49,868 bases of DNA from an uncultured Candidatus Actinomarina sp. (GCA_902595195.1 CACJPC010000006.1:1-49868); one strand, 5' to 3'. Shown: positions 1 through 49,868, numbered from the stretch's first letter. A program made the numbers and translations. The notes: generated by a model not told the origin, from the sequence alone.

Positions 1-1095
1 TCTTTAAGCAATAAATGTTATGAGATTACAGATCAAGAATTTAACTTAAACTCTCCAAAACAACTTTCTGAAATATTTTATAATGAAATGAATTTTCCAG
101 TTCTTAAAAAAACACCTAAAGGAGCGCCGTCTACAGATGCTTCAGTTTTAGAGGAATTATCAAAAGAACATGACTTACCAAAATACATTTTAAAATATAG
201 AGAATTAGAAAAAATAAGATCAACATATGTTGATGGTTTAATTCCGGAAGTAACTAAACATAATAAAATCCACACTCACTTCAATTTATTTGGAACAGCA
301 ACAGGAAGATTGTCATCAGAAAAACCAAACTTACAAAATATTCCTAACAAGACAGATTTGGGTCAAAAAATAAGAGATTTCTTTATAAGTAAACCTAATT
401 TTTCATTTATTATTGCTGATTATTCTCAAATAGAGTTGAGGGTTCTTGCTCATTTGAGTCAAGATTCTACAATGATTGAAATATTGAAAAATAAAAAATC
501 AGATATACATTCTGAAACTGCTTCTCGAATATTTAATGTACCAATAGGAGATGTTACTTCAGACATGAGAAGAAAAGCAAAAGAAGTAAATTTTGGCTTA
601 ATTTACGGAATGGAAGCTTTTGGACTTTCGAAAAGTTTAGATATAGAACAAAAAGAAGCTTCACAATTAATTGAATCTTATTTTTCTCAATTTCCTGAGA
701 TTAAAGGGTTTTTAGATAATATAGTCTTAAAAGCAACAAAAGACTCATTTACAGAAACTCTAATTGGTAGAAAAAGATATATTCGTGAACTAAATTCATC
801 AAATTTTCAAGTTAAAGCTGCAGGAAAAAGAATTGCTATGAATGCACCAATTCAGGGTACTGCTGCAGATATCATGAAAATTGCGATGATCAAAGTTTTG
901 CATAAAATAAAAGAATTAGACCAAACACAATTACTTTTACAAATACATGACGAAATCATTATTGAAACCAAGAATTCATTAAGTTCCAAAGTAGAAAAAA
1001 CTATTATTTCTGAGATGGAAAAAGCTATGAAATTAGACGTTCCTTTATTTGTAAATACTAAAGTTTCTGGATCACTTGCAAATTTTAATAATTAG
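1..1095 (+). CDS. polA: DNA polymerase I, C-terminal polymerase domain (5' end outside window)
   Basis: Frame is open from base 1 (SLSNKCYEITDQEFNLNSPKQLSEIFY...), upstream of the listed ATG at 88; motifs TATGRLSSEKPNLQNIP, DYSQIELRVLAHLS, RRKAKEVNFGLIYGM, QIHDEII. Confidence 0.97.
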   Translation, partial: SLSNKCYEITDQEFNLNSPKQLSEIFYNEMNFPVLKKTPKGAPSTDASVLEELSKEHDLPKYILKYRELEKIRSTYVDGLIPEVTKHNKIHTHFNLFGTATGRLSSEKPNLQNIPNKTDLGQKIRDFFISKPNFSFIIADYSQIELRVLAHLSQDSTMIEILKNKKSDIHSETASRIFNVPIGDVTSDMRRKAKEVNFGLIYGMEAFGLSKSLDIEQKEASQLIESYFSQFPEIKGFLDNIVLKATKDSFTETLIGRKRYIRELNSSNFQVKAAGKRIAMNAPIQGTAADIMKIAMIKVLHKIKELDQTQLLLQIHDEIIIETKNSLSSKVEKTIISEMEKAMKLDVPLFVNTKVSGSLANFNN

Positions 1096-1160
1096 TTTGT
1101 AAAAAACTCAGATATGTTATTCTTATTGACGCAACACTATGATTGGAAAAAACTTAAATA

Positions 1161-2429
1161 ATGGTAAATAATAGCGATGAGGCGTCAGTGCCCTCCAACG
1201 TAGTCTCTCTTCCAGATGATATAAAACCTGAGGATTTTCCAGAGCTTCTAGAGCAAACTTTAGTATCTTTCAACGATGGTGATGTTATTGAAGGGACGAT
1301 TGTAAGAGTTGACAGAAATGAAGTTATGGTAGATGTTGGTTATAAGTCAGAAGGCGTTATTCCATCAAGAGAACTTTCTGTTAGAAAAGGTGTCAATCCC
1401 AAAGAAATAGTAAATGAAGGCGACAAAATCCAAGCTTTAGTTTTAGATAAAGAAGATGATGAAGGAAGACTCATTCTTTCCGTCAAAAGAGCAGTCTATG
1501 AAAAAGCGTGGGGTGACATTCAAGAAATATCAGATAATAAGAAATCTATAAAAGGTACAGTAATTGAATCAGTCAAAGGCGGTCTCATCGTAGATATTGG
1601 TGTAAGAGGTTTTTTGCCAGCTTCATTGATTGACGTTAGAAGAGTTAAAGAGCTTTCTTCATATATCGGTGAAGAAATAGAAGCGAAAATTCTAGAACTT
1701 GACAGACAAAGAAACAATATTGTTTTATCCAGAAAAGCTCACCTAGAAGAAGAAATGTCAGAAGAAAGACAAGGGTTTTTAGATGATCTTCAGGTTGGTG
1801 ACATTAAAGAAGGTAAAATTTCATCAATCGTAAGCTTCGGCGCTTTTGTTGATATTGGTGGTATGGACGGTTTAGTTCACGTTTCAGAATTGTCTTGGAG
1901 GCATGTCGAAAACCCAAATGAGATTGTTAAAGTTGGAGACTCTGTCACAATAAAAGTTTTAGAGATTGATAATGATAAAGAAAGAATATCTTTATCAATA
2001 AAGCAAGTCAAAGAAGATCCTTGGCTAGATTTTGAATTACATTACAAAGAAGGTGATGTAGTAGAAGGTGAAGTTACTAAAGTAGTACCTTTTGGCGCAT
2101 TTGTAACTATTGGAAAAGGTGTTGAAGGATTAGTTCACGTATCTGAAATTTCAAGTGAAAAAGTTGACTCCCCAGAACTTGCTCTAGCACTTGGTCAAAA
2201 AGTTCAAATAAAAATTACCGAATTAGATATTGAAAAGAGGCGAGTAAATTTATCAATTAAGCAGGCAGATCCAAACTGGAAAGAAGTAGAATCAGATAAA
2301 AATACTCCAAAAACACATTCAAGCGCAACCGAAGAACCAGCACCTAAGAGACAAACAGTTGAAGGCGTTGATGAATCTTTAGAAAATATCCTTCAAGAAC
2401 TTAAAGAAAGAGGAATAGGAAACTCTTAA
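1161..2429 (+). CDS. rpsA: 30S ribosomal protein S1 (four S1 domains)
   Basis: Repeated S1 motifs such as GDIKEGKISSIVSFGAFVDIGGMDGLVHVSELSW and GDVVEGEVTKVVPFGAFVTIGKGVEGLVHVSEIS; follows polA. Confidence 0.97.
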   Translation: MVNNSDEASVPSNVVSLPDDIKPEDFPELLEQTLVSFNDGDVIEGTIVRVDRNEVMVDVGYKSEGVIPSRELSVRKGVNPKEIVNEGDKIQALVLDKEDDEGRLILSVKRAVYEKAWGDIQEISDNKKSIKGTVIESVKGGLIVDIGVRGFLPASLIDVRRVKELSSYIGEEIEAKILELDRQRNNIVLSRKAHLEEEMSEERQGFLDDLQVGDIKEGKISSIVSFGAFVDIGGMDGLVHVSELSWRHVENPNEIVKVGDSVTIKVLEIDNDKERISLSIKQVKEDPWLDFELHYKEGDVVEGEVTKVVPFGAFVTIGKGVEGLVHVSEISSEKVDSPELALALGQKVQIKITELDIEKRRVNLSIKQADPNWKEVESDKNTPKTHSSATEEPAPKRQTVEGVDESLENILQELKERGIGNS

Positions 2430-2443
2430 TTTTATTTTTTTTT
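2405..2443 (+). terminator. Possible weak intrinsic terminator overlapping the rpsA stop
   Basis: AAGAG (2408-2412) / CTCTT (2423-2427) stem followed by a T-rich tract (2430-2443). Confidence 0.3.
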
Positions 2444-2448
2444 ATGCT

Positions 2449-2461
2449 TAATCTTTAAGTA
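2449..2461 (+). promoter_or_regulatory. Predicted leaderless promoter of coaE: TAATCT-N6-ATG
   Basis: TAATCT at 2449-2454, six bases, ATG at 2461. Confidence 0.5.
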
Positions 2462-3018
2462 TGGCAAAAAAAGTAATAATCGTTACTGGTCCAATTGGCA
2501 GTGGAAAAAGTACCGCTATAGAACACATAAGTAACAAAGGTTATCCTACCTTAGACCTTGATAAAATTTCGAATGAAATAATCAACTCAAAAGAGTCAAT
2601 AAAATTTTTAGATAATAATTTTCCTGGTGTTATTAAAAACAAAAAATTAGACAAGGCGTCCCTTGCAGATATTGTTTTTAGTGACAATGAAAAATTAAAA
2701 ATATTAGAAGATTACCTTCATCCAAAAATTCTAATTGAATTCCAACAACAAGCTTCAAAAGTTGATGGGACATTATTTGTTGAAGTATCAGCTCCAAAAA
2801 ATATACACAAAGATTTTGAATGTTTGGTAATTAGCACTCCTGAAACAGTAAGAATAGAAAGATTACTAGATAGAGGCATGAAATTAAATGATATTAAGAA
2901 TAGAATTCACACACAAAAAAATGAAGATTGGTGGAATAGTTTAGGTCATGTTATTTTAAACAATTCACATTCCTCTTTAGAACAAGAAATTGACAAATTT
3001 ATAAATGAAAAAATTTGA
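2461..3018 (+). CDS. coaE: Dephospho-CoA kinase
   Basis: P-loop VTGPIGSGKSTAIEHI, TLDLDKISNEII, LEDYLHP; located between rpsA and uvrB. Confidence 0.9.
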   Translation: MAKKVIIVTGPIGSGKSTAIEHISNKGYPTLDLDKISNEIINSKESIKFLDNNFPGVIKNKKLDKASLADIVFSDNEKLKILEDYLHPKILIEFQQQASKVDGTLFVEVSAPKNIHKDFECLVISTPETVRIERLLDRGMKLNDIKNRIHTQKNEDWWNSLGHVILNNSHSSLEQEIDKFINEKI

Positions 3019-5002
3019 AGTAATTTCTGAATTTTCTCCTAAAGGTGATCAGCCTAATGCAATAAAAAAACTTAAAAATGGAATTTCTGGTGGAAAAACT
3101 TTTCAGACCTTAAAAGGTATTACAGGTTCAGGTAAGTCAGCAACAATTGCTTGGTTGATTGAACAGACCCAACTTCCATCACTAGTGCTAGCACCTAACA
3201 AAGCTCTTGCTGCTCAATTAGCAAATGAGTTTAAACAATTTTTTCCGAATAATAGAGTTGAGTATTTTGTTTCTTACTATGACTATTACCAACCTGAAGC
3301 CTATGTGCCACGCTCAGACACTTTTATTGAGAAAGATGCAACTATTAATGAAGAGATCGATAGATTAAGACATTCAGCAACTAGTGCACTTTTGTTACGT
3401 GATGATGTAATTGTTGTCTCATCTGTTTCATGTATTTATGGACTAGGTTCCCCGATTGAATATAAAAATAAGCTAATACCAATAATAAAGGGTGAGGATT
3501 TTGATATTGAAGAATTGTTAATCAAATTAGTTAAACAACAATATATTAGAAATGATCTAGTAGTCGACAGAGGAAATTTCAGGCTAAAAGGTGATACGTT
3601 AGATATATTTCCAGTTTACGAAGAGACTATATTTAGAATCGAATTTTTTGGTGATGAAATTGAAAACATATCAAGAATTGACCCAATAACTGGTGAAATA
3701 ATTGAAAAACTCACCGAACTAGCAATTTTACCCGCATCTCATTATGTAATTTCTGATGAGTCTAGAAAAAATGCATTGAAAGAAATTGAGAATGATATGG
3801 TGACTCAAGTTGCAAAGTTTAAATCTGAAAATAAACTATTGGAGGCTCAAAGGATAGAGCAAAGAACAAAATACGATCTTGAAATGCTCACTGAACTCGG
3901 CGTTTGTTCTGGAATTGAAAACTATTCAAGATATTTCGATGGAAGAAATCCAGGTGAACCACCTTATACTTTACTTGATTTTTTCCCTGATGATTTTTTA
4001 ATGGTTGTTGATGAAAGCCATATAGCAATACCACAAATTCGTGGGCAGTACGAAGGTGATAAATCAAGAAAATCTACTTTAGTCGATTACGGTTTTAGGT
4101 TGCCTTCTGCTCTTGACAATAGACCACTTAAATTTGATGAATGGAAAGATAGAGTAAATAAAGCAGTACTGGTTTCTGCGACACCAGGAAAATGGGAAAA
4201 TGAAAATTCTGAAAATTTCATTGAGCAAGTAATAAGACCAACTGGCTTATTAGATCCTAAAGTAAAAATTAAATCTACAAACAATCAGATACAAGACCTT
4301 TTAGAAGAGATAAATTCTGTAATTGAAAATGGCAACAGAGTTCTTGTAACAACATTGACAAAAAAAATGAGTGAAGCCTTAAGTGATTATTTAATTAATG
4401 CTGGCGTTAAAACAAGGTATCTTCATTCGGATATAGACACCTTGGAAAGAATAGAAATACTTAGAGATTTGAGAAAAGGAGATTTTGACGTATTAGTCGG
4501 TATTAATTTATTAAGGGAGGGCCTGGACTTACCAGAAGTCCAATTAGTTGCAATACTCGATGCAGATAAAGAAGGTTTTTTGAGATCCGAAACTAGCTTA
4601 ATTCAAACTATTGGAAGAGCTGCTAGGAATGAAGATGGTTATGTAATAATGTATGCCGATAAAATTACTGATTCAATGAGCAATGCAATCGGAGAAACAG
4701 AAAGAAGAAGAAACCTGCAAAAAAATCATAATATGAAAAACAATATTACCCCTAAGACCATACAAAAAGAAATAACAGACATTTTGGAAATAGTTGAAAA
4801 AAATAGAGGGAAGACAGATAAGCGTTTAAACAGATCCTCTATGAATATAGCAGATGCTTCAAAAAGTGATTTAATAAAATTGTCAAAAACTATTGAAAAA
4901 GAAATGAAATCTGCTGCTGATTTCTTAGAGTTTGAACTTGCTGCTAGATTAAGAGACGAATTAAAAGAATTAAAAAAAGAAATTCAAGAGTTATCAGAAT
5001 GA
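3005..5002 (+). CDS. uvrB: Excinuclease ABC subunit B
   Basis: [64 protein letters not shown]-terminal UVR motif. Confidence 0.99.
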
Positions 5003-7812
5003 AAGAAGATATTTTAAAAGTAAGAGGTGCTCGAGAACACAATTTAAAAAATATTTCGGTAGACATTCCAAAAAATAAACTTGTTGTAATTACTGGATTG
5101 TCTGGTTCAGGAAAATCTTCGTTGGCGTTTGATACTATTTATGCAGAGGGTCAAAGACGTTATGTTGAGAGTTTATCTGCATATGCAAGACAATTTTTGG
5201 GTCAAATGGAAAAACCAAATGTTGAAAGTATCGATGGCCTTTCGCCAGCAATTGCTATAGATCAAAAAACTTCTTCTAGAAGCCCCAGATCTACTGTGGG
5301 AACGGTTACTGAGGTTCATGACTATTTAAGATTGTTGTGGGCCCGAATTGGAGTGAGTTATTGTCCTCAATGTAATAATAAAATTGAAAAACAATCTGTA
5401 AATTTTATAGTGAATCAAATTATGGAGTTTGGAGAAGACTCTAGTATTGATATTCTTGCACCAGTTGTTAAATCAAGAAAAGGAGAATTTGAAACACTAT
5501 TTAAAGATTTACAATCACAAGGATTTTCAAGAGTCCTAGTCGATGGTGAGATAATAAGATTAGATGAGGCTAAAAGACTTGATAGGTACTTCAATCATGA
5601 TATTTCGGTAATTATAGATAGAATTAAATTAAAAAAAACACCTGGTAGAAGGTTGCCTCAATCAGTCGAAACAGCACTAGATTTAACTTCTGGTTTAGTT
5701 GATATAAGTTTTGAAAATAAGATTTATTCATTTAGTCAAAATTTAGGATGTATTAAATGTGGATTATCTTTTGATAAACTTGAACCAAGAGATTTTTCAT
5801 TCAATTCACCTTTTGGAGCATGCGAATCATGTAATGGCCTCGGTGTTAGTTATGAGATAGATGAGCAATTATTAATTAAAAATACCGATTTATCAATAAA
5901 TGAAAATGTATTCCCAGACATGTCTACTAGAAAATATTTCAGAGCTCAAATCCATGGTGTCTGTGAACATTTTGAAATCCCAACTGACCAACCTTACAAG
6001 AATTTGACTAGGAAACAAAAAGACATACTTCTTCATGGTTCAAATGGAGTGAGTACTGTTATACGATATATAAATAGATTCGGAAACTCAAGAGTTTGGC
6101 ATAAGCCATACAGAGGTATTATTCCTACATTCAAAAAAAATTACGAAGAAACAAATTCTGAAGCAGCCAGAGATTACTATAAACAATTTATGAGAGAGCT
6201 TCACTGTTCTATTTGTGATGGTGAAAGACTAAATCCGAGATCTCGATTGGTAAAAGTTAAGAACTATACATTAGGACAATTAAACAATTTGTCTATTTCT
6301 GAATCAGTTAAAGTTTTTAAAACCCTTAAATTAACTGGTAATGATAAAGAAATTGCAGAGCCAATTTTAAGAGAAATAAGTGAAAGGTTGACTTTTCTTA
6401 ATGAGGTCGGTTTGAGTTATTTACAACTAAGCAGAGGAGCTGCTACTTTATCAGGAGGTGAAGCACAAAGAATTAGACTTGCAACACAAATTGGGTCAGG
6501 TCTTACAGGTGTTCTATATGTATTAGATGAGCCTTCTATAGGATTACACCAATCTGATAATAAAAAATTAATTGAGACTTTACTTAGGTTAAGAGATTTA
6601 GGCAATACCGTCTTAGTTGTGGAGCATGATGAAGAAACAATGAAATCATCTGACCACCTTATTGACATAGGATGGGGGGCAGGTGAACAAGGTGGTGAAA
6701 TAGTAGCTGAAGGTAACTGGAAAAAGGTATCTGGAAATTTAAAATCAGTCACTGGACAGTACTTGTCTGGAAAACAAAAGGTTCCTTATCCAAGTGTAAG
6801 AAGAAAAAGTAATGGTGCAAAAATAACTGTTAGGGGAGCCAAAGAAAATAATTTAAAAGACATAACTGTCGATTTCCCCTTGGGTCAATTTATTTCTATA
6901 ACTGGCGTTTCTGGAAGTGGTAAATCAACTTTAATAACTGATATTTTATCAAAATCAATCCAGAATGAGTTTTCAAAAAATCTTATTATTCCTGGTCTTC
7001 ATAAAAGTATTTCTGGTTTAGAAAATATTGACAAATTAATTGAGATTGATCAGTCACCTATAGGAAGAACACCTAGGTCGAATCCAGCAACATATTCAAA
7101 CGTTTTTGACCAAATCAGAAATTTATATTCATTAACAGAAGAATCAAAAATTCGAGGTTACAAACCAGGAAGATTTTCGTTCAATGTTCCAGGTGGAAGA
7201 TGTGAATATTGTAAGGGTGATGGAAATATTAAAGTTGAAATGTATTTTTTACCAGATATATACGTAATTTGTGAAGATTGTGAGGGTACTAGATACAACT
7301 CTGAAACACTATCTATTAGATGGAAGGGATATAGCATTTCTGACATTCTAGATTCAACAGTGGAGAGTGCTTTAAATATTTTTGAAAATCAACCTTCAAT
7401 TCATCGGATTATTAAAACATTAGATGATGTAGGGCTCTCATATATAAAGCTTGGTCAACCAGCCACCACACTTTCAGGAGGAGAAGCTCAGAGAGTAAAA
7501 CTAGCTAAGGAGCTAAGTAAAAGATCAACAGGCAAAACTGTTTACATTTTAGATGAACCAACTACAGGACTTCATTTTGCAGATGTTCAAAAGTTGTTAG
7601 AAGTTTTACATTTGTTAGTGGATAAAGGCAATACAGTAATAGTTATAGAACACAATCTAGATGTAATAAAAAATTCAGACTGGGTTATTGATCTTGGACC
7701 TGAAGGTGGTGAAAAAGGGGGAAGAATAGTTGCTGAAGGTACACCTGAAAACATATCAAATATTAAAAGCTCTTTAACCGGAAAGCATTTAAAGGAAATT
7801 CTAAATGGATAA
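4999..7812 (+). CDS. uvrA: Excinuclease ABC subunit A
   Basis: [39 protein letters not shown], CxxC zinc motifs, two ABC signature motifs ([18 protein letters not shown]). Confidence 0.99.
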
Positions 7813-9619
7813 GTTAGATACTAAAGAAATTCCTGAAAAGCCCGGAATCTATATTTTTAAGGATAAGTTTGAAGAACCGCTTTATGTTGGAAAAGCTAAA
7901 AATTTACGAAAAAGAGTACCTTCATATTTCGGGCAAAACACATCATGGAAAGTAAAAAGATTAATTAATGAAGCTTTCTCAATATCGTTTGTAGTTTCTC
8001 AAAATGAAGCGAATGCACTATTAGCTGAATACTCATTTATTCAAGAATTCAAACCAAAATACAATATTCAATTTAAAGATGACAAATCTTATCCTTATAT
8101 CACAATCACTAGTGATGAATGGCCAAGAGTTTTAGTTTCAAGGAATATAAATAATAAAAATATTAATTTTGGACCATTTCCATTTATTGGAGCTGCAAAG
8201 AGATCATTAGATCATTTAATCAATATATTCCCGGTCAGGACATGTAATGATACTACGTTCAAAAATCATCAAAAGATGGGAAAGCCATGTCTTTTGTATG
8301 AAATTGAAAAATGTTCTGGTCCTTGTGTAAGTAAAGTTACCAAAACTGAATATGATGTAATGCTAAATAATTTAAAAGAATTTTATAAAGGAAATTCTGA
8401 CCATTATATAAACGATAAAACACTTGAGATGAAAAGCCTTTCAGACTCTCAAAAATATGAAGAAGCTCAAAAAATTAAAAATATTATAAAGCACTTAGAG
8501 AACGCAAGAATTAATCAAACACTTATGACATCTAATGAAAAAAATGTTGATGTAATAGGTATAGATATTGGTAAATATGATGTAGTAATAACTTGCTTAC
8601 TAATTAGAAATGGAAGAATTACAGGAGAAGTGAAAAGGTCATTCGAACCAATTAATGTTGACGAAGTAGAAAATTATTTACCACAAATTATTATTAATTT
8701 GTTTGAAGAAAATAGCCCATCAAATGAAATATTGATCAGTCATGAATTTCCACTTAAAGAAACAATTCAAAAACAATTATCAGATAGATGGAATAAAAAT
8801 ATTAAATTGTTAAATCCTAAAAGAGGCTGGAAAAAAGATTTATTAGAGACTGCATTAGGTGACGCAAAAGAACTTAGAAGAGTTTCAGATTTAAAAAGAA
8901 GAACAGATTTAGAATTTAGAGCATTATCTTTGGAGCAACTAAAAAATAAATTAAACCTAAAAAACATACCTTACAGAATTGAAGCATATGATATTTCCAA
9001 TCTAGGTGATAAATACAGAGTTGGTTCTATGGTTGTCATGGAAGATGGATTAACAAAGCCATCAATGTATAGAAAGTTTCACATACGTTCTTTCAAGGGT
9101 CAAGATGATTTTAGATCCATAGAAGAAGTCTTGTTTCGCAGATTGAAAAGATTAAATTCTGAAAAAGAAGAAGATCAAAGTTTTAGAAGAACTCCTGACT
9201 TGATTTTAATCGATGGTGGTAAAGGGCAACTTTCTAAAGCTAAAAGTGTTATAGATTACTTTGAAATGAACATTGATGTAATTGGTTTGGCAAAGAAAGA
9301 AGAAGAAATATTTATACCTTTTACTAAAGAATCTGTACTTTTGAATAAAAATTCTGAAGCTTTGTTTGTTTTACAAAATATTAGAGACGAAGCACACAGG
9401 TTTGCCATTAAAGAAAATAGACGATTGCGTATAAAAGATTTAGATTTAGATAATACTTTAAATATTAAAGGCGTTTCAAAATCATCTATTTTAGATTTAA
9501 TTAAAAATTTAAAAACTTTAAATAAACTTTCCAATGCGTCTCTTAATGAATTAGAAAAAATTATTAGCAAGAATGAAGCAAAAAAAGTATATGATTACTT
9601 CAATCATCCAGAAATATAG
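7805..9619 (+). CDS. uvrC: Excinuclease ABC subunit C
   Basis: GIY-YIG N-terminus (KPGIYIFKDKFEEPLYVGKAKNLRKRV), EAYDISNLGD, LILIDGGKGQL, HhH C-terminus. Confidence 0.98.
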   Translation: MDKLDTKEIPEKPGIYIFKDKFEEPLYVGKAKNLRKRVPSYFGQNTSWKVKRLINEAFSISFVVSQNEANALLAEYSFIQEFKPKYNIQFKDDKSYPYITITSDEWPRVLVSRNINNKNINFGPFPFIGAAKRSLDHLINIFPVRTCNDTTFKNHQKMGKPCLLYEIEKCSGPCVSKVTKTEYDVMLNNLKEFYKGNSDHYINDKTLEMKSLSDSQKYEEAQKIKNIIKHLENARINQTLMTSNEKNVDVIGIDIGKYDVVITCLLIRNGRITGEVKRSFEPINVDEVENYLPQIIINLFEENSPSNEILISHEFPLKETIQKQLSDRWNKNIKLLNPKRGWKKDLLETALGDAKELRRVSDLKRRTDLEFRALSLEQLKNKLNLKNIPYRIEAYDISNLGDKYRVGSMVVMEDGLTKPSMYRKFHIRSFKGQDDFRSIEEVLFRRLKRLNSEKEEDQSFRRTPDLILIDGGKGQLSKAKSVIDYFEMNIDVIGLAKKEEEIFIPFTKESVLLNKNSEALFVLQNIRDEAHRFAIKENRRLRIKDLDLDNTLNIKGVSKSSILDLIKNLKTLNKLSNASLNELEKIISKNEAKKVYDYFNHPEI

Positions 9620-9677
9620 CTTACAATTATTTATTCCAATCTAAATTATTCACAACTATCATATACCTGAGGTAAAA

Positions 9678-10544
9678 ATGGCAACAAAAAGACCGGAAGT
9701 ATTATTACTAGTCGGAATGTCTGGAGCTGGTAGATCAGCAAGTTCTAATGTTTTTGAAGATTTGGGATATTATGTTATTGAGAATCTTCCAGCAGAACTA
9801 GTAGAGTCTGTAGTTCAATCAAATGATGTCACTGAAACAAATAAACAGCTAGTACTTACTATTGACGCAAAAGATAGTTCAGCCCAAAAACAGTTAAAAG
9901 TCAGTTTAGATAAATTAAGTCAATCAGGAGTTTTAACAAGAATTATATTTCTAGATGCAAGTAATGAAACATTAATTGAAAGATATGAGGAAAATAGAAG
10001 GCCACACCCTATGGGGATGGAATCTATTTCACAATCCGTAAAATCTGAAAGAGAACTATTGAAGCCTATAAGAGAATTAGCAGATCAAGTAATTGATACT
10101 ACTGATATGAATGTTCATGAGTTGAGGAAGAGAATTATAGAAGGTTTTCAGGGTGAAGCTTCAAGTCAAGATCTGAAAATATCAGTCACTTCATTTGGTT
10201 TTAAGAATGGTACACCTAGAGACGCAGATATAGTATTTGATGTTAGGTTTTTACCCAATCCTCACTGGAGAGAAGAACTTAGAGCTTCAACTGGCCAGTC
10301 ACCAATGGTAAGAAATTATGTTTTATCATTTGAAGATGCACAAATCTTTTTAGAGAAAATAAAGGATATGGTTGAATTTCTACTTCCTCGATTTATTTCT
10401 GAAGGTAAATCATATGTTGGTATTGCGATTGGCTGCACCGGTGGCAAACATCGGAGCGTAGTTATGGCAGAAGAAGTATCAAAATGGTTAAAATCGGAAA
10501 ATAATGATGCTGTTGTTTTACATAGGGACATGAAAGAAGCATAA
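9678..10544 (+). CDS. rapZ: RNase adapter RapZ / nucleotide-binding protein (YvcJ family)
   Basis: GMSGAGRSASSNVFEDLGYYVIENLP, VRFLPNPHW, GCTGGKHRSV; GAGGT ribosome-binding site. Confidence 0.95.
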   Translation: MATKRPEVLLLVGMSGAGRSASSNVFEDLGYYVIENLPAELVESVVQSNDVTETNKQLVLTIDAKDSSAQKQLKVSLDKLSQSGVLTRIIFLDASNETLIERYEENRRPHPMGMESISQSVKSERELLKPIRELADQVIDTTDMNVHELRKRIIEGFQGEASSQDLKISVTSFGFKNGTPRDADIVFDVRFLPNPHWREELRASTGQSPMVRNYVLSFEDAQIFLEKIKDMVEFLLPRFISEGKSYVGIAIGCTGGKHRSVVMAEEVSKWLKSENNDAVVLHRDMKEA

Positions 10545-10549
10545 AATCT

Positions 10550-11698
10550 GTGGCAAATAATTTAGGAAATGTATTAATAAGATCAGATTTAAACGTTCCT
10601 ATATCAAATGGAAAAATAACTGATAATTTTCGAATCAAACAAGCATTATCTTCAATTGAACAATTAAAAAATATTTCAGAGACAATAACTTTTTCCAGTC
10701 ATTTAGGAAGGCCAAATGGATTTGACTTAAATTTTACATTGGAACCAATAGCTGAAGAAATGAGAAATATTTTAGATGAAGATGTTGTCTTTATTAATGA
10801 TGATATAAGAGAATTATCATCAACTTTTCAATCAAAATATTCATCTAAAGTTTATATTTTGGAAAATCTGAGATTTTACGAAGGTGAAAAAGAATCAGAT
10901 ACACAATTTGCGAAATGCCTAGCAAAACCATTTGATACTTTTATTTTAGATGCTTTTGGTGCAGCACATAGGAATCATGCATCAATAGTTGAAGTTGGAA
11001 AGCACCTTAATTCATACCAAGGTCCTTTAATGAATAAAGAAATAAATGAATTGCAATCATTACTAAAATCTCCAAATTCACCTTATACGGTAATAATGGG
11101 AGGTGCCAAAATATCAGATAAGTTAAATTTGATTAATAACCTTCTTCCGAAAGTAGATAATTTAATACTTGGAGGTGGAATGTGCTTTACATTTCTCAAA
11201 TCACAAGGTTATGAAATCGGTGCTTCTTTATGTGAAGATGAGTTTTTAAATACTGCAAGTAAATTACTTCAATCTTCAGATGGAAAAAAAATAATTTTAC
11301 CAGTAGATTTTGGTGTTTCTAATGACATACTTTCAAGTTCTAGAGTAGATAAACCATTAGAACTTATTGAGAGTACTGATATTGGGGTTGATATTGGTTC
11401 AAAATCTGTAGCATTGTTCAACGAAATAATTCATACATCAAATACAATATTTTGGAATGGACCGATGGGTGTTTTTGAAAATAAATCATTTGAATATGGA
11501 ACAAGAGAAATTACTAAATCTGTTTCTCAATCAAATGCTTATACAGTAGTTGGTGGAGGAGATTCAGTTAGTGCAATAAATAAATATTCTGAAATTCAAA
11601 ATTTTAATCATATCTCAACAGGTGGTGGTGCTTCTATGGAACTAATGGAAGGAAAAAAATTACCTGGTGTAAATATTTATGAACCACTTATAATCTAA
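10550..11698 (+). CDS. pgk: Phosphoglycerate kinase (GTG start)
   Basis: VLIRSDLNVPI, SSHLGRP, ENLRFYEGE, GGAKISDK, GGGDSVSAI, STGGGASMELMEGKKLPG. Confidence 0.98.
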   Translation: MANNLGNVLIRSDLNVPISNGKITDNFRIKQALSSIEQLKNISETITFSSHLGRPNGFDLNFTLEPIAEEMRNILDEDVVFINDDIRELSSTFQSKYSSKVYILENLRFYEGEKESDTQFAKCLAKPFDTFILDAFGAAHRNHASIVEVGKHLNSYQGPLMNKEINELQSLLKSPNSPYTVIMGGAKISDKLNLINNLLPKVDNLILGGGMCFTFLKSQGYEIGASLCEDEFLNTASKLLQSSDGKKIILPVDFGVSNDILSSSRVDKPLELIESTDIGVDIGSKSVALFNEIIHTSNTIFWNGPMGVFENKSFEYGTREITKSVSQSNAYTVVGGGDSVSAINKYSEIQNFNHISTGGGASMELMEGKKLPGVNIYEPLII

Positions 11699-11702
11699 AT
11701 TT

Positions 11703-12467
11703 ATGAAAAAGATAATTATTGGAAATTGGAAGCTCAATCTTGATCATTTACAAGGTATTCAGTTATTGCAAAAAATTAATTATTCATTACCCAAAGATGT
11801 TGAAGAAAATATTGATATAGTTTTAGCCCCATCCCATACATCTTTAAGATCATTACAAACTGTTATATCTACTGATAAATTAAAAATAAAATTATCTTCT
11901 CAGGATGTTTCAATGTATAAAGAAGGAGCATATACGGGAGAAGTGTCATCTACGCAATTAGAAAAGTTAGACATAAGTTATTCAATAATAGGCCACTCTG
12001 AAAGAAGAACCTTACTTAATGAGAACGATGAAATTATTAATCAAAAACTAAAAAGACTTCTAGAACAAAGAATCACTCCAATATTTTGTTTTGGTGAACC
12101 AATTGAAATTCGTGAAAACAATACTTATCTAGAGTTTATTCAGGAACAATTAAATGAGGGATTAAAGGGTATTCGCAAAGATAATATGAATGAAATTATT
12201 TTTGCATACGAACCTATTTGGGCAATTGGAACTGGTCAAGTTGCAACAATAGAAAACATAATAGAAGTATTGGATTTTACAAAAAATCTGATTTCTTCTA
12301 AATCATTTTATGATCAAGAAAAATCAAGATTTATATATGGTGGTAGCGTTTCACCAGATAATTCCGAAGAAATATTGAATTTAAATATTGTTGATGGTGC
12401 TTTAGTTGGAGGAGCATCACTAGATTCTGATAAATTTGTAAAAATTGTAAATTCTATAAAACTATGA
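11703..12467 (+). CDS. tpiA: Triosephosphate isomerase
   Basis: GNWKLN, GHSERR, AYEPIWAIGTG, YGGSVSPDN, GALVGGASL. Confidence 0.98.
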   Translation: MKKIIIGNWKLNLDHLQGIQLLQKINYSLPKDVEENIDIVLAPSHTSLRSLQTVISTDKLKIKLSSQDVSMYKEGAYTGEVSSTQLEKLDISYSIIGHSERRTLLNENDEIINQKLKRLLEQRITPIFCFGEPIEIRENNTYLEFIQEQLNEGLKGIRKDNMNEIIFAYEPIWAIGTGQVATIENIIEVLDFTKNLISSKSFYDQEKSRFIYGGSVSPDNSEEILNLNIVDGALVGGASLDSDKFVKIVNSIKL

Positions 12468-13216
12468 ATTTAATTTTTGTTAGACACGGTCAAAGCATTT
12501 GGAATTTAGAAAATAAATTTACTGGATGGGTTGATGTTGAATTATCAGAAAGAGGAGTAAAAGAAGCTGAAGAAGCTGGAAGAACTCTTTTATCATACAA
12601 ATTTACACCTGAAATATGTGCGACATCATTTCTCCAAAGATCTAAATCAACAGCAGAAATAATTTTAAACAAAATGAAAGAAGAAATTGAACTCAATATT
12701 GAAACCAAAGAAATTTGGCAGCTTAATGAGAGACATTATGGCGCATTACAAGGCTTAGACAAAGTTGAAACAGCAAAGCAATACGGGGAAGACCAGGTGC
12801 AACTTTGGAGAAGAAGTTATGATGTACTTCCACCGCTTGCTAAAAAAGGTTCTATGTTTGATCCTAAGACAGATAAAAAATACGAAAATATTAATGAAGA
12901 ATTGCCTTTAGGTGAGTCATTAGAAAAAGTTGTAGAAAGAGTAAATTCGACTTTTACAAATCTATTAGAATTAGCAAAAACAAAGCAAATATTAGTGGTT
13001 GCACATGGTAATAGCATTAGAGCTATGGTTAAGATGCTAGACAACTTATCTAATACAGAGATAGTAGATGTCAACATACCTACAGGAATTCCACTAGCAT
13101 ATAAAATATCTGAAAATGAAAATGTAAAAATAGGATATTTAGGCGATTCAGATAAGATTGAACAACTTCAAAAAGAAGTTGAACTTCAGTCAAAAGTAAA
13201 AGATGAGAAAGGCTAA
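12464..13216 (+). CDS. gpmA: 2,3-bisphosphoglycerate-dependent phosphoglycerate mutase
   Basis: FVRHGQSIWNLENKFTGWVDVELSERG, ERHYGALQGLDK, AHGNSIRAMVK. Confidence 0.97.
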   Translation: MNLIFVRHGQSIWNLENKFTGWVDVELSERGVKEAEEAGRTLLSYKFTPEICATSFLQRSKSTAEIILNKMKEEIELNIETKEIWQLNERHYGALQGLDKVETAKQYGEDQVQLWRRSYDVLPPLAKKGSMFDPKTDKKYENINEELPLGESLEKVVERVNSTFTNLLELAKTKQILVVAHGNSIRAMVKMLDNLSNTEIVDVNIPTGIPLAYKISENENVKIGYLGDSDKIEQLQKEVELQSKVKDEKG

Positions 13217-13226
13217 TCTTTAGTTT

Positions 13227-13463
13227 ATGGATACAATAACCGCGATACTGATAACTGTTCACATAATTATTTCTATTGCACTAGTAGCACTTGTTTTATT
13301 AAACAGTGGAAAGGGCGGAGGTCTATCCGATATGTTAGGAGGCCCTGGTTCTTCTGGAAACATTGGTCAGACATTAGCTGAAAGAAACCTAAGTAGAATA
13401 ACTGCTGTTGTTGCAGTCTTGTTTGCAGCTACAACATTATCTTTATTCTGGTTTCTTGATTGA
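13227..13463 (+). CDS. secG: Preprotein translocase subunit SecG
   Basis: Two TM segments, NSGKGGGLSDMLGG motif; downstream of pgk-tpiA-gpmA. Confidence 0.92.
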   Translation: MDTITAILITVHIIISIALVALVLLNSGKGGGLSDMLGGPGSSGNIGQTLAERNLSRITAVVAVLFAATTLSLFWFLD

Positions 13464-13467
13464 GTTT

Positions 13468-13551
13468 GCGCGGGTGGCGGAACTGGTAGACGCGCAGGAT
13501 TAAGGATCCTGTGGGGTAAAACCCGTGGAGGTTCGAGTCCTCTTCCGCGCA
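13468..13551 (+). tRNA. tRNA-Leu, anticodon AAG; CCA not encoded
   Basis: Acceptor GCGCGGG/TCCGCGC, D-arm GGCGGAACTGGTAGACGC, anticodon stem CAGGA/TCCTG with loop TTAAGGA, long variable arm GGGTAAAACCC, T-arm GGAGGTTCGAGTCCTCT. Confidence 0.95.
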
Positions 13552-13564
13552 CAAACTAAAAAAA

Positions 13565-14212
13565 ATGAGTAAAACAATTGCGATAATAAACGATCCAGAT
13601 GTAACTTTAGGTACATTACCAACTTCTATCGAAACAGTTAATGCTTGGGAAGCTGAATGGAAAAAATTTAGTATTAATGACAATTACATAATTCTTGGAG
13701 GTCATATGGGTGCTTATGAAGACGAGAAGTATGACTATTTAAAAAAAGAAAAGCATTGGTTAAAAAACGCTGTCGAAAATAATACAAAAATTCTTGGAAT
13801 TTGTTTAGGGGCTCAATTAATTGCAGACTCAACTGGCGGTGAAGCGTACCTATCGAAAGAAATTGAATTTGGATTAAAAGAATTAAATTTTATTCAGCAA
13901 GACAATCTTGTCGATGTTTTTCAATCAGATCAAGTATTTACTTGGCATAGAGACACATTTGATTTGCCAGATGAAGCATTTTTGATTGCTGAAACAAATT
14001 TTCCACAGATATTTAAGATTCAAAATAGTTATGGATTACAATTTCATCCTGAGATTAACAAAGATCTATTTACTACTTGGTATTCAAGCGAGCTCTCAAA
14101 AAAAGAATTGATGGACTTTAATGTAGAAAAAGAGTCTTCAAATTTGTTTAAACATTCTGATAAGCTAAAAGAAAAAATGTTAGATTTCTATAGTTTATGG
14201 ATTGAATCTTAA
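13565..14212 (+). CDS. Class I glutamine amidotransferase-like protein
   Basis: Nucleophile elbow ILGICLGAQLIADSTGG and QFHPEI motif. Confidence 0.88.
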   Translation: MSKTIAIINDPDVTLGTLPTSIETVNAWEAEWKKFSINDNYIILGGHMGAYEDEKYDYLKKEKHWLKNAVENNTKILGICLGAQLIADSTGGEAYLSKEIEFGLKELNFIQQDNLVDVFQSDQVFTWHRDTFDLPDEAFLIAETNFPQIFKIQNSYGLQFHPEINKDLFTTWYSSELSKKELMDFNVEKESSNLFKHSDKLKEKMLDFYSLWIES

Positions 14213-14781
14213 TTTTCATTTATATTTTTTGTATAACTATATAAAATCTCATATTTTTTGTACAAATCATTTTCTTTGATTATTTCATTTCTTAAATCAA
14301 TATTCATAGGCATAACAATACAAAGTTCATTTAATTTATTAATTCTATTTTCAGAGTCGTAAATAAAGTTTGGTAAATTAATATCCATTCCATTCTCTAC
14401 TAATTTGGCAATTGCTTTTGTTATATTTCTTTCAAGCTCAATGAGTTCATCAATAGATGGTGGAAGACCTATTTCTGTATATTCTTCTGCCATGCAAAAT
14501 GGATATTCTCTACTTAAATCAATTTTATTTATTTTATGTAGTTTTATTGATTTAACTATTACAAGTTGTTCTGCATTAGAAATGTCCTGATGTTCAACAA
14601 TTTCAACTTCGGAACCTATTTGATATTCATCACCTAGGCTAGAACTAACTATAAAATTTTGTTTATTTAAAATTGAATCACCAATAAGCAATAAATATCT
14701 AGGCTCGAAAACTCTTAAGGCAGATATTTCCGTTGGGAAATAATTAATACCAGCACCAAAAATCGGAAATTCAACTAACAT
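14209..14781 (-). CDS. LON N-terminal (substrate-binding) domain protein, stand-alone
   Basis: MLVEFPIFGAGINYFPTEISALRVFEPRYLLLI resembles the PUA-like LonN domain (FPL...PG..LPL.IFEPRY). Confidence 0.75.
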   Translation of the reverse strand: MLVEFPIFGAGINYFPTEISALRVFEPRYLLLIGDSILNKQNFIVSSSLGDEYQIGSEVEIVEHQDISNAEQLVIVKSIKLHKINKIDLSREYPFCMAEEYTEIGLPPSIDELIELERNITKAIAKLVENGMDINLPNFIYDSENRINKLNELCIVMPMNIDLRNEIIKENDLYKKYEILYSYTKNINEN

Positions 14782-14817
14782 TTACCTGTTAAATAGCATA
14801 AAATACTTTTGTAAATA

Positions 14818-15864
14818 ATGAGAATTGAAGACGAAATAAAATTAACATTTGATGATGTACTAATAAGACCTAAGAGAAGTACCTTAGTATCTAGGTCTGA
14901 AGTCCAGTTAGAAAGAAAACTAAAATTTAAACATACTTCATCAACATGGACTGGAATACCAATCGTTTCTGCAAATATGGATACAACAGGTACATTTGAA
15001 ACCGCAACATCTTTGCAAAAGTTCAAAATGATTACAGCTATTCATAAATTTTATAGTATTGATGACTGGAAAAATAACATCGATAAATTAAATGCAGATT
15101 ATATTGCTGTTACTGTTGGTCAATCAGATGAAGATTTAGAACTTGCAAAAAATATTTTTAATTTGAATAATGAGATAAAGTTTTTGTGTATTGACGTAGC
15201 GAACGGATATCGAGAAGATTTTATAAATGCAGTAAAGAGATATCGAGAAACTTTTAAAGAGAAGATTATAATTGCTGGAAATGTTGCCACTAGAGAGATG
15301 ACAGAAGCACTTATTCTTGCGGGTGCAGATATTGTAAAAATTGGTATTGGGCCAGGTTCTGTTTGTACAACAAGAAGTGTTGCTGGAGTTGGATATCCTC
15401 AATTATCTTCAATTTCAGAGTGTTCTGATGCTGCGCATGGCTTAGGTGGACATGTAATGGCAGATGGTGGGTGTAAGTATCCCGGTGATGTTTCAAAAGC
15501 TTTTGGTGCGGGTGCTGATTTTGTTATGCTTGGAGGTATGTTTGCAGGTCATGAAGAGTCTGGGGGAGAGTTAGTTGAAGATGAAAACGGTGTAAAGTAC
15601 AAGGACTTTTATGGTATGTCATCTACAAAAGCCCAACAAACTTACTATGGTGACCTAGCCGAACATAGAGCCCCAGAAGGAAAAAAAGTAAGGTTAAAAT
15701 ATAAAGGACCCCTAGACACAACCGTTCAGGCAATTTTAGGTGGAGTACGTTCAGCTTGTTCTTATGTTGGTGCAAAAACTCTTAAAGATTTACCAAAATG
15801 TACAACCTTTATTAGGGTTACTCAAACTACTAATGAAATTTTTACAAATTTTGAAAAAAGTTGA
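14818..15864 (+). CDS. guaC: GMP reductase
   Basis: [74 protein letters not shown]; GuaC-type and lacking CBS domains. Confidence 0.95.
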
Positions 15865-16088
15865 AAGTTTTAATATACACAAAAGATAATTGTATATGGT
15901 GTGACAGAGCCAAAATTCTTTTAGATTCAAAAAAAATTTCTTATAATGAAATAGATCTTTCTGACGATAGCGAGAGATTAAAATTTTATGAGAAAATCGG
16001 AGATAATGTAAAAACAGTACCTCAAGTTTTCATAGATGATAAAAGAATAGGTGGATTCCAAGACCTAAAGGTTTTTTTAGATGAATAA
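15861..16088 (+). CDS. Glutaredoxin (TTG start)
   Basis: [19 protein letters not shown] (CxxC), [15 protein letters not shown]. Confidence 0.92.
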
Positions 16089-16986
16089 ACAAGATTCAGC
16101 AAAAACAGTATTTTTAGCATTGTCAGTTAATTTTTTTATAGGCCTAATTAAGTCTTTTGTTGCAATATTTACAAGTTCAAGCGCTATGTTTTCTGAAGCT
16201 GTTCACTCATTTGTAGATTCATTTAATCAATTTTTACTTTGGTTTGGTATCAAACAAGCAAAAAAAGATAAGCCACTTATATATCCACTAGGAAGAGGTA
16301 GAGAAGAATATTTTTGGACTCTGGTAGTTGCTGTTTTGATTTTTACAATTGGGGGATTAGTTTCACTAGAACACGGAATTGAGGCATTAAACCATCCGAA
16401 AAAATTAGAAAATCTTTTTGTATCAATTACGATTTTATCTATCTCTATTATTTTAGAAAGTTATGTCTTAGTAAAAGCTGTTGCGAAATTAAGAAAAGAC
16501 GAAAAAAGTAAAAAAAAGTCAATTCTGAAATTACTAAAAGAATCAAATGACGGGCCTTTGATAGCAATTGTTGTTGAAGATTTTGCAGCTACCCTTGGTC
16601 TTATTATTGCTTTAATAGGCACATTATTAACTTATATAACTACTAATTCTATTTATGATGCAGCGAGTTCAATTATGATTGGATTGTTATTAATGGTTTC
16701 TGGTTTATTTCTAGGGTATGAAATGAAACATTTAATCACAGGTGAAACAGTTGATCCAAATATTTATAAAAATATTAATTCTGAAATAGATTCTTTTGAC
16801 GACATCCTTGAAATTATTGATACAAAAATTATTTCAATAGGTTCAAATAAATATCTTGCATTAATAAAAGTCAATTATGAGGATACTTTAACTGATCCCG
16901 AAATTATAGATTTGAACCAAAGTATTGAAGCGAAAATTAAAAATGTTGACTCTAGATTTTCACACTTATACATCATCCCTGCTTAA
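16081..16986 (+). CDS. Cation diffusion facilitator (CDF) family transporter
   Basis: [45 protein letters not shown]; multiple TM segments. Confidence 0.9.
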
Positions 16987-16994
16987 ATAAACTT

Positions 16995-17366
16995 ATGGTT
17001 ACAAATAAAGACCATTTGACTGAAGAACAAATTCAAGTAACGCAATTTTGTGGTACTGAACCGCCCTTTTCTGGTGAACTTTTAAAAGAGAAAAGATCTG
17101 GTACATATCTTTGTGTAGTTTGTAATCAATCTTTATTTAATTCTGATACCAAATATGAATCTGGATCTGGATGGCCTAGTTTTTTTGATTCTATAGAGAA
17201 TAAAATTAATCGTAAGGAAGATCTTTCTCATGGTATGAAAAGAGTAGAGATTACATGTAAAGCTTGTGACGCACATTTAGGTCATGTATTCCCAGATGGC
17301 CCTGAACCAACTGGTGAACGGTACTGTGTAAATTCATTGAGTATGGATTTTCAAAGTAATGAGTAG
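16995..17366 (+). CDS. msrB: Peptide-methionine (R)-S-oxide reductase
   Basis: [60 protein letters not shown]. Confidence 0.97.
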
Positions 17367-17658
17367 AGTTTATATTGATGAAGAATGCAAAATGTGCACT
17401 TCTTATGGAAAATGGATATCTTCAAAGAATTTAAATATTGACCTAAATGCTCAAATTAACCTTACACCTGAAGAAATTGAATTAGACACCTTAGTGTATG
17501 AAAAGGATGGAAGTAAATACTACTTTTCTGATGCTGTAATTCAATCCATTAGTGATATTGGAGGAGTCTATAATTTTGTAAAAATTATCAAAATTTTTCC
17601 ACGCTTTATCAGGGACAACATTTATAAAATTATTTCAAAATATCGTAATAAGTTTTAA
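17359..17658 (+). CDS. DCC/DUF393-like thiol-disulfide oxidoreductase family protein
   Basis: N-terminal [13 protein letters not shown] (CxxC) and [42 protein letters not shown] tail. Confidence 0.65.
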
Positions 17659-17876
17659 TGTTTAAATTAAAAAATATTCTTGAGAATAAACTTTTTAAAA
17701 CCTTTGTACTATTTTCTGTATTTAGAGCTATATATGGAGCACTAGTATTATTTATATCCTATTTTTTAAGCACTTCTTATGATGATGGGATATTATTTAC
17801 AATATTGTTTTTAGTTATTAGTTTTATATTTTCTAGGTATATTTTTAAAAAATTAAAACCTAAATTTAATCTCTAA
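17658..17876 (+). CDS. Small membrane protein, possibly DUF4229-like
   Basis: 72 aa, two predicted TM segments, basic C-terminus; start overlaps the upstream stop. Confidence 0.5.
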   Translation: MFKLKNILENKLFKTFVLFSVFRAIYGALVLFISYFLSTSYDDGILFTILFLVISFIFSRYIFKKLKPKFNL

Positions 17877-18348
17877 AATTTCCAAAATTTATTGGTGTAT
17901 CAATATCTGAGTTTTTTACTAATTGAATAATATTTTGTAATTCATCTCTTTTTTTGGCAGAAACTCTAATCGACTGATTTTGATATGCACATTGAGCTTT
18001 TTTGAAATCTTTTTTTATTAAACTAATAATCATTTTCGACTCTTCTTGTGTTATTCCAGATTTCAAGTTATAAAAATGTTTAATCTCAGATGGTGTTTTT
18101 TCAATTTTGATATCTGATAAAAATTTAATTGATACATTTCTTTTTACAAATTTCTCTTTTAACACTTGCTCTGCTGCTTTGAGCCTTTCCTCAGTAGAGC
18201 TTTTTAATGTTATTGTTTGTTCATTAAATTCAATATTTGTACCAGTATCTCGAAAATCATACCTGTTAACAATTTCTCTATATGCTTGATCTACTGCATT
18301 TGTAATTTCTTGAGTGTTAAATTCTGATGTTATGTCAAATGTAGGCAT
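17866..18348 (-). CDS. YajQ family nucleotide-binding protein
   Basis: MPTFDITSEFNTQEITNAVDQAYREIVNRYDFRDT, KKAQCAYQNQSIRVSAKKRDELQNII. Confidence 0.96.
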   Translation of the reverse strand: MPTFDITSEFNTQEITNAVDQAYREIVNRYDFRDTGTNIEFNEQTITLKSSTEERLKAAEQVLKEKFVKRNVSIKFLSDIKIEKTPSEIKHFYNLKSGITQEESKMIISLIKKDFKKAQCAYQNQSIRVSAKKRDELQNIIQLVKNSDIDTPINFGNFRD

Positions 18349-18349
18349 T

Positions 18350-18736
18350 TTAATTTAAAATTTTATTACCTAAGTATATCCCAATTAGCAATGCGAAGAT
18401 TGAAAGAAATAAAGAAAAAACAATATAGACAATAGAGTTTAAACTACTAACGCTCTGTAATTGGACAACATCAAATGAAAACTGAGAAAATGTTGTAAAC
18501 CCTCCAAGAACACCAGTGAGTAAAAATACATTAATAATTGGAGTCTTATTTTGAAAAAAAACAAAAAATATACCAAACAAAAAAGATCCAAAGATATTTA
18601 CAAATAAAGTACCTGATTGAGGATAATTTGTTTGTAGAGTGTAAACATTAATTATATATCTAAGACCAGACCCTATACCGCCTCCCATAAATACAAAAAA
18701 TAATTTATTTAACATTAGCTTGTCGAATTGCTTCAA
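18350..18736 (-). CDS. crcB: Fluoride efflux transporter CrcB (single copy)
   Basis: GGGIGSGLRYIIN, GTLFVNIFGSFLFGIFF, LLTGVLGGFTTFSQFSFD. Confidence 0.95.
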   Translation of the reverse strand: MKQFDKLMLNKLFFVFMGGGIGSGLRYIINVYTLQTNYPQSGTLFVNIFGSFLFGIFFVFFQNKTPIINVFLLTGVLGGFTTFSQFSFDVVQLQSVSSLNSIVYIVFSLFLSIFALLIGIYLGNKILN

Positions 18737-19148
18737 ACATTACTATGCTTACAGAATTTGCTAGGTTTATACTTCTTGATCTTTCTTTCATAGGAATAGT
18801 TAAATTTAAATATTTTTCTCTAATTTCATCTGGAAGACCAACTGACTCAGGTCCAAAAAGTAAAAAATCAAAATTATTCAATTCTTCGTTCCAGTATTCT
18901 TTGTCTCCTTTAGAGCTGAGACATGCAATAGATTTATTTTTATTACTATCAATAAAATCAATCCAACTTTCATAATTTTTTACAAAAGCTAAATCTTGAT
19001 AATCTAAACCTGCTCTACGTATTTTGTTCTCTTGCATATTAAAGCCAAAAGGTTTTATAAAATTAACAGGAATTCCTGAATTAGCTGATAATCGTATAAT
19101 TGCACCTACATTTCCTGCTATTTCAGGCTGATATACGACAATTTCCAT
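18705..19148 (-). CDS. trmL: tRNA (cytidine/uridine-2'-O-)-methyltransferase, TrmL-like SPOUT family
   Basis: VVYQPEIAGNVGAIIRLSANSGI, LLFGPESVGLPDEI, MKERSRSINLANSVSIVMFEAIRQ. Confidence 0.93.
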   Translation of the reverse strand: MEIVVYQPEIAGNVGAIIRLSANSGIPVNFIKPFGFNMQENKIRRAGLDYQDLAFVKNYESWIDFIDSNKNKSIACLSSKGDKEYWNEELNNFDFLLFGPESVGLPDEIREKYLNLTIPMKERSRSINLANSVSIVMFEAIRQANVK

Positions 19149-19160
19149 TATCTAATTATA
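19146..19160 (-). promoter_or_regulatory. Predicted leaderless promoter of trmL: TATAAT-N6-ATG
   Basis: Minus-strand TATAAT (19155-19160), TAGATA, ATG (19148-19146). Confidence 0.6.
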
Positions 19161-19186
19161 TTCTTATTTAAGTTGCTTGAGATATG

Positions 19187-19201
19187 TAAAATATTTATGT
19201 G
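19187..19201 (+). promoter_or_regulatory. Predicted leaderless promoter: TAAAAT-N6-GTG
   Basis: TAAAAT at 19187-19192, ATTTAT, GTG at 19199. Confidence 0.5.
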
Positions 19202-20761
19202 AGAGAATTATTTAAACTTTTTTTTCCAAATATAAATTCATTTAGATCAGTTATAAACGAAACTGATAATACATCTATTTCAAGAGAGAGGTTTATTGAT
19301 TTCTTGAAAACTTCTGGATTATTTTTGTTAATAATAAATTCATTTCTTTTTCTTACAGTAACTAAATCTGGTGGTGAATACATAATTTCAAACTTATCAA
19401 CAACTTCTGAATCATTTATGACTATATCATGGTTCACAATAGGTATGTCATTATTCATTTTCTCTATGGGTTTTAATAATTTAATTGCTTGGTACTCAAA
19501 TGTAGGCAGGGATGGCAGTCAATGGAATTATTTAGTTGATAGAATAAATGCTTTAATTGGTCCTGTTCTAGTTTGGATAATTGCTATAACAGTATCGTTA
19601 AATATTTTTTTAAACCTAAATATGATTCCAGATTTTCTTACTACTTTTGAGGACGGAGTAATCTCATCTGTCGAATTTTCATTATGGCCTTTATGGCTAG
19701 TCTCTATTTATTTAGTTATGGTTATGTTTGCACCATTCACGATTTACATTCATAAAAAATATCCATATCTGAGCATGACAATATTTATAATTTTAATAAT
19801 CCTCATTGATTCATTAAACTTTCCAATCAACTTAGCCTATATAAAAGTATTCAACTATTTATTTTTCTGGTTAACAATACATCAAATTGGTTATTTCTAT
19901 GCTGATGGAAAGCTACAACTAATTAGAAAAAATATTTTTCCAGCAGTTTCAATAATTTCTTATGGCTACTTGTATTATCAGCTTTCTGTAAATAAATTAT
20001 TCCTATCATTTTCAAGCTATAGACTTTCAGAAATAAATAACGAAGATCCTCCTACAACTGTTTATTTTGTAGCCACTGTCGGTCTCTTGAGCTTATTGTT
20101 CAGTGTTAAAAATATTATTGAAAAAATACTAAACAATAATTATTTATGGAAAGTATTTTCAATATTGCATTCAAATATTTATACATTATATTTATGGCAC
20201 TTAATTGTTGTACTTTCTATATATCTATTTGATTTACCTAAACATATCGGAATCCTTTATCTATTAGCTGCAGTATTAATATTTGGTAATTATGAAAGAT
20301 CCGTATTTAGATTATCTTCAAATCTATTGAAAAGAGTTAATCCTCTACAACCCTGGCCTTCTCCTATCAAGGCTAGATTTTCAATTGGGAACTTTAGTCT
20401 TGCTTGGGTTTCTGCACTATTAGTACTTCTAGGAATTATTCATTTAACACTTGGAGGTATTGGTCAAAATGGCTTTTTCAACTTACGTGAATTCTATTTT
20501 ATGAGAAGCAACACTTTTGAAGGAATGGGAAGAATCATTACCGGCATACTTCTTCTAAACGTTACTGTAAGAGGTTTAATGTATAAAAAAAGGATACTTT
20601 TTGTTTCTGTAATGTTTACTATATTTTCTTTGTACAGCAGGATAATAATCGATGAAAATATTAGTTATTTTGAGTATGGCTTTAGTTTTTTTCTTATATT
20701 GCTTTTTCTTGTTTTATTACTTCCAAAACGTAACTATAAATTAGTAAGTAAGGTCAAATAA
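19199..20761 (+). CDS. Multi-TM membrane protein, probable acyltransferase-3 family
   Basis: Many TM segments; RFIDFLKTSGLFLLIINSF start and LHSNIYTLYLWHLIVVLSIYLF resemble acyltransferase-3 proteins. Confidence 0.6.
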   Translation: MRELFKLFFPNINSFRSVINETDNTSISRERFIDFLKTSGLFLLIINSFLFLTVTKSGGEYIISNLSTTSESFMTISWFTIGMSLFIFSMGFNNLIAWYSNVGRDGSQWNYLVDRINALIGPVLVWIIAITVSLNIFLNLNMIPDFLTTFEDGVISSVEFSLWPLWLVSIYLVMVMFAPFTIYIHKKYPYLSMTIFIILIILIDSLNFPINLAYIKVFNYLFFWLTIHQIGYFYADGKLQLIRKNIFPAVSIISYGYLYYQLSVNKLFLSFSSYRLSEINNEDPPTTVYFVATVGLLSLLFSVKNIIEKILNNNYLWKVFSILHSNIYTLYLWHLIVVLSIYLFDLPKHIGILYLLAAVLIFGNYERSVFRLSSNLLKRVNPLQPWPSPIKARFSIGNFSLAWVSALLVLLGIIHLTLGGIGQNGFFNLREFYFMRSNTFEGMGRIITGILLLNVTVRGLMYKKRILFVSVMFTIFSLYSRIIIDENISYFEYGFSFFLILLFLVLLLPKRNYKLVSKVK

Positions 20762-20763
20762 TT

Positions 20764-21792
20764 GTGAATCTCCCCAAAGGTGAAACTAGACAAGAGCTTT
20801 TAAACAGAGCATTTTTATATATTTTATTTATTTCTATCTCTGTTCTTATATTCATACGTGTAAAATCTTTAATTTTTGACCTTTTTGTTGCTGTTGTATT
20901 GTCTGCGCTAGCCGAACCTGTTGTTTATAGATTATCCAAAAAACTCAGTAGAAAATTGTCAGCATTGATAACTGTCGGTGTAATTCTTGTAATCATTGGA
21001 GCAACTTTTTTCTCGATTATACCAATCATGGTTCAAGAAATTTATTTTCTTTCATCACAACTACCAACTTATTTTGATAACTTTATAAATTATTTAAATG
21101 TTGAAGGATTCGCAGTTTCAAGCCAATCACTAGATTTAGAAGCACAATTTAATACATTAATTAAAGACTATGGAAGCACGGTCGGATCAGGTGTGGTTTT
21201 TGCAGGTCAAGGACTCTTAAGAACTTTGGGACACATATTTGTCATTTTCTTCTTTACATACTATTTAATTAGCGAAGGTGATGGCTGGAGAATAAAACTG
21301 AAAGAGTCACTTCCTAACAATGTTTCAAGTTCGATAGACCAGGTTTGGACAATTGGTGTTTCCAAAGCTGGTGGTTTCATAGTTGCTAAAGTTATTTTAG
21401 GTGTATTGGCAAGTATTGTTTTGTCCGTAGCCTTTCTATTAATTGGACTACCTTCACCTATAGCACTAGGAGTTTCTGCAGGAATATTATCTCAATTAAT
21501 TCCAGTAGTAGGTACTTTTTTAGGTGGTCTTGTTCCTTTTATAGCTTCTATATCTCTTGGTACAACAACTATCTTTTCAACAATTCTTGTTCTATTGATT
21601 TATCAAGTTATTGAAAATTATTTTATAAGTCCTAGAGTTACAAAATCTACGATGGAGATACATCCTGCTATAGCAGTATTTTCTACACTATTCGGTGCAT
21701 ACACACTTGGTGGAGTTGGAGCTATCTTAGCTTTACCTGTAGCTGCTACTGTACAAGGAGTTCTTGGCACTATTATCTCAAATCGAAAGTAA
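20764..21792 (+). CDS. AI-2E family transporter (PF01594-type permease)
   Basis: KSLIFDLFVAVVLSALAEPVVYRLSKKLSRKLSALIT, LIPVVGTFLGGLVPFI, QVIENYFISPRVTKSTMEIHPAIAVFSTLFGAYTLGGVGAILALPVAATVQ. Confidence 0.9.
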   Translation: MNLPKGETRQELLNRAFLYILFISISVLIFIRVKSLIFDLFVAVVLSALAEPVVYRLSKKLSRKLSALITVGVILVIIGATFFSIIPIMVQEIYFLSSQLPTYFDNFINYLNVEGFAVSSQSLDLEAQFNTLIKDYGSTVGSGVVFAGQGLLRTLGHIFVIFFFTYYLISEGDGWRIKLKESLPNNVSSSIDQVWTIGVSKAGGFIVAKVILGVLASIVLSVAFLLIGLPSPIALGVSAGILSQLIPVVGTFLGGLVPFIASISLGTTTIFSTILVLLIYQVIENYFISPRVTKSTMEIHPAIAVFSTLFGAYTLGGVGAILALPVAATVQGVLGTIISNRK

Positions 21793-21801
21793 TTTTAAAA
21801 A

Positions 21802-22086
21802 GTGTTTAACCTCCCTGTTTCCGCGATTAAAGCTTTAGATAGTTTACTTGCACATATACAAGAAGAAACAGTTGAACCTATAGAAGATTCATTAAAAGGT
21901 GCTCGTAAAAATTTTAAGGCAGGAAATTACCTAGCAATAGCTACTTTATTTATTCTGTCAGGCACATCAATTGTTCTATCCCAAATGTTTGATGGTCAAT
22001 ATTTTATACAATCATTAATTTATTTTTCATTCGCATTACTATCATTGTTAATTTTCGGATTAATTGTATGGAGAATATTAAAATGA
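21802..22086 (+). CDS. Small membrane protein, possibly actinobacterial holin-superfamily-like; function unknown
   Basis: 94 aa, GTG start, amphipathic N-terminus plus two C-terminal TM helices. Confidence 0.5.
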   Translation: MFNLPVSAIKALDSLLAHIQEETVEPIEDSLKGARKNFKAGNYLAIATLFILSGTSIVLSQMFDGQYFIQSLIYFSFALLSLLIFGLIVWRILK

Positions 22087-22238
22087 GCGAATTTTCAGAA
22101 AACTATAAAAATTTAAAAGATCAGATATCTGATAATGATTCTAAAGTTATTCCTTATTTGATATTTGGTATTGTAATTGGAAGAATATTTGAAAAAATTA
22201 TACGTACAAAAAAAAGAATTTTTAAAAAAAGAAGATGA
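22083..22238 (+). CDS. 51-aa small membrane protein, unknown (not in supplied ORF track)
   Basis: ATG overlaps upstream stop; MSEFSENYKNLKDQISDNDSKVIPYLIFGIVIGRIFEKIIRTKKRIFKKRR*. Confidence 0.55.
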   Translation: MSEFSENYKNLKDQISDNDSKVIPYLIFGIVIGRIFEKIIRTKKRIFKKRR

Positions 22239-22324
22239 GTAAAAGAACACAAAAAATTATCGTTATTGTTGTCTCCAGTGCAATGGTTATAACTTTGCTG
22301 CTTCCTTTATTATCAGCAATATAA
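22235..22324 (+). CDS. 29-aa single-TM micropeptide, unknown (not in supplied ORF track)
   Basis: ATGA overlap with upstream ORF stop; MSKRTQKIIVIVVSSAMVITLLLPLLSAI*; followed directly by trmI. Confidence 0.5.
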   Translation: MSKRTQKIIVIVVSSAMVITLLLPLLSAI

Positions 22325-22325
22325 A

Positions 22326-23105
22326 TTGAATCTAGATAACGAATTAATAATTGTTAAAACTGATAATAATAAATATTTAGCTGTTATAGATATTACAAAA
22401 GAATTTATAACAAATGAAGGTAAATTTAATTTCAAAGACATTAAGTCCATTCCAAGTATTGTAAAATCTTCAACTGATCAAACATTTAAAATTTACAGAC
22501 CAACATTTAAAGAATTTATATTACTTATGAAAAGAGGTCCTCAAATTATATATCCAAAAGATATTTCACAAATCGTTATTGAAGCTAACATATCCTCTTC
22601 AAGTAAAGTATTGGAAATTGGTACTGGTTCAGGAGCTCTAACTTTATACTTAATTAATATTTTAAATGGATCTGGTTCTTTAACTACCCTCGATATCAGC
22701 AAGACAAACCAGAGAAGAGCGAAGAAAACAATAGAACGATATTTATCAACACAAGAGATGAATGTAAATTACAGTTTAAAATTTATTAACCAAGAGCTCA
22801 ATAAATTTAATTTTTCTGATTACGTCAATGAAATAGATACTGTTATTACTGATGTCCCTGAACCTTGGGAATTTTTTGATAAAAATATCATTGACACCGA
22901 TCTATTTTGGGTTTCTTATTTACCATCAATTACTCAGGTTATAAAAATGAAAGAATGTTTGGAGTTAAATAAATTTGAAGACATAGAAGTTAAAGAGGTA
23001 ATTTTAAGAGATTGGTATTTAAATAAAAAAATTGCGAGGCCTAATAATAAACTGATATCTCATACAGGATTTTTGTTATCAGCTAGATATATTAAGTTTG
23101 ATTAG
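22326..23105 (+). CDS. trmI: tRNA (adenine-N1)-methyltransferase TrmI-like (TTG start)
   Basis: MKRGPQIIYPKDISQIVIEANISSSSKVLEIGTGSGALTLYL; VITDVPEPWEF. Confidence 0.88.
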   Translation: MNLDNELIIVKTDNNKYLAVIDITKEFITNEGKFNFKDIKSIPSIVKSSTDQTFKIYRPTFKEFILLMKRGPQIIYPKDISQIVIEANISSSSKVLEIGTGSGALTLYLINILNGSGSLTTLDISKTNQRRAKKTIERYLSTQEMNVNYSLKFINQELNKFNFSDYVNEIDTVITDVPEPWEFFDKNIIDTDLFWVSYLPSITQVIKMKECLELNKFEDIEVKEVILRDWYLNKKIARPNNKLISHTGFLLSARYIKFD

Positions 23106-23347
23106 GGCTCAATCATAATGCACTCACCAGGACATTCTTCAGCAGATTCTATAACTGCATCCTCTTGACCCTTAGGTACATTTGCTAAACCTTCTGCTCC
23201 TCCTACATTTCCGTGTTCTTCGGAAAATATTTTCTCGCCTTCTTTAACGTAGAATAGGCCATCATCTAGACCAACAAATACATCAGGAGCTATTTCTTCA
23301 CAGAGGCCGTCACCTGTGCATAAATCTTGATCTATCCAAACTTTCAT
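23102..23347 (-). CDS. Ferredoxin (3Fe-4S-like)
   Basis: MKVWIDQDLCTGDGLCEEIAPDVF...ESAEECPGECIMIE. Confidence 0.92.
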   Translation of the reverse strand: MKVWIDQDLCTGDGLCEEIAPDVFVGLDDGLFYVKEGEKIFSEEHGNVGGAEGLANVPKGQEDAVIESAEECPGECIMIEP

Positions 23348-23360
23348 AATGTATATATTA
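23345..23360 (-). promoter_or_regulatory. Predicted (near-)leaderless promoter of ferredoxin: TAATAT-N7-ATG
   Basis: Minus-strand TAATAT (23355-23360), 7 nt, ATG. Confidence 0.4.
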
Positions 23361-23434
23361 CAATAATGATGACTTATATAAATTTATTTCTGAGTATTTT
23401 TATTATGCAGATTTTAATTAAGTTGTAAAACGTT

Positions 23435-24253
23435 ATGAAAAATGTATTAAAAAGATTAATTGAATTAATTAATTTATTTAAAGATGATACAAAAATATCG
23501 ACAAACAAAATAAAAGATTCAATTCCTGATTACCGTGACTTAAATGAGCAAGCTTTTAGAAGAGCTTTTGAAAGAGATAAGTCGTTATTAAGATCTTTTG
23601 GATATTTAATTGAATACTCTAACGATAAATGGTCTCATGATGAATCAGGATACACAATGGGTGGTTCGTATGTTTTTAACAATATCAAAAAGAATGAAGA
23701 TATTAATGTGAATAGTTTTGTTAATACGTACCTATTATTAAAAAACAATATTTCTCTTCAAGGAAACAATGATAAGAAAACAGAAATCATTTCTAACATA
23801 ACTAAAGCAATAAATGAAAAAAGAAGATTGGGCTTTGAATATTTATCAAAATATAGAAAAGTAAAACCTCAAGGTTTGAGATTTTTTAATGGATCTTGGT
23901 ATTTAGGTGCTATTGAATCTAAAAAATTTAAAACATTCAAGCTTGATTACATCGAAAATTTAAAATTAGGTAACAAAGCAAATTTGTTTACAACTGAATA
24001 TAAAAACATGAGTTTCTCATGGGAAGACACAGACGATTTGATTTCGATTGAAATTAATATCCCAGACAATCTCTATCAAGTAAATAAAAATATTTTTTCT
24101 CATAAACTTGCAAGAAGTGATAAGAAGGAATTGAAATCAATAAAGACAAATGACACATATGGTTTATTTAAATTTTTACTACTTTGTGATGGGTCTTTTA
24201 AAATTATAAAATTTCATAATGCTCATTTACTAAAGGATTTAATTGATGTCTAA
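23435..24253 (+). CDS. pafB: WYL-domain transcriptional regulator PafB
   Basis: RLIELINLFKDDTKISTNKIKDSIPDYRDLNEQAFRRAFERDKSLLRSFG HTH, GSWYLGAIESKKFKTFKLDYI; upstream of pafC/tat/helY. Confidence 0.88.
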   Translation: MKNVLKRLIELINLFKDDTKISTNKIKDSIPDYRDLNEQAFRRAFERDKSLLRSFGYLIEYSNDKWSHDESGYTMGGSYVFNNIKKNEDINVNSFVNTYLLLKNNISLQGNNDKKTEIISNITKAINEKRRLGFEYLSKYRKVKPQGLRFFNGSWYLGAIESKKFKTFKLDYIENLKLGNKANLFTTEYKNMSFSWEDTDDLISIEINIPDNLYQVNKNIFSHKLARSDKKELKSIKTNDTYGLFKFLLLCDGSFKIIKFHNAHLLKDLIDV

Positions 24254-25106
24254 AAAAATTGATTTTAACTTTCTTCATAATTTTCTTCAATTTATACAAG
24301 CTAAAAATAAATGGAAAATTTCTGAAATACTAGATAATTTGGATATATCATTTAAAGAACTAATTTACATTCTTGATATAGTTTCTCAAATATATGTTGA
24401 TTTTGATGATGTTTTTGTTGATTATGAAATAAATGAAGATACAGAGGAAATTAATTTTTTGTTTAATGATTCTGTCTATGAACTTCTATCTATAAATGAT
24501 TCTGAATTATTTAATCTATATTACCTTTTAACAATTGAAGCAAATTTTCTCACTTTAAAAGACTCAAATAAAGAAATAATGGAATTTTATAATATTCTTT
24601 CAAAATATTTTAATATTGACGGTCTATTTGAGTCTGATGATAACTCTGAAAGCTTTTCTTTTGAAGAGATAAAAACAATTGAATATATAAAGCTTGGAAA
24701 AACAGAAAGTCAAACATATTTTGTAAAACCCGTAGCTTTAAAATTGAATCAAGATGGAAAAATATTAGAAGCACTAGATGTTGAAGAAAACTCTATAAAA
24801 ACATTTCTTATTGATCGTATAGTTGGTATTAACAAAGAAGAAAATACTAAACCTAAACTATCAACTCGATCAGCCTTAAAGGTCAAATATAAAATACATG
24901 ATATTAATTTTTTAAAAACCTTAGATAACTCAACATTTAATGTAATTAATGATAATTTAGAAATGAAATTCTATTCCTTTGAAAATGCATTAGATTTTTC
25001 ATTAAAAAACATACAATACATTAATGCAATAACTCCACTTAAACTTGTTGATGAAATTAAAATAAGGCAAAGTAATCTTTTGGAGATTTTGAATGAGTTT
25101 AATTGA
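24246..25106 (+). CDS. pafC: WYL-domain-like regulator PafC (divergent)
   Basis: Position directly after pafB and before tatAC; FLIDRIVGI segment; ATG at 24246 preferred over the track start at 24243. Confidence 0.75.
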   Translation: MSKKIDFNFLHNFLQFIQAKNKWKISEILDNLDISFKELIYILDIVSQIYVDFDDVFVDYEINEDTEEINFLFNDSVYELLSINDSELFNLYYLLTIEANFLTLKDSNKEIMEFYNILSKYFNIDGLFESDDNSESFSFEEIKTIEYIKLGKTESQTYFVKPVALKLNQDGKILEALDVEENSIKTFLIDRIVGINKEENTKPKLSTRSALKVKYKIHDINFLKTLDNSTFNVINDNLEMKFYSFENALDFSLKNIQYINAITPLKLVDEIKIRQSNLLEILNEFN

Positions 25107-25260
25107 ATTAGTTATTATTGTATTGCTAGCTCTCGGTTTACTTGATAAATCTAAAGTTTCAAAAGCAATTAAATTTCTTTCAAGTATTAATTCTTCAAAT
25201 AGAGAAATTATAGGTGATGATTCTATTGAAGAAAAATGGGTTTGGTTAGAAGAGGAGTGA
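25093..25260 (+). CDS. TatA/TatB-like protein, divergent, 55 aa (not in supplied ORF track)
   Basis: MSLIELVIIVLLALGLLDKSKVSKAIKFLSSINSSNREIIGDDSIEEKWVWLEEE*; one TM plus amphipathic helix, between pafC and tatC. Confidence 0.6.
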   Translation: MSLIELVIIVLLALGLLDKSKVSKAIKFLSSINSSNREIIGDDSIEEKWVWLEEE

Positions 25261-25261
25261 A

Positions 25262-25957
25262 GTGGAACAAAAACCATTTTTTGATCATTTTAAAGAACTA
25301 AATCAAAGAATTATTTTATCAATAGTCGTTCTTGTTTCTGCTTTTGTACTCTTTTATATTAACTACACAGATATATACAATTTACTTACAAATCCATTAG
25401 TAGAAGCAGGATACACAAAAGCGGATTTAGTAGCTTTTACTATTTATGAAGGATTTCAAGTCAAAATCTCCAACACACTACTCGTATCGTTTATTGGAAC
25501 ATTTCCTATTACTTTCTTAATAATTGCAAATTTTGTAAAACCAGCGATAAATGATCTCAAATCAAGTACTTATGTAATTTATTTAATTTCTTTTCTATTT
25601 CTTTTTTACAGCGGTTTATTTGCTGCTTATCAAACTTTTCCAATAGGCATAAAATTTTTATTACAATTTAATGAATCAGAAATTATATTAAGAACTCAAA
25701 ATTATTTTCAGTTAGTTTCTAGGATATCTTTAATTTTTGGAATTTCTTTTCAAACACCTCTAGTAATTTATTTTTTAATTAAAAAAAACATCATAAAGCT
25801 TTCGCTTTTCACAAACAACAGAAAAGAAGTATTTATTTTTGTATTGATTTTCTCAGCTATTTTAACACCAACAGGCGACCCAATAACACTATTTATATTT
25901 ACAATACCGCTGTATCTTTTAATTGAATTAGTTGTTTATTTAAATAGCAGAAATTAA
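25262..25957 (+). CDS. tatC: Sec-independent protein translocase TatC (GTG start)
   Basis: FFDHFKELNQRIILSI, SFQTPLVIYFL, AILTPTGDPITLFIFTIPLYLLIELVV. Confidence 0.93.
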   Translation: MEQKPFFDHFKELNQRIILSIVVLVSAFVLFYINYTDIYNLLTNPLVEAGYTKADLVAFTIYEGFQVKISNTLLVSFIGTFPITFLIIANFVKPAINDLKSSTYVIYLISFLFLFYSGLFAAYQTFPIGIKFLLQFNESEIILRTQNYFQLVSRISLIFGISFQTPLVIYFLIKKNIIKLSLFTNNRKEVFIFVLIFSAILTPTGDPITLFIFTIPLYLLIELVVYLNSRN

Positions 25958-25961
25958 TCAT

Positions 25962-27830
25962 ATGTTAGTTTTAGATCAATTTCAAATTGATGCAGTCTCT
26001 GATATAAAAAGTAATAATAATGTATTAGTTGTAGCACCTACTGGTTCTGGAAAGACCCTTATCGCTGAGAAATCTATAGAGTATTATTTAAAAAAAAATA
26101 AAAATATATTTTATACAACACCAATAAAAGCACTATCCAACCAAAAATATAATGATTTTAAAAAAGCAGGAGTTGATGTAGGCCTTTTGACTGGTGATAG
26201 AACTATAGACAAAAACAAAGATCTAGTTATTGCAACAACTGAAATATTGAGGAATATGATTTTCAGTAAAGATCAAAAACTAACAAATACAGGGCTAATT
26301 ATCTTAGATGAAGTACATTATCTAGGTGATACTGAAAGAGGCACAACTTGGGAAGAGATTCTTATTCACGCTGATTTAGATATTAAATTTTTATGCTTAT
26401 CAGCAACTATTAAAAATAAAAATGAGTTTTTAGAATGGATTGTTTCTTTAAGAGGTCCTACATCTTTGATTGAACACAATCAAAGACCAGTTCCATTAGA
26501 GATTTCTTTAGTTACTTCAAATAAGATGTCAAATAATATTAAAATTTTAAAATCAACAAATAAGAAAAAAGATAATAATAATTCTAAATTATCAAAATTA
26601 ACCCAAAATAGTAAAAAGCCTAATTTAGATGAACAGATTAACTATCTTGAAGATAAAAGTTTAACCCCGTGTATATTTTTTTATTTTTCCAGAGAAAGAG
26701 TAGAGTCCAAAGCTAGACAATTAGCAAATAAACGAAAAGTTGTTGATGAACATAAAATAATTAGAGATAAATTTCATGAAATATTTGATGACCTCGAAGT
26801 ATTAGATCATAGTTTATTAAATCTAGATGAACATTTATGGATGTGGTATAGGGGAGTTGCATTTCATCATGCTGGATTAGCGCCTATTGTAAAAGAATTT
26901 ATTGAATTTTTATTTCTAAATAAATATATAAATTTTTTATTTGCTACTGAGACATTAGCATTAGGAATTAATATGCCAGCAAAGTCAATTTATTTAGATA
27001 GATTAAATAAATATGATGGAATAAAAACAAGATTAATTTCTCAATCAGAGTTTCTACAGTTAACCGGAAGAGCAGGCAGAAGAGGAATTGACGATAAGGG
27101 ATATGCTTTTTTATCGTTTGATAAAAATATTAATCCAGAATGGTACTCTAATTTGTTTTCTTTGGAATCAAGTAGCTTGAATTCTGCTTTTTCTATAAAT
27201 TATTCTTCGATACTCAATTTGCTAAATATTTACTCTAAAGAGGAATCTATAGAACTTTTAAATAAAAGTTTTTTCGCATTTCAGAATTCATTCAAAATTA
27301 GAAGTCTTAAAAATGCATTTAATTCGAAATTACAAGTGCTTACAGATCTTAATTTTATAAATTCACATATGGGCGAAACTCTTATTGAAACTCACAGAGA
27401 TCAATTAATTCCATCTATATATTTGTATGAAAAAATAAAGACGTTAAAAACATTTGAATTCTATCTTATGTTTGTTTCATCGGGAATATCATCAAATATA
27501 TATGATGTCCCTTTAAATGATAAGTTTGATGAACTTTTGAGTTATTTTGAATCAAGTCTCGAAATTTTAAACAAATTAGAAAATAAAAATAATGTCAAAA
27601 AATATACAAATATAAATTTATCCTGGTTCAGTATATTTTATGAATTTTATAAAACTAACAATATTGAATATGTGGTTACTAAATTCAATATCAATATTGG
27701 AGATTTTATAAAAGCTGCAAAAGAAGGTTCTGAATTATCTAAGAAACTTTTTAATATCTATCAAGACCAAGAGTTTGATGCAATATATAATATGTTTGAC
27801 AATAAGCTAATTCAAAAATCTATGTCATGA
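25962..27830 (+). CDS. helY: HelY-like Ski2/Mtr4-family DEAD/DEAH-box RNA helicase
   Basis: VVAPTGSGKTLIAEKS, LDEVHYLGDTERGTTWEE, LSATIKN, FATETLALGINMPAKS, QLTGRAGRRGID; follows tatC. Confidence 0.92.
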   Translation: MLVLDQFQIDAVSDIKSNNNVLVVAPTGSGKTLIAEKSIEYYLKKNKNIFYTTPIKALSNQKYNDFKKAGVDVGLLTGDRTIDKNKDLVIATTEILRNMIFSKDQKLTNTGLIILDEVHYLGDTERGTTWEEILIHADLDIKFLCLSATIKNKNEFLEWIVSLRGPTSLIEHNQRPVPLEISLVTSNKMSNNIKILKSTNKKKDNNNSKLSKLTQNSKKPNLDEQINYLEDKSLTPCIFFYFSRERVESKARQLANKRKVVDEHKIIRDKFHEIFDDLEVLDHSLLNLDEHLWMWYRGVAFHHAGLAPIVKEFIEFLFLNKYINFLFATETLALGINMPAKSIYLDRLNKYDGIKTRLISQSEFLQLTGRAGRRGIDDKGYAFLSFDKNINPEWYSNLFSLESSSLNSAFSINYSSILNLLNIYSKEESIELLNKSFFAFQNSFKIRSLKNAFNSKLQVLTDLNFINSHMGETLIETHRDQLIPSIYLYEKIKTLKTFEFYLMFVSSGISSNIYDVPLNDKFDELLSYFESSLEILNKLENKNNVKKYTNINLSWFSIFYEFYKTNNIEYVVTKFNINIGDFIKAAKEGSELSKKLFNIYQDQEFDAIYNMFDNKLIQKSMS

Positions 27831-28702
27831 AAACTTTAGTCATAATTCATAATTTAAATTCGAGAGGTAAAAATATCAATGAAGATTATGTTAGAGAATT
27901 ACTAAACAAAAAAGGTATAAAGTTTCATTATTTTCAAACAAAACAAATCTCTGATGTAGATGAGATAATAAAAAAATACAATAATCCATCAGAATTTCAA
28001 TACTGTTCTATTGGCGGTGATGGTTCATTAAATGCCTTAGTTAACTCACTAATGAAAAACAATATAACTATGCCTGAAGTTTCTTGTTTACCAGGTGGAA
28101 GCGGTTCTGATTTTATTAGAACCTTCGCATTGCCTCAAAATATTGAAGAGGCAGTAGAACATTTAATTTTTGATAATTTTTACGAAGTCGATGTTGGTCT
28201 TATTAAGAATAAGACAGATGTTAAATACTTCATTAATGTTTTGAATATAGGATTCTTAGCTAGCACTGTGGAGGTAAGTGAAAAGTTTCCAAATTTATTT
28301 AGGGCATTCAGATATCCTTTGAGTTTTTGGATAAAAATTATTACTGCTCGGGCAAAAGAGATGACTATTTCAAATGATAAATATGAATTTAAAGGAATAG
28401 CATTTAATATTTGCGTATGCAATGCACAATATTTTGGAGGTGGATGGAATATATCTCCAAAATCTAGTTTGCAAGATGGTTTATTTAATATACAGGTATT
28501 TGCAGTCACCAAACTTAAAGCAATGCAGATATTTTTTCTTGCTAAAAAAGGCTTACATTTAAAGGAATCATCAGTCAAATTAAAAAGATTGAGCCAATTA
28601 ACTTTAAAATCAAAAGATCCAATCGAAATTGATGGTGATTTTTTTGGATATGGACCTGCAGAGATATTTATCAAAAAACGTGCTATACGATTTAAAATTT
28701 AG
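27827..28702 (+). CDS. Diacylglycerol/lipid kinase family protein
   Basis: CSIGGDGSLNALVNSL, LPGGSGSDFIRTF, IEIDGDFFGYGPAEIFI. Confidence 0.9.
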   Translation: MKTLVIIHNLNSRGKNINEDYVRELLNKKGIKFHYFQTKQISDVDEIIKKYNNPSEFQYCSIGGDGSLNALVNSLMKNNITMPEVSCLPGGSGSDFIRTFALPQNIEEAVEHLIFDNFYEVDVGLIKNKTDVKYFINVLNIGFLASTVEVSEKFPNLFRAFRYPLSFWIKIITARAKEMTISNDKYEFKGIAFNICVCNAQYFGGGWNISPKSSLQDGLFNIQVFAVTKLKAMQIFFLAKKGLHLKESSVKLKRLSQLTLKSKDPIEIDGDFFGYGPAEIFIKKRAIRFKI

Positions 28703-28732
28703 TAATATTTAATCAGCAAATAGGAGATACTT

Positions 28733-29095
28733 ATGGCTAAAAAAGACCAAGAAGAACTTGATGAGCCTACGTTAGAGGACTTAGAAGAAGAAGAAGATTC
28801 TGAAGATATTGAACCTCCTGCTGAAGAGGAAGAAAAAGAGGAAGTTGAAACTGAATCTTTAGAAGCAAGAGTAGAAACTGAAAAAAAATCAGTTGATGAT
28901 GCTGATGAAGCTGAAGGCTCTTTTATGTCAGTAGATGCTGCTGAAAAAAGAAATGTTAAAAAGTCTGATTTGAAATTAGATGAAGTAGTTCAAGATATAC
29001 AAGCAGATGAATTCACATGTACTGTTTGCTTTTTGGTTTTAAGAAATACTGCGTTAGCCAAACCAAGAGCTAAAGTTTGTGTAGATTGTGTATAA
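28733..29095 (+). CDS. DUF4193 family acidic zinc-ribbon protein
   Basis: Acidic N-terminus; DEFTCTVCFLVLRNTALAKPRAKVCVDC (paired CxxC). Confidence 0.88.
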   Translation: MAKKDQEELDEPTLEDLEEEEDSEDIEPPAEEEEKEEVETESLEARVETEKKSVDDADEAEGSFMSVDAAEKRNVKKSDLKLDEVVQDIQADEFTCTVCFLVLRNTALAKPRAKVCVDCV

Positions 29096-29531
29096 CCATT
29101 CTGATTTTGGAAAATCATTTAAAATTGTTATAACTAAAGAACCAGACAAAGAAATTAAAGATAAATTTTTTAATGATTTGTCATCAATAGATAAACAATT
29201 AATTGAGTATTACAAGTCAATAAATTCTCCTGATGAAAAATATTTCAATTTATATTCAGAGGATAACCTCATAGGATATTCGAGATTAATTTTTCAACTT
29301 GAATATGCAGTGTTATCAGAAATTTATGTTTTGAATGATTACAGAGAATTAGGACTCGGTACTTTTATGCTTAATTCAATTAGATCGTATTTAGATGAAT
29401 TAAATATTAAATTAAGAACAATAACACTCCCAAGTGATAGAACTGCAAAAAACTTTTACGAAGCAAATGGAATAACTGCACGAATTTTGCTTATGGAGGA
29501 AAAGCGTGATAAAACTCGCTACAGATCTTGA
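29088..29531 (+). CDS. GNAT family N-acetyltransferase
   Basis: SEIYVLNDYRELGLGTFMLNSIRSYLDEL...AKNFYEANGITARILLMEEK. Confidence 0.82.
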   Translation: MYNHSDFGKSFKIVITKEPDKEIKDKFFNDLSSIDKQLIEYYKSINSPDEKYFNLYSEDNLIGYSRLIFQLEYAVLSEIYVLNDYRELGLGTFMLNSIRSYLDELNIKLRTITLPSDRTAKNFYEANGITARILLMEEKRDKTRYRS

Positions 29532-30249
29532 TGGAACTATCTATAAAGGTACAAAATTAGTAGAAGGCGTAAAAGATAGTTATGAAAATTTAATAGATAA
29601 TAATGTTGAAATTTATTTTATAACAAACAATAGCTCACAGACCCCATATGAAATAAAGGAAAAATTAGAAAGATTACTTCAATCTGAAATTGATATAAAC
29701 AAAATTATAACTCCATTAAATGTGCTTAAAAAAATGTTTTTAAATCAAACGAAAAATATATATGTATATGGTTCACCTAATTTAAAACAATTTGTAGAAA
29801 GTATAAATCTTTGTCTTACAAATATAGATCAAGCAGAATTAATTTTAATTGGAAGAAAATCCGAATTAGATTTAACAGAAATTGAATTAATCAAAAGATC
29901 AATTAAGAATGGAAAACAAGTTTTATGTTTAAATAAGGATTTATCTTTTCCTTCTGAGAATGAAGAATTACCTGGAAATGGTGCTGTTGTCAAAATGATT
30001 GAAGATGATTTGGAAATAACTATACCTTCATTAGGAAAACCAGGCCTTCATTATATAAACTACTGTAATGATCTCAATTACAATTTTGATTATGTAATTG
30101 GTGACAGAGTTGATACAGATATATTTTTTGGTAATCAAATCAATGCAATTTCAATACTTGTAGAAACTGGAGTAAAAAATTTTGAATCTACTGATTCAGC
30201 AGATATTAAATTAAAATCTTTTTCAGAAGTTGTTTCTTTTATATCTTGA
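29506..30249 (+). CDS. HAD-IIA family hydrolase (NagD-like)
   Basis: LATDLDGTIYKG, FITNNSS, LGKPGLHYINYC, VIGDRVDTDIFFGNQINAISILVETG. Confidence 0.93.
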   Translation: MIKLATDLDGTIYKGTKLVEGVKDSYENLIDNNVEIYFITNNSSQTPYEIKEKLERLLQSEIDINKIITPLNVLKKMFLNQTKNIYVYGSPNLKQFVESINLCLTNIDQAELILIGRKSELDLTEIELIKRSIKNGKQVLCLNKDLSFPSENEELPGNGAVVKMIEDDLEITIPSLGKPGLHYINYCNDLNYNFDYVIGDRVDTDIFFGNQINAISILVETGVKNFESTDSADIKLKSFSEVVSFIS

Positions 30250-30930
30250 TAGCTTTATTATCAAATATCCTAAAATAAAACCACCAATATGTGCTTCCCA
30301 AGAAATATTACTAGAGCCAATAGCAATGAATATTTGTGAAATAAACCAAAAGTACATGAATGTTCTTGCTTTTATTGTTGTAGGAAACAAAATTCCAAAT
30401 GGGACAAGTACTAACAATTTTGCATTTGGAAATAAGTAAACGTATGCTCCCATAATTCCAGATACAATTCCTGATGCTCCAACTACAGGAATAAGACTAT
30501 CAAAATTTATAATTGTGTGTACGCCTATGCTTAAAAAAGCAATGAGAAGTAAAAATATAGAAAATTTTGTTTTACCTAATTTATCTTCAACATTATTTCC
30601 GAATATCCAAAAACTCCATAAGTTACCAAGAATGTGAACAAAATTAGCATGAAAAAAATTAGAAAATAAAATACTTATGTATAAATTTTTATTAGGAAAT
30701 ACCAAATCACTTCCTAGTAAACTGCAATCGTTTCCATAAAATTGAGTTCCTGATATAGGTGTATTAAGAAATAATTCACAGGGTATTGCTGCAAATTCAT
30801 AAAAAAAATTGAAAAGTTCGTTACTAGTTTTAGGCTGAATCAATAAGTAAACAAGGGCAACAATGATAATAAATACTCTTGATACTATGGGAGTATTCTT
30901 AGCTGGATTGATGTCTGAAATTGGAATCAT
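30223..30930 (-). CDS. Rhomboid family intramembrane serine protease
   Basis: FFHANFVHILGNLWSFWIFGNNVEDKLGKTKF, VVGASGIVSGIMGAY (GxSG), SWEAHIGGFILGYL. Confidence 0.95.
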   Translation of the reverse strand: MIPISDINPAKNTPIVSRVFIIIVALVYLLIQPKTSNELFNFFYEFAAIPCELFLNTPISGTQFYGNDCSLLGSDLVFPNKNLYISILFSNFFHANFVHILGNLWSFWIFGNNVEDKLGKTKFSIFLLLIAFLSIGVHTIINFDSLIPVVGASGIVSGIMGAYVYLFPNAKLLVLVPFGILFPTTIKARTFMYFWFISQIFIAIGSSNISWEAHIGGFILGYLIIKLSRYKRNNF

Positions 30931-30945
30931 TTTATGAACATTATA
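30928..30945 (-). promoter_or_regulatory. Predicted short-leader promoter of rhomboid gene: TATAAT-N9-ATG
   Basis: Minus-strand TATAAT (30940-30945), 9 nt, ATG. Confidence 0.45.
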
Positions 30946-30954
30946 AGTAGCGTG

Positions 30955-30969
30955 TAAGATAAATATATG
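30955..30969 (+). promoter_or_regulatory. Predicted leaderless promoter of nadK: TAAGAT-N6-ATG
   Basis: TAAGAT at 30955-30960, AAATAT, ATG at 30967. Confidence 0.5.
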
Positions 30970-31761
30970 AAAAAAATTTCTATTATTACTTCAAAAAAAT
31001 ATTCGAAATCTAAACAGTACGATTCTCTTATTGAAGTGTTGAATTCAAAAGATATTGAATATGAAATTTTAAATATTGATGAAAATTTAGATAAAAAGAT
31101 TACAAATTCAAATCTTATTATAAGCGTTGGTGGTGATGGAACAGCATTAAGAGCTATGAAAATTGCTTGGCTTTTAAATCTACCTGTGCTCAATATTGGG
31201 TCTGGAAGAATTGGGTATTTAGTAAACTCTTTAAACGATATAGACTTTAATAAAATTTTAAAAGATAAAAATGTTGATAACATTAAAAAACGAACTCCAA
31301 TAATCCAGAATCAAGATGAAAATTTGCCTGCTTTTAATGAAATTGTAATTATTAAAAATTCTCCAACAAGAATTTTGGATATTGAAATAGAAGTATATGA
31401 TCAAAACGTTAAATTACGAGCTGATGGAATCATTATTTCAACTTCACTTGGATCTACAGCTTATAACTATTCGGCAGGTGGGCCTATAGTTCAAACAAGT
31501 TTAGAAAGCATCATTATTACTCCAATATCTCCATTTACTAAATTTCCTAGATCTATAGTTGTTGACAGCAGTTCTGAACTTAAAATAAATATTCCCAAAA
31601 AGCAACATTACTCAATTCAATTTGACGGTGTTGAAGAATATTTAAGTGATACTAAATCAGACGAAAAATTTAATTATAAGTTGTCGTCTCGAAATCTTAA
31701 AGTTTTAGAAGAACTTGATATTCCAAAATTAGACTTATTCCTCAATCAAATACTTAGATAG
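30967..31761 (+). CDS. nadK: NAD kinase
   Basis: ISVGGDGTALRAM, NIGSGRIGYL, GIIISTSLGSTAYNYSAGGPIV. Confidence 0.95.
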   Translation: MKKISIITSKKYSKSKQYDSLIEVLNSKDIEYEILNIDENLDKKITNSNLIISVGGDGTALRAMKIAWLLNLPVLNIGSGRIGYLVNSLNDIDFNKILKDKNVDNIKKRTPIIQNQDENLPAFNEIVIIKNSPTRILDIEIEVYDQNVKLRADGIIISTSLGSTAYNYSAGGPIVQTSLESIIITPISPFTKFPRSIVVDSSSELKINIPKKQHYSIQFDGVEEYLSDTKSDEKFNYKLSSRNLKVLEELDIPKLDLFLNQILR

Positions 31762-31786
31762 TTCTTTAATTTAAAAATAAACGTGT

Positions 31787-31801
31787 TATTATTTTCACGT
31801 G
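31787..31801 (+). promoter_or_regulatory. Predicted leaderless promoter of pyrG: TATTAT-N6-GTG
   Basis: TATTAT at 31787-31792, TTTCAC, GTG at 31799. Confidence 0.55.
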
Positions 31802-33424
31802 ACCAAATACATATTTGTCACTGGCGGTGTAGTCTCTGGTCTTGGTAAAGGGATTACTTCTGCATCTCTTGGAAACCTGCTCAAATCAAGGGGCTTATCT
31901 GTAGTTAATCAAAAATTAGATCCATATATTAATGTTGATCCTGATACCATGAATCCATTTCAACATGGTGAAGTATTTGTGACTGAAGATGGTGCTACAA
32001 CTGATCTTGACCTCGGCCATTATGAAAGATTCACTGGAGTCAATTTAAGAAAAGATGCAAATGTAACTACTGGAAGTATTTATAGAAAAGTTATTGAACG
32101 TGAAAGAAAAGGTGATTACCTTGGAGCAACTGTTCAAGTAATACCACATATTACTGATGAAATTAAAAGAAGAATTAAAGGCGTATCTAATGAAGTAGAT
32201 GTTCAAATTACTGAAATTGGTGGAACTGTTGGAGATATTGAAATATTGCCTTTCTTAGAAGCTGCAAGACAAATTAGAAAAGAATTTGGGTCAGAAAATG
32301 TAATGTTCGTTCACGTTACATTAGTTCCATTCATTGGCCCTAGTACTGAGTTAAAAACGAAACCTACTCAGCATTCCGTTTCCATGTTGAGAAGTTACGG
32401 AATAAGTCCAGATTTAATTGTTTTGAGATCCGATAGAGACTTAACAGATGAAATCAAAAGTAAGGTCTCACTTTTTTGTGATGTTGATTTGAGTAATGTT
32501 ATAAATGCTCCTGACTTGCCGGATATATATGATGTTCCAATTAAAATGCTTGAAGAAGGTCTCGACACGGCTGTTGACAAGAGACTTTCATTAAATTCAG
32601 GCAAGCCAAATCTTGATAGTTGGCGTTCAATGATGTCCCTTAAAGACGGCGTAAATAAGAATGTAGAAATAGCTATATTAGGAAAATATTTCGGTTTACC
32701 CGATAGCTATATGTCCGTTGTCGAGTCGTTAAAACACGCGTGTCTGCAGAATAAGGTTAATTTGAGACTGCACTGGATAGACGCTGATAATTTTGATGTT
32801 GAAGAATTATCAAAACTTCATGGTGTTGTAATACCCGGGGGATTTGGTTACAGAGGTATCGAAGGAAAAATTACAGCTGTTGAGTATCTAAGAAAAAATA
32901 AAATTCCATTTTTAGGAATATGCTTAGGACTTCAATGTGCTGTAATAGAATTTGCTCGTAATGTATGTGGTATCAGTGATGCAAACTCTAGTGAATTTTC
33001 ACAAACAACAAAAAATCCAGTAATTGATCTACTTCCTAATCAAAATTTAGAGAAAGATGATGTAGGTGCTTCAATGAGGCTTGGTACTTATCCTTGCAAA
33101 ATTAAAGAAGAAACTATGGCATCCTATATTTATAACAATGAAATAGTTTATGAAAGACATAGACATAGATACGAGGTCAATAATAAGTTTAGAAATCAAT
33201 TAGAAGAAAATGGTTTAATATTTAGTGGAGTATCACCTGATGAAGATTTAGTTGAAATGATTGAGATTAAAGACCATCCTTATTTTGTTGCTTCACAATT
33301 TCATCCTGAATTTAAATCAAGACCTTGGGAGCCAGCACCTATGTTTAACTCATTTATTGAAGCATCTAAAAAAATAGAGATACCGCAAAAAACAATAGAT
33401 GATGAAGCAAAAGTTAGAGATTAA
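31799..33424 (+). CDS. pyrG: CTP synthase (GTG start)
   Basis: [93 protein letters not shown]. Confidence 0.99.
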
Positions 33425-34280
33425 TTCATTAATAGATTCTTATAAAGATTTTTTAACTTATGAAAAAGGATTGTCTGAAAATACTGTTAGTGCTTATATA
33501 AGCGATATAAATAAAGTATCTGGTCAAGAAGAATATTTTGATATAGAAAATTTTTTGCCAGATTCATATCTTATGAGTTCTAACAACAAAAATTACTCAG
33601 GTTCAACAAAAAAAAGAATACAGTCATCAATTAATCAATTTTTAAAATATTTAATCGACGAAAACTATATTGCCAATATTGAAATTAATAATGTTTCTAT
33701 AATGTTTGAAAAAAAGTTACCTCATGTACTATCACCAAATGAAATTGATAAACTAATAGATTTTTATAATCATGATTTATTTATATCTTCCAGAAATAAG
33801 ACAATAATTGATTTTATGTACTCTACAGGATGTAGGGTATCTGAACTTATAAATGTTGAAGAATCAGACATTGATATAGAGGAGGCTTTCGTAAGACTTG
33901 AAGGAAAGGGTTCAAAACAACGTATTGTTCCATTAGGGTCAAAAGTTTTAATAAATTTAGAGAGCTATCTTCCACTAAGAAACAAAGATAGAAAAAGTAA
34001 AAATAATAAATTGTTTATTTCCAAATCTTATAAAAATTTAGATAGAACAGCAGTTTTTAGAATCATTAAATCTACAGGAGTCAAAGCAGGTATTCATAAA
34101 GAGCTCTATCCTCACATATTGAGACATTCAGCAGCAACACATATGCTTGAGGGAGGTTGTGACTTAAGAACAGTACAGGAATTTCTTGGACATAGTTCTG
34201 TTTCAACAACACAGATATATACTAAAGTTACTAAAGCATTTTTAGAAGAAGCGTTTATAGAAAGTCATCCTAGATCATGA
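33399..34280 (+). CDS. xerD: Tyrosine recombinase XerD/XerC family
   Basis: FMYSTGCRVSELINV, LEGKGSKQRIVPLG, HILRHSAATHMLEGGCDLRTVQEFLGHSSVSTTQIYTKV; upstream of scpAB. Confidence 0.93.
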   Translation: MMKQKLEINSLIDSYKDFLTYEKGLSENTVSAYISDINKVSGQEEYFDIENFLPDSYLMSSNNKNYSGSTKKRIQSSINQFLKYLIDENYIANIEINNVSIMFEKKLPHVLSPNEIDKLIDFYNHDLFISSRNKTIIDFMYSTGCRVSELINVEESDIDIEEAFVRLEGKGSKQRIVPLGSKVLINLESYLPLRNKDRKSKNNKLFISKSYKNLDRTAVFRIIKSTGVKAGIHKELYPHILRHSAATHMLEGGCDLRTVQEFLGHSSVSTTQIYTKVTKAFLEEAFIESHPRS

Positions 34281-34714
34281 AAGATATTTTAATAAAAGCA
34301 AGAAGGGCAGTAAGATTTCTTTTTTATAGAGATGTTTCAATTGAAAATCAAATTCTAGTATCAGATACCTTAGATGATACTGAATTAGAAATTCTATTTT
34401 GGAAACTTAATAAAGCTGATAGACACCATTCAATTGAGGTTCTACATAGAACAATGAAACATACCGATAATTTGGATATATTAAAGTTGGCTCTTCTTCA
34501 TGACATCGGGAAATCTATTTCTGAATATTCTTGGTCTTTTAGAATCTTTACAGACTTAGGTATTTTAAAATCTCAAAAATCGCAAAATTATAAAAACCAC
34601 GAAGACATTGGTTACGAATTATTAAAAGAATTACAAAATGAAGATTTGTCTAATTATTATTTTGATAATCTACTTTCCAAAAAAAATGAAATATTAGATA
34701 AAACTGATTTTTAA
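34277..34714 (+). CDS. HD-domain protein
   Basis: HHSIEVLHRTMKHTDNLDILKLALLHDIGKSISEYSW (H...HDxGK). Confidence 0.75.
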   Translation: MKDILIKARRAVRFLFYRDVSIENQILVSDTLDDTELEILFWKLNKADRHHSIEVLHRTMKHTDNLDILKLALLHDIGKSISEYSWSFRIFTDLGILKSQKSQNYKNHEDIGYELLKELQNEDLSNYYFDNLLSKKNEILDKTDF

Positions 34715-35406
34715 TGGAAATAAATTATTTAATTCAAAACCTCGAATCTTTACTTATAAAGTATTCAAATAACAAATCTCAAGTTGAAGAAAATCTTCAT
34801 GAACTTATTACCGGATTAGAAGAAAAAAATATAAATAGTGAAATTGAGACATTTGCAGAATTTCTACTGCTTGCATCATCACTTTTCGAAATGAAAGCAA
34901 AAAGATTGCTTCCTCAAGAAGAGGATATTGACTGGATAGATGAAGTTCAAATAATGAAAGACAAAGATTTAGCATTTGCTAGGCTTTTGCAATTTAAAGC
35001 TTTTTCAGAAATAGGTATTGCACTTGCATCACGTATAAAAAAGAATGAAAAATCTATTAATTCATTCAAATATTACCAAACTGGAAATTTGTTTCCTAAA
35101 CCTGACATAGAGTACTTAATTGACAAGGATAAGTTTATAAACACCTCAATTGAAGTTTTCCGAAGATATAAAACAATAGAAGGCTTTCAACATATTGATA
35201 AAGATCTACCAGATTTACAGAAAGCCATAGACAACTTTCTTTACGAAGTAGATGCGAGAATAAACACTTCATTTGAAGAAATAATCAACGAACTTGATAC
35301 AACTGAAGAAGCAGTTGCATTTTTTTTAGCACTATTAGAAGCGGTTAGGTGGGGTTTTGTAAAAGCCGAACAAGAATCAAATAGTATTAATATTGAGAAG
35401 CAATGA
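34714..35406 (+). CDS. scpA: Segregation and condensation protein A
   Basis: ETFAEFLLLASSLFEMKAKRLLPQEED; C-terminal EEAVAFFLALLEAVRWGFVKAEQ; precedes scpB. Confidence 0.93.
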   Translation: MEINYLIQNLESLLIKYSNNKSQVEENLHELITGLEEKNINSEIETFAEFLLLASSLFEMKAKRLLPQEEDIDWIDEVQIMKDKDLAFARLLQFKAFSEIGIALASRIKKNEKSINSFKYYQTGNLFPKPDIEYLIDKDKFINTSIEVFRRYKTIEGFQHIDKDLPDLQKAIDNFLYEVDARINTSFEEIINELDTTEEAVAFFLALLEAVRWGFVKAEQESNSINIEKQ

Positions 35407-35930
35407 ATTATAAAAAAATTATTACATCAATACTATTAGTAAGCGATGGACCTGTTGAGCACGCATATTTTTGTGACAATTTTGATATTTCTGAAAAAGA
35501 ACTTTTAGAACTATTGGCTGAGATTAACGATAGTTTAAGTGAAAACGATTTTGGATTCAAAATAAAATATAACGATTTAAATTCTGATTTTTTAACTACA
35601 GATGACGTAACTAAAGAATTAATTGATTTCAAACCACCTTCAATATTAAGAGGTTTGTCTACACCAGCACTTGAAACCTTATCTATTGTCGCTTATGAAC
35701 AACCTGTTACAAAATTGAAAGTATCAGAGATTAGGGGAGTAGAGTCCGAATCTTCTTTAAAGACGTTAGAATCAAGAGGATTGATTGAAAAGTCAGGCAA
35801 TCTTGACGTTCCAGGGTCACCGCATCAGTACTCTACAACACATTTGTTTCTTGAAAAGCTAGATATATCTTCAATTGACGAACTACCTGTTCTAGGAGAT
35901 TATTTTTCAAATGTTCAGGAAGAGGAATAA
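35403..35930 (+). CDS. scpB: Segregation and condensation protein B
   Basis: LSTPALETLSIVAYEQPVTKLKVSEIRGVESESSLKTLESRGLIEKSG. Confidence 0.95.
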   Translation: MNYKKIITSILLVSDGPVEHAYFCDNFDISEKELLELLAEINDSLSENDFGFKIKYNDLNSDFLTTDDVTKELIDFKPPSILRGLSTPALETLSIVAYEQPVTKLKVSEIRGVESESSLKTLESRGLIEKSGNLDVPGSPHQYSTTHLFLEKLDISSIDELPVLGDYFSNVQEEE

Positions 35931-35935
35931 AATAT

Positions 35936-36592
35936 TTGAGACTCAATAAGTATTTAGCTCAAAATTTACAGATTTCTAGAAGAAATGCAGATGAAAAAAT
36001 AGCTGCAGGACACGTAAAAATAAACAATGAAAAAGCAAGTGTTGGAACAATTGTTAATGAGCACGATGTTGTTGAGGTAGATGGTCAAGAAATAAAATCA
36101 AGAACCAAGCACGAGTACTACAAATTTTATAAACCTAAGGGATTTATATGTTCACATGAAAAACAAGGTGATTCACCATTAATTTTTGATTTAATTGGCA
36201 AGGAGTATTTAAAATTTGGTGGAAGATTAGATAAAGAATCCGAAGGGTTGATGCTTTTAAGTACAGATGGTGATTGGTTAAATAGTATTTTTAATGCAAA
36301 AAATAAAGTTACCAAAAAATATATAATCAAAATAAAATCCCCACTCCCAAAAGGAATAAAATTTAAACAAAATATAAATCACAATGGTGAAGTTTTAAAA
36401 ATTAGTAATTATAAATTAATCAACAAATACACATACGAAGTTGCACTAAAGACAGGTAAAAATCATGAAATTAGAAGGATATTTCGTTTTAATAATTTAA
36501 AAATTATTTCATTAAAAAGAAACAGAATTGGAAAATATTCTCTAAAAGAATTGTCTCCAGGGGATTTAGTTAAAATCAATGTCAATGAATAA
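35936..36592 (+). CDS. rluB: 23S rRNA pseudouridine synthase, RluB-like (TTG start)
   Basis: MRLNKYLAQNLQISRRNADEKIAAGHVKINN S4 domain, GRLDKESEGLMLLSTDG. Confidence 0.9.
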   Translation: MRLNKYLAQNLQISRRNADEKIAAGHVKINNEKASVGTIVNEHDVVEVDGQEIKSRTKHEYYKFYKPKGFICSHEKQGDSPLIFDLIGKEYLKFGGRLDKESEGLMLLSTDGDWLNSIFNAKNKVTKKYIIKIKSPLPKGIKFKQNINHNGEVLKISNYKLINKYTYEVALKTGKNHEIRRIFRFNNLKIISLKRNRIGKYSLKELSPGDLVKINVNE

Positions 36593-37202
36593 AATAATCA
36601 TTACAATCGATGGACCTTCCGGGAGCGGTAAAACAACTCTAGGAAGAGCAATATCTAAAAAATTAGGTATTACATTTTTTTCATCCGGATCAATTTATAG
36701 AGTTATAACCAAATATTTTTTAGATACAAATAGTTTAGGATTTGAAAATTTTGAAATAATTTCGTACGAACCTTTAGAAATTAAAATTGATAATCATACA
36801 TATTTTGAAAAAGATTTGTACACAAAAGAATTGAATACTAAAAGTTCTGAACTCGCACAGCAAATTGAAATAAGAGCAATAGTAGATAATATTTTAAAAT
36901 TTGTTGAATCATCTGCAGATAGTGGTTTAGTTGTTGAAGGAAGGGACATGGGGAGTGTTGTATTTCCTGATGCTACTTTAAAAATATATTTAGATGCAGA
37001 TGAACATATAAGAAGTTCTAGAAGAGTTGAACAGTCAAACAATGAAGAAACGACAGATGATATAGCTGAGAGAGACAAAAGAGACCTTTCAAGAAAAAAC
37101 TCACCTTTGGTTGTTCCAAAAGGTGCATTAATGTTGCACAATAATACTTCAACCGTAGAAGAACTTGTTGATGAGGTTATAGAGAACTTAAAGCTTCAGT
37201 AG
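36579..37202 (+). CDS. cmk: Cytidylate kinase
   Basis: ITIDGPSGSGKTTLGRAISKKLG, FSSGSIYR, VVEGRDMGSVVFPDATLKIYLDA. Confidence 0.96.
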   Translation: MSMNKIIITIDGPSGSGKTTLGRAISKKLGITFFSSGSIYRVITKYFLDTNSLGFENFEIISYEPLEIKIDNHTYFEKDLYTKELNTKSSELAQQIEIRAIVDNILKFVESSADSGLVVEGRDMGSVVFPDATLKIYLDADEHIRSSRRVEQSNNEETTDDIAERDKRDLSRKNSPLVVPKGALMLHNNTSTVEELVDEVIENLKLQ

Positions 37203-38205
37203 CTGACCATTTTCTATCATTATTGATACCTTTAATTTTTTTTGGATATTCATCATGAATGCAAAGGTGCTCAAGAAAATTTGAAATAGTTTTAACATTA
37301 TTTCTTAGTTCTTTAGGTAATGGAAAATATTCTTCTTCATTTATATGGTTAAATTCAATTAGATCGTTAGCATTCAGGTGGTCAATTATTTCGAAAACTA
37401 AATGATCTGGAGCTGAGGCGCCTGCAGTAATTGCAATATTTCCATTTAAGTTCAGATCGGTTAGATCATCAACATTTTCAATACGGTGAGCATCACAACC
37501 GTTACTTTTTACCATCTCTACTAATGCTTTGGTATTGGAAGAATTTTCTGAACCAACAACAAGTACAGAATTAACTTTGTTTAATATTTCAACAATTGCT
37601 GATTGTCTATTTGTTGTTGCATAACATAAATCACTTTTCCTTGGCATTGATAAATTTGGGTATTTCTTTTTAGAATGATTCATAATAGGTTCCCATTCAG
37701 ATATAGCTAAAGTAGTTTGTGCAAGTAAGGCAGTCTCTCCTTGTAGGTTTAAATTTTCTACGTCATCTATATTTTCTACAAGATGCATATTGTCAGGGGA
37801 TACACCAATTGCACCCAAAGCCTCATCGTGTCCTTTGTGGCCAACATATATTATTTGAGCACCTTGATCTGTATATTTTTTAGCTTCATGATGTACTTTA
37901 GTTACTAATGGGCATACAGAATTGATAGTTAATGTAGCTTTTTCATTAAATCTATTTTCAACATTTGGAGATGTACCATGTGCTGAAAGCATTACTATTG
38001 CTCCTTCGGGAATTTCTGAAGGGTCTTCGACAAAAACTACATTATGACCCTCAAACTTATTCACTATCCATTTGTTGTGAACAATTTCGTGATAACAATA
38101 AATTGTTTCATCATAAATTTTAAGCATCCACGAAAGAGCTTTTATAGCCATTTCTACACCAGCACAAAATCCTCTAGGTGTTACTAAATAAACTTTATTA
38201 ACCAT
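37177..38205 (-). CDS. ispH: 4-hydroxy-3-methylbut-2-enyl diphosphate reductase
   Basis: TPRGFCAGVEMAIKAL, YHEIVHNKWIVNKF, SAHGTSP, SVCPLVTKVHHEAKKY, GSENSSNTKALVEM. Confidence 0.97.
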   Translation of the reverse strand: MVNKVYLVTPRGFCAGVEMAIKALSWMLKIYDETIYCYHEIVHNKWIVNKFEGHNVVFVEDPSEIPEGAIVMLSAHGTSPNVENRFNEKATLTINSVCPLVTKVHHEAKKYTDQGAQIIYVGHKGHDEALGAIGVSPDNMHLVENIDDVENLNLQGETALLAQTTLAISEWEPIMNHSKKKYPNLSMPRKSDLCYATTNRQSAIVEILNKVNSVLVVGSENSSNTKALVEMVKSNGCDAHRIENVDDLTDLNLNGNIAITAGASAPDHLVFEIIDHLNANDLIEFNHINEEEYFPLPKELRNNVKTISNFLEHLCIHDEYPKKIKGINNDRKWSATEALSSL

Positions 38206-38217
38206 AGAATTAGAATA
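38203..38217 (-). promoter_or_regulatory. Predicted leaderless promoter of ispH: TATTCT-N6-ATG
   Basis: Minus-strand TATTCT (38212-38217), AATTCT, ATG. Confidence 0.5.
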
Positions 38218-38219
38218 GC

Positions 38220-38234
38220 TATATTTAGAATATG
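38220..38234 (+). promoter_or_regulatory. Predicted leaderless promoter of der: TATATT-N6-ATG
   Basis: TATATT (38220-38225), TAGAAT, ATG at 38232. Confidence 0.5.
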
Positions 38235-39533
38235 ATAAAAAATAAAGAAGCAGAGATTTTATTACTAGGTTTACCTAATTCAGGTAAATCCACACTAATT
38301 AATGCTTTAACTAAGAATAAAACTTCAATTATTGGTTCAAAACCTAACACTACAAGAGACAAAATATCAAAAATTGTTAGTTATGAAAATGATAAAAATA
38401 TTTTAATCTCAGATCTTCCAGGGTTCTTAGAAACACCAGATGAATTTAATATAAATTATCAAAATAACATTGATAAATTTATCAAAGATGCTGACAAAAT
38501 ATTTTTTGTAATTGATGTACATACCAAAGATTTCTCTGGTCTAGATTCAATTTTCAATATCATAAATAAAAAGAGTCTTTCAAATGACGTTGTAACAGTT
38601 TTTAATAAGTGTGAAAATTTTGATAAAAATTCTCTAGATAAACGTTTATACAAATATGTATATAATGAATACTTTTTTGTTTCTGGTTATCACAAGCAAG
38701 GACTAGAACAAATTCATTCTTATCTCAGTAATATTGCTTTGAGATCTCAGAAAGAAGATAATCACACTACTTCTTTAACAATTATCGGTAGACCAAATGC
38801 AGGAAAATCAACTTTGTTTAATGCTTTACTAAATAAAGAAAGATCAACTGTCTCAGATGTACCAGGTACAACAAGAGATAAAATAGAAGAAAATTTAGAA
38901 GCGAACGATAGAAAATATTTAATTACTGATACTGCTGGGATACCACGAAAAAAACAAAAAGACCAGATTGACAGATATTCTTCTGAAATTTCTATCAAGT
39001 CTCTTGAAAATACTGATATTGCCTTAATAGTAGTTGACTCCCTAGTTGGCTTGTCATTTGAAGACAAAAGAATTTTAAACAGTTCAATTGAGAACTTTGT
39101 CACACCATTGTTGATACTTAATAAATGGGATCTTTTAGACACAGAACAAAAAGAAGATATTAACAATTCTATAAAGAGAGACTTAAAACAATACCGTTGG
39201 GTAAATGTGATTAGAGTTTCTGCATTAAATTTAAAAAATATTAATCAAATTGCTAAAAATATAGATCTGATTGAAGAACAGCTTAATTATCGAATATCTA
39301 CTTCTGAGTTGAATAGCTATTTTCGAGAATTGTGGGTTAAGTCACCTCCTCATCCATTTCGAGGTAAAAGAGCTAAATTAAAGTTTGTTACACAGTATTC
39401 AACTAAACCACCTGAATTTGGATTTTCGTTAAGTTCTAGAATTCCAAAAAATTATTCATCTTTTATTGAAAACATCATAAGAGAAAAATTTAATATGCGC
39501 GATATCGCTTTCAGGATAAAAATAAATGCATAG
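38232..39533 (+). CDS. der: Ribosome biogenesis GTPase Der (EngA), two G domains
   Basis: LLGLPNSGKSTLINALT and IIGRPNAGKSTLFNALL, DTAGIPRKKQ, LNKWDL, KH-like C-terminus. Confidence 0.95.
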   Translation: MIKNKEAEILLLGLPNSGKSTLINALTKNKTSIIGSKPNTTRDKISKIVSYENDKNILISDLPGFLETPDEFNINYQNNIDKFIKDADKIFFVIDVHTKDFSGLDSIFNIINKKSLSNDVVTVFNKCENFDKNSLDKRLYKYVYNEYFFVSGYHKQGLEQIHSYLSNIALRSQKEDNHTTSLTIIGRPNAGKSTLFNALLNKERSTVSDVPGTTRDKIEENLEANDRKYLITDTAGIPRKKQKDQIDRYSSEISIKSLENTDIALIVVDSLVGLSFEDKRILNSSIENFVTPLLILNKWDLLDTEQKEDINNSIKRDLKQYRWVNVIRVSALNLKNINQIAKNIDLIEEQLNYRISTSELNSYFRELWVKSPPHPFRGKRAKLKFVTQYSTKPPEFGFSLSSRIPKNYSSFIENIIREKFNMRDIAFRIKINA

Positions 39534-39660
39534 TTTTGGCTTTAAATTAGTTGTTTTTTTTGCAGGTTTTTACTTAATTATTAGGTTTTATCAGTTAATT
39601 TTTCGACTAATTTCCTAATAAAAAATTATCAACTCTATTTATAAAAAAAATAAATAAGAA

Positions 39661-39688
39661 TTGAATATACACAGATATTTTCTAATAT
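39661..39688 (+). promoter_or_regulatory. Predicted sigma70-like promoter of the ABC operon: TTGAAT-N16-TAATAT
   Basis: TTGAAT 39661-39666; TAATAT 39683-39688; expected start near 39695. Confidence 0.5.
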
Positions 39689-39694
39689 TAATAC

Positions 39695-39717
39695 ATCCAC
39701 ATTTATGTGGATTTTTT
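39695..39717 (+). terminator. Hairpin plus T-run in the leader of the SBP gene (terminator, attenuator or 5' stability stem-loop)
   Basis: ATCCACAT-TT-ATGTGGAT followed by TTTTT. Confidence 0.6.
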
Positions 39718-39737
39718 GTATACAAAAAGGAGAGAAA

Positions 39738-41729
39738 TTGAGTAATTTCAAAGGATCCAAGTCTTGGCGTCTTATATTACTTTTCTCAGTTTTTGCATTA
39801 GTAGTAGTCGCATGTGGTGGCGATACAGCAGAAGAAGAAGTTGTTGAAGAAGCAACTGAAACTACTGCGGCACCAGCAACTACTGCTGCACCAGCTGAAG
39901 AAGCAGCTCCATCAGGACCTGATGGTGTTTATAAGATGGCAATCTTCTCAGATCCACAAACACAAAACTACTGGAATTATCTTGATACTGAAACCGATGT
40001 ATGGACACAATATGTAATGTCTGGACAAGCAGTTTCATTGTTCTCTATTTCATATCCAAACTATCAGTTAATTACTAGTATGGCAGCTGAACTTGTTGAA
40101 GTTGCTGTTGACAATGGTGACGGAACATATACTTATACTGTTCCAATGGTAGAAGGACTTGAATGGAGTAATGGTGATCCAATTACTGCTAATGATATGG
40201 TATGGACATTTAATACTGTAAACGACCTCGGTTTGTTGAGTAACTGGGAAACATACTATCGAAAAGCTGTCGGTACTGATGAAAGTGCTGAAGACTATGT
40301 CGCTGGTATTGCAAGCCTAGTTGCAGTAGATGATTACACAGTTGAAATTACACTGAACTTTGATGCTGGATTATCCGCATGGCAATACAGAATTGCACAA
40401 GCTCCTTTCTTGAATGAAACTTATTGGTCACAATTTGCTACATCAAGAGAAGACTTGCTTGCTGCTTCTGGAGCTGATGCACCAGTAGCAAGTGCTTTTG
40501 TTTACGACAAAGTCGAACAAGGTGCTTTCTACACATGGAACTATGATCCAAATACAATGTGGTTCGGTGGAGATAGAACTATATATAAGAGTGGTACAGT
40601 TGTCGAATGGGACAACGGTGTAGCACCAGCAATTAGCCAATCATTTGGTGACACTTCTGGTGATTCTTTCACTTATACTTATGGACCTTATGTTGGTACT
40701 GTAGAGTTCACTCTATATGGTGATCAAGATGCTGCTTACTTAGCATTCCAGAACGGTGAAGTTGATTTCGTTCTTAACCCATTAGGTGTTAAGAGAAATC
40801 TCTTTGACCAATTATCAAGAGTACCTGGTGTTGAAACAACTGCTAACTTAGGTAACGGTATGCGTTACATGGCATTCAACACAAGAGTGTTCCCTGGTAG
40901 TAACAAAGCATTTAGACAAGCAGTTGCTTGTATATCTGATAAAGAGTTCGTATTAAATAACGTTCTTCAAGGTGTTGCTGTAAACATGGATGGTCAAATG
41001 CCAGAGGCATTGACAGCATGGGTAGCACCAGTAACAGGTGTACTAGCTGATTGTGCTGGACTCTCTGCTGAAGAAAGATGGGGTAAATCCGTCGAAATTC
41101 TTCAAGCAGGTGGATGGACAGCAAGTGATTGGGGTTCACACCCAGGTGGTGCTGACAGAGCTGTCGCACCTACAGGTGTTAAAGGACCTAATGGAGAAAC
41201 ACCACCAAGTGATATGTTGTTATACGCACCTGGTGCTGGTTATGACCCATTAAGATCAACAATGTCATTATTCATAGCTGATTGGATGCAACAGCTTGGA
41301 TTTGATGTTACAGCTAGACCAACTGGATTTAGCGTTATTGTAGATAAGGTATTCACACCAGAAAACTGTGAAGACTGGTACTTCTACATGTTAGGTTGGG
41401 GCTTAAGTGCATTCCCTGATCACCCAGAAGCATTCTTTGCTTCTTACAACGATACCTGCGAAGGTGGATATAACACACCTGGATTTAACAACGCAGAGTT
41501 CGATGCACTTGTCGGAGAATTTAACAAAGCTAAGACTGTAGCAGAAGCTATTGCTCTTTCTCAGCAAATGGAAGCTATATTATTTGAAGAAATGCCATAT
41601 TTGGTACTCTTCAATGTACCTACACTTGAGGTATTTAGAAGTAATGTAGAATTCCCATTCACTGACGTATTAGATGGATTAACAGGAACTGGTGGAGGTT
41701 ATCCTACATTAGTTAAAGTTTCTAGCTAA
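39738..41729 (+). CDS. ABC transporter substrate-binding lipoprotein, peptide/solute family 5 type
   Basis: TTG start at 39738 after AGGAG (track start 39705 lies in the leader); lipobox LVVVACGG; VEGLEWSNGDPITANDMVWTF; followed by permease and ATPase genes. Confidence 0.92.
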   Translation: MSNFKGSKSWRLILLFSVFALVVVACGGDTAEEEVVEEATETTAAPATTAAPAEEAAPSGPDGVYKMAIFSDPQTQNYWNYLDTETDVWTQYVMSGQAVSLFSISYPNYQLITSMAAELVEVAVDNGDGTYTYTVPMVEGLEWSNGDPITANDMVWTFNTVNDLGLLSNWETYYRKAVGTDESAEDYVAGIASLVAVDDYTVEITLNFDAGLSAWQYRIAQAPFLNETYWSQFATSREDLLAASGADAPVASAFVYDKVEQGAFYTWNYDPNTMWFGGDRTIYKSGTVVEWDNGVAPAISQSFGDTSGDSFTYTYGPYVGTVEFTLYGDQDAAYLAFQNGEVDFVLNPLGVKRNLFDQLSRVPGVETTANLGNGMRYMAFNTRVFPGSNKAFRQAVACISDKEFVLNNVLQGVAVNMDGQMPEALTAWVAPVTGVLADCAGLSAEERWGKSVEILQAGGWTASDWGSHPGGADRAVAPTGVKGPNGETPPSDMLLYAPGAGYDPLRSTMSLFIADWMQQLGFDVTARPTGFSVIVDKVFTPENCEDWYFYMLGWGLSAFPDHPEAFFASYNDTCEGGYNTPGFNNAEFDALVGEFNKAKTVAEAIALSQQMEAILFEEMPYLVLFNVPTLEVFRSNVEFPFTDVLDGLTGTGGGYPTLVKVSS

Positions 41730-41741
41730 TTAAAATTATTA

Positions 41742-41774
41742 ATAAAATGGCGGGTAAATTACCCGCCATTTTAT
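41742..41774 (+). terminator. Strong intercistronic hairpin between SBP and permease genes
   Basis: ATAAAATGGCGGGT-AAATT-ACCCGCCATTTTAT, 14-bp perfect stem. Confidence 0.85.
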
Positions 41775-41790
41775 AATAAATAGGTAAAAT

Positions 41791-42963
41791 ATGGCTGAAT
41801 ACATCATTAGACGCACATTTCAAATGACAATTGTCTTCTTCTTATTTCTCGTCTTTTCTTATTTACTTTTTAATGCAATTCCTGGAAATGCCTTTTCAAG
41901 TTTATTGCTCAACCCAAATTTGCCTCCTGATGCTTACCAGAGAGTATTAGAGATATATGGTCTTGATAAACCACTTTTAGAACGTACTCAGATGTATATT
42001 GTCAATTTCTTCAAAGGAGATTTTGGTTATTCTTATAAATATTTTCCAAAAACACCTATTGAGTTAATTGCAGAAAGACTTCCAAGAACTCTTATGCTTT
42101 TTTCAATTGTAAATATTGTTGCTTTCTATACAGGTTTTTTTATTGGAAAAGTATTAGCTTGGAGAAGAGGATCCAAGGCTGAAACATGGATTACTGTAAC
42201 TTCAGTATTTTCATACACAGTTTTTTATCCTTGGTTTGCATTGATGATGCTATGGGTGTTTGGATATAAACTTGGATGGCTACCTATAGGTAAATTTCTC
42301 TATCCTGAAAAATGGTATGATGCTCCTTTCGATAGTGATGTCGTTTTTACTTCAATGATAAAATTTACTGTAGTAGTTTCTCTTATACAATTTGCAGCAT
42401 ATTTAGCGTCTAGAGGCATAGAATCGCTTAGTCTTCGAAGAAATATTAGATTTGTTAGTTTAATAGCAATTTTTATCGGTAGTTATTTTTATTGGAATAA
42501 TGGAGAAGCATTATTACAAAAACCCTATGCTTCAGATATTGCTTATCACATGATATTACCTGTGATGGTTGTCACAGTAGTAGCTTTTGCTGGTACAGCT
42601 CTCTTAACCAGAACAACAATGATGGAAGTGTTAAAGGAAGATTACATATTAACCGCACGAGCTAAAGGTATAAGTCAAAAGAGAATTAGAGATAGGCACG
42701 CTGCAAGAACAGCACTTCTTCCTGTTGTGACTTCATTTATTTTTACAATAGTAACTATTATTGACGGATCTGTATTGACTGAACAAATATTTTCATGGCC
42801 TGGAATGGGTCAACTATTGCTTCAAAGCGTACTAGAAGAAGATATACCAGTAGCTATGGCAACATTTTCGTTTGTTGGTGTTTTTGCATTAATTGCTCAC
42901 TTACTTGCTGATGTCTCATATTCATATTTAGATCCAAGAATTAGGATTAAATCTCAAGGGTAA
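41791..42963 (+). CDS. ABC transporter permease (DppB/OppB type)
   Basis: MAEYIIRRTFQMTIVFFLFLVFSYLLFNAIPGNAF; LTRTTMMEVLKEDYILTARAKGISQKRI. Confidence 0.94.
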   Translation: MAEYIIRRTFQMTIVFFLFLVFSYLLFNAIPGNAFSSLLLNPNLPPDAYQRVLEIYGLDKPLLERTQMYIVNFFKGDFGYSYKYFPKTPIELIAERLPRTLMLFSIVNIVAFYTGFFIGKVLAWRRGSKAETWITVTSVFSYTVFYPWFALMMLWVFGYKLGWLPIGKFLYPEKWYDAPFDSDVVFTSMIKFTVVVSLIQFAAYLASRGIESLSLRRNIRFVSLIAIFIGSYFYWNNGEALLQKPYASDIAYHMILPVMVVTVVAFAGTALLTRTTMMEVLKEDYILTARAKGISQKRIRDRHAARTALLPVVTSFIFTIVTIIDGSVLTEQIFSWPGMGQLLLQSVLEEDIPVAMATFSFVGVFALIAHLLADVSYSYLDPRIRIKSQG

Positions 42964-42965
42964 TT

Positions 42966-44039
42966 ATGGAAGAAAATATAAATCAAGATTTACAAAAAGA
43001 ATTACGCAGAGAAGCAATAAAAAGAAATTGGCAACTTTTTAAACAAAGTAAATTAGGAATGATAGGTTTGTATATTGTCATTTTCTTTTTATTTTTAGCT
43101 TTACTTCAACCTTTTTTATTTATTACTGGAATCTGGAACAAAGGAGTATACGATCCAGTTGTTGGCTATGAACCGATTAAAGACACTCTGCTAGTAGTTG
43201 AATGCCCAAAAGAATACCCAACAGAAAAATATGAATCTTATTCAGACTGCCCTGCAAAAGGTGAGGTCAATATTAAAAAACTTTACATGGCGCCTGGAGT
43301 AGAAGTAGGAGATATGTATGAAACCTTTATACAACCTGCACCTCCTTCTAGAAGGCATTTACTAGGTACAGACTCATTAGGTAGAGATATATTTTCACAA
43401 ATTATGGAAGGTAGCCAAGTAGCATTTATCCTTGGTCTACTAAGTGCAACCTTAGGAGTTGGTATTTCTACAATTCTAGGGACTATTGCAGCATTTTTCG
43501 GTGGAAGAATTGATGCGTATTTAATGAGACAATCGGATCTAATTTTAATGCTTCCAAGTTTGCCATTGTTGTTTATTATTTCTGCTTTTGCAGAGCTAAA
43601 AGTATGGCACTTAGCCGTTGTTCTTGGAGTTTTAGGTGGATTAGGTGGATCTGTGATAACTATCAAGTCTCAAGCTCTTCAAGTTAAAGTCAAACCTTTT
43701 GTAGATTCTGCAAGAATAACAGGTGGATCAAACATGAAAATATTATTTTCACATGTTCTCCCTAATGTTGCTCCATTAGCACTATTATTTATGGTCTTTA
43801 GTGTCACAGGCGCTATTGCTTCTGAGTCAGTTTTATCATTCCTTGGGCTATTAAATATAGACATGAGTTGGGGAATAATGATTTATCTTTCCCAAACTGA
43901 TGGCTTTATATTTTCTGGCATGAGATATTGGTGGCTAATTTTACCTGCTGGTCTTGCAGTTACATTTTTAGCAGGTGGATTTTACTTAGTTGGTAGAGGA
44001 CTTGATGATGTATTCAATCCTAGATTGAGAAAGAGATAA
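42966..44039 (+). CDS. ABC transporter permease (DppC/OppC type)
   Basis: HLLGTDSLGRDIFSQIMEGSQVAFILGLLSA; SVLSFLGLLNIDMSWGIMI. Confidence 0.94.
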   Translation: MEENINQDLQKELRREAIKRNWQLFKQSKLGMIGLYIVIFFLFLALLQPFLFITGIWNKGVYDPVVGYEPIKDTLLVVECPKEYPTEKYESYSDCPAKGEVNIKKLYMAPGVEVGDMYETFIQPAPPSRRHLLGTDSLGRDIFSQIMEGSQVAFILGLLSATLGVGISTILGTIAAFFGGRIDAYLMRQSDLILMLPSLPLLFIISAFAELKVWHLAVVLGVLGGLGGSVITIKSQALQVKVKPFVDSARITGGSNMKILFSHVLPNVAPLALLFMVFSVTGAIASESVLSFLGLLNIDMSWGIMIYLSQTDGFIFSGMRYWWLILPAGLAVTFLAGGFYLVGRGLDDVFNPRLRKR

Positions 44040-44040
44040 G

Positions 44041-45012
44041 ATGTCTAAAGATGTATTAGTAGTTAAAGATTTGAATATGCATTATGAAACTCTTTCTGGT
44101 GATGTTTCAGCGGTTAAGAACGTATCATTTACTGTAAAGGAGGGAGAATCTTTTGGATTAGTAGGGGAGTCTGGTTGTGGAAAAACTTCCGTTGCTATGT
44201 CTCTACTACAGCTTCAAGCTGACAATGCAAAAATATCAAGTGGCAGTATAAAGCTGGATGGTATAGAAATGGTGGGAATGTCTGAATCAGAATTAAGAAA
44301 AGTTCGCTGGGATGGCATAAGTATTGTTTTTCAGGGAGCTATGAACGCATGGAATCCTGTAGTAAAAGTTGGTGAACAAATTAGAGAAGCTATTAGAGAA
44401 CATTATCCTAACAACACAAAAATCCAAAATACTGAAAAAATTGAAAGTTTATTTAAAATGGTTGGTTTAGATTCTACGATTATGGATAGATTTCCACATG
44501 AATTATCTGGTGGAATGAAACAGAGGGCAGTTATTGCATTAGCTTTATCTTGCGATCCAAAAGTTGTTATTGCTGATGAACCAACTACTGCATTAGATGT
44601 AGTTATTCAAGACCAAATATTAAAAGAAATAAAAAAAGTTCAAGAACTACTTGGATTAAGTCTAATTTATATATCTCACGATATTGCGGTGATTGCTGAA
44701 ATGACCGATAAAATGGCCGTCATGTATGCAGGAAGTATTGTTGAAAAAGGTCCTACTAGTGAGATATTTGCTAATCCGCAGCACTCATATACTAAGTCAC
44801 TACTCGCTTCAACTCCTTCTGTTGTTGGAGATAAAGTAAAACTTAATTCTCTTGAAGGTGAACCCCCAAGTCTTATTGATCAAATTGAAGGTTGTTCTTT
44901 TGCTCCAAGATGTCCTAACCGAAACACAACATGTCATCCAGAATTAGACATGGAACTCGTTGAAGTTGGTCCAGATCATTTCGTTGATATTTGTAGTGCT
45001 AGTAGGAATTAA
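44041..45012 (+). CDS. ABC transporter ATP-binding protein (DppD/OppD type)
   Basis: GESGCGKTSVAMSLL, ELSGGMKQRAVIALAL, VIADEPTTALDV, CSFAPRCPNRNTTC. Confidence 0.95.
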   Translation: MSKDVLVVKDLNMHYETLSGDVSAVKNVSFTVKEGESFGLVGESGCGKTSVAMSLLQLQADNAKISSGSIKLDGIEMVGMSESELRKVRWDGISIVFQGAMNAWNPVVKVGEQIREAIREHYPNNTKIQNTEKIESLFKMVGLDSTIMDRFPHELSGGMKQRAVIALALSCDPKVVIADEPTTALDVVIQDQILKEIKKVQELLGLSLIYISHDIAVIAEMTDKMAVMYAGSIVEKGPTSEIFANPQHSYTKSLLASTPSVVGDKVKLNSLEGEPPSLIDQIEGCSFAPRCPNRNTTCHPELDMELVEVGPDHFVDICSASRN

Positions 45013-45014
45013 TT

Positions 45015-45968
45015 ATGAAAAAAAATGTAATCGAAGTAAAGAATTTAGAAAAGTATTTTGAAGTATCCGGTGGTTTCTTTTCTAGAAAAAAAGCCACAGT
45101 AAAGGCAGTAGATGATATTACTTTTGAAATACCTTTTGGTGAGAGTTTAGGCCTAGTTGGTCAAAGCGGATGTGGTAAAACAACTACTGCTAGAGCACTT
45201 TGTTTATTAGATCCTAAAACTGGGGGAGAAGTCAGTTTTTATAATAATGAAAAATCAGAGATGGAAAGTATTGATGAACTTGAAGGCGAAGAATTAAAAA
45301 AATTCAGAAGAAATATCCAAATGATTTTTCAGGATCCTTATGAATCACTTAATCCAAGATGGACAATTAAAGATATTATCCTTGAACCACTAAACATACA
45401 TAACATTGGTGATTTAGATGAAAGAGAAGAAGCTGTCGCTGAAATACTGCAAACTGTTGGATTAACACCGCCTGAAAATTATATGCCAAGGTATCCGCAT
45501 GAATTATCTGGAGGACAAAGACAACGTGTATCTATTGCAAGAACTCTTATAATGAAGCCAAAATTTGTAGTATGTGATGAGCCTACTTCTATGTTAGATG
45601 TATCAATAAGAATTTCAATTATGGATTTAATGTTAAATCTAGCAAAAGATTTAGAAGTTTCTTATCTTTACATAACACATGATTTAGCAGTGGCAAGATA
45701 CATGTGTAACAGAATTGCAGTGATGTTTAATGGAAAAATTGTAGAAATTGCAGAAACTGAAGAGTTATTAAACAATCCAGTTCATCCCTATACAAAGAGA
45801 TTAATTTCCTCAATACCAGTTCCGGATCCAACATATGATAGAAAAGTATATGATATCAATTTTGATGAACTTGATTCACTTATTGAAAAACATGGGTCAG
45901 ACAGTCCTATGATTGATATTGGCAATCAACATTACGTCGCAACCCATGATGTTAAGGGTCTTATTTGA
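45015..45968 (+). CDS. ABC transporter ATP-binding protein (DppF/OppF type)
   Basis: GQSGCGKTTTARALCLL, ELSGGQRQRVSIARTL, VVCDEPTSMLDVSIR, NPVHPYTKRLISSIPVPDP. Confidence 0.95.
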   Translation: MKKNVIEVKNLEKYFEVSGGFFSRKKATVKAVDDITFEIPFGESLGLVGQSGCGKTTTARALCLLDPKTGGEVSFYNNEKSEMESIDELEGEELKKFRRNIQMIFQDPYESLNPRWTIKDIILEPLNIHNIGDLDEREEAVAEILQTVGLTPPENYMPRYPHELSGGQRQRVSIARTLIMKPKFVVCDEPTSMLDVSIRISIMDLMLNLAKDLEVSYLYITHDLAVARYMCNRIAVMFNGKIVEIAETEELLNNPVHPYTKRLISSIPVPDPTYDRKVYDINFDELDSLIEKHGSDSPMIDIGNQHYVATHDVKGLI

Positions 45969-46495
45969 AATTTAAGGATATTTTCCTTGCACCAAACTTA
46001 ATAACATTATCACGTCTAATAATTGTTATATTCATTTTCTTTCAATTTACCCCTAATGATTTTGAAGTTGTTACTTTAATTGTGTTCATTGCAATAGTTG
46101 GATTAAGTGATTCACTAGATGGCATTGTTGCTAGAAGATTTAGCTTAGTTTCAAAGTTAGGAACAATTCTTGATCCATTCACAGACAGAGTCGTATTTAT
46201 TCTTCTTTTATTTTGGATAAGCGAGATAATTCCAACTTATTTTTTAATTGGGATAATTGTCAGAGAAACACTAATATTGATTGGTTCTTTGATTGTCTTG
46301 TTCACAAAAAGAGAGATAAAAGTTTCTAAAAAAGGAAAAGTATCAACGGTACTTATGTTTGTTATTATTTGTTTATACGTACTTAATATGGATATTTCAA
46401 TTGTATTTATAGATGAGTTAGCTATTGCAACATTAATATTATATTTTTATGTTGCTTTTGAATATTTATATAACTTAATATATAAACATGGATGA
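45965..46495 (+). CDS. pgsA: CDP-alcohol phosphatidyltransferase (PgsA-like)
   Basis: PNLITLSRLIIV; DSLDGIVARRFSLVSKLGTILDPFTDR matches the DxxDGxxAR...GxxxDxxxD motif; TTG start. Confidence 0.9.
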   Translation: MKFKDIFLAPNLITLSRLIIVIFIFFQFTPNDFEVVTLIVFIAIVGLSDSLDGIVARRFSLVSKLGTILDPFTDRVVFILLLFWISEIIPTYFLIGIIVRETLILIGSLIVLFTKREIKVSKKGKVSTVLMFVIICLYVLNMDISIVFIDELAIATLILYFYVAFEYLYNLIYKHG

Positions 46496-46829
46496 TCATA
46501 CAAAACCACTTGAAAAACAAGATAACGATAATAATGTTAAGTTCTTACTAACATTATTAAATTTAGAATTGATGTCTTCATCTTGGATCCTTCAAAATGG
46601 TAAATATACAATTGGTAGATTATCAAGCCACCAAGTTATCCTTGATGATGTAACTGTATCAAGAAACCATGCTTCCATTGAAATAATCAATGAGGAAGTC
46701 AAAATTTATGATAATAATTCCACAAATGGTGTTTACATCAATAATGACTTAATTGAGAATCATGCAAATATAAAATCTGGTGATAAATTACAAATTGGAA
46801 AGTTTCAACTACTATTCACAAAAGTTTAA
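46488..46829 (+). CDS. FHA-domain protein (GarA/OdhI-like position)
   Basis: YTIGRLSSHQVILDDVTVSRNHASIEI...DNNSTNGVYINNDLI...SGDKLQIGKFQLLF. Confidence 0.88.
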   Translation: MDDHTKPLEKQDNDNNVKFLLTLLNLELMSSSWILQNGKYTIGRLSSHQVILDDVTVSRNHASIEIINEEVKIYDNNSTNGVYINNDLIENHANIKSGDKLQIGKFQLLFTKV

Positions 46830-46831
46830 TT

Positions 46832-47401
46832 ATGAATATCGGTAAATTAGTAAAAGAATTAAAGAAAAGTTTCCCATCAGTAACGATATCTAGAATAAGA
46901 TTTTTAGAAAAGGAAGGATTGATAAAACCAAAAAGGTCCTCTGGTGGCACAAGAATATTTACAGAAAAGGATTTAAAAAAATTAAATAAGATATTAGACC
47001 TACAAGAAAACCAATTTTATAGCTTAAAAGCAATTAAAAATAATTCATCCTTATTAACTAAAAAGGATACTAAACAAATTACTATATCAGAATATAGCAA
47101 ACATGATGTTTTAAAAAATTCTGGAATTAGTGATAAAGAATTCGATGAATTAGTAAAGTATGAGTTTGAAGATGAGAAAGAAATTTATAATAGTCTTGAT
47201 CTTGAAAGATTAAAGTCTTGGTCTTATTTTTTAGAATTAGGACTTCAACCTAGAAATTTTACAACTATTAAATCCGTATCTGATAGAACGGAAGGTTTTA
47301 CAGATTATTTGATATCCACTATTCAAGATGAAAATACAAACGAAGAATTAATTGTTGAGAATTTAACAAAAATTATTAAAGGCTTAATATTAAAAAAATA
47401 A
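46832..47401 (+). CDS. MerR-family regulator (FtsR/Rv1828-like)
   Basis: MNIGKLVKELKKSFPSVTISRIRFLEKEGLIKPKRSSGGTRIFTEKDLKKL; follows FHA gene. Confidence 0.85.
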   Translation: MNIGKLVKELKKSFPSVTISRIRFLEKEGLIKPKRSSGGTRIFTEKDLKKLNKILDLQENQFYSLKAIKNNSSLLTKKDTKQITISEYSKHDVLKNSGISDKEFDELVKYEFEDEKEIYNSLDLERLKSWSYFLELGLQPRNFTTIKSVSDRTEGFTDYLISTIQDENTNEELIVENLTKIIKGLILKK

Positions 47402-48465
47402 TTTTAATCTCGTTTGTTTTAATATTCTTTATTCAACCTGTAAACGCTCTTGAATCAGTAGAAGTACCAATAACTGCTGAGGTTTATCTTTCATATGATT
47501 ATGAATATAAAAAGCTTATGTATGCCAAAAATATTGATACAAGTATTGCTCCTGCATCTATAACTAAGTTAATGACAGCTCTTTTACTATATGAAAATTT
47601 CCCATTAAATCATGAATTTATCACCTCATATCCCTCAAATTATGCATATTCGGGTAAAGTTGCATATATACCAGAGGGCATCTCACTCACTACTGAAGAG
47701 CTTTTAGAGCTATTATTAGTTTATTCCGCTAATGATGCAGCATTTATTGTAGCTAATTCTGTTTATTCAAGTTATGAACAATTTATTAATGAAATGAACA
47801 ACAAAAGTAAAGAGTTGTCGATGAATTCTACAAACTTTGTCAATCCTGATGGATTGGATGAAGTAAATCATGTCACTACAGCTAATGACTTACTTAAATT
47901 AAGCATTTACATATTGGAAAATACTAAGTTACTGGATATTACAAGTAAAGAAGATATTTTATTAGATAAATTAGATAAAAAATTATATAAAAATACAAAC
48001 TTAATAATTAATAGTGGGTTCATTGGACTTAAGACAGGATGGACATCCAATGCAGGATTAACATTTATTGGATTCAATCAAGAAAACAATAGAAAAATAA
48101 TAACTATTGTAAATAAATCTGTTGTTGATGAAGAGAAGTTAAACCATTTTTTAGATACAAAAATTTTATATCAAGAATCAAAGAATAATTACGACAATGT
48201 TCAAATACTTGATAAAGAAACTGACATATTTAAAATTAAGAATTCTAAAAATGTAAACATGATAAAAAATAATAAAGATTTCTATATATTTAAAAATCTA
48301 GAAGATGATGATTTAACTTATTCAGTTTCTATTAAAAATAATATATTTAAAATATTTTATCCAGAAATAAATGAAGAAAGAAAATATAAAATTAATGCTA
48401 CAAAAAAAATTGAATATAATTTTCATTGGTCAAATAGATTTCTAAATAATATCTTCAATAAATAA
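47389..48465 (+). CDS. D-alanyl-D-alanine carboxypeptidase (peptidase S11), predicted ATT start
   Basis: Frame extends upstream of the track ATG at 47518: (M)KKIILISFVLIFFIQPVNALES signal peptide; PASITKLMTALL (SxxK), VYSANDAA (SxN), LKTGWT (KTG). Confidence 0.85.
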   Translation: MKKIILISFVLIFFIQPVNALESVEVPITAEVYLSYDYEYKKLMYAKNIDTSIAPASITKLMTALLLYENFPLNHEFITSYPSNYAYSGKVAYIPEGISLTTEELLELLLVYSANDAAFIVANSVYSSYEQFINEMNNKSKELSMNSTNFVNPDGLDEVNHVTTANDLLKLSIYILENTKLLDITSKEDILLDKLDKKLYKNTNLIINSGFIGLKTGWTSNAGLTFIGFNQENNRKIITIVNKSVVDEEKLNHFLDTKILYQESKNNYDNVQILDKETDIFKIKNSKNVNMIKNNKDFYIFKNLEDDDLTYSVSIKNNIFKIFYPEINEERKYKINATKKIEYNFHWSNRFLNNIFNK

Positions 48466-48484
48466 TCTTTTATAACACTTTAAT

Positions 48485-48499
48485 TAGAATTTAATTATG
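48485..48499 (+). promoter_or_regulatory. Predicted leaderless promoter: TAGAAT-N6-ATG
   Basis: TAGAAT (48485-48490), TTAATT, ATG at 48497. Confidence 0.5.
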
Positions 48500-48976
48500 C
48501 AAAGTAAAGTTTACGTTGAAGTTGGTTCAATTCGATTAGAAGAAGAAACTGAGACACCAATTATGCTTCTTCAGCAGCCAAATACTAATAAAGTTCTTCC
48601 AATTTGGATTGGTACAATAGAAGCTGTTTCCATAGCATATGCACAAGAAGGTTTTGTTCACCCTCGTCCACAAACTCATGATTTACTAGTAAACATTATT
48701 GAATCACTTAATTCTCAAATAATTGAAGTTTGTATCACGGACATACAAGACAAAACTTATTTTGCTGAAATTAGTTTATTAACTGACGATGGTGAAGTTA
48801 AATTATCTTGTCGACCAAGTGATGCCATTGCTTTAGCATTAAGAACTTCATCCAAGATATCTGTTGATTATGATCTATTTATTAATAATTCTATAGAAAT
48901 TTTTGATGAGAAATCAGTTGATTTAGAAGAATTCATTGATTTTATTGACAATGTTAATCCAAACGATTTTTCCTAA
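48497..48976 (+). CDS. Bifunctional nuclease family (DUF151) protein
   Basis: LLQQPNTNKVLPIWIGTIEAVSIAYAQEGFVHPRPQTHDLLVNII; LSCRPSDAIALALRT. Confidence 0.93.
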   Translation: MQSKVYVEVGSIRLEEETETPIMLLQQPNTNKVLPIWIGTIEAVSIAYAQEGFVHPRPQTHDLLVNIIESLNSQIIEVCITDIQDKTYFAEISLLTDDGEVKLSCRPSDAIALALRTSSKISVDYDLFINNSIEIFDEKSVDLEEFIDFIDNVNPNDFS

Positions 48977-48980
48977 AACC

Positions 48981-49017
48981 TTGATAAATTAAATAATCAT
49001 AGTAGATTAATCATATG
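48981..49017 (+). promoter_or_regulatory. Predicted leaderless promoter: TTGATA-N16-TAGATT-N6-ATG
   Basis: -35 TTGATA 48981-48986; -10 TAGATT 49003-49008; ATG 49015. Confidence 0.6.
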
Positions 49018-49458
49018 CAGCAGGGTTACACAGGTCCAGAAGTATGTAAAATTACTGGTATATCTTACAGACAACTTGATCATTGGACTACAACAAAATT
49101 AATTAAAGCATCTGTTAGAAATATTAAAGGTTCTGGATTTCATAGAATTTACTCCTTCAACGATATTGTTTTAGTGAAATTAGTAAATAAGTTAAGGTCT
49201 GCAGGTATAAGTTTACAAAAAATTAGAATTGCATTAAAAAATGTAAACAAAATATTAGGAAAAAATTCAAATATTTCAGACGTCTCAATTTTTTCTGATG
49301 GATCATCTATTTATGTTTTAACTGACAATGACCAAATGATTGACTTACTAAAAAAAGGTCAAGCTGTTTTTGGTATATCACTGGGGCCTGTACACACTGA
49401 AACGGAAGCTGAAATACTATCACTTTATCCTGATAAAGCTTCAGCTGTTAATAGATGA
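49015..49458 (+). CDS. MerR-family transcriptional regulator (Rv1830-like)
   Basis: GYTGPEVCKITGISYRQLDHWTTTKLIKASVRNIKGSGFHRIYSFNDIVLVKLVNKL; follows DUF151. Confidence 0.87.
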   Translation: MQQGYTGPEVCKITGISYRQLDHWTTTKLIKASVRNIKGSGFHRIYSFNDIVLVKLVNKLRSAGISLQKIRIALKNVNKILGKNSNISDVSIFSDGSSIYVLTDNDQMIDLLKKGQAVFGISLGPVHTETEAEILSLYPDKASAVNR

Positions 49459-49787
49459 AATTTGCTCATCAATCAGAAAAGATATTTGCAAACCATTTAG
49501 ATTTATTTGACATTAAATGGATTTATGAACCTAAGAGCTTTCCTTTGAAGTGGGGTAGTGGTGCTATAAAAATGATGTTTACTCCAGACTTTTACTTACC
49601 AGAAATGGATATATATATAGAAATCACAACCATGGATCAAAAACTTATAACTAAGAAGCAACGTAAAATTAAACTAGCTAGAAAACTATACCCAATGAAC
49701 ACATTTAAGCTTATAAACGAACAACAGTTTTATAATTTCCTAACCAAGGACAATGAAAATCTAGTCAAAGAAGCTATCGCTAGCTGA
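49455..49787 (+). CDS. Small protein with possible PD-(D/E)xK nuclease-like core
   Basis: WIYEPKSFPLKWGSGAIKMMFTPDFYLPEMDIYIEITTMDQKLITKKQRKIKLA. Confidence 0.5.
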   Translation: MKFAHQSEKIFANHLDLFDIKWIYEPKSFPLKWGSGAIKMMFTPDFYLPEMDIYIEITTMDQKLITKKQRKIKLARKLYPMNTFKLINEQQFYNFLTKDNENLVKEAIAS

Positions 49788-49868
49788 ATACTTGAGCAAA
49801 TTTTCAACATTTTCTATTCCCAAACTTTTTGCTATTTCCAATTCTTTAGATATAGAAGTATTACTCAT
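49761..49868 (-). CDS. C-terminal part of a minus-strand ORF possibly running off the window, unknown
   Basis: Minus-strand frame: MSNTSISKELEIAKSLGIENVENLLKYSASDSFFD*; ATG lies at the very window edge. Confidence 0.4.
   Translation of the reverse strand: MSNTSISKELEIAKSLGIENVENLLKYSASDSFFD

Follow-up and report, generated by a model that had tools for sequence, protein, structure and literature searches.

The locus analyzed here raises the question of how the genes of a bacterial proteasome came to be missing from their usual place while the transcriptional regulator encoded beside them, PafBC, was kept. The window, i.e. the whole stretch of DNA that was analyzed, comprises 49,868 nucleotides from an uncultured Candidatus Actinomarina sp. 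(GCA_902595195.1 CACJPC010000006.1:1-49868), a member of a marine planktonic group. Its genome (G000) is that of a streamlined marine actinobacterium, with 0.93 Mb (932 kb) in 29 contigs and an estimated completeness of 79%. The group appears to be without the entire Pup-proteasome system, with one member, G001, in an opposite, partial state. Three functions that are usually studied jointly, namely tagging, Bpa-driven proteolysis and PafBC-driven DNA-damage transcription, thereby become separated. The best overall explanation, to which we assign a probability of about 0.78, is a stepwise loss of the Pup-proteasome system during which PafBC was kept as a DNA-damage activator.

The window locus and its counterpart in other Acidimicrobiia

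By means of family searches we recovered the complete order that a preliminary description of this DNA had given, from trmI over a minus-strand ferredoxin to pafB, pafC, tatA, tatC and helY (Table 1). The same description had taken the Pup-proteasome block to be absent at this position, and indeed only the junction separates the start codons of the ferredoxin (23347) and pafB (23435), with no prc, dop or mpa gene. The family assignments of TrmI, TatC and HelY are unambiguous. PafB reached 41.9 bits with the WYL model against a curated cut-off of 21.8, and PafC 19.5 bits, i.e. below the same cut-off. Among public loci the nearest is that of OCS155 cluster bacterium AG-349-E07, whose proteins are 95-100% identical over the genes of the locus, and the remaining near ones belong to Ca. 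Actinomarina(les).

Table 1. Features of the locus in the window. Positions are counted from the first nucleotide of the window; G001 is a congener.
Feature	Position	Strand	Evidence and remarks
trmI-like tRNA methyltransferase	22326..23105	+	GCD14 PF08704, E 1e-22; syntenic in Acidimicrobiia loci; left flank of the lost block
4Fe-4S ferredoxin, 81 aa	23102..23347	-	Fer4_15, E 2e-15; ancestral neighbor of mpa
Deletion junction, 87 bp	23348..23434	.	Replaces mpa-dop-pup-prcB-prcA-pafA of other Acidimicrobiia; prcB-prcA here in G001
pafB, HTH-WYL activator	23435..24253	+	WYL, E 1e-10; aligned to PDB 7p5x/9fnd; recognition helix F-x-R-x-F-E-R-D-K intact
pafC, partner WYL regulator	24243..25106	+	WYL, E 0.00098 (weak family score); position; 35-37% identity to congeners
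tatA	25093..25260	+	Position and tblastn between loci; no Pfam/NCBIfam match
tatC	25262..25957	+	PF00902, E 2.8e-42
helY-like DEAD-box helicase	25962..27830	+	PF00270, E 2e-27; syntenic in the class; right flank

In the other Acidimicrobiia the order is trmI-ferredoxin(-)-mpa-dop-pup-prcB-prcA-pafA-(pafBC)-tatAC-helY, as found by tblastn in nearly all loci that had the ferredoxin and were long enough; pup, which is too short for such a screen, was examined in a separate Pup search. Since these relatives also place the ferredoxin between trmI and mpa, it is an ancestral neighbor and not a replacement for the lost block. The comparison with M. tuberculosis made in the preliminary description thus holds for the flanks and the gene order, but the better reference is provided by the other Acidimicrobiia, where the ferredoxin is present too. 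Compared with the actinobacterial Pup-proteasome locus, represented by M. tuberculosis and the Acidimicrobiia loci L011, L012 and L046, the window has the same flanks and order, i.e. trmI, (ferredoxin), ..., pafBC, tatAC and helY, but lacks mpa, dop, pup, prcB, prcA and pafA. The same junction without prc, dop or mpa, where the ferredoxin is directly followed by pafB, occurs in 21 public Ca. Actinomarina(les) loci.

The ferredoxin itself is unusually constrained compared with its locus neighbors. Within the genus (window positions 23102-23347 and loci L023-L045) it is 90-100% identical, and it shares 64-83% identity with other Acidimicrobiia, to which TrmI, PafB and TatC show 23-29% and HelY approximately 34%. 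Two loci from genomes titled Euryarchaeota archaeon (L026) and Bifidobacterium breve (L079) are of the Actinomarina and Acidimicrobiia types, and the records are probably mis-binned or mislabelled.

Pup-proteasome genes in the genome, the genus and the class

A search of the rest of G000 for Pup-proteasome genes, as had been proposed, left the claim of absence standing: no match to PF03136 (PafA/Dop), PF00227 (PrcA/PrcB), PF05639 (Pup) or PF10759 (Bpa) was found, and the best hit to the Mpa/ARC model TIGR03689 reached 154 bits, in the FtsH-like class, against a cut-off of 504.75 bits. The search was extended to all 42 genomes of the order to which the window belongs, which together make up one genus. 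PafA/Dop was found in none of the 29 genus genomes tested (G000 included), Pup in none of nine (G000 and eight congeners) as opposed to six out of six outgroups, and Mpa above the cut-off in none of the 42, where the best matches (~155 bits vs 504) are FtsH-class AAA proteins. PrcA/PrcB were absent from 41 of the 42 genomes and Bpa was found in a single one, the positive genome being the same in both cases, namely G001. In addition, direct tblastn over 1.06 Mb of G054 (93% complete) identified no mpa, dop, pafA, prcBA or bpa.

The absence is a loss in the lineage and not an assembly dropout, because most of the genus agrees, including congeners more complete than G000; it is these congeners that carry the argument, since G000 is only 79% complete. 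That the block is missing merely from an incomplete or mis-joined assembly is an idea to which the fragmentation of G000 into 29 contigs, and the lack of rpoB from it as well, might lend some color. It is nevertheless extremely improbable. The contiguity of the locus refutes it for the slot itself, both here and in the 21 public loci that share this junction, and congeners at 90-94% completeness are likewise without the genes, as is the directly searched sequence of G054. The block is thus gone genome-wide and from nearly the whole genus, and PafBC, whose genes pafB and pafC lie next to the junction, is kept.

At the level of the class, we surveyed 375 genomes (at least 85% complete, plus those of the study itself). 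PF03136 was found in 354 and PF00227 in 353 of these; of the 21 genomes without the former and the 22 without the latter, 17 and 16, respectively, belong to the genus. PrcAB without PafA/Dop occurred only in G001. A review states that the Pup-proteasome locus is present in all Actinobacteria and that Bpa occurs strictly together with the 20S proteasome (PMC8223512); Actinomarina contradicts the first statement and agrees with the second. The literature that we searched held no account of the proteasome content of Actinomarina.

As a consequence, proteolysis in the genome of the window would have to rest on other proteases, FtsH being the only one examined, and a PafBC response would run without proteasomal clearance of its products. 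It would seem, then, that a genome can keep PafBC even when it has no proteasome to remove what this regulator induces.

Elsewhere in the class, the genomes G058, G354, G358 and G361 are likewise missing from both the PF03136 and the PF00227 lists. The Ilumatobacteraceae locus L095 (JAJTFJ010000032.1) has no proteasome block and apparently no pafBC between the ferredoxin and tatC, in what looks like an independent and larger loss. It was considered as a parallel case keeping PafBC and rejected, as this interval holds a lepB-like gene and no recognizable pafBC. Furthermore, a third, weaker PF03136 protein (E ~1e-121) was found in G026 (C60:12500-13681) and G031 (C17:305-1582), two genomes from a single family (f5), on contigs other than those of the main pair.

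The 20S and Bpa genes of congener G001

In G001 (87% complete), one contig of 104 kb carries the uninterrupted series trmI-ferredoxin-prcB-prcA-pafB-pafC-tatA-tatC-helY, and Actinomarina synteny is seen to either side. The genes for PrcB (248 aa) and PrcA (213 aa) exactly occupy the slot from the ferredoxin to pafB and keep the ancestral order, the first base of pafB directly following the prcA stop codon. Both proteins exceed the NCBIfam cut-offs of the beta and alpha subunit models (207 vs 191.9 bits with TIGR03690 for PrcB, 244 vs 139 bits with TIGR03691 for PrcA) and match the solved Rhodococcus and M. tuberculosis proteasomes. The alignments retain the catalytic threonine region, GDRR, the following lysine, GSGS and DSAT. 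The bpa gene (PF10759, E 1e-44) is found at a second, unlinked locus, and its product ends in RPGQYL, i.e. with the C-terminal GQYL tail. Eighteen other genes of this block are collinear in G054, where only bpa is missing, with ~94 bp in its stead. Contamination as the source of prcBA and bpa was rejected on the basis of the synteny at both loci and of composition, GC3 being 0.16-0.20 for prcB, prcA and bpa and 0.13-0.19 for their neighbors.

No PafA/Dop, Pup or Mpa was found in the 87% of G001 that is available to profile searches. A Cpa- or Mpa-like ATPase as an alternative partner of the 20S core was rejected, as the sole AAA match is of the FtsH class, and there was no second AAA match of the kind expected of a Cdc48-like Cpa. 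The G001 lineage probably has a pupylation-free proteasome, with a 20S core opened only by Bpa and with no tag, ligase or dedicated ATPase, its sister lineages having lost the 20S core and Bpa together. If the G001 proteasome does work through Bpa, as its gene content would imply, the Bpa-gated core would break down proteins that are unfolded, or specific ones, and need neither tag nor ATP to do so, in the way that Bpa acts on HspR in M. tuberculosis (PMC8223512). An HspR homolog is present in the genus (G054). The preliminary description had called the block cleanly absent, which is true of the window and of nearly the whole genus but does not amount to one clean event in the genus, as G001 keeps prcBA in the slot and bpa elsewhere.

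Incomplete 20S systems have a precedent. Propionibacterium acnes has been reported with prcAB and without ARC and Bpa (PMC4254994), and going by that publication it resembles G001 in having a 20S core without its ATPase; it differs from G001, which has Bpa and where PafA/Dop and Pup were searched for and not found. The losses known from reviews are those in which pupylation is kept and the 20S core dropped (PMC8223512), as in the Corynebacterium type, a secondary loss from the same locus (PMC3511204, PMC8223512). G001 is the inverse of this type, having 20S and Bpa without pupylation, whereas the genome of the window has lost both pupylation and the 20S core. No description of a 20S proteasome with Bpa but without pupylation was found in the literature searched. 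Tagging on the one hand, and the barrel with its tag-independent activator on the other, are thus separable in nature, as seen in G001, and the question of what a bacterial proteasome serves without a tag becomes testable.

The rpoB-rpoC tree divides the genus into two main clades, in one of which G001 is basal, its exact place within that clade having a support of 76. A position as a basal relic, sister to all other members of the genus, was rejected (AU p 0.0012). A nested position of G001 likewise came out of the tree built from the locus proteins, with weak support and with different neighbors. Given this nested position, either two losses of 20S and Bpa or one loss and one re-gain are needed, and the two are equal in number of events on the tree. 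From one 87%-complete genome we infer that pupylation was lost first and 20S together with Bpa later, at least twice; copies of pup, pafA, dop or mpa may have been relocated to the missing 13% of G001, which would undercut the tag-free state.

A single loss of 20S and Bpa at the base of the genus, followed by re-acquisition in G001 through recombination from an unsampled relative, would account for the nested position with no more events than two losses. We consider it rather unlikely, since both loci have conserved flanks, the position of prcBA is demonstrably ancestral, the composition of the genes matches that of their neighbors, and the incoming DNA would need to have carried prcBA but not pup, dop and pafA, with which these genes are interleaved. 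Position, synteny and composition hence favor, without proving, retention in G001 with at least two losses elsewhere. Slightly less likely still is that the genes in G001 represent the non-functional remains of a system in collapse, as might be surmised from an AAA complement in which just an FtsH-class match takes the place of Mpa or a Cpa-like ATPase. Against decay, the reading frames are intact with their catalytic residues, PrcA is 45-48% identical to the outgroups as compared with 24-29% for the neighboring TatC, PafB and TrmI, and Bpa is retained with its GQYL tail although encoded at an unlinked locus.

According to the stepwise reading, the ancestor of Ca. Actinomarina would have had the standard Acidimicrobiia Pup-proteasome locus, of which the tagging branch (mpa, dop, pup and pafA) would have been lost first in the course of genome streamlining. 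What remained would have been the 20S core (prcBA) together with Bpa, a ring that opens it independently of tag and ATP, and this state is presumably still found in G001. Later, although encoded at two unlinked loci, the core and Bpa would have disappeared jointly from the other lineages sampled, that of the window among them, with no fewer than two such losses on the rpoBC tree. PafBC would have been retained because its job needs no proteasome: PafB is predicted to contact a TTGTC-type element that precedes the -10 by 12 nt, recruiting the housekeeping polymerase after DNA damage, with recA, a LysM gene divergent from lexA and a gene for a 166-aa protein as putative targets, alongside LexA.

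PafBC and its candidate promoters

The PafB recognition helix FRRAFERDK, as aligned to 7p5x, is invariant across the genus and includes the residues F42, R44, F46 and R48 named for PafB (PMC6789036). Actinomarina PafB is short, and the positions of R211 and R214 (M. smegmatis numbering) are occupied by K and Y in the window and by K/I/N and Y/N/K in the genus, Y196 being kept throughout and R181 everywhere except for a K in G001. These two WYL arginines are required for ssDNA binding by M. smegmatis PafB (PMC11804915), a requirement known from this species only and not clearly family-defining. Because the arginine pair is lost, the signal sensed by Actinomarina PafB may differ from ssDNA.

A search for a PafBC-type motif upstream of repair genes, including uvrBAC of the window, had also been suggested. 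The window gave no excess over shuffles, no motif assignable to uvrBAC and no LexA box, but elsewhere in G000 such elements are clear: the mycobacterial-type WTGTC-N12-TWNNNT, with fixed spacing, stands before recA, the lexA-divergent LysM gene and the 166-aa gene, in the first two cases together with LexA boxes. Upstream of recA, 30 genomes of the genus have two promoter-like elements, i.e. a -35/-10 pair with the LexA box GAACNNNNGTTC in its spacer and, downstream of it, WTGTC-N12-TTWAAT (TATATT in G001). A scan of 13 genomes for WTGTCWTA-N9-TWWAAT yielded 26 matches as compared with 12 for the reversed control. Twelve of the 26 were at recA, three were 29-30 nt before the orthologous 166-aa gene in different contexts, and the other 11 were at control level.

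The LysM gene divergent from lexA has both a PafBC-type site and a LexA box in seven genomes (G000, G052, G020, G054, G047, G018 and G001), and a LexA DNA-binding domain was found in 39 of the 42 genus genomes. In the congeners where this was examined, nrdR lies downstream of the LysM gene, an arrangement that we take to recall lexA-Rv2719c-nrdR of M. tuberculosis. The locus in the genome of the window is L287 (G000:C4:9001-17000).

The mycobacterial PafBC target is tTGTCRgtg-8nt-TannnT, the recA P1 or RecA-NDp promoter (PMC5656591). Actinomarina resembles this system in the recognition helix, in the 12-nt spacing between TTGTC and the -10 and in having recA under both LexA-type and PafBC-type elements. 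It differs in lacking a conserved RGTG behind TTGTC (and, in many cases, the A of the -10), in the substitution of R211/R214 of the ssDNA pocket and, in G000, in having no proteasome partner. Since PafBC and these promoters persist together, they are best read as a working regulon, and PafBC probably continues to act as an activator in the response to DNA damage. The substituted sensor arginines, the shortness of PafB and the lack of a PafBC motif upstream of uvrBAC could alternatively mean that PafBC no longer serves DNA damage here and regulates something else. This is unlikely, though of the alternatives weighed in this study it is the least so, given the invariant recognition helix and the fixed-spacing promoters beside LexA boxes at recA and the lexA-divergent LysM gene.

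Lastly, the 166-aa gene, for whose product no credible family match was found in a family profile search, has a PafBC-type promoter in three divergent lineages, which makes it a candidate new DNA-damage gene. In G054, TTGTC-N12-TTATAT precedes the orthologous gene by a comparable distance. The protein (NPWVEGSLIVCPGAR...) is encoded at L221:1530-2030, L205:1531-2031, L227:1530-2030 and L267:1297-1794.
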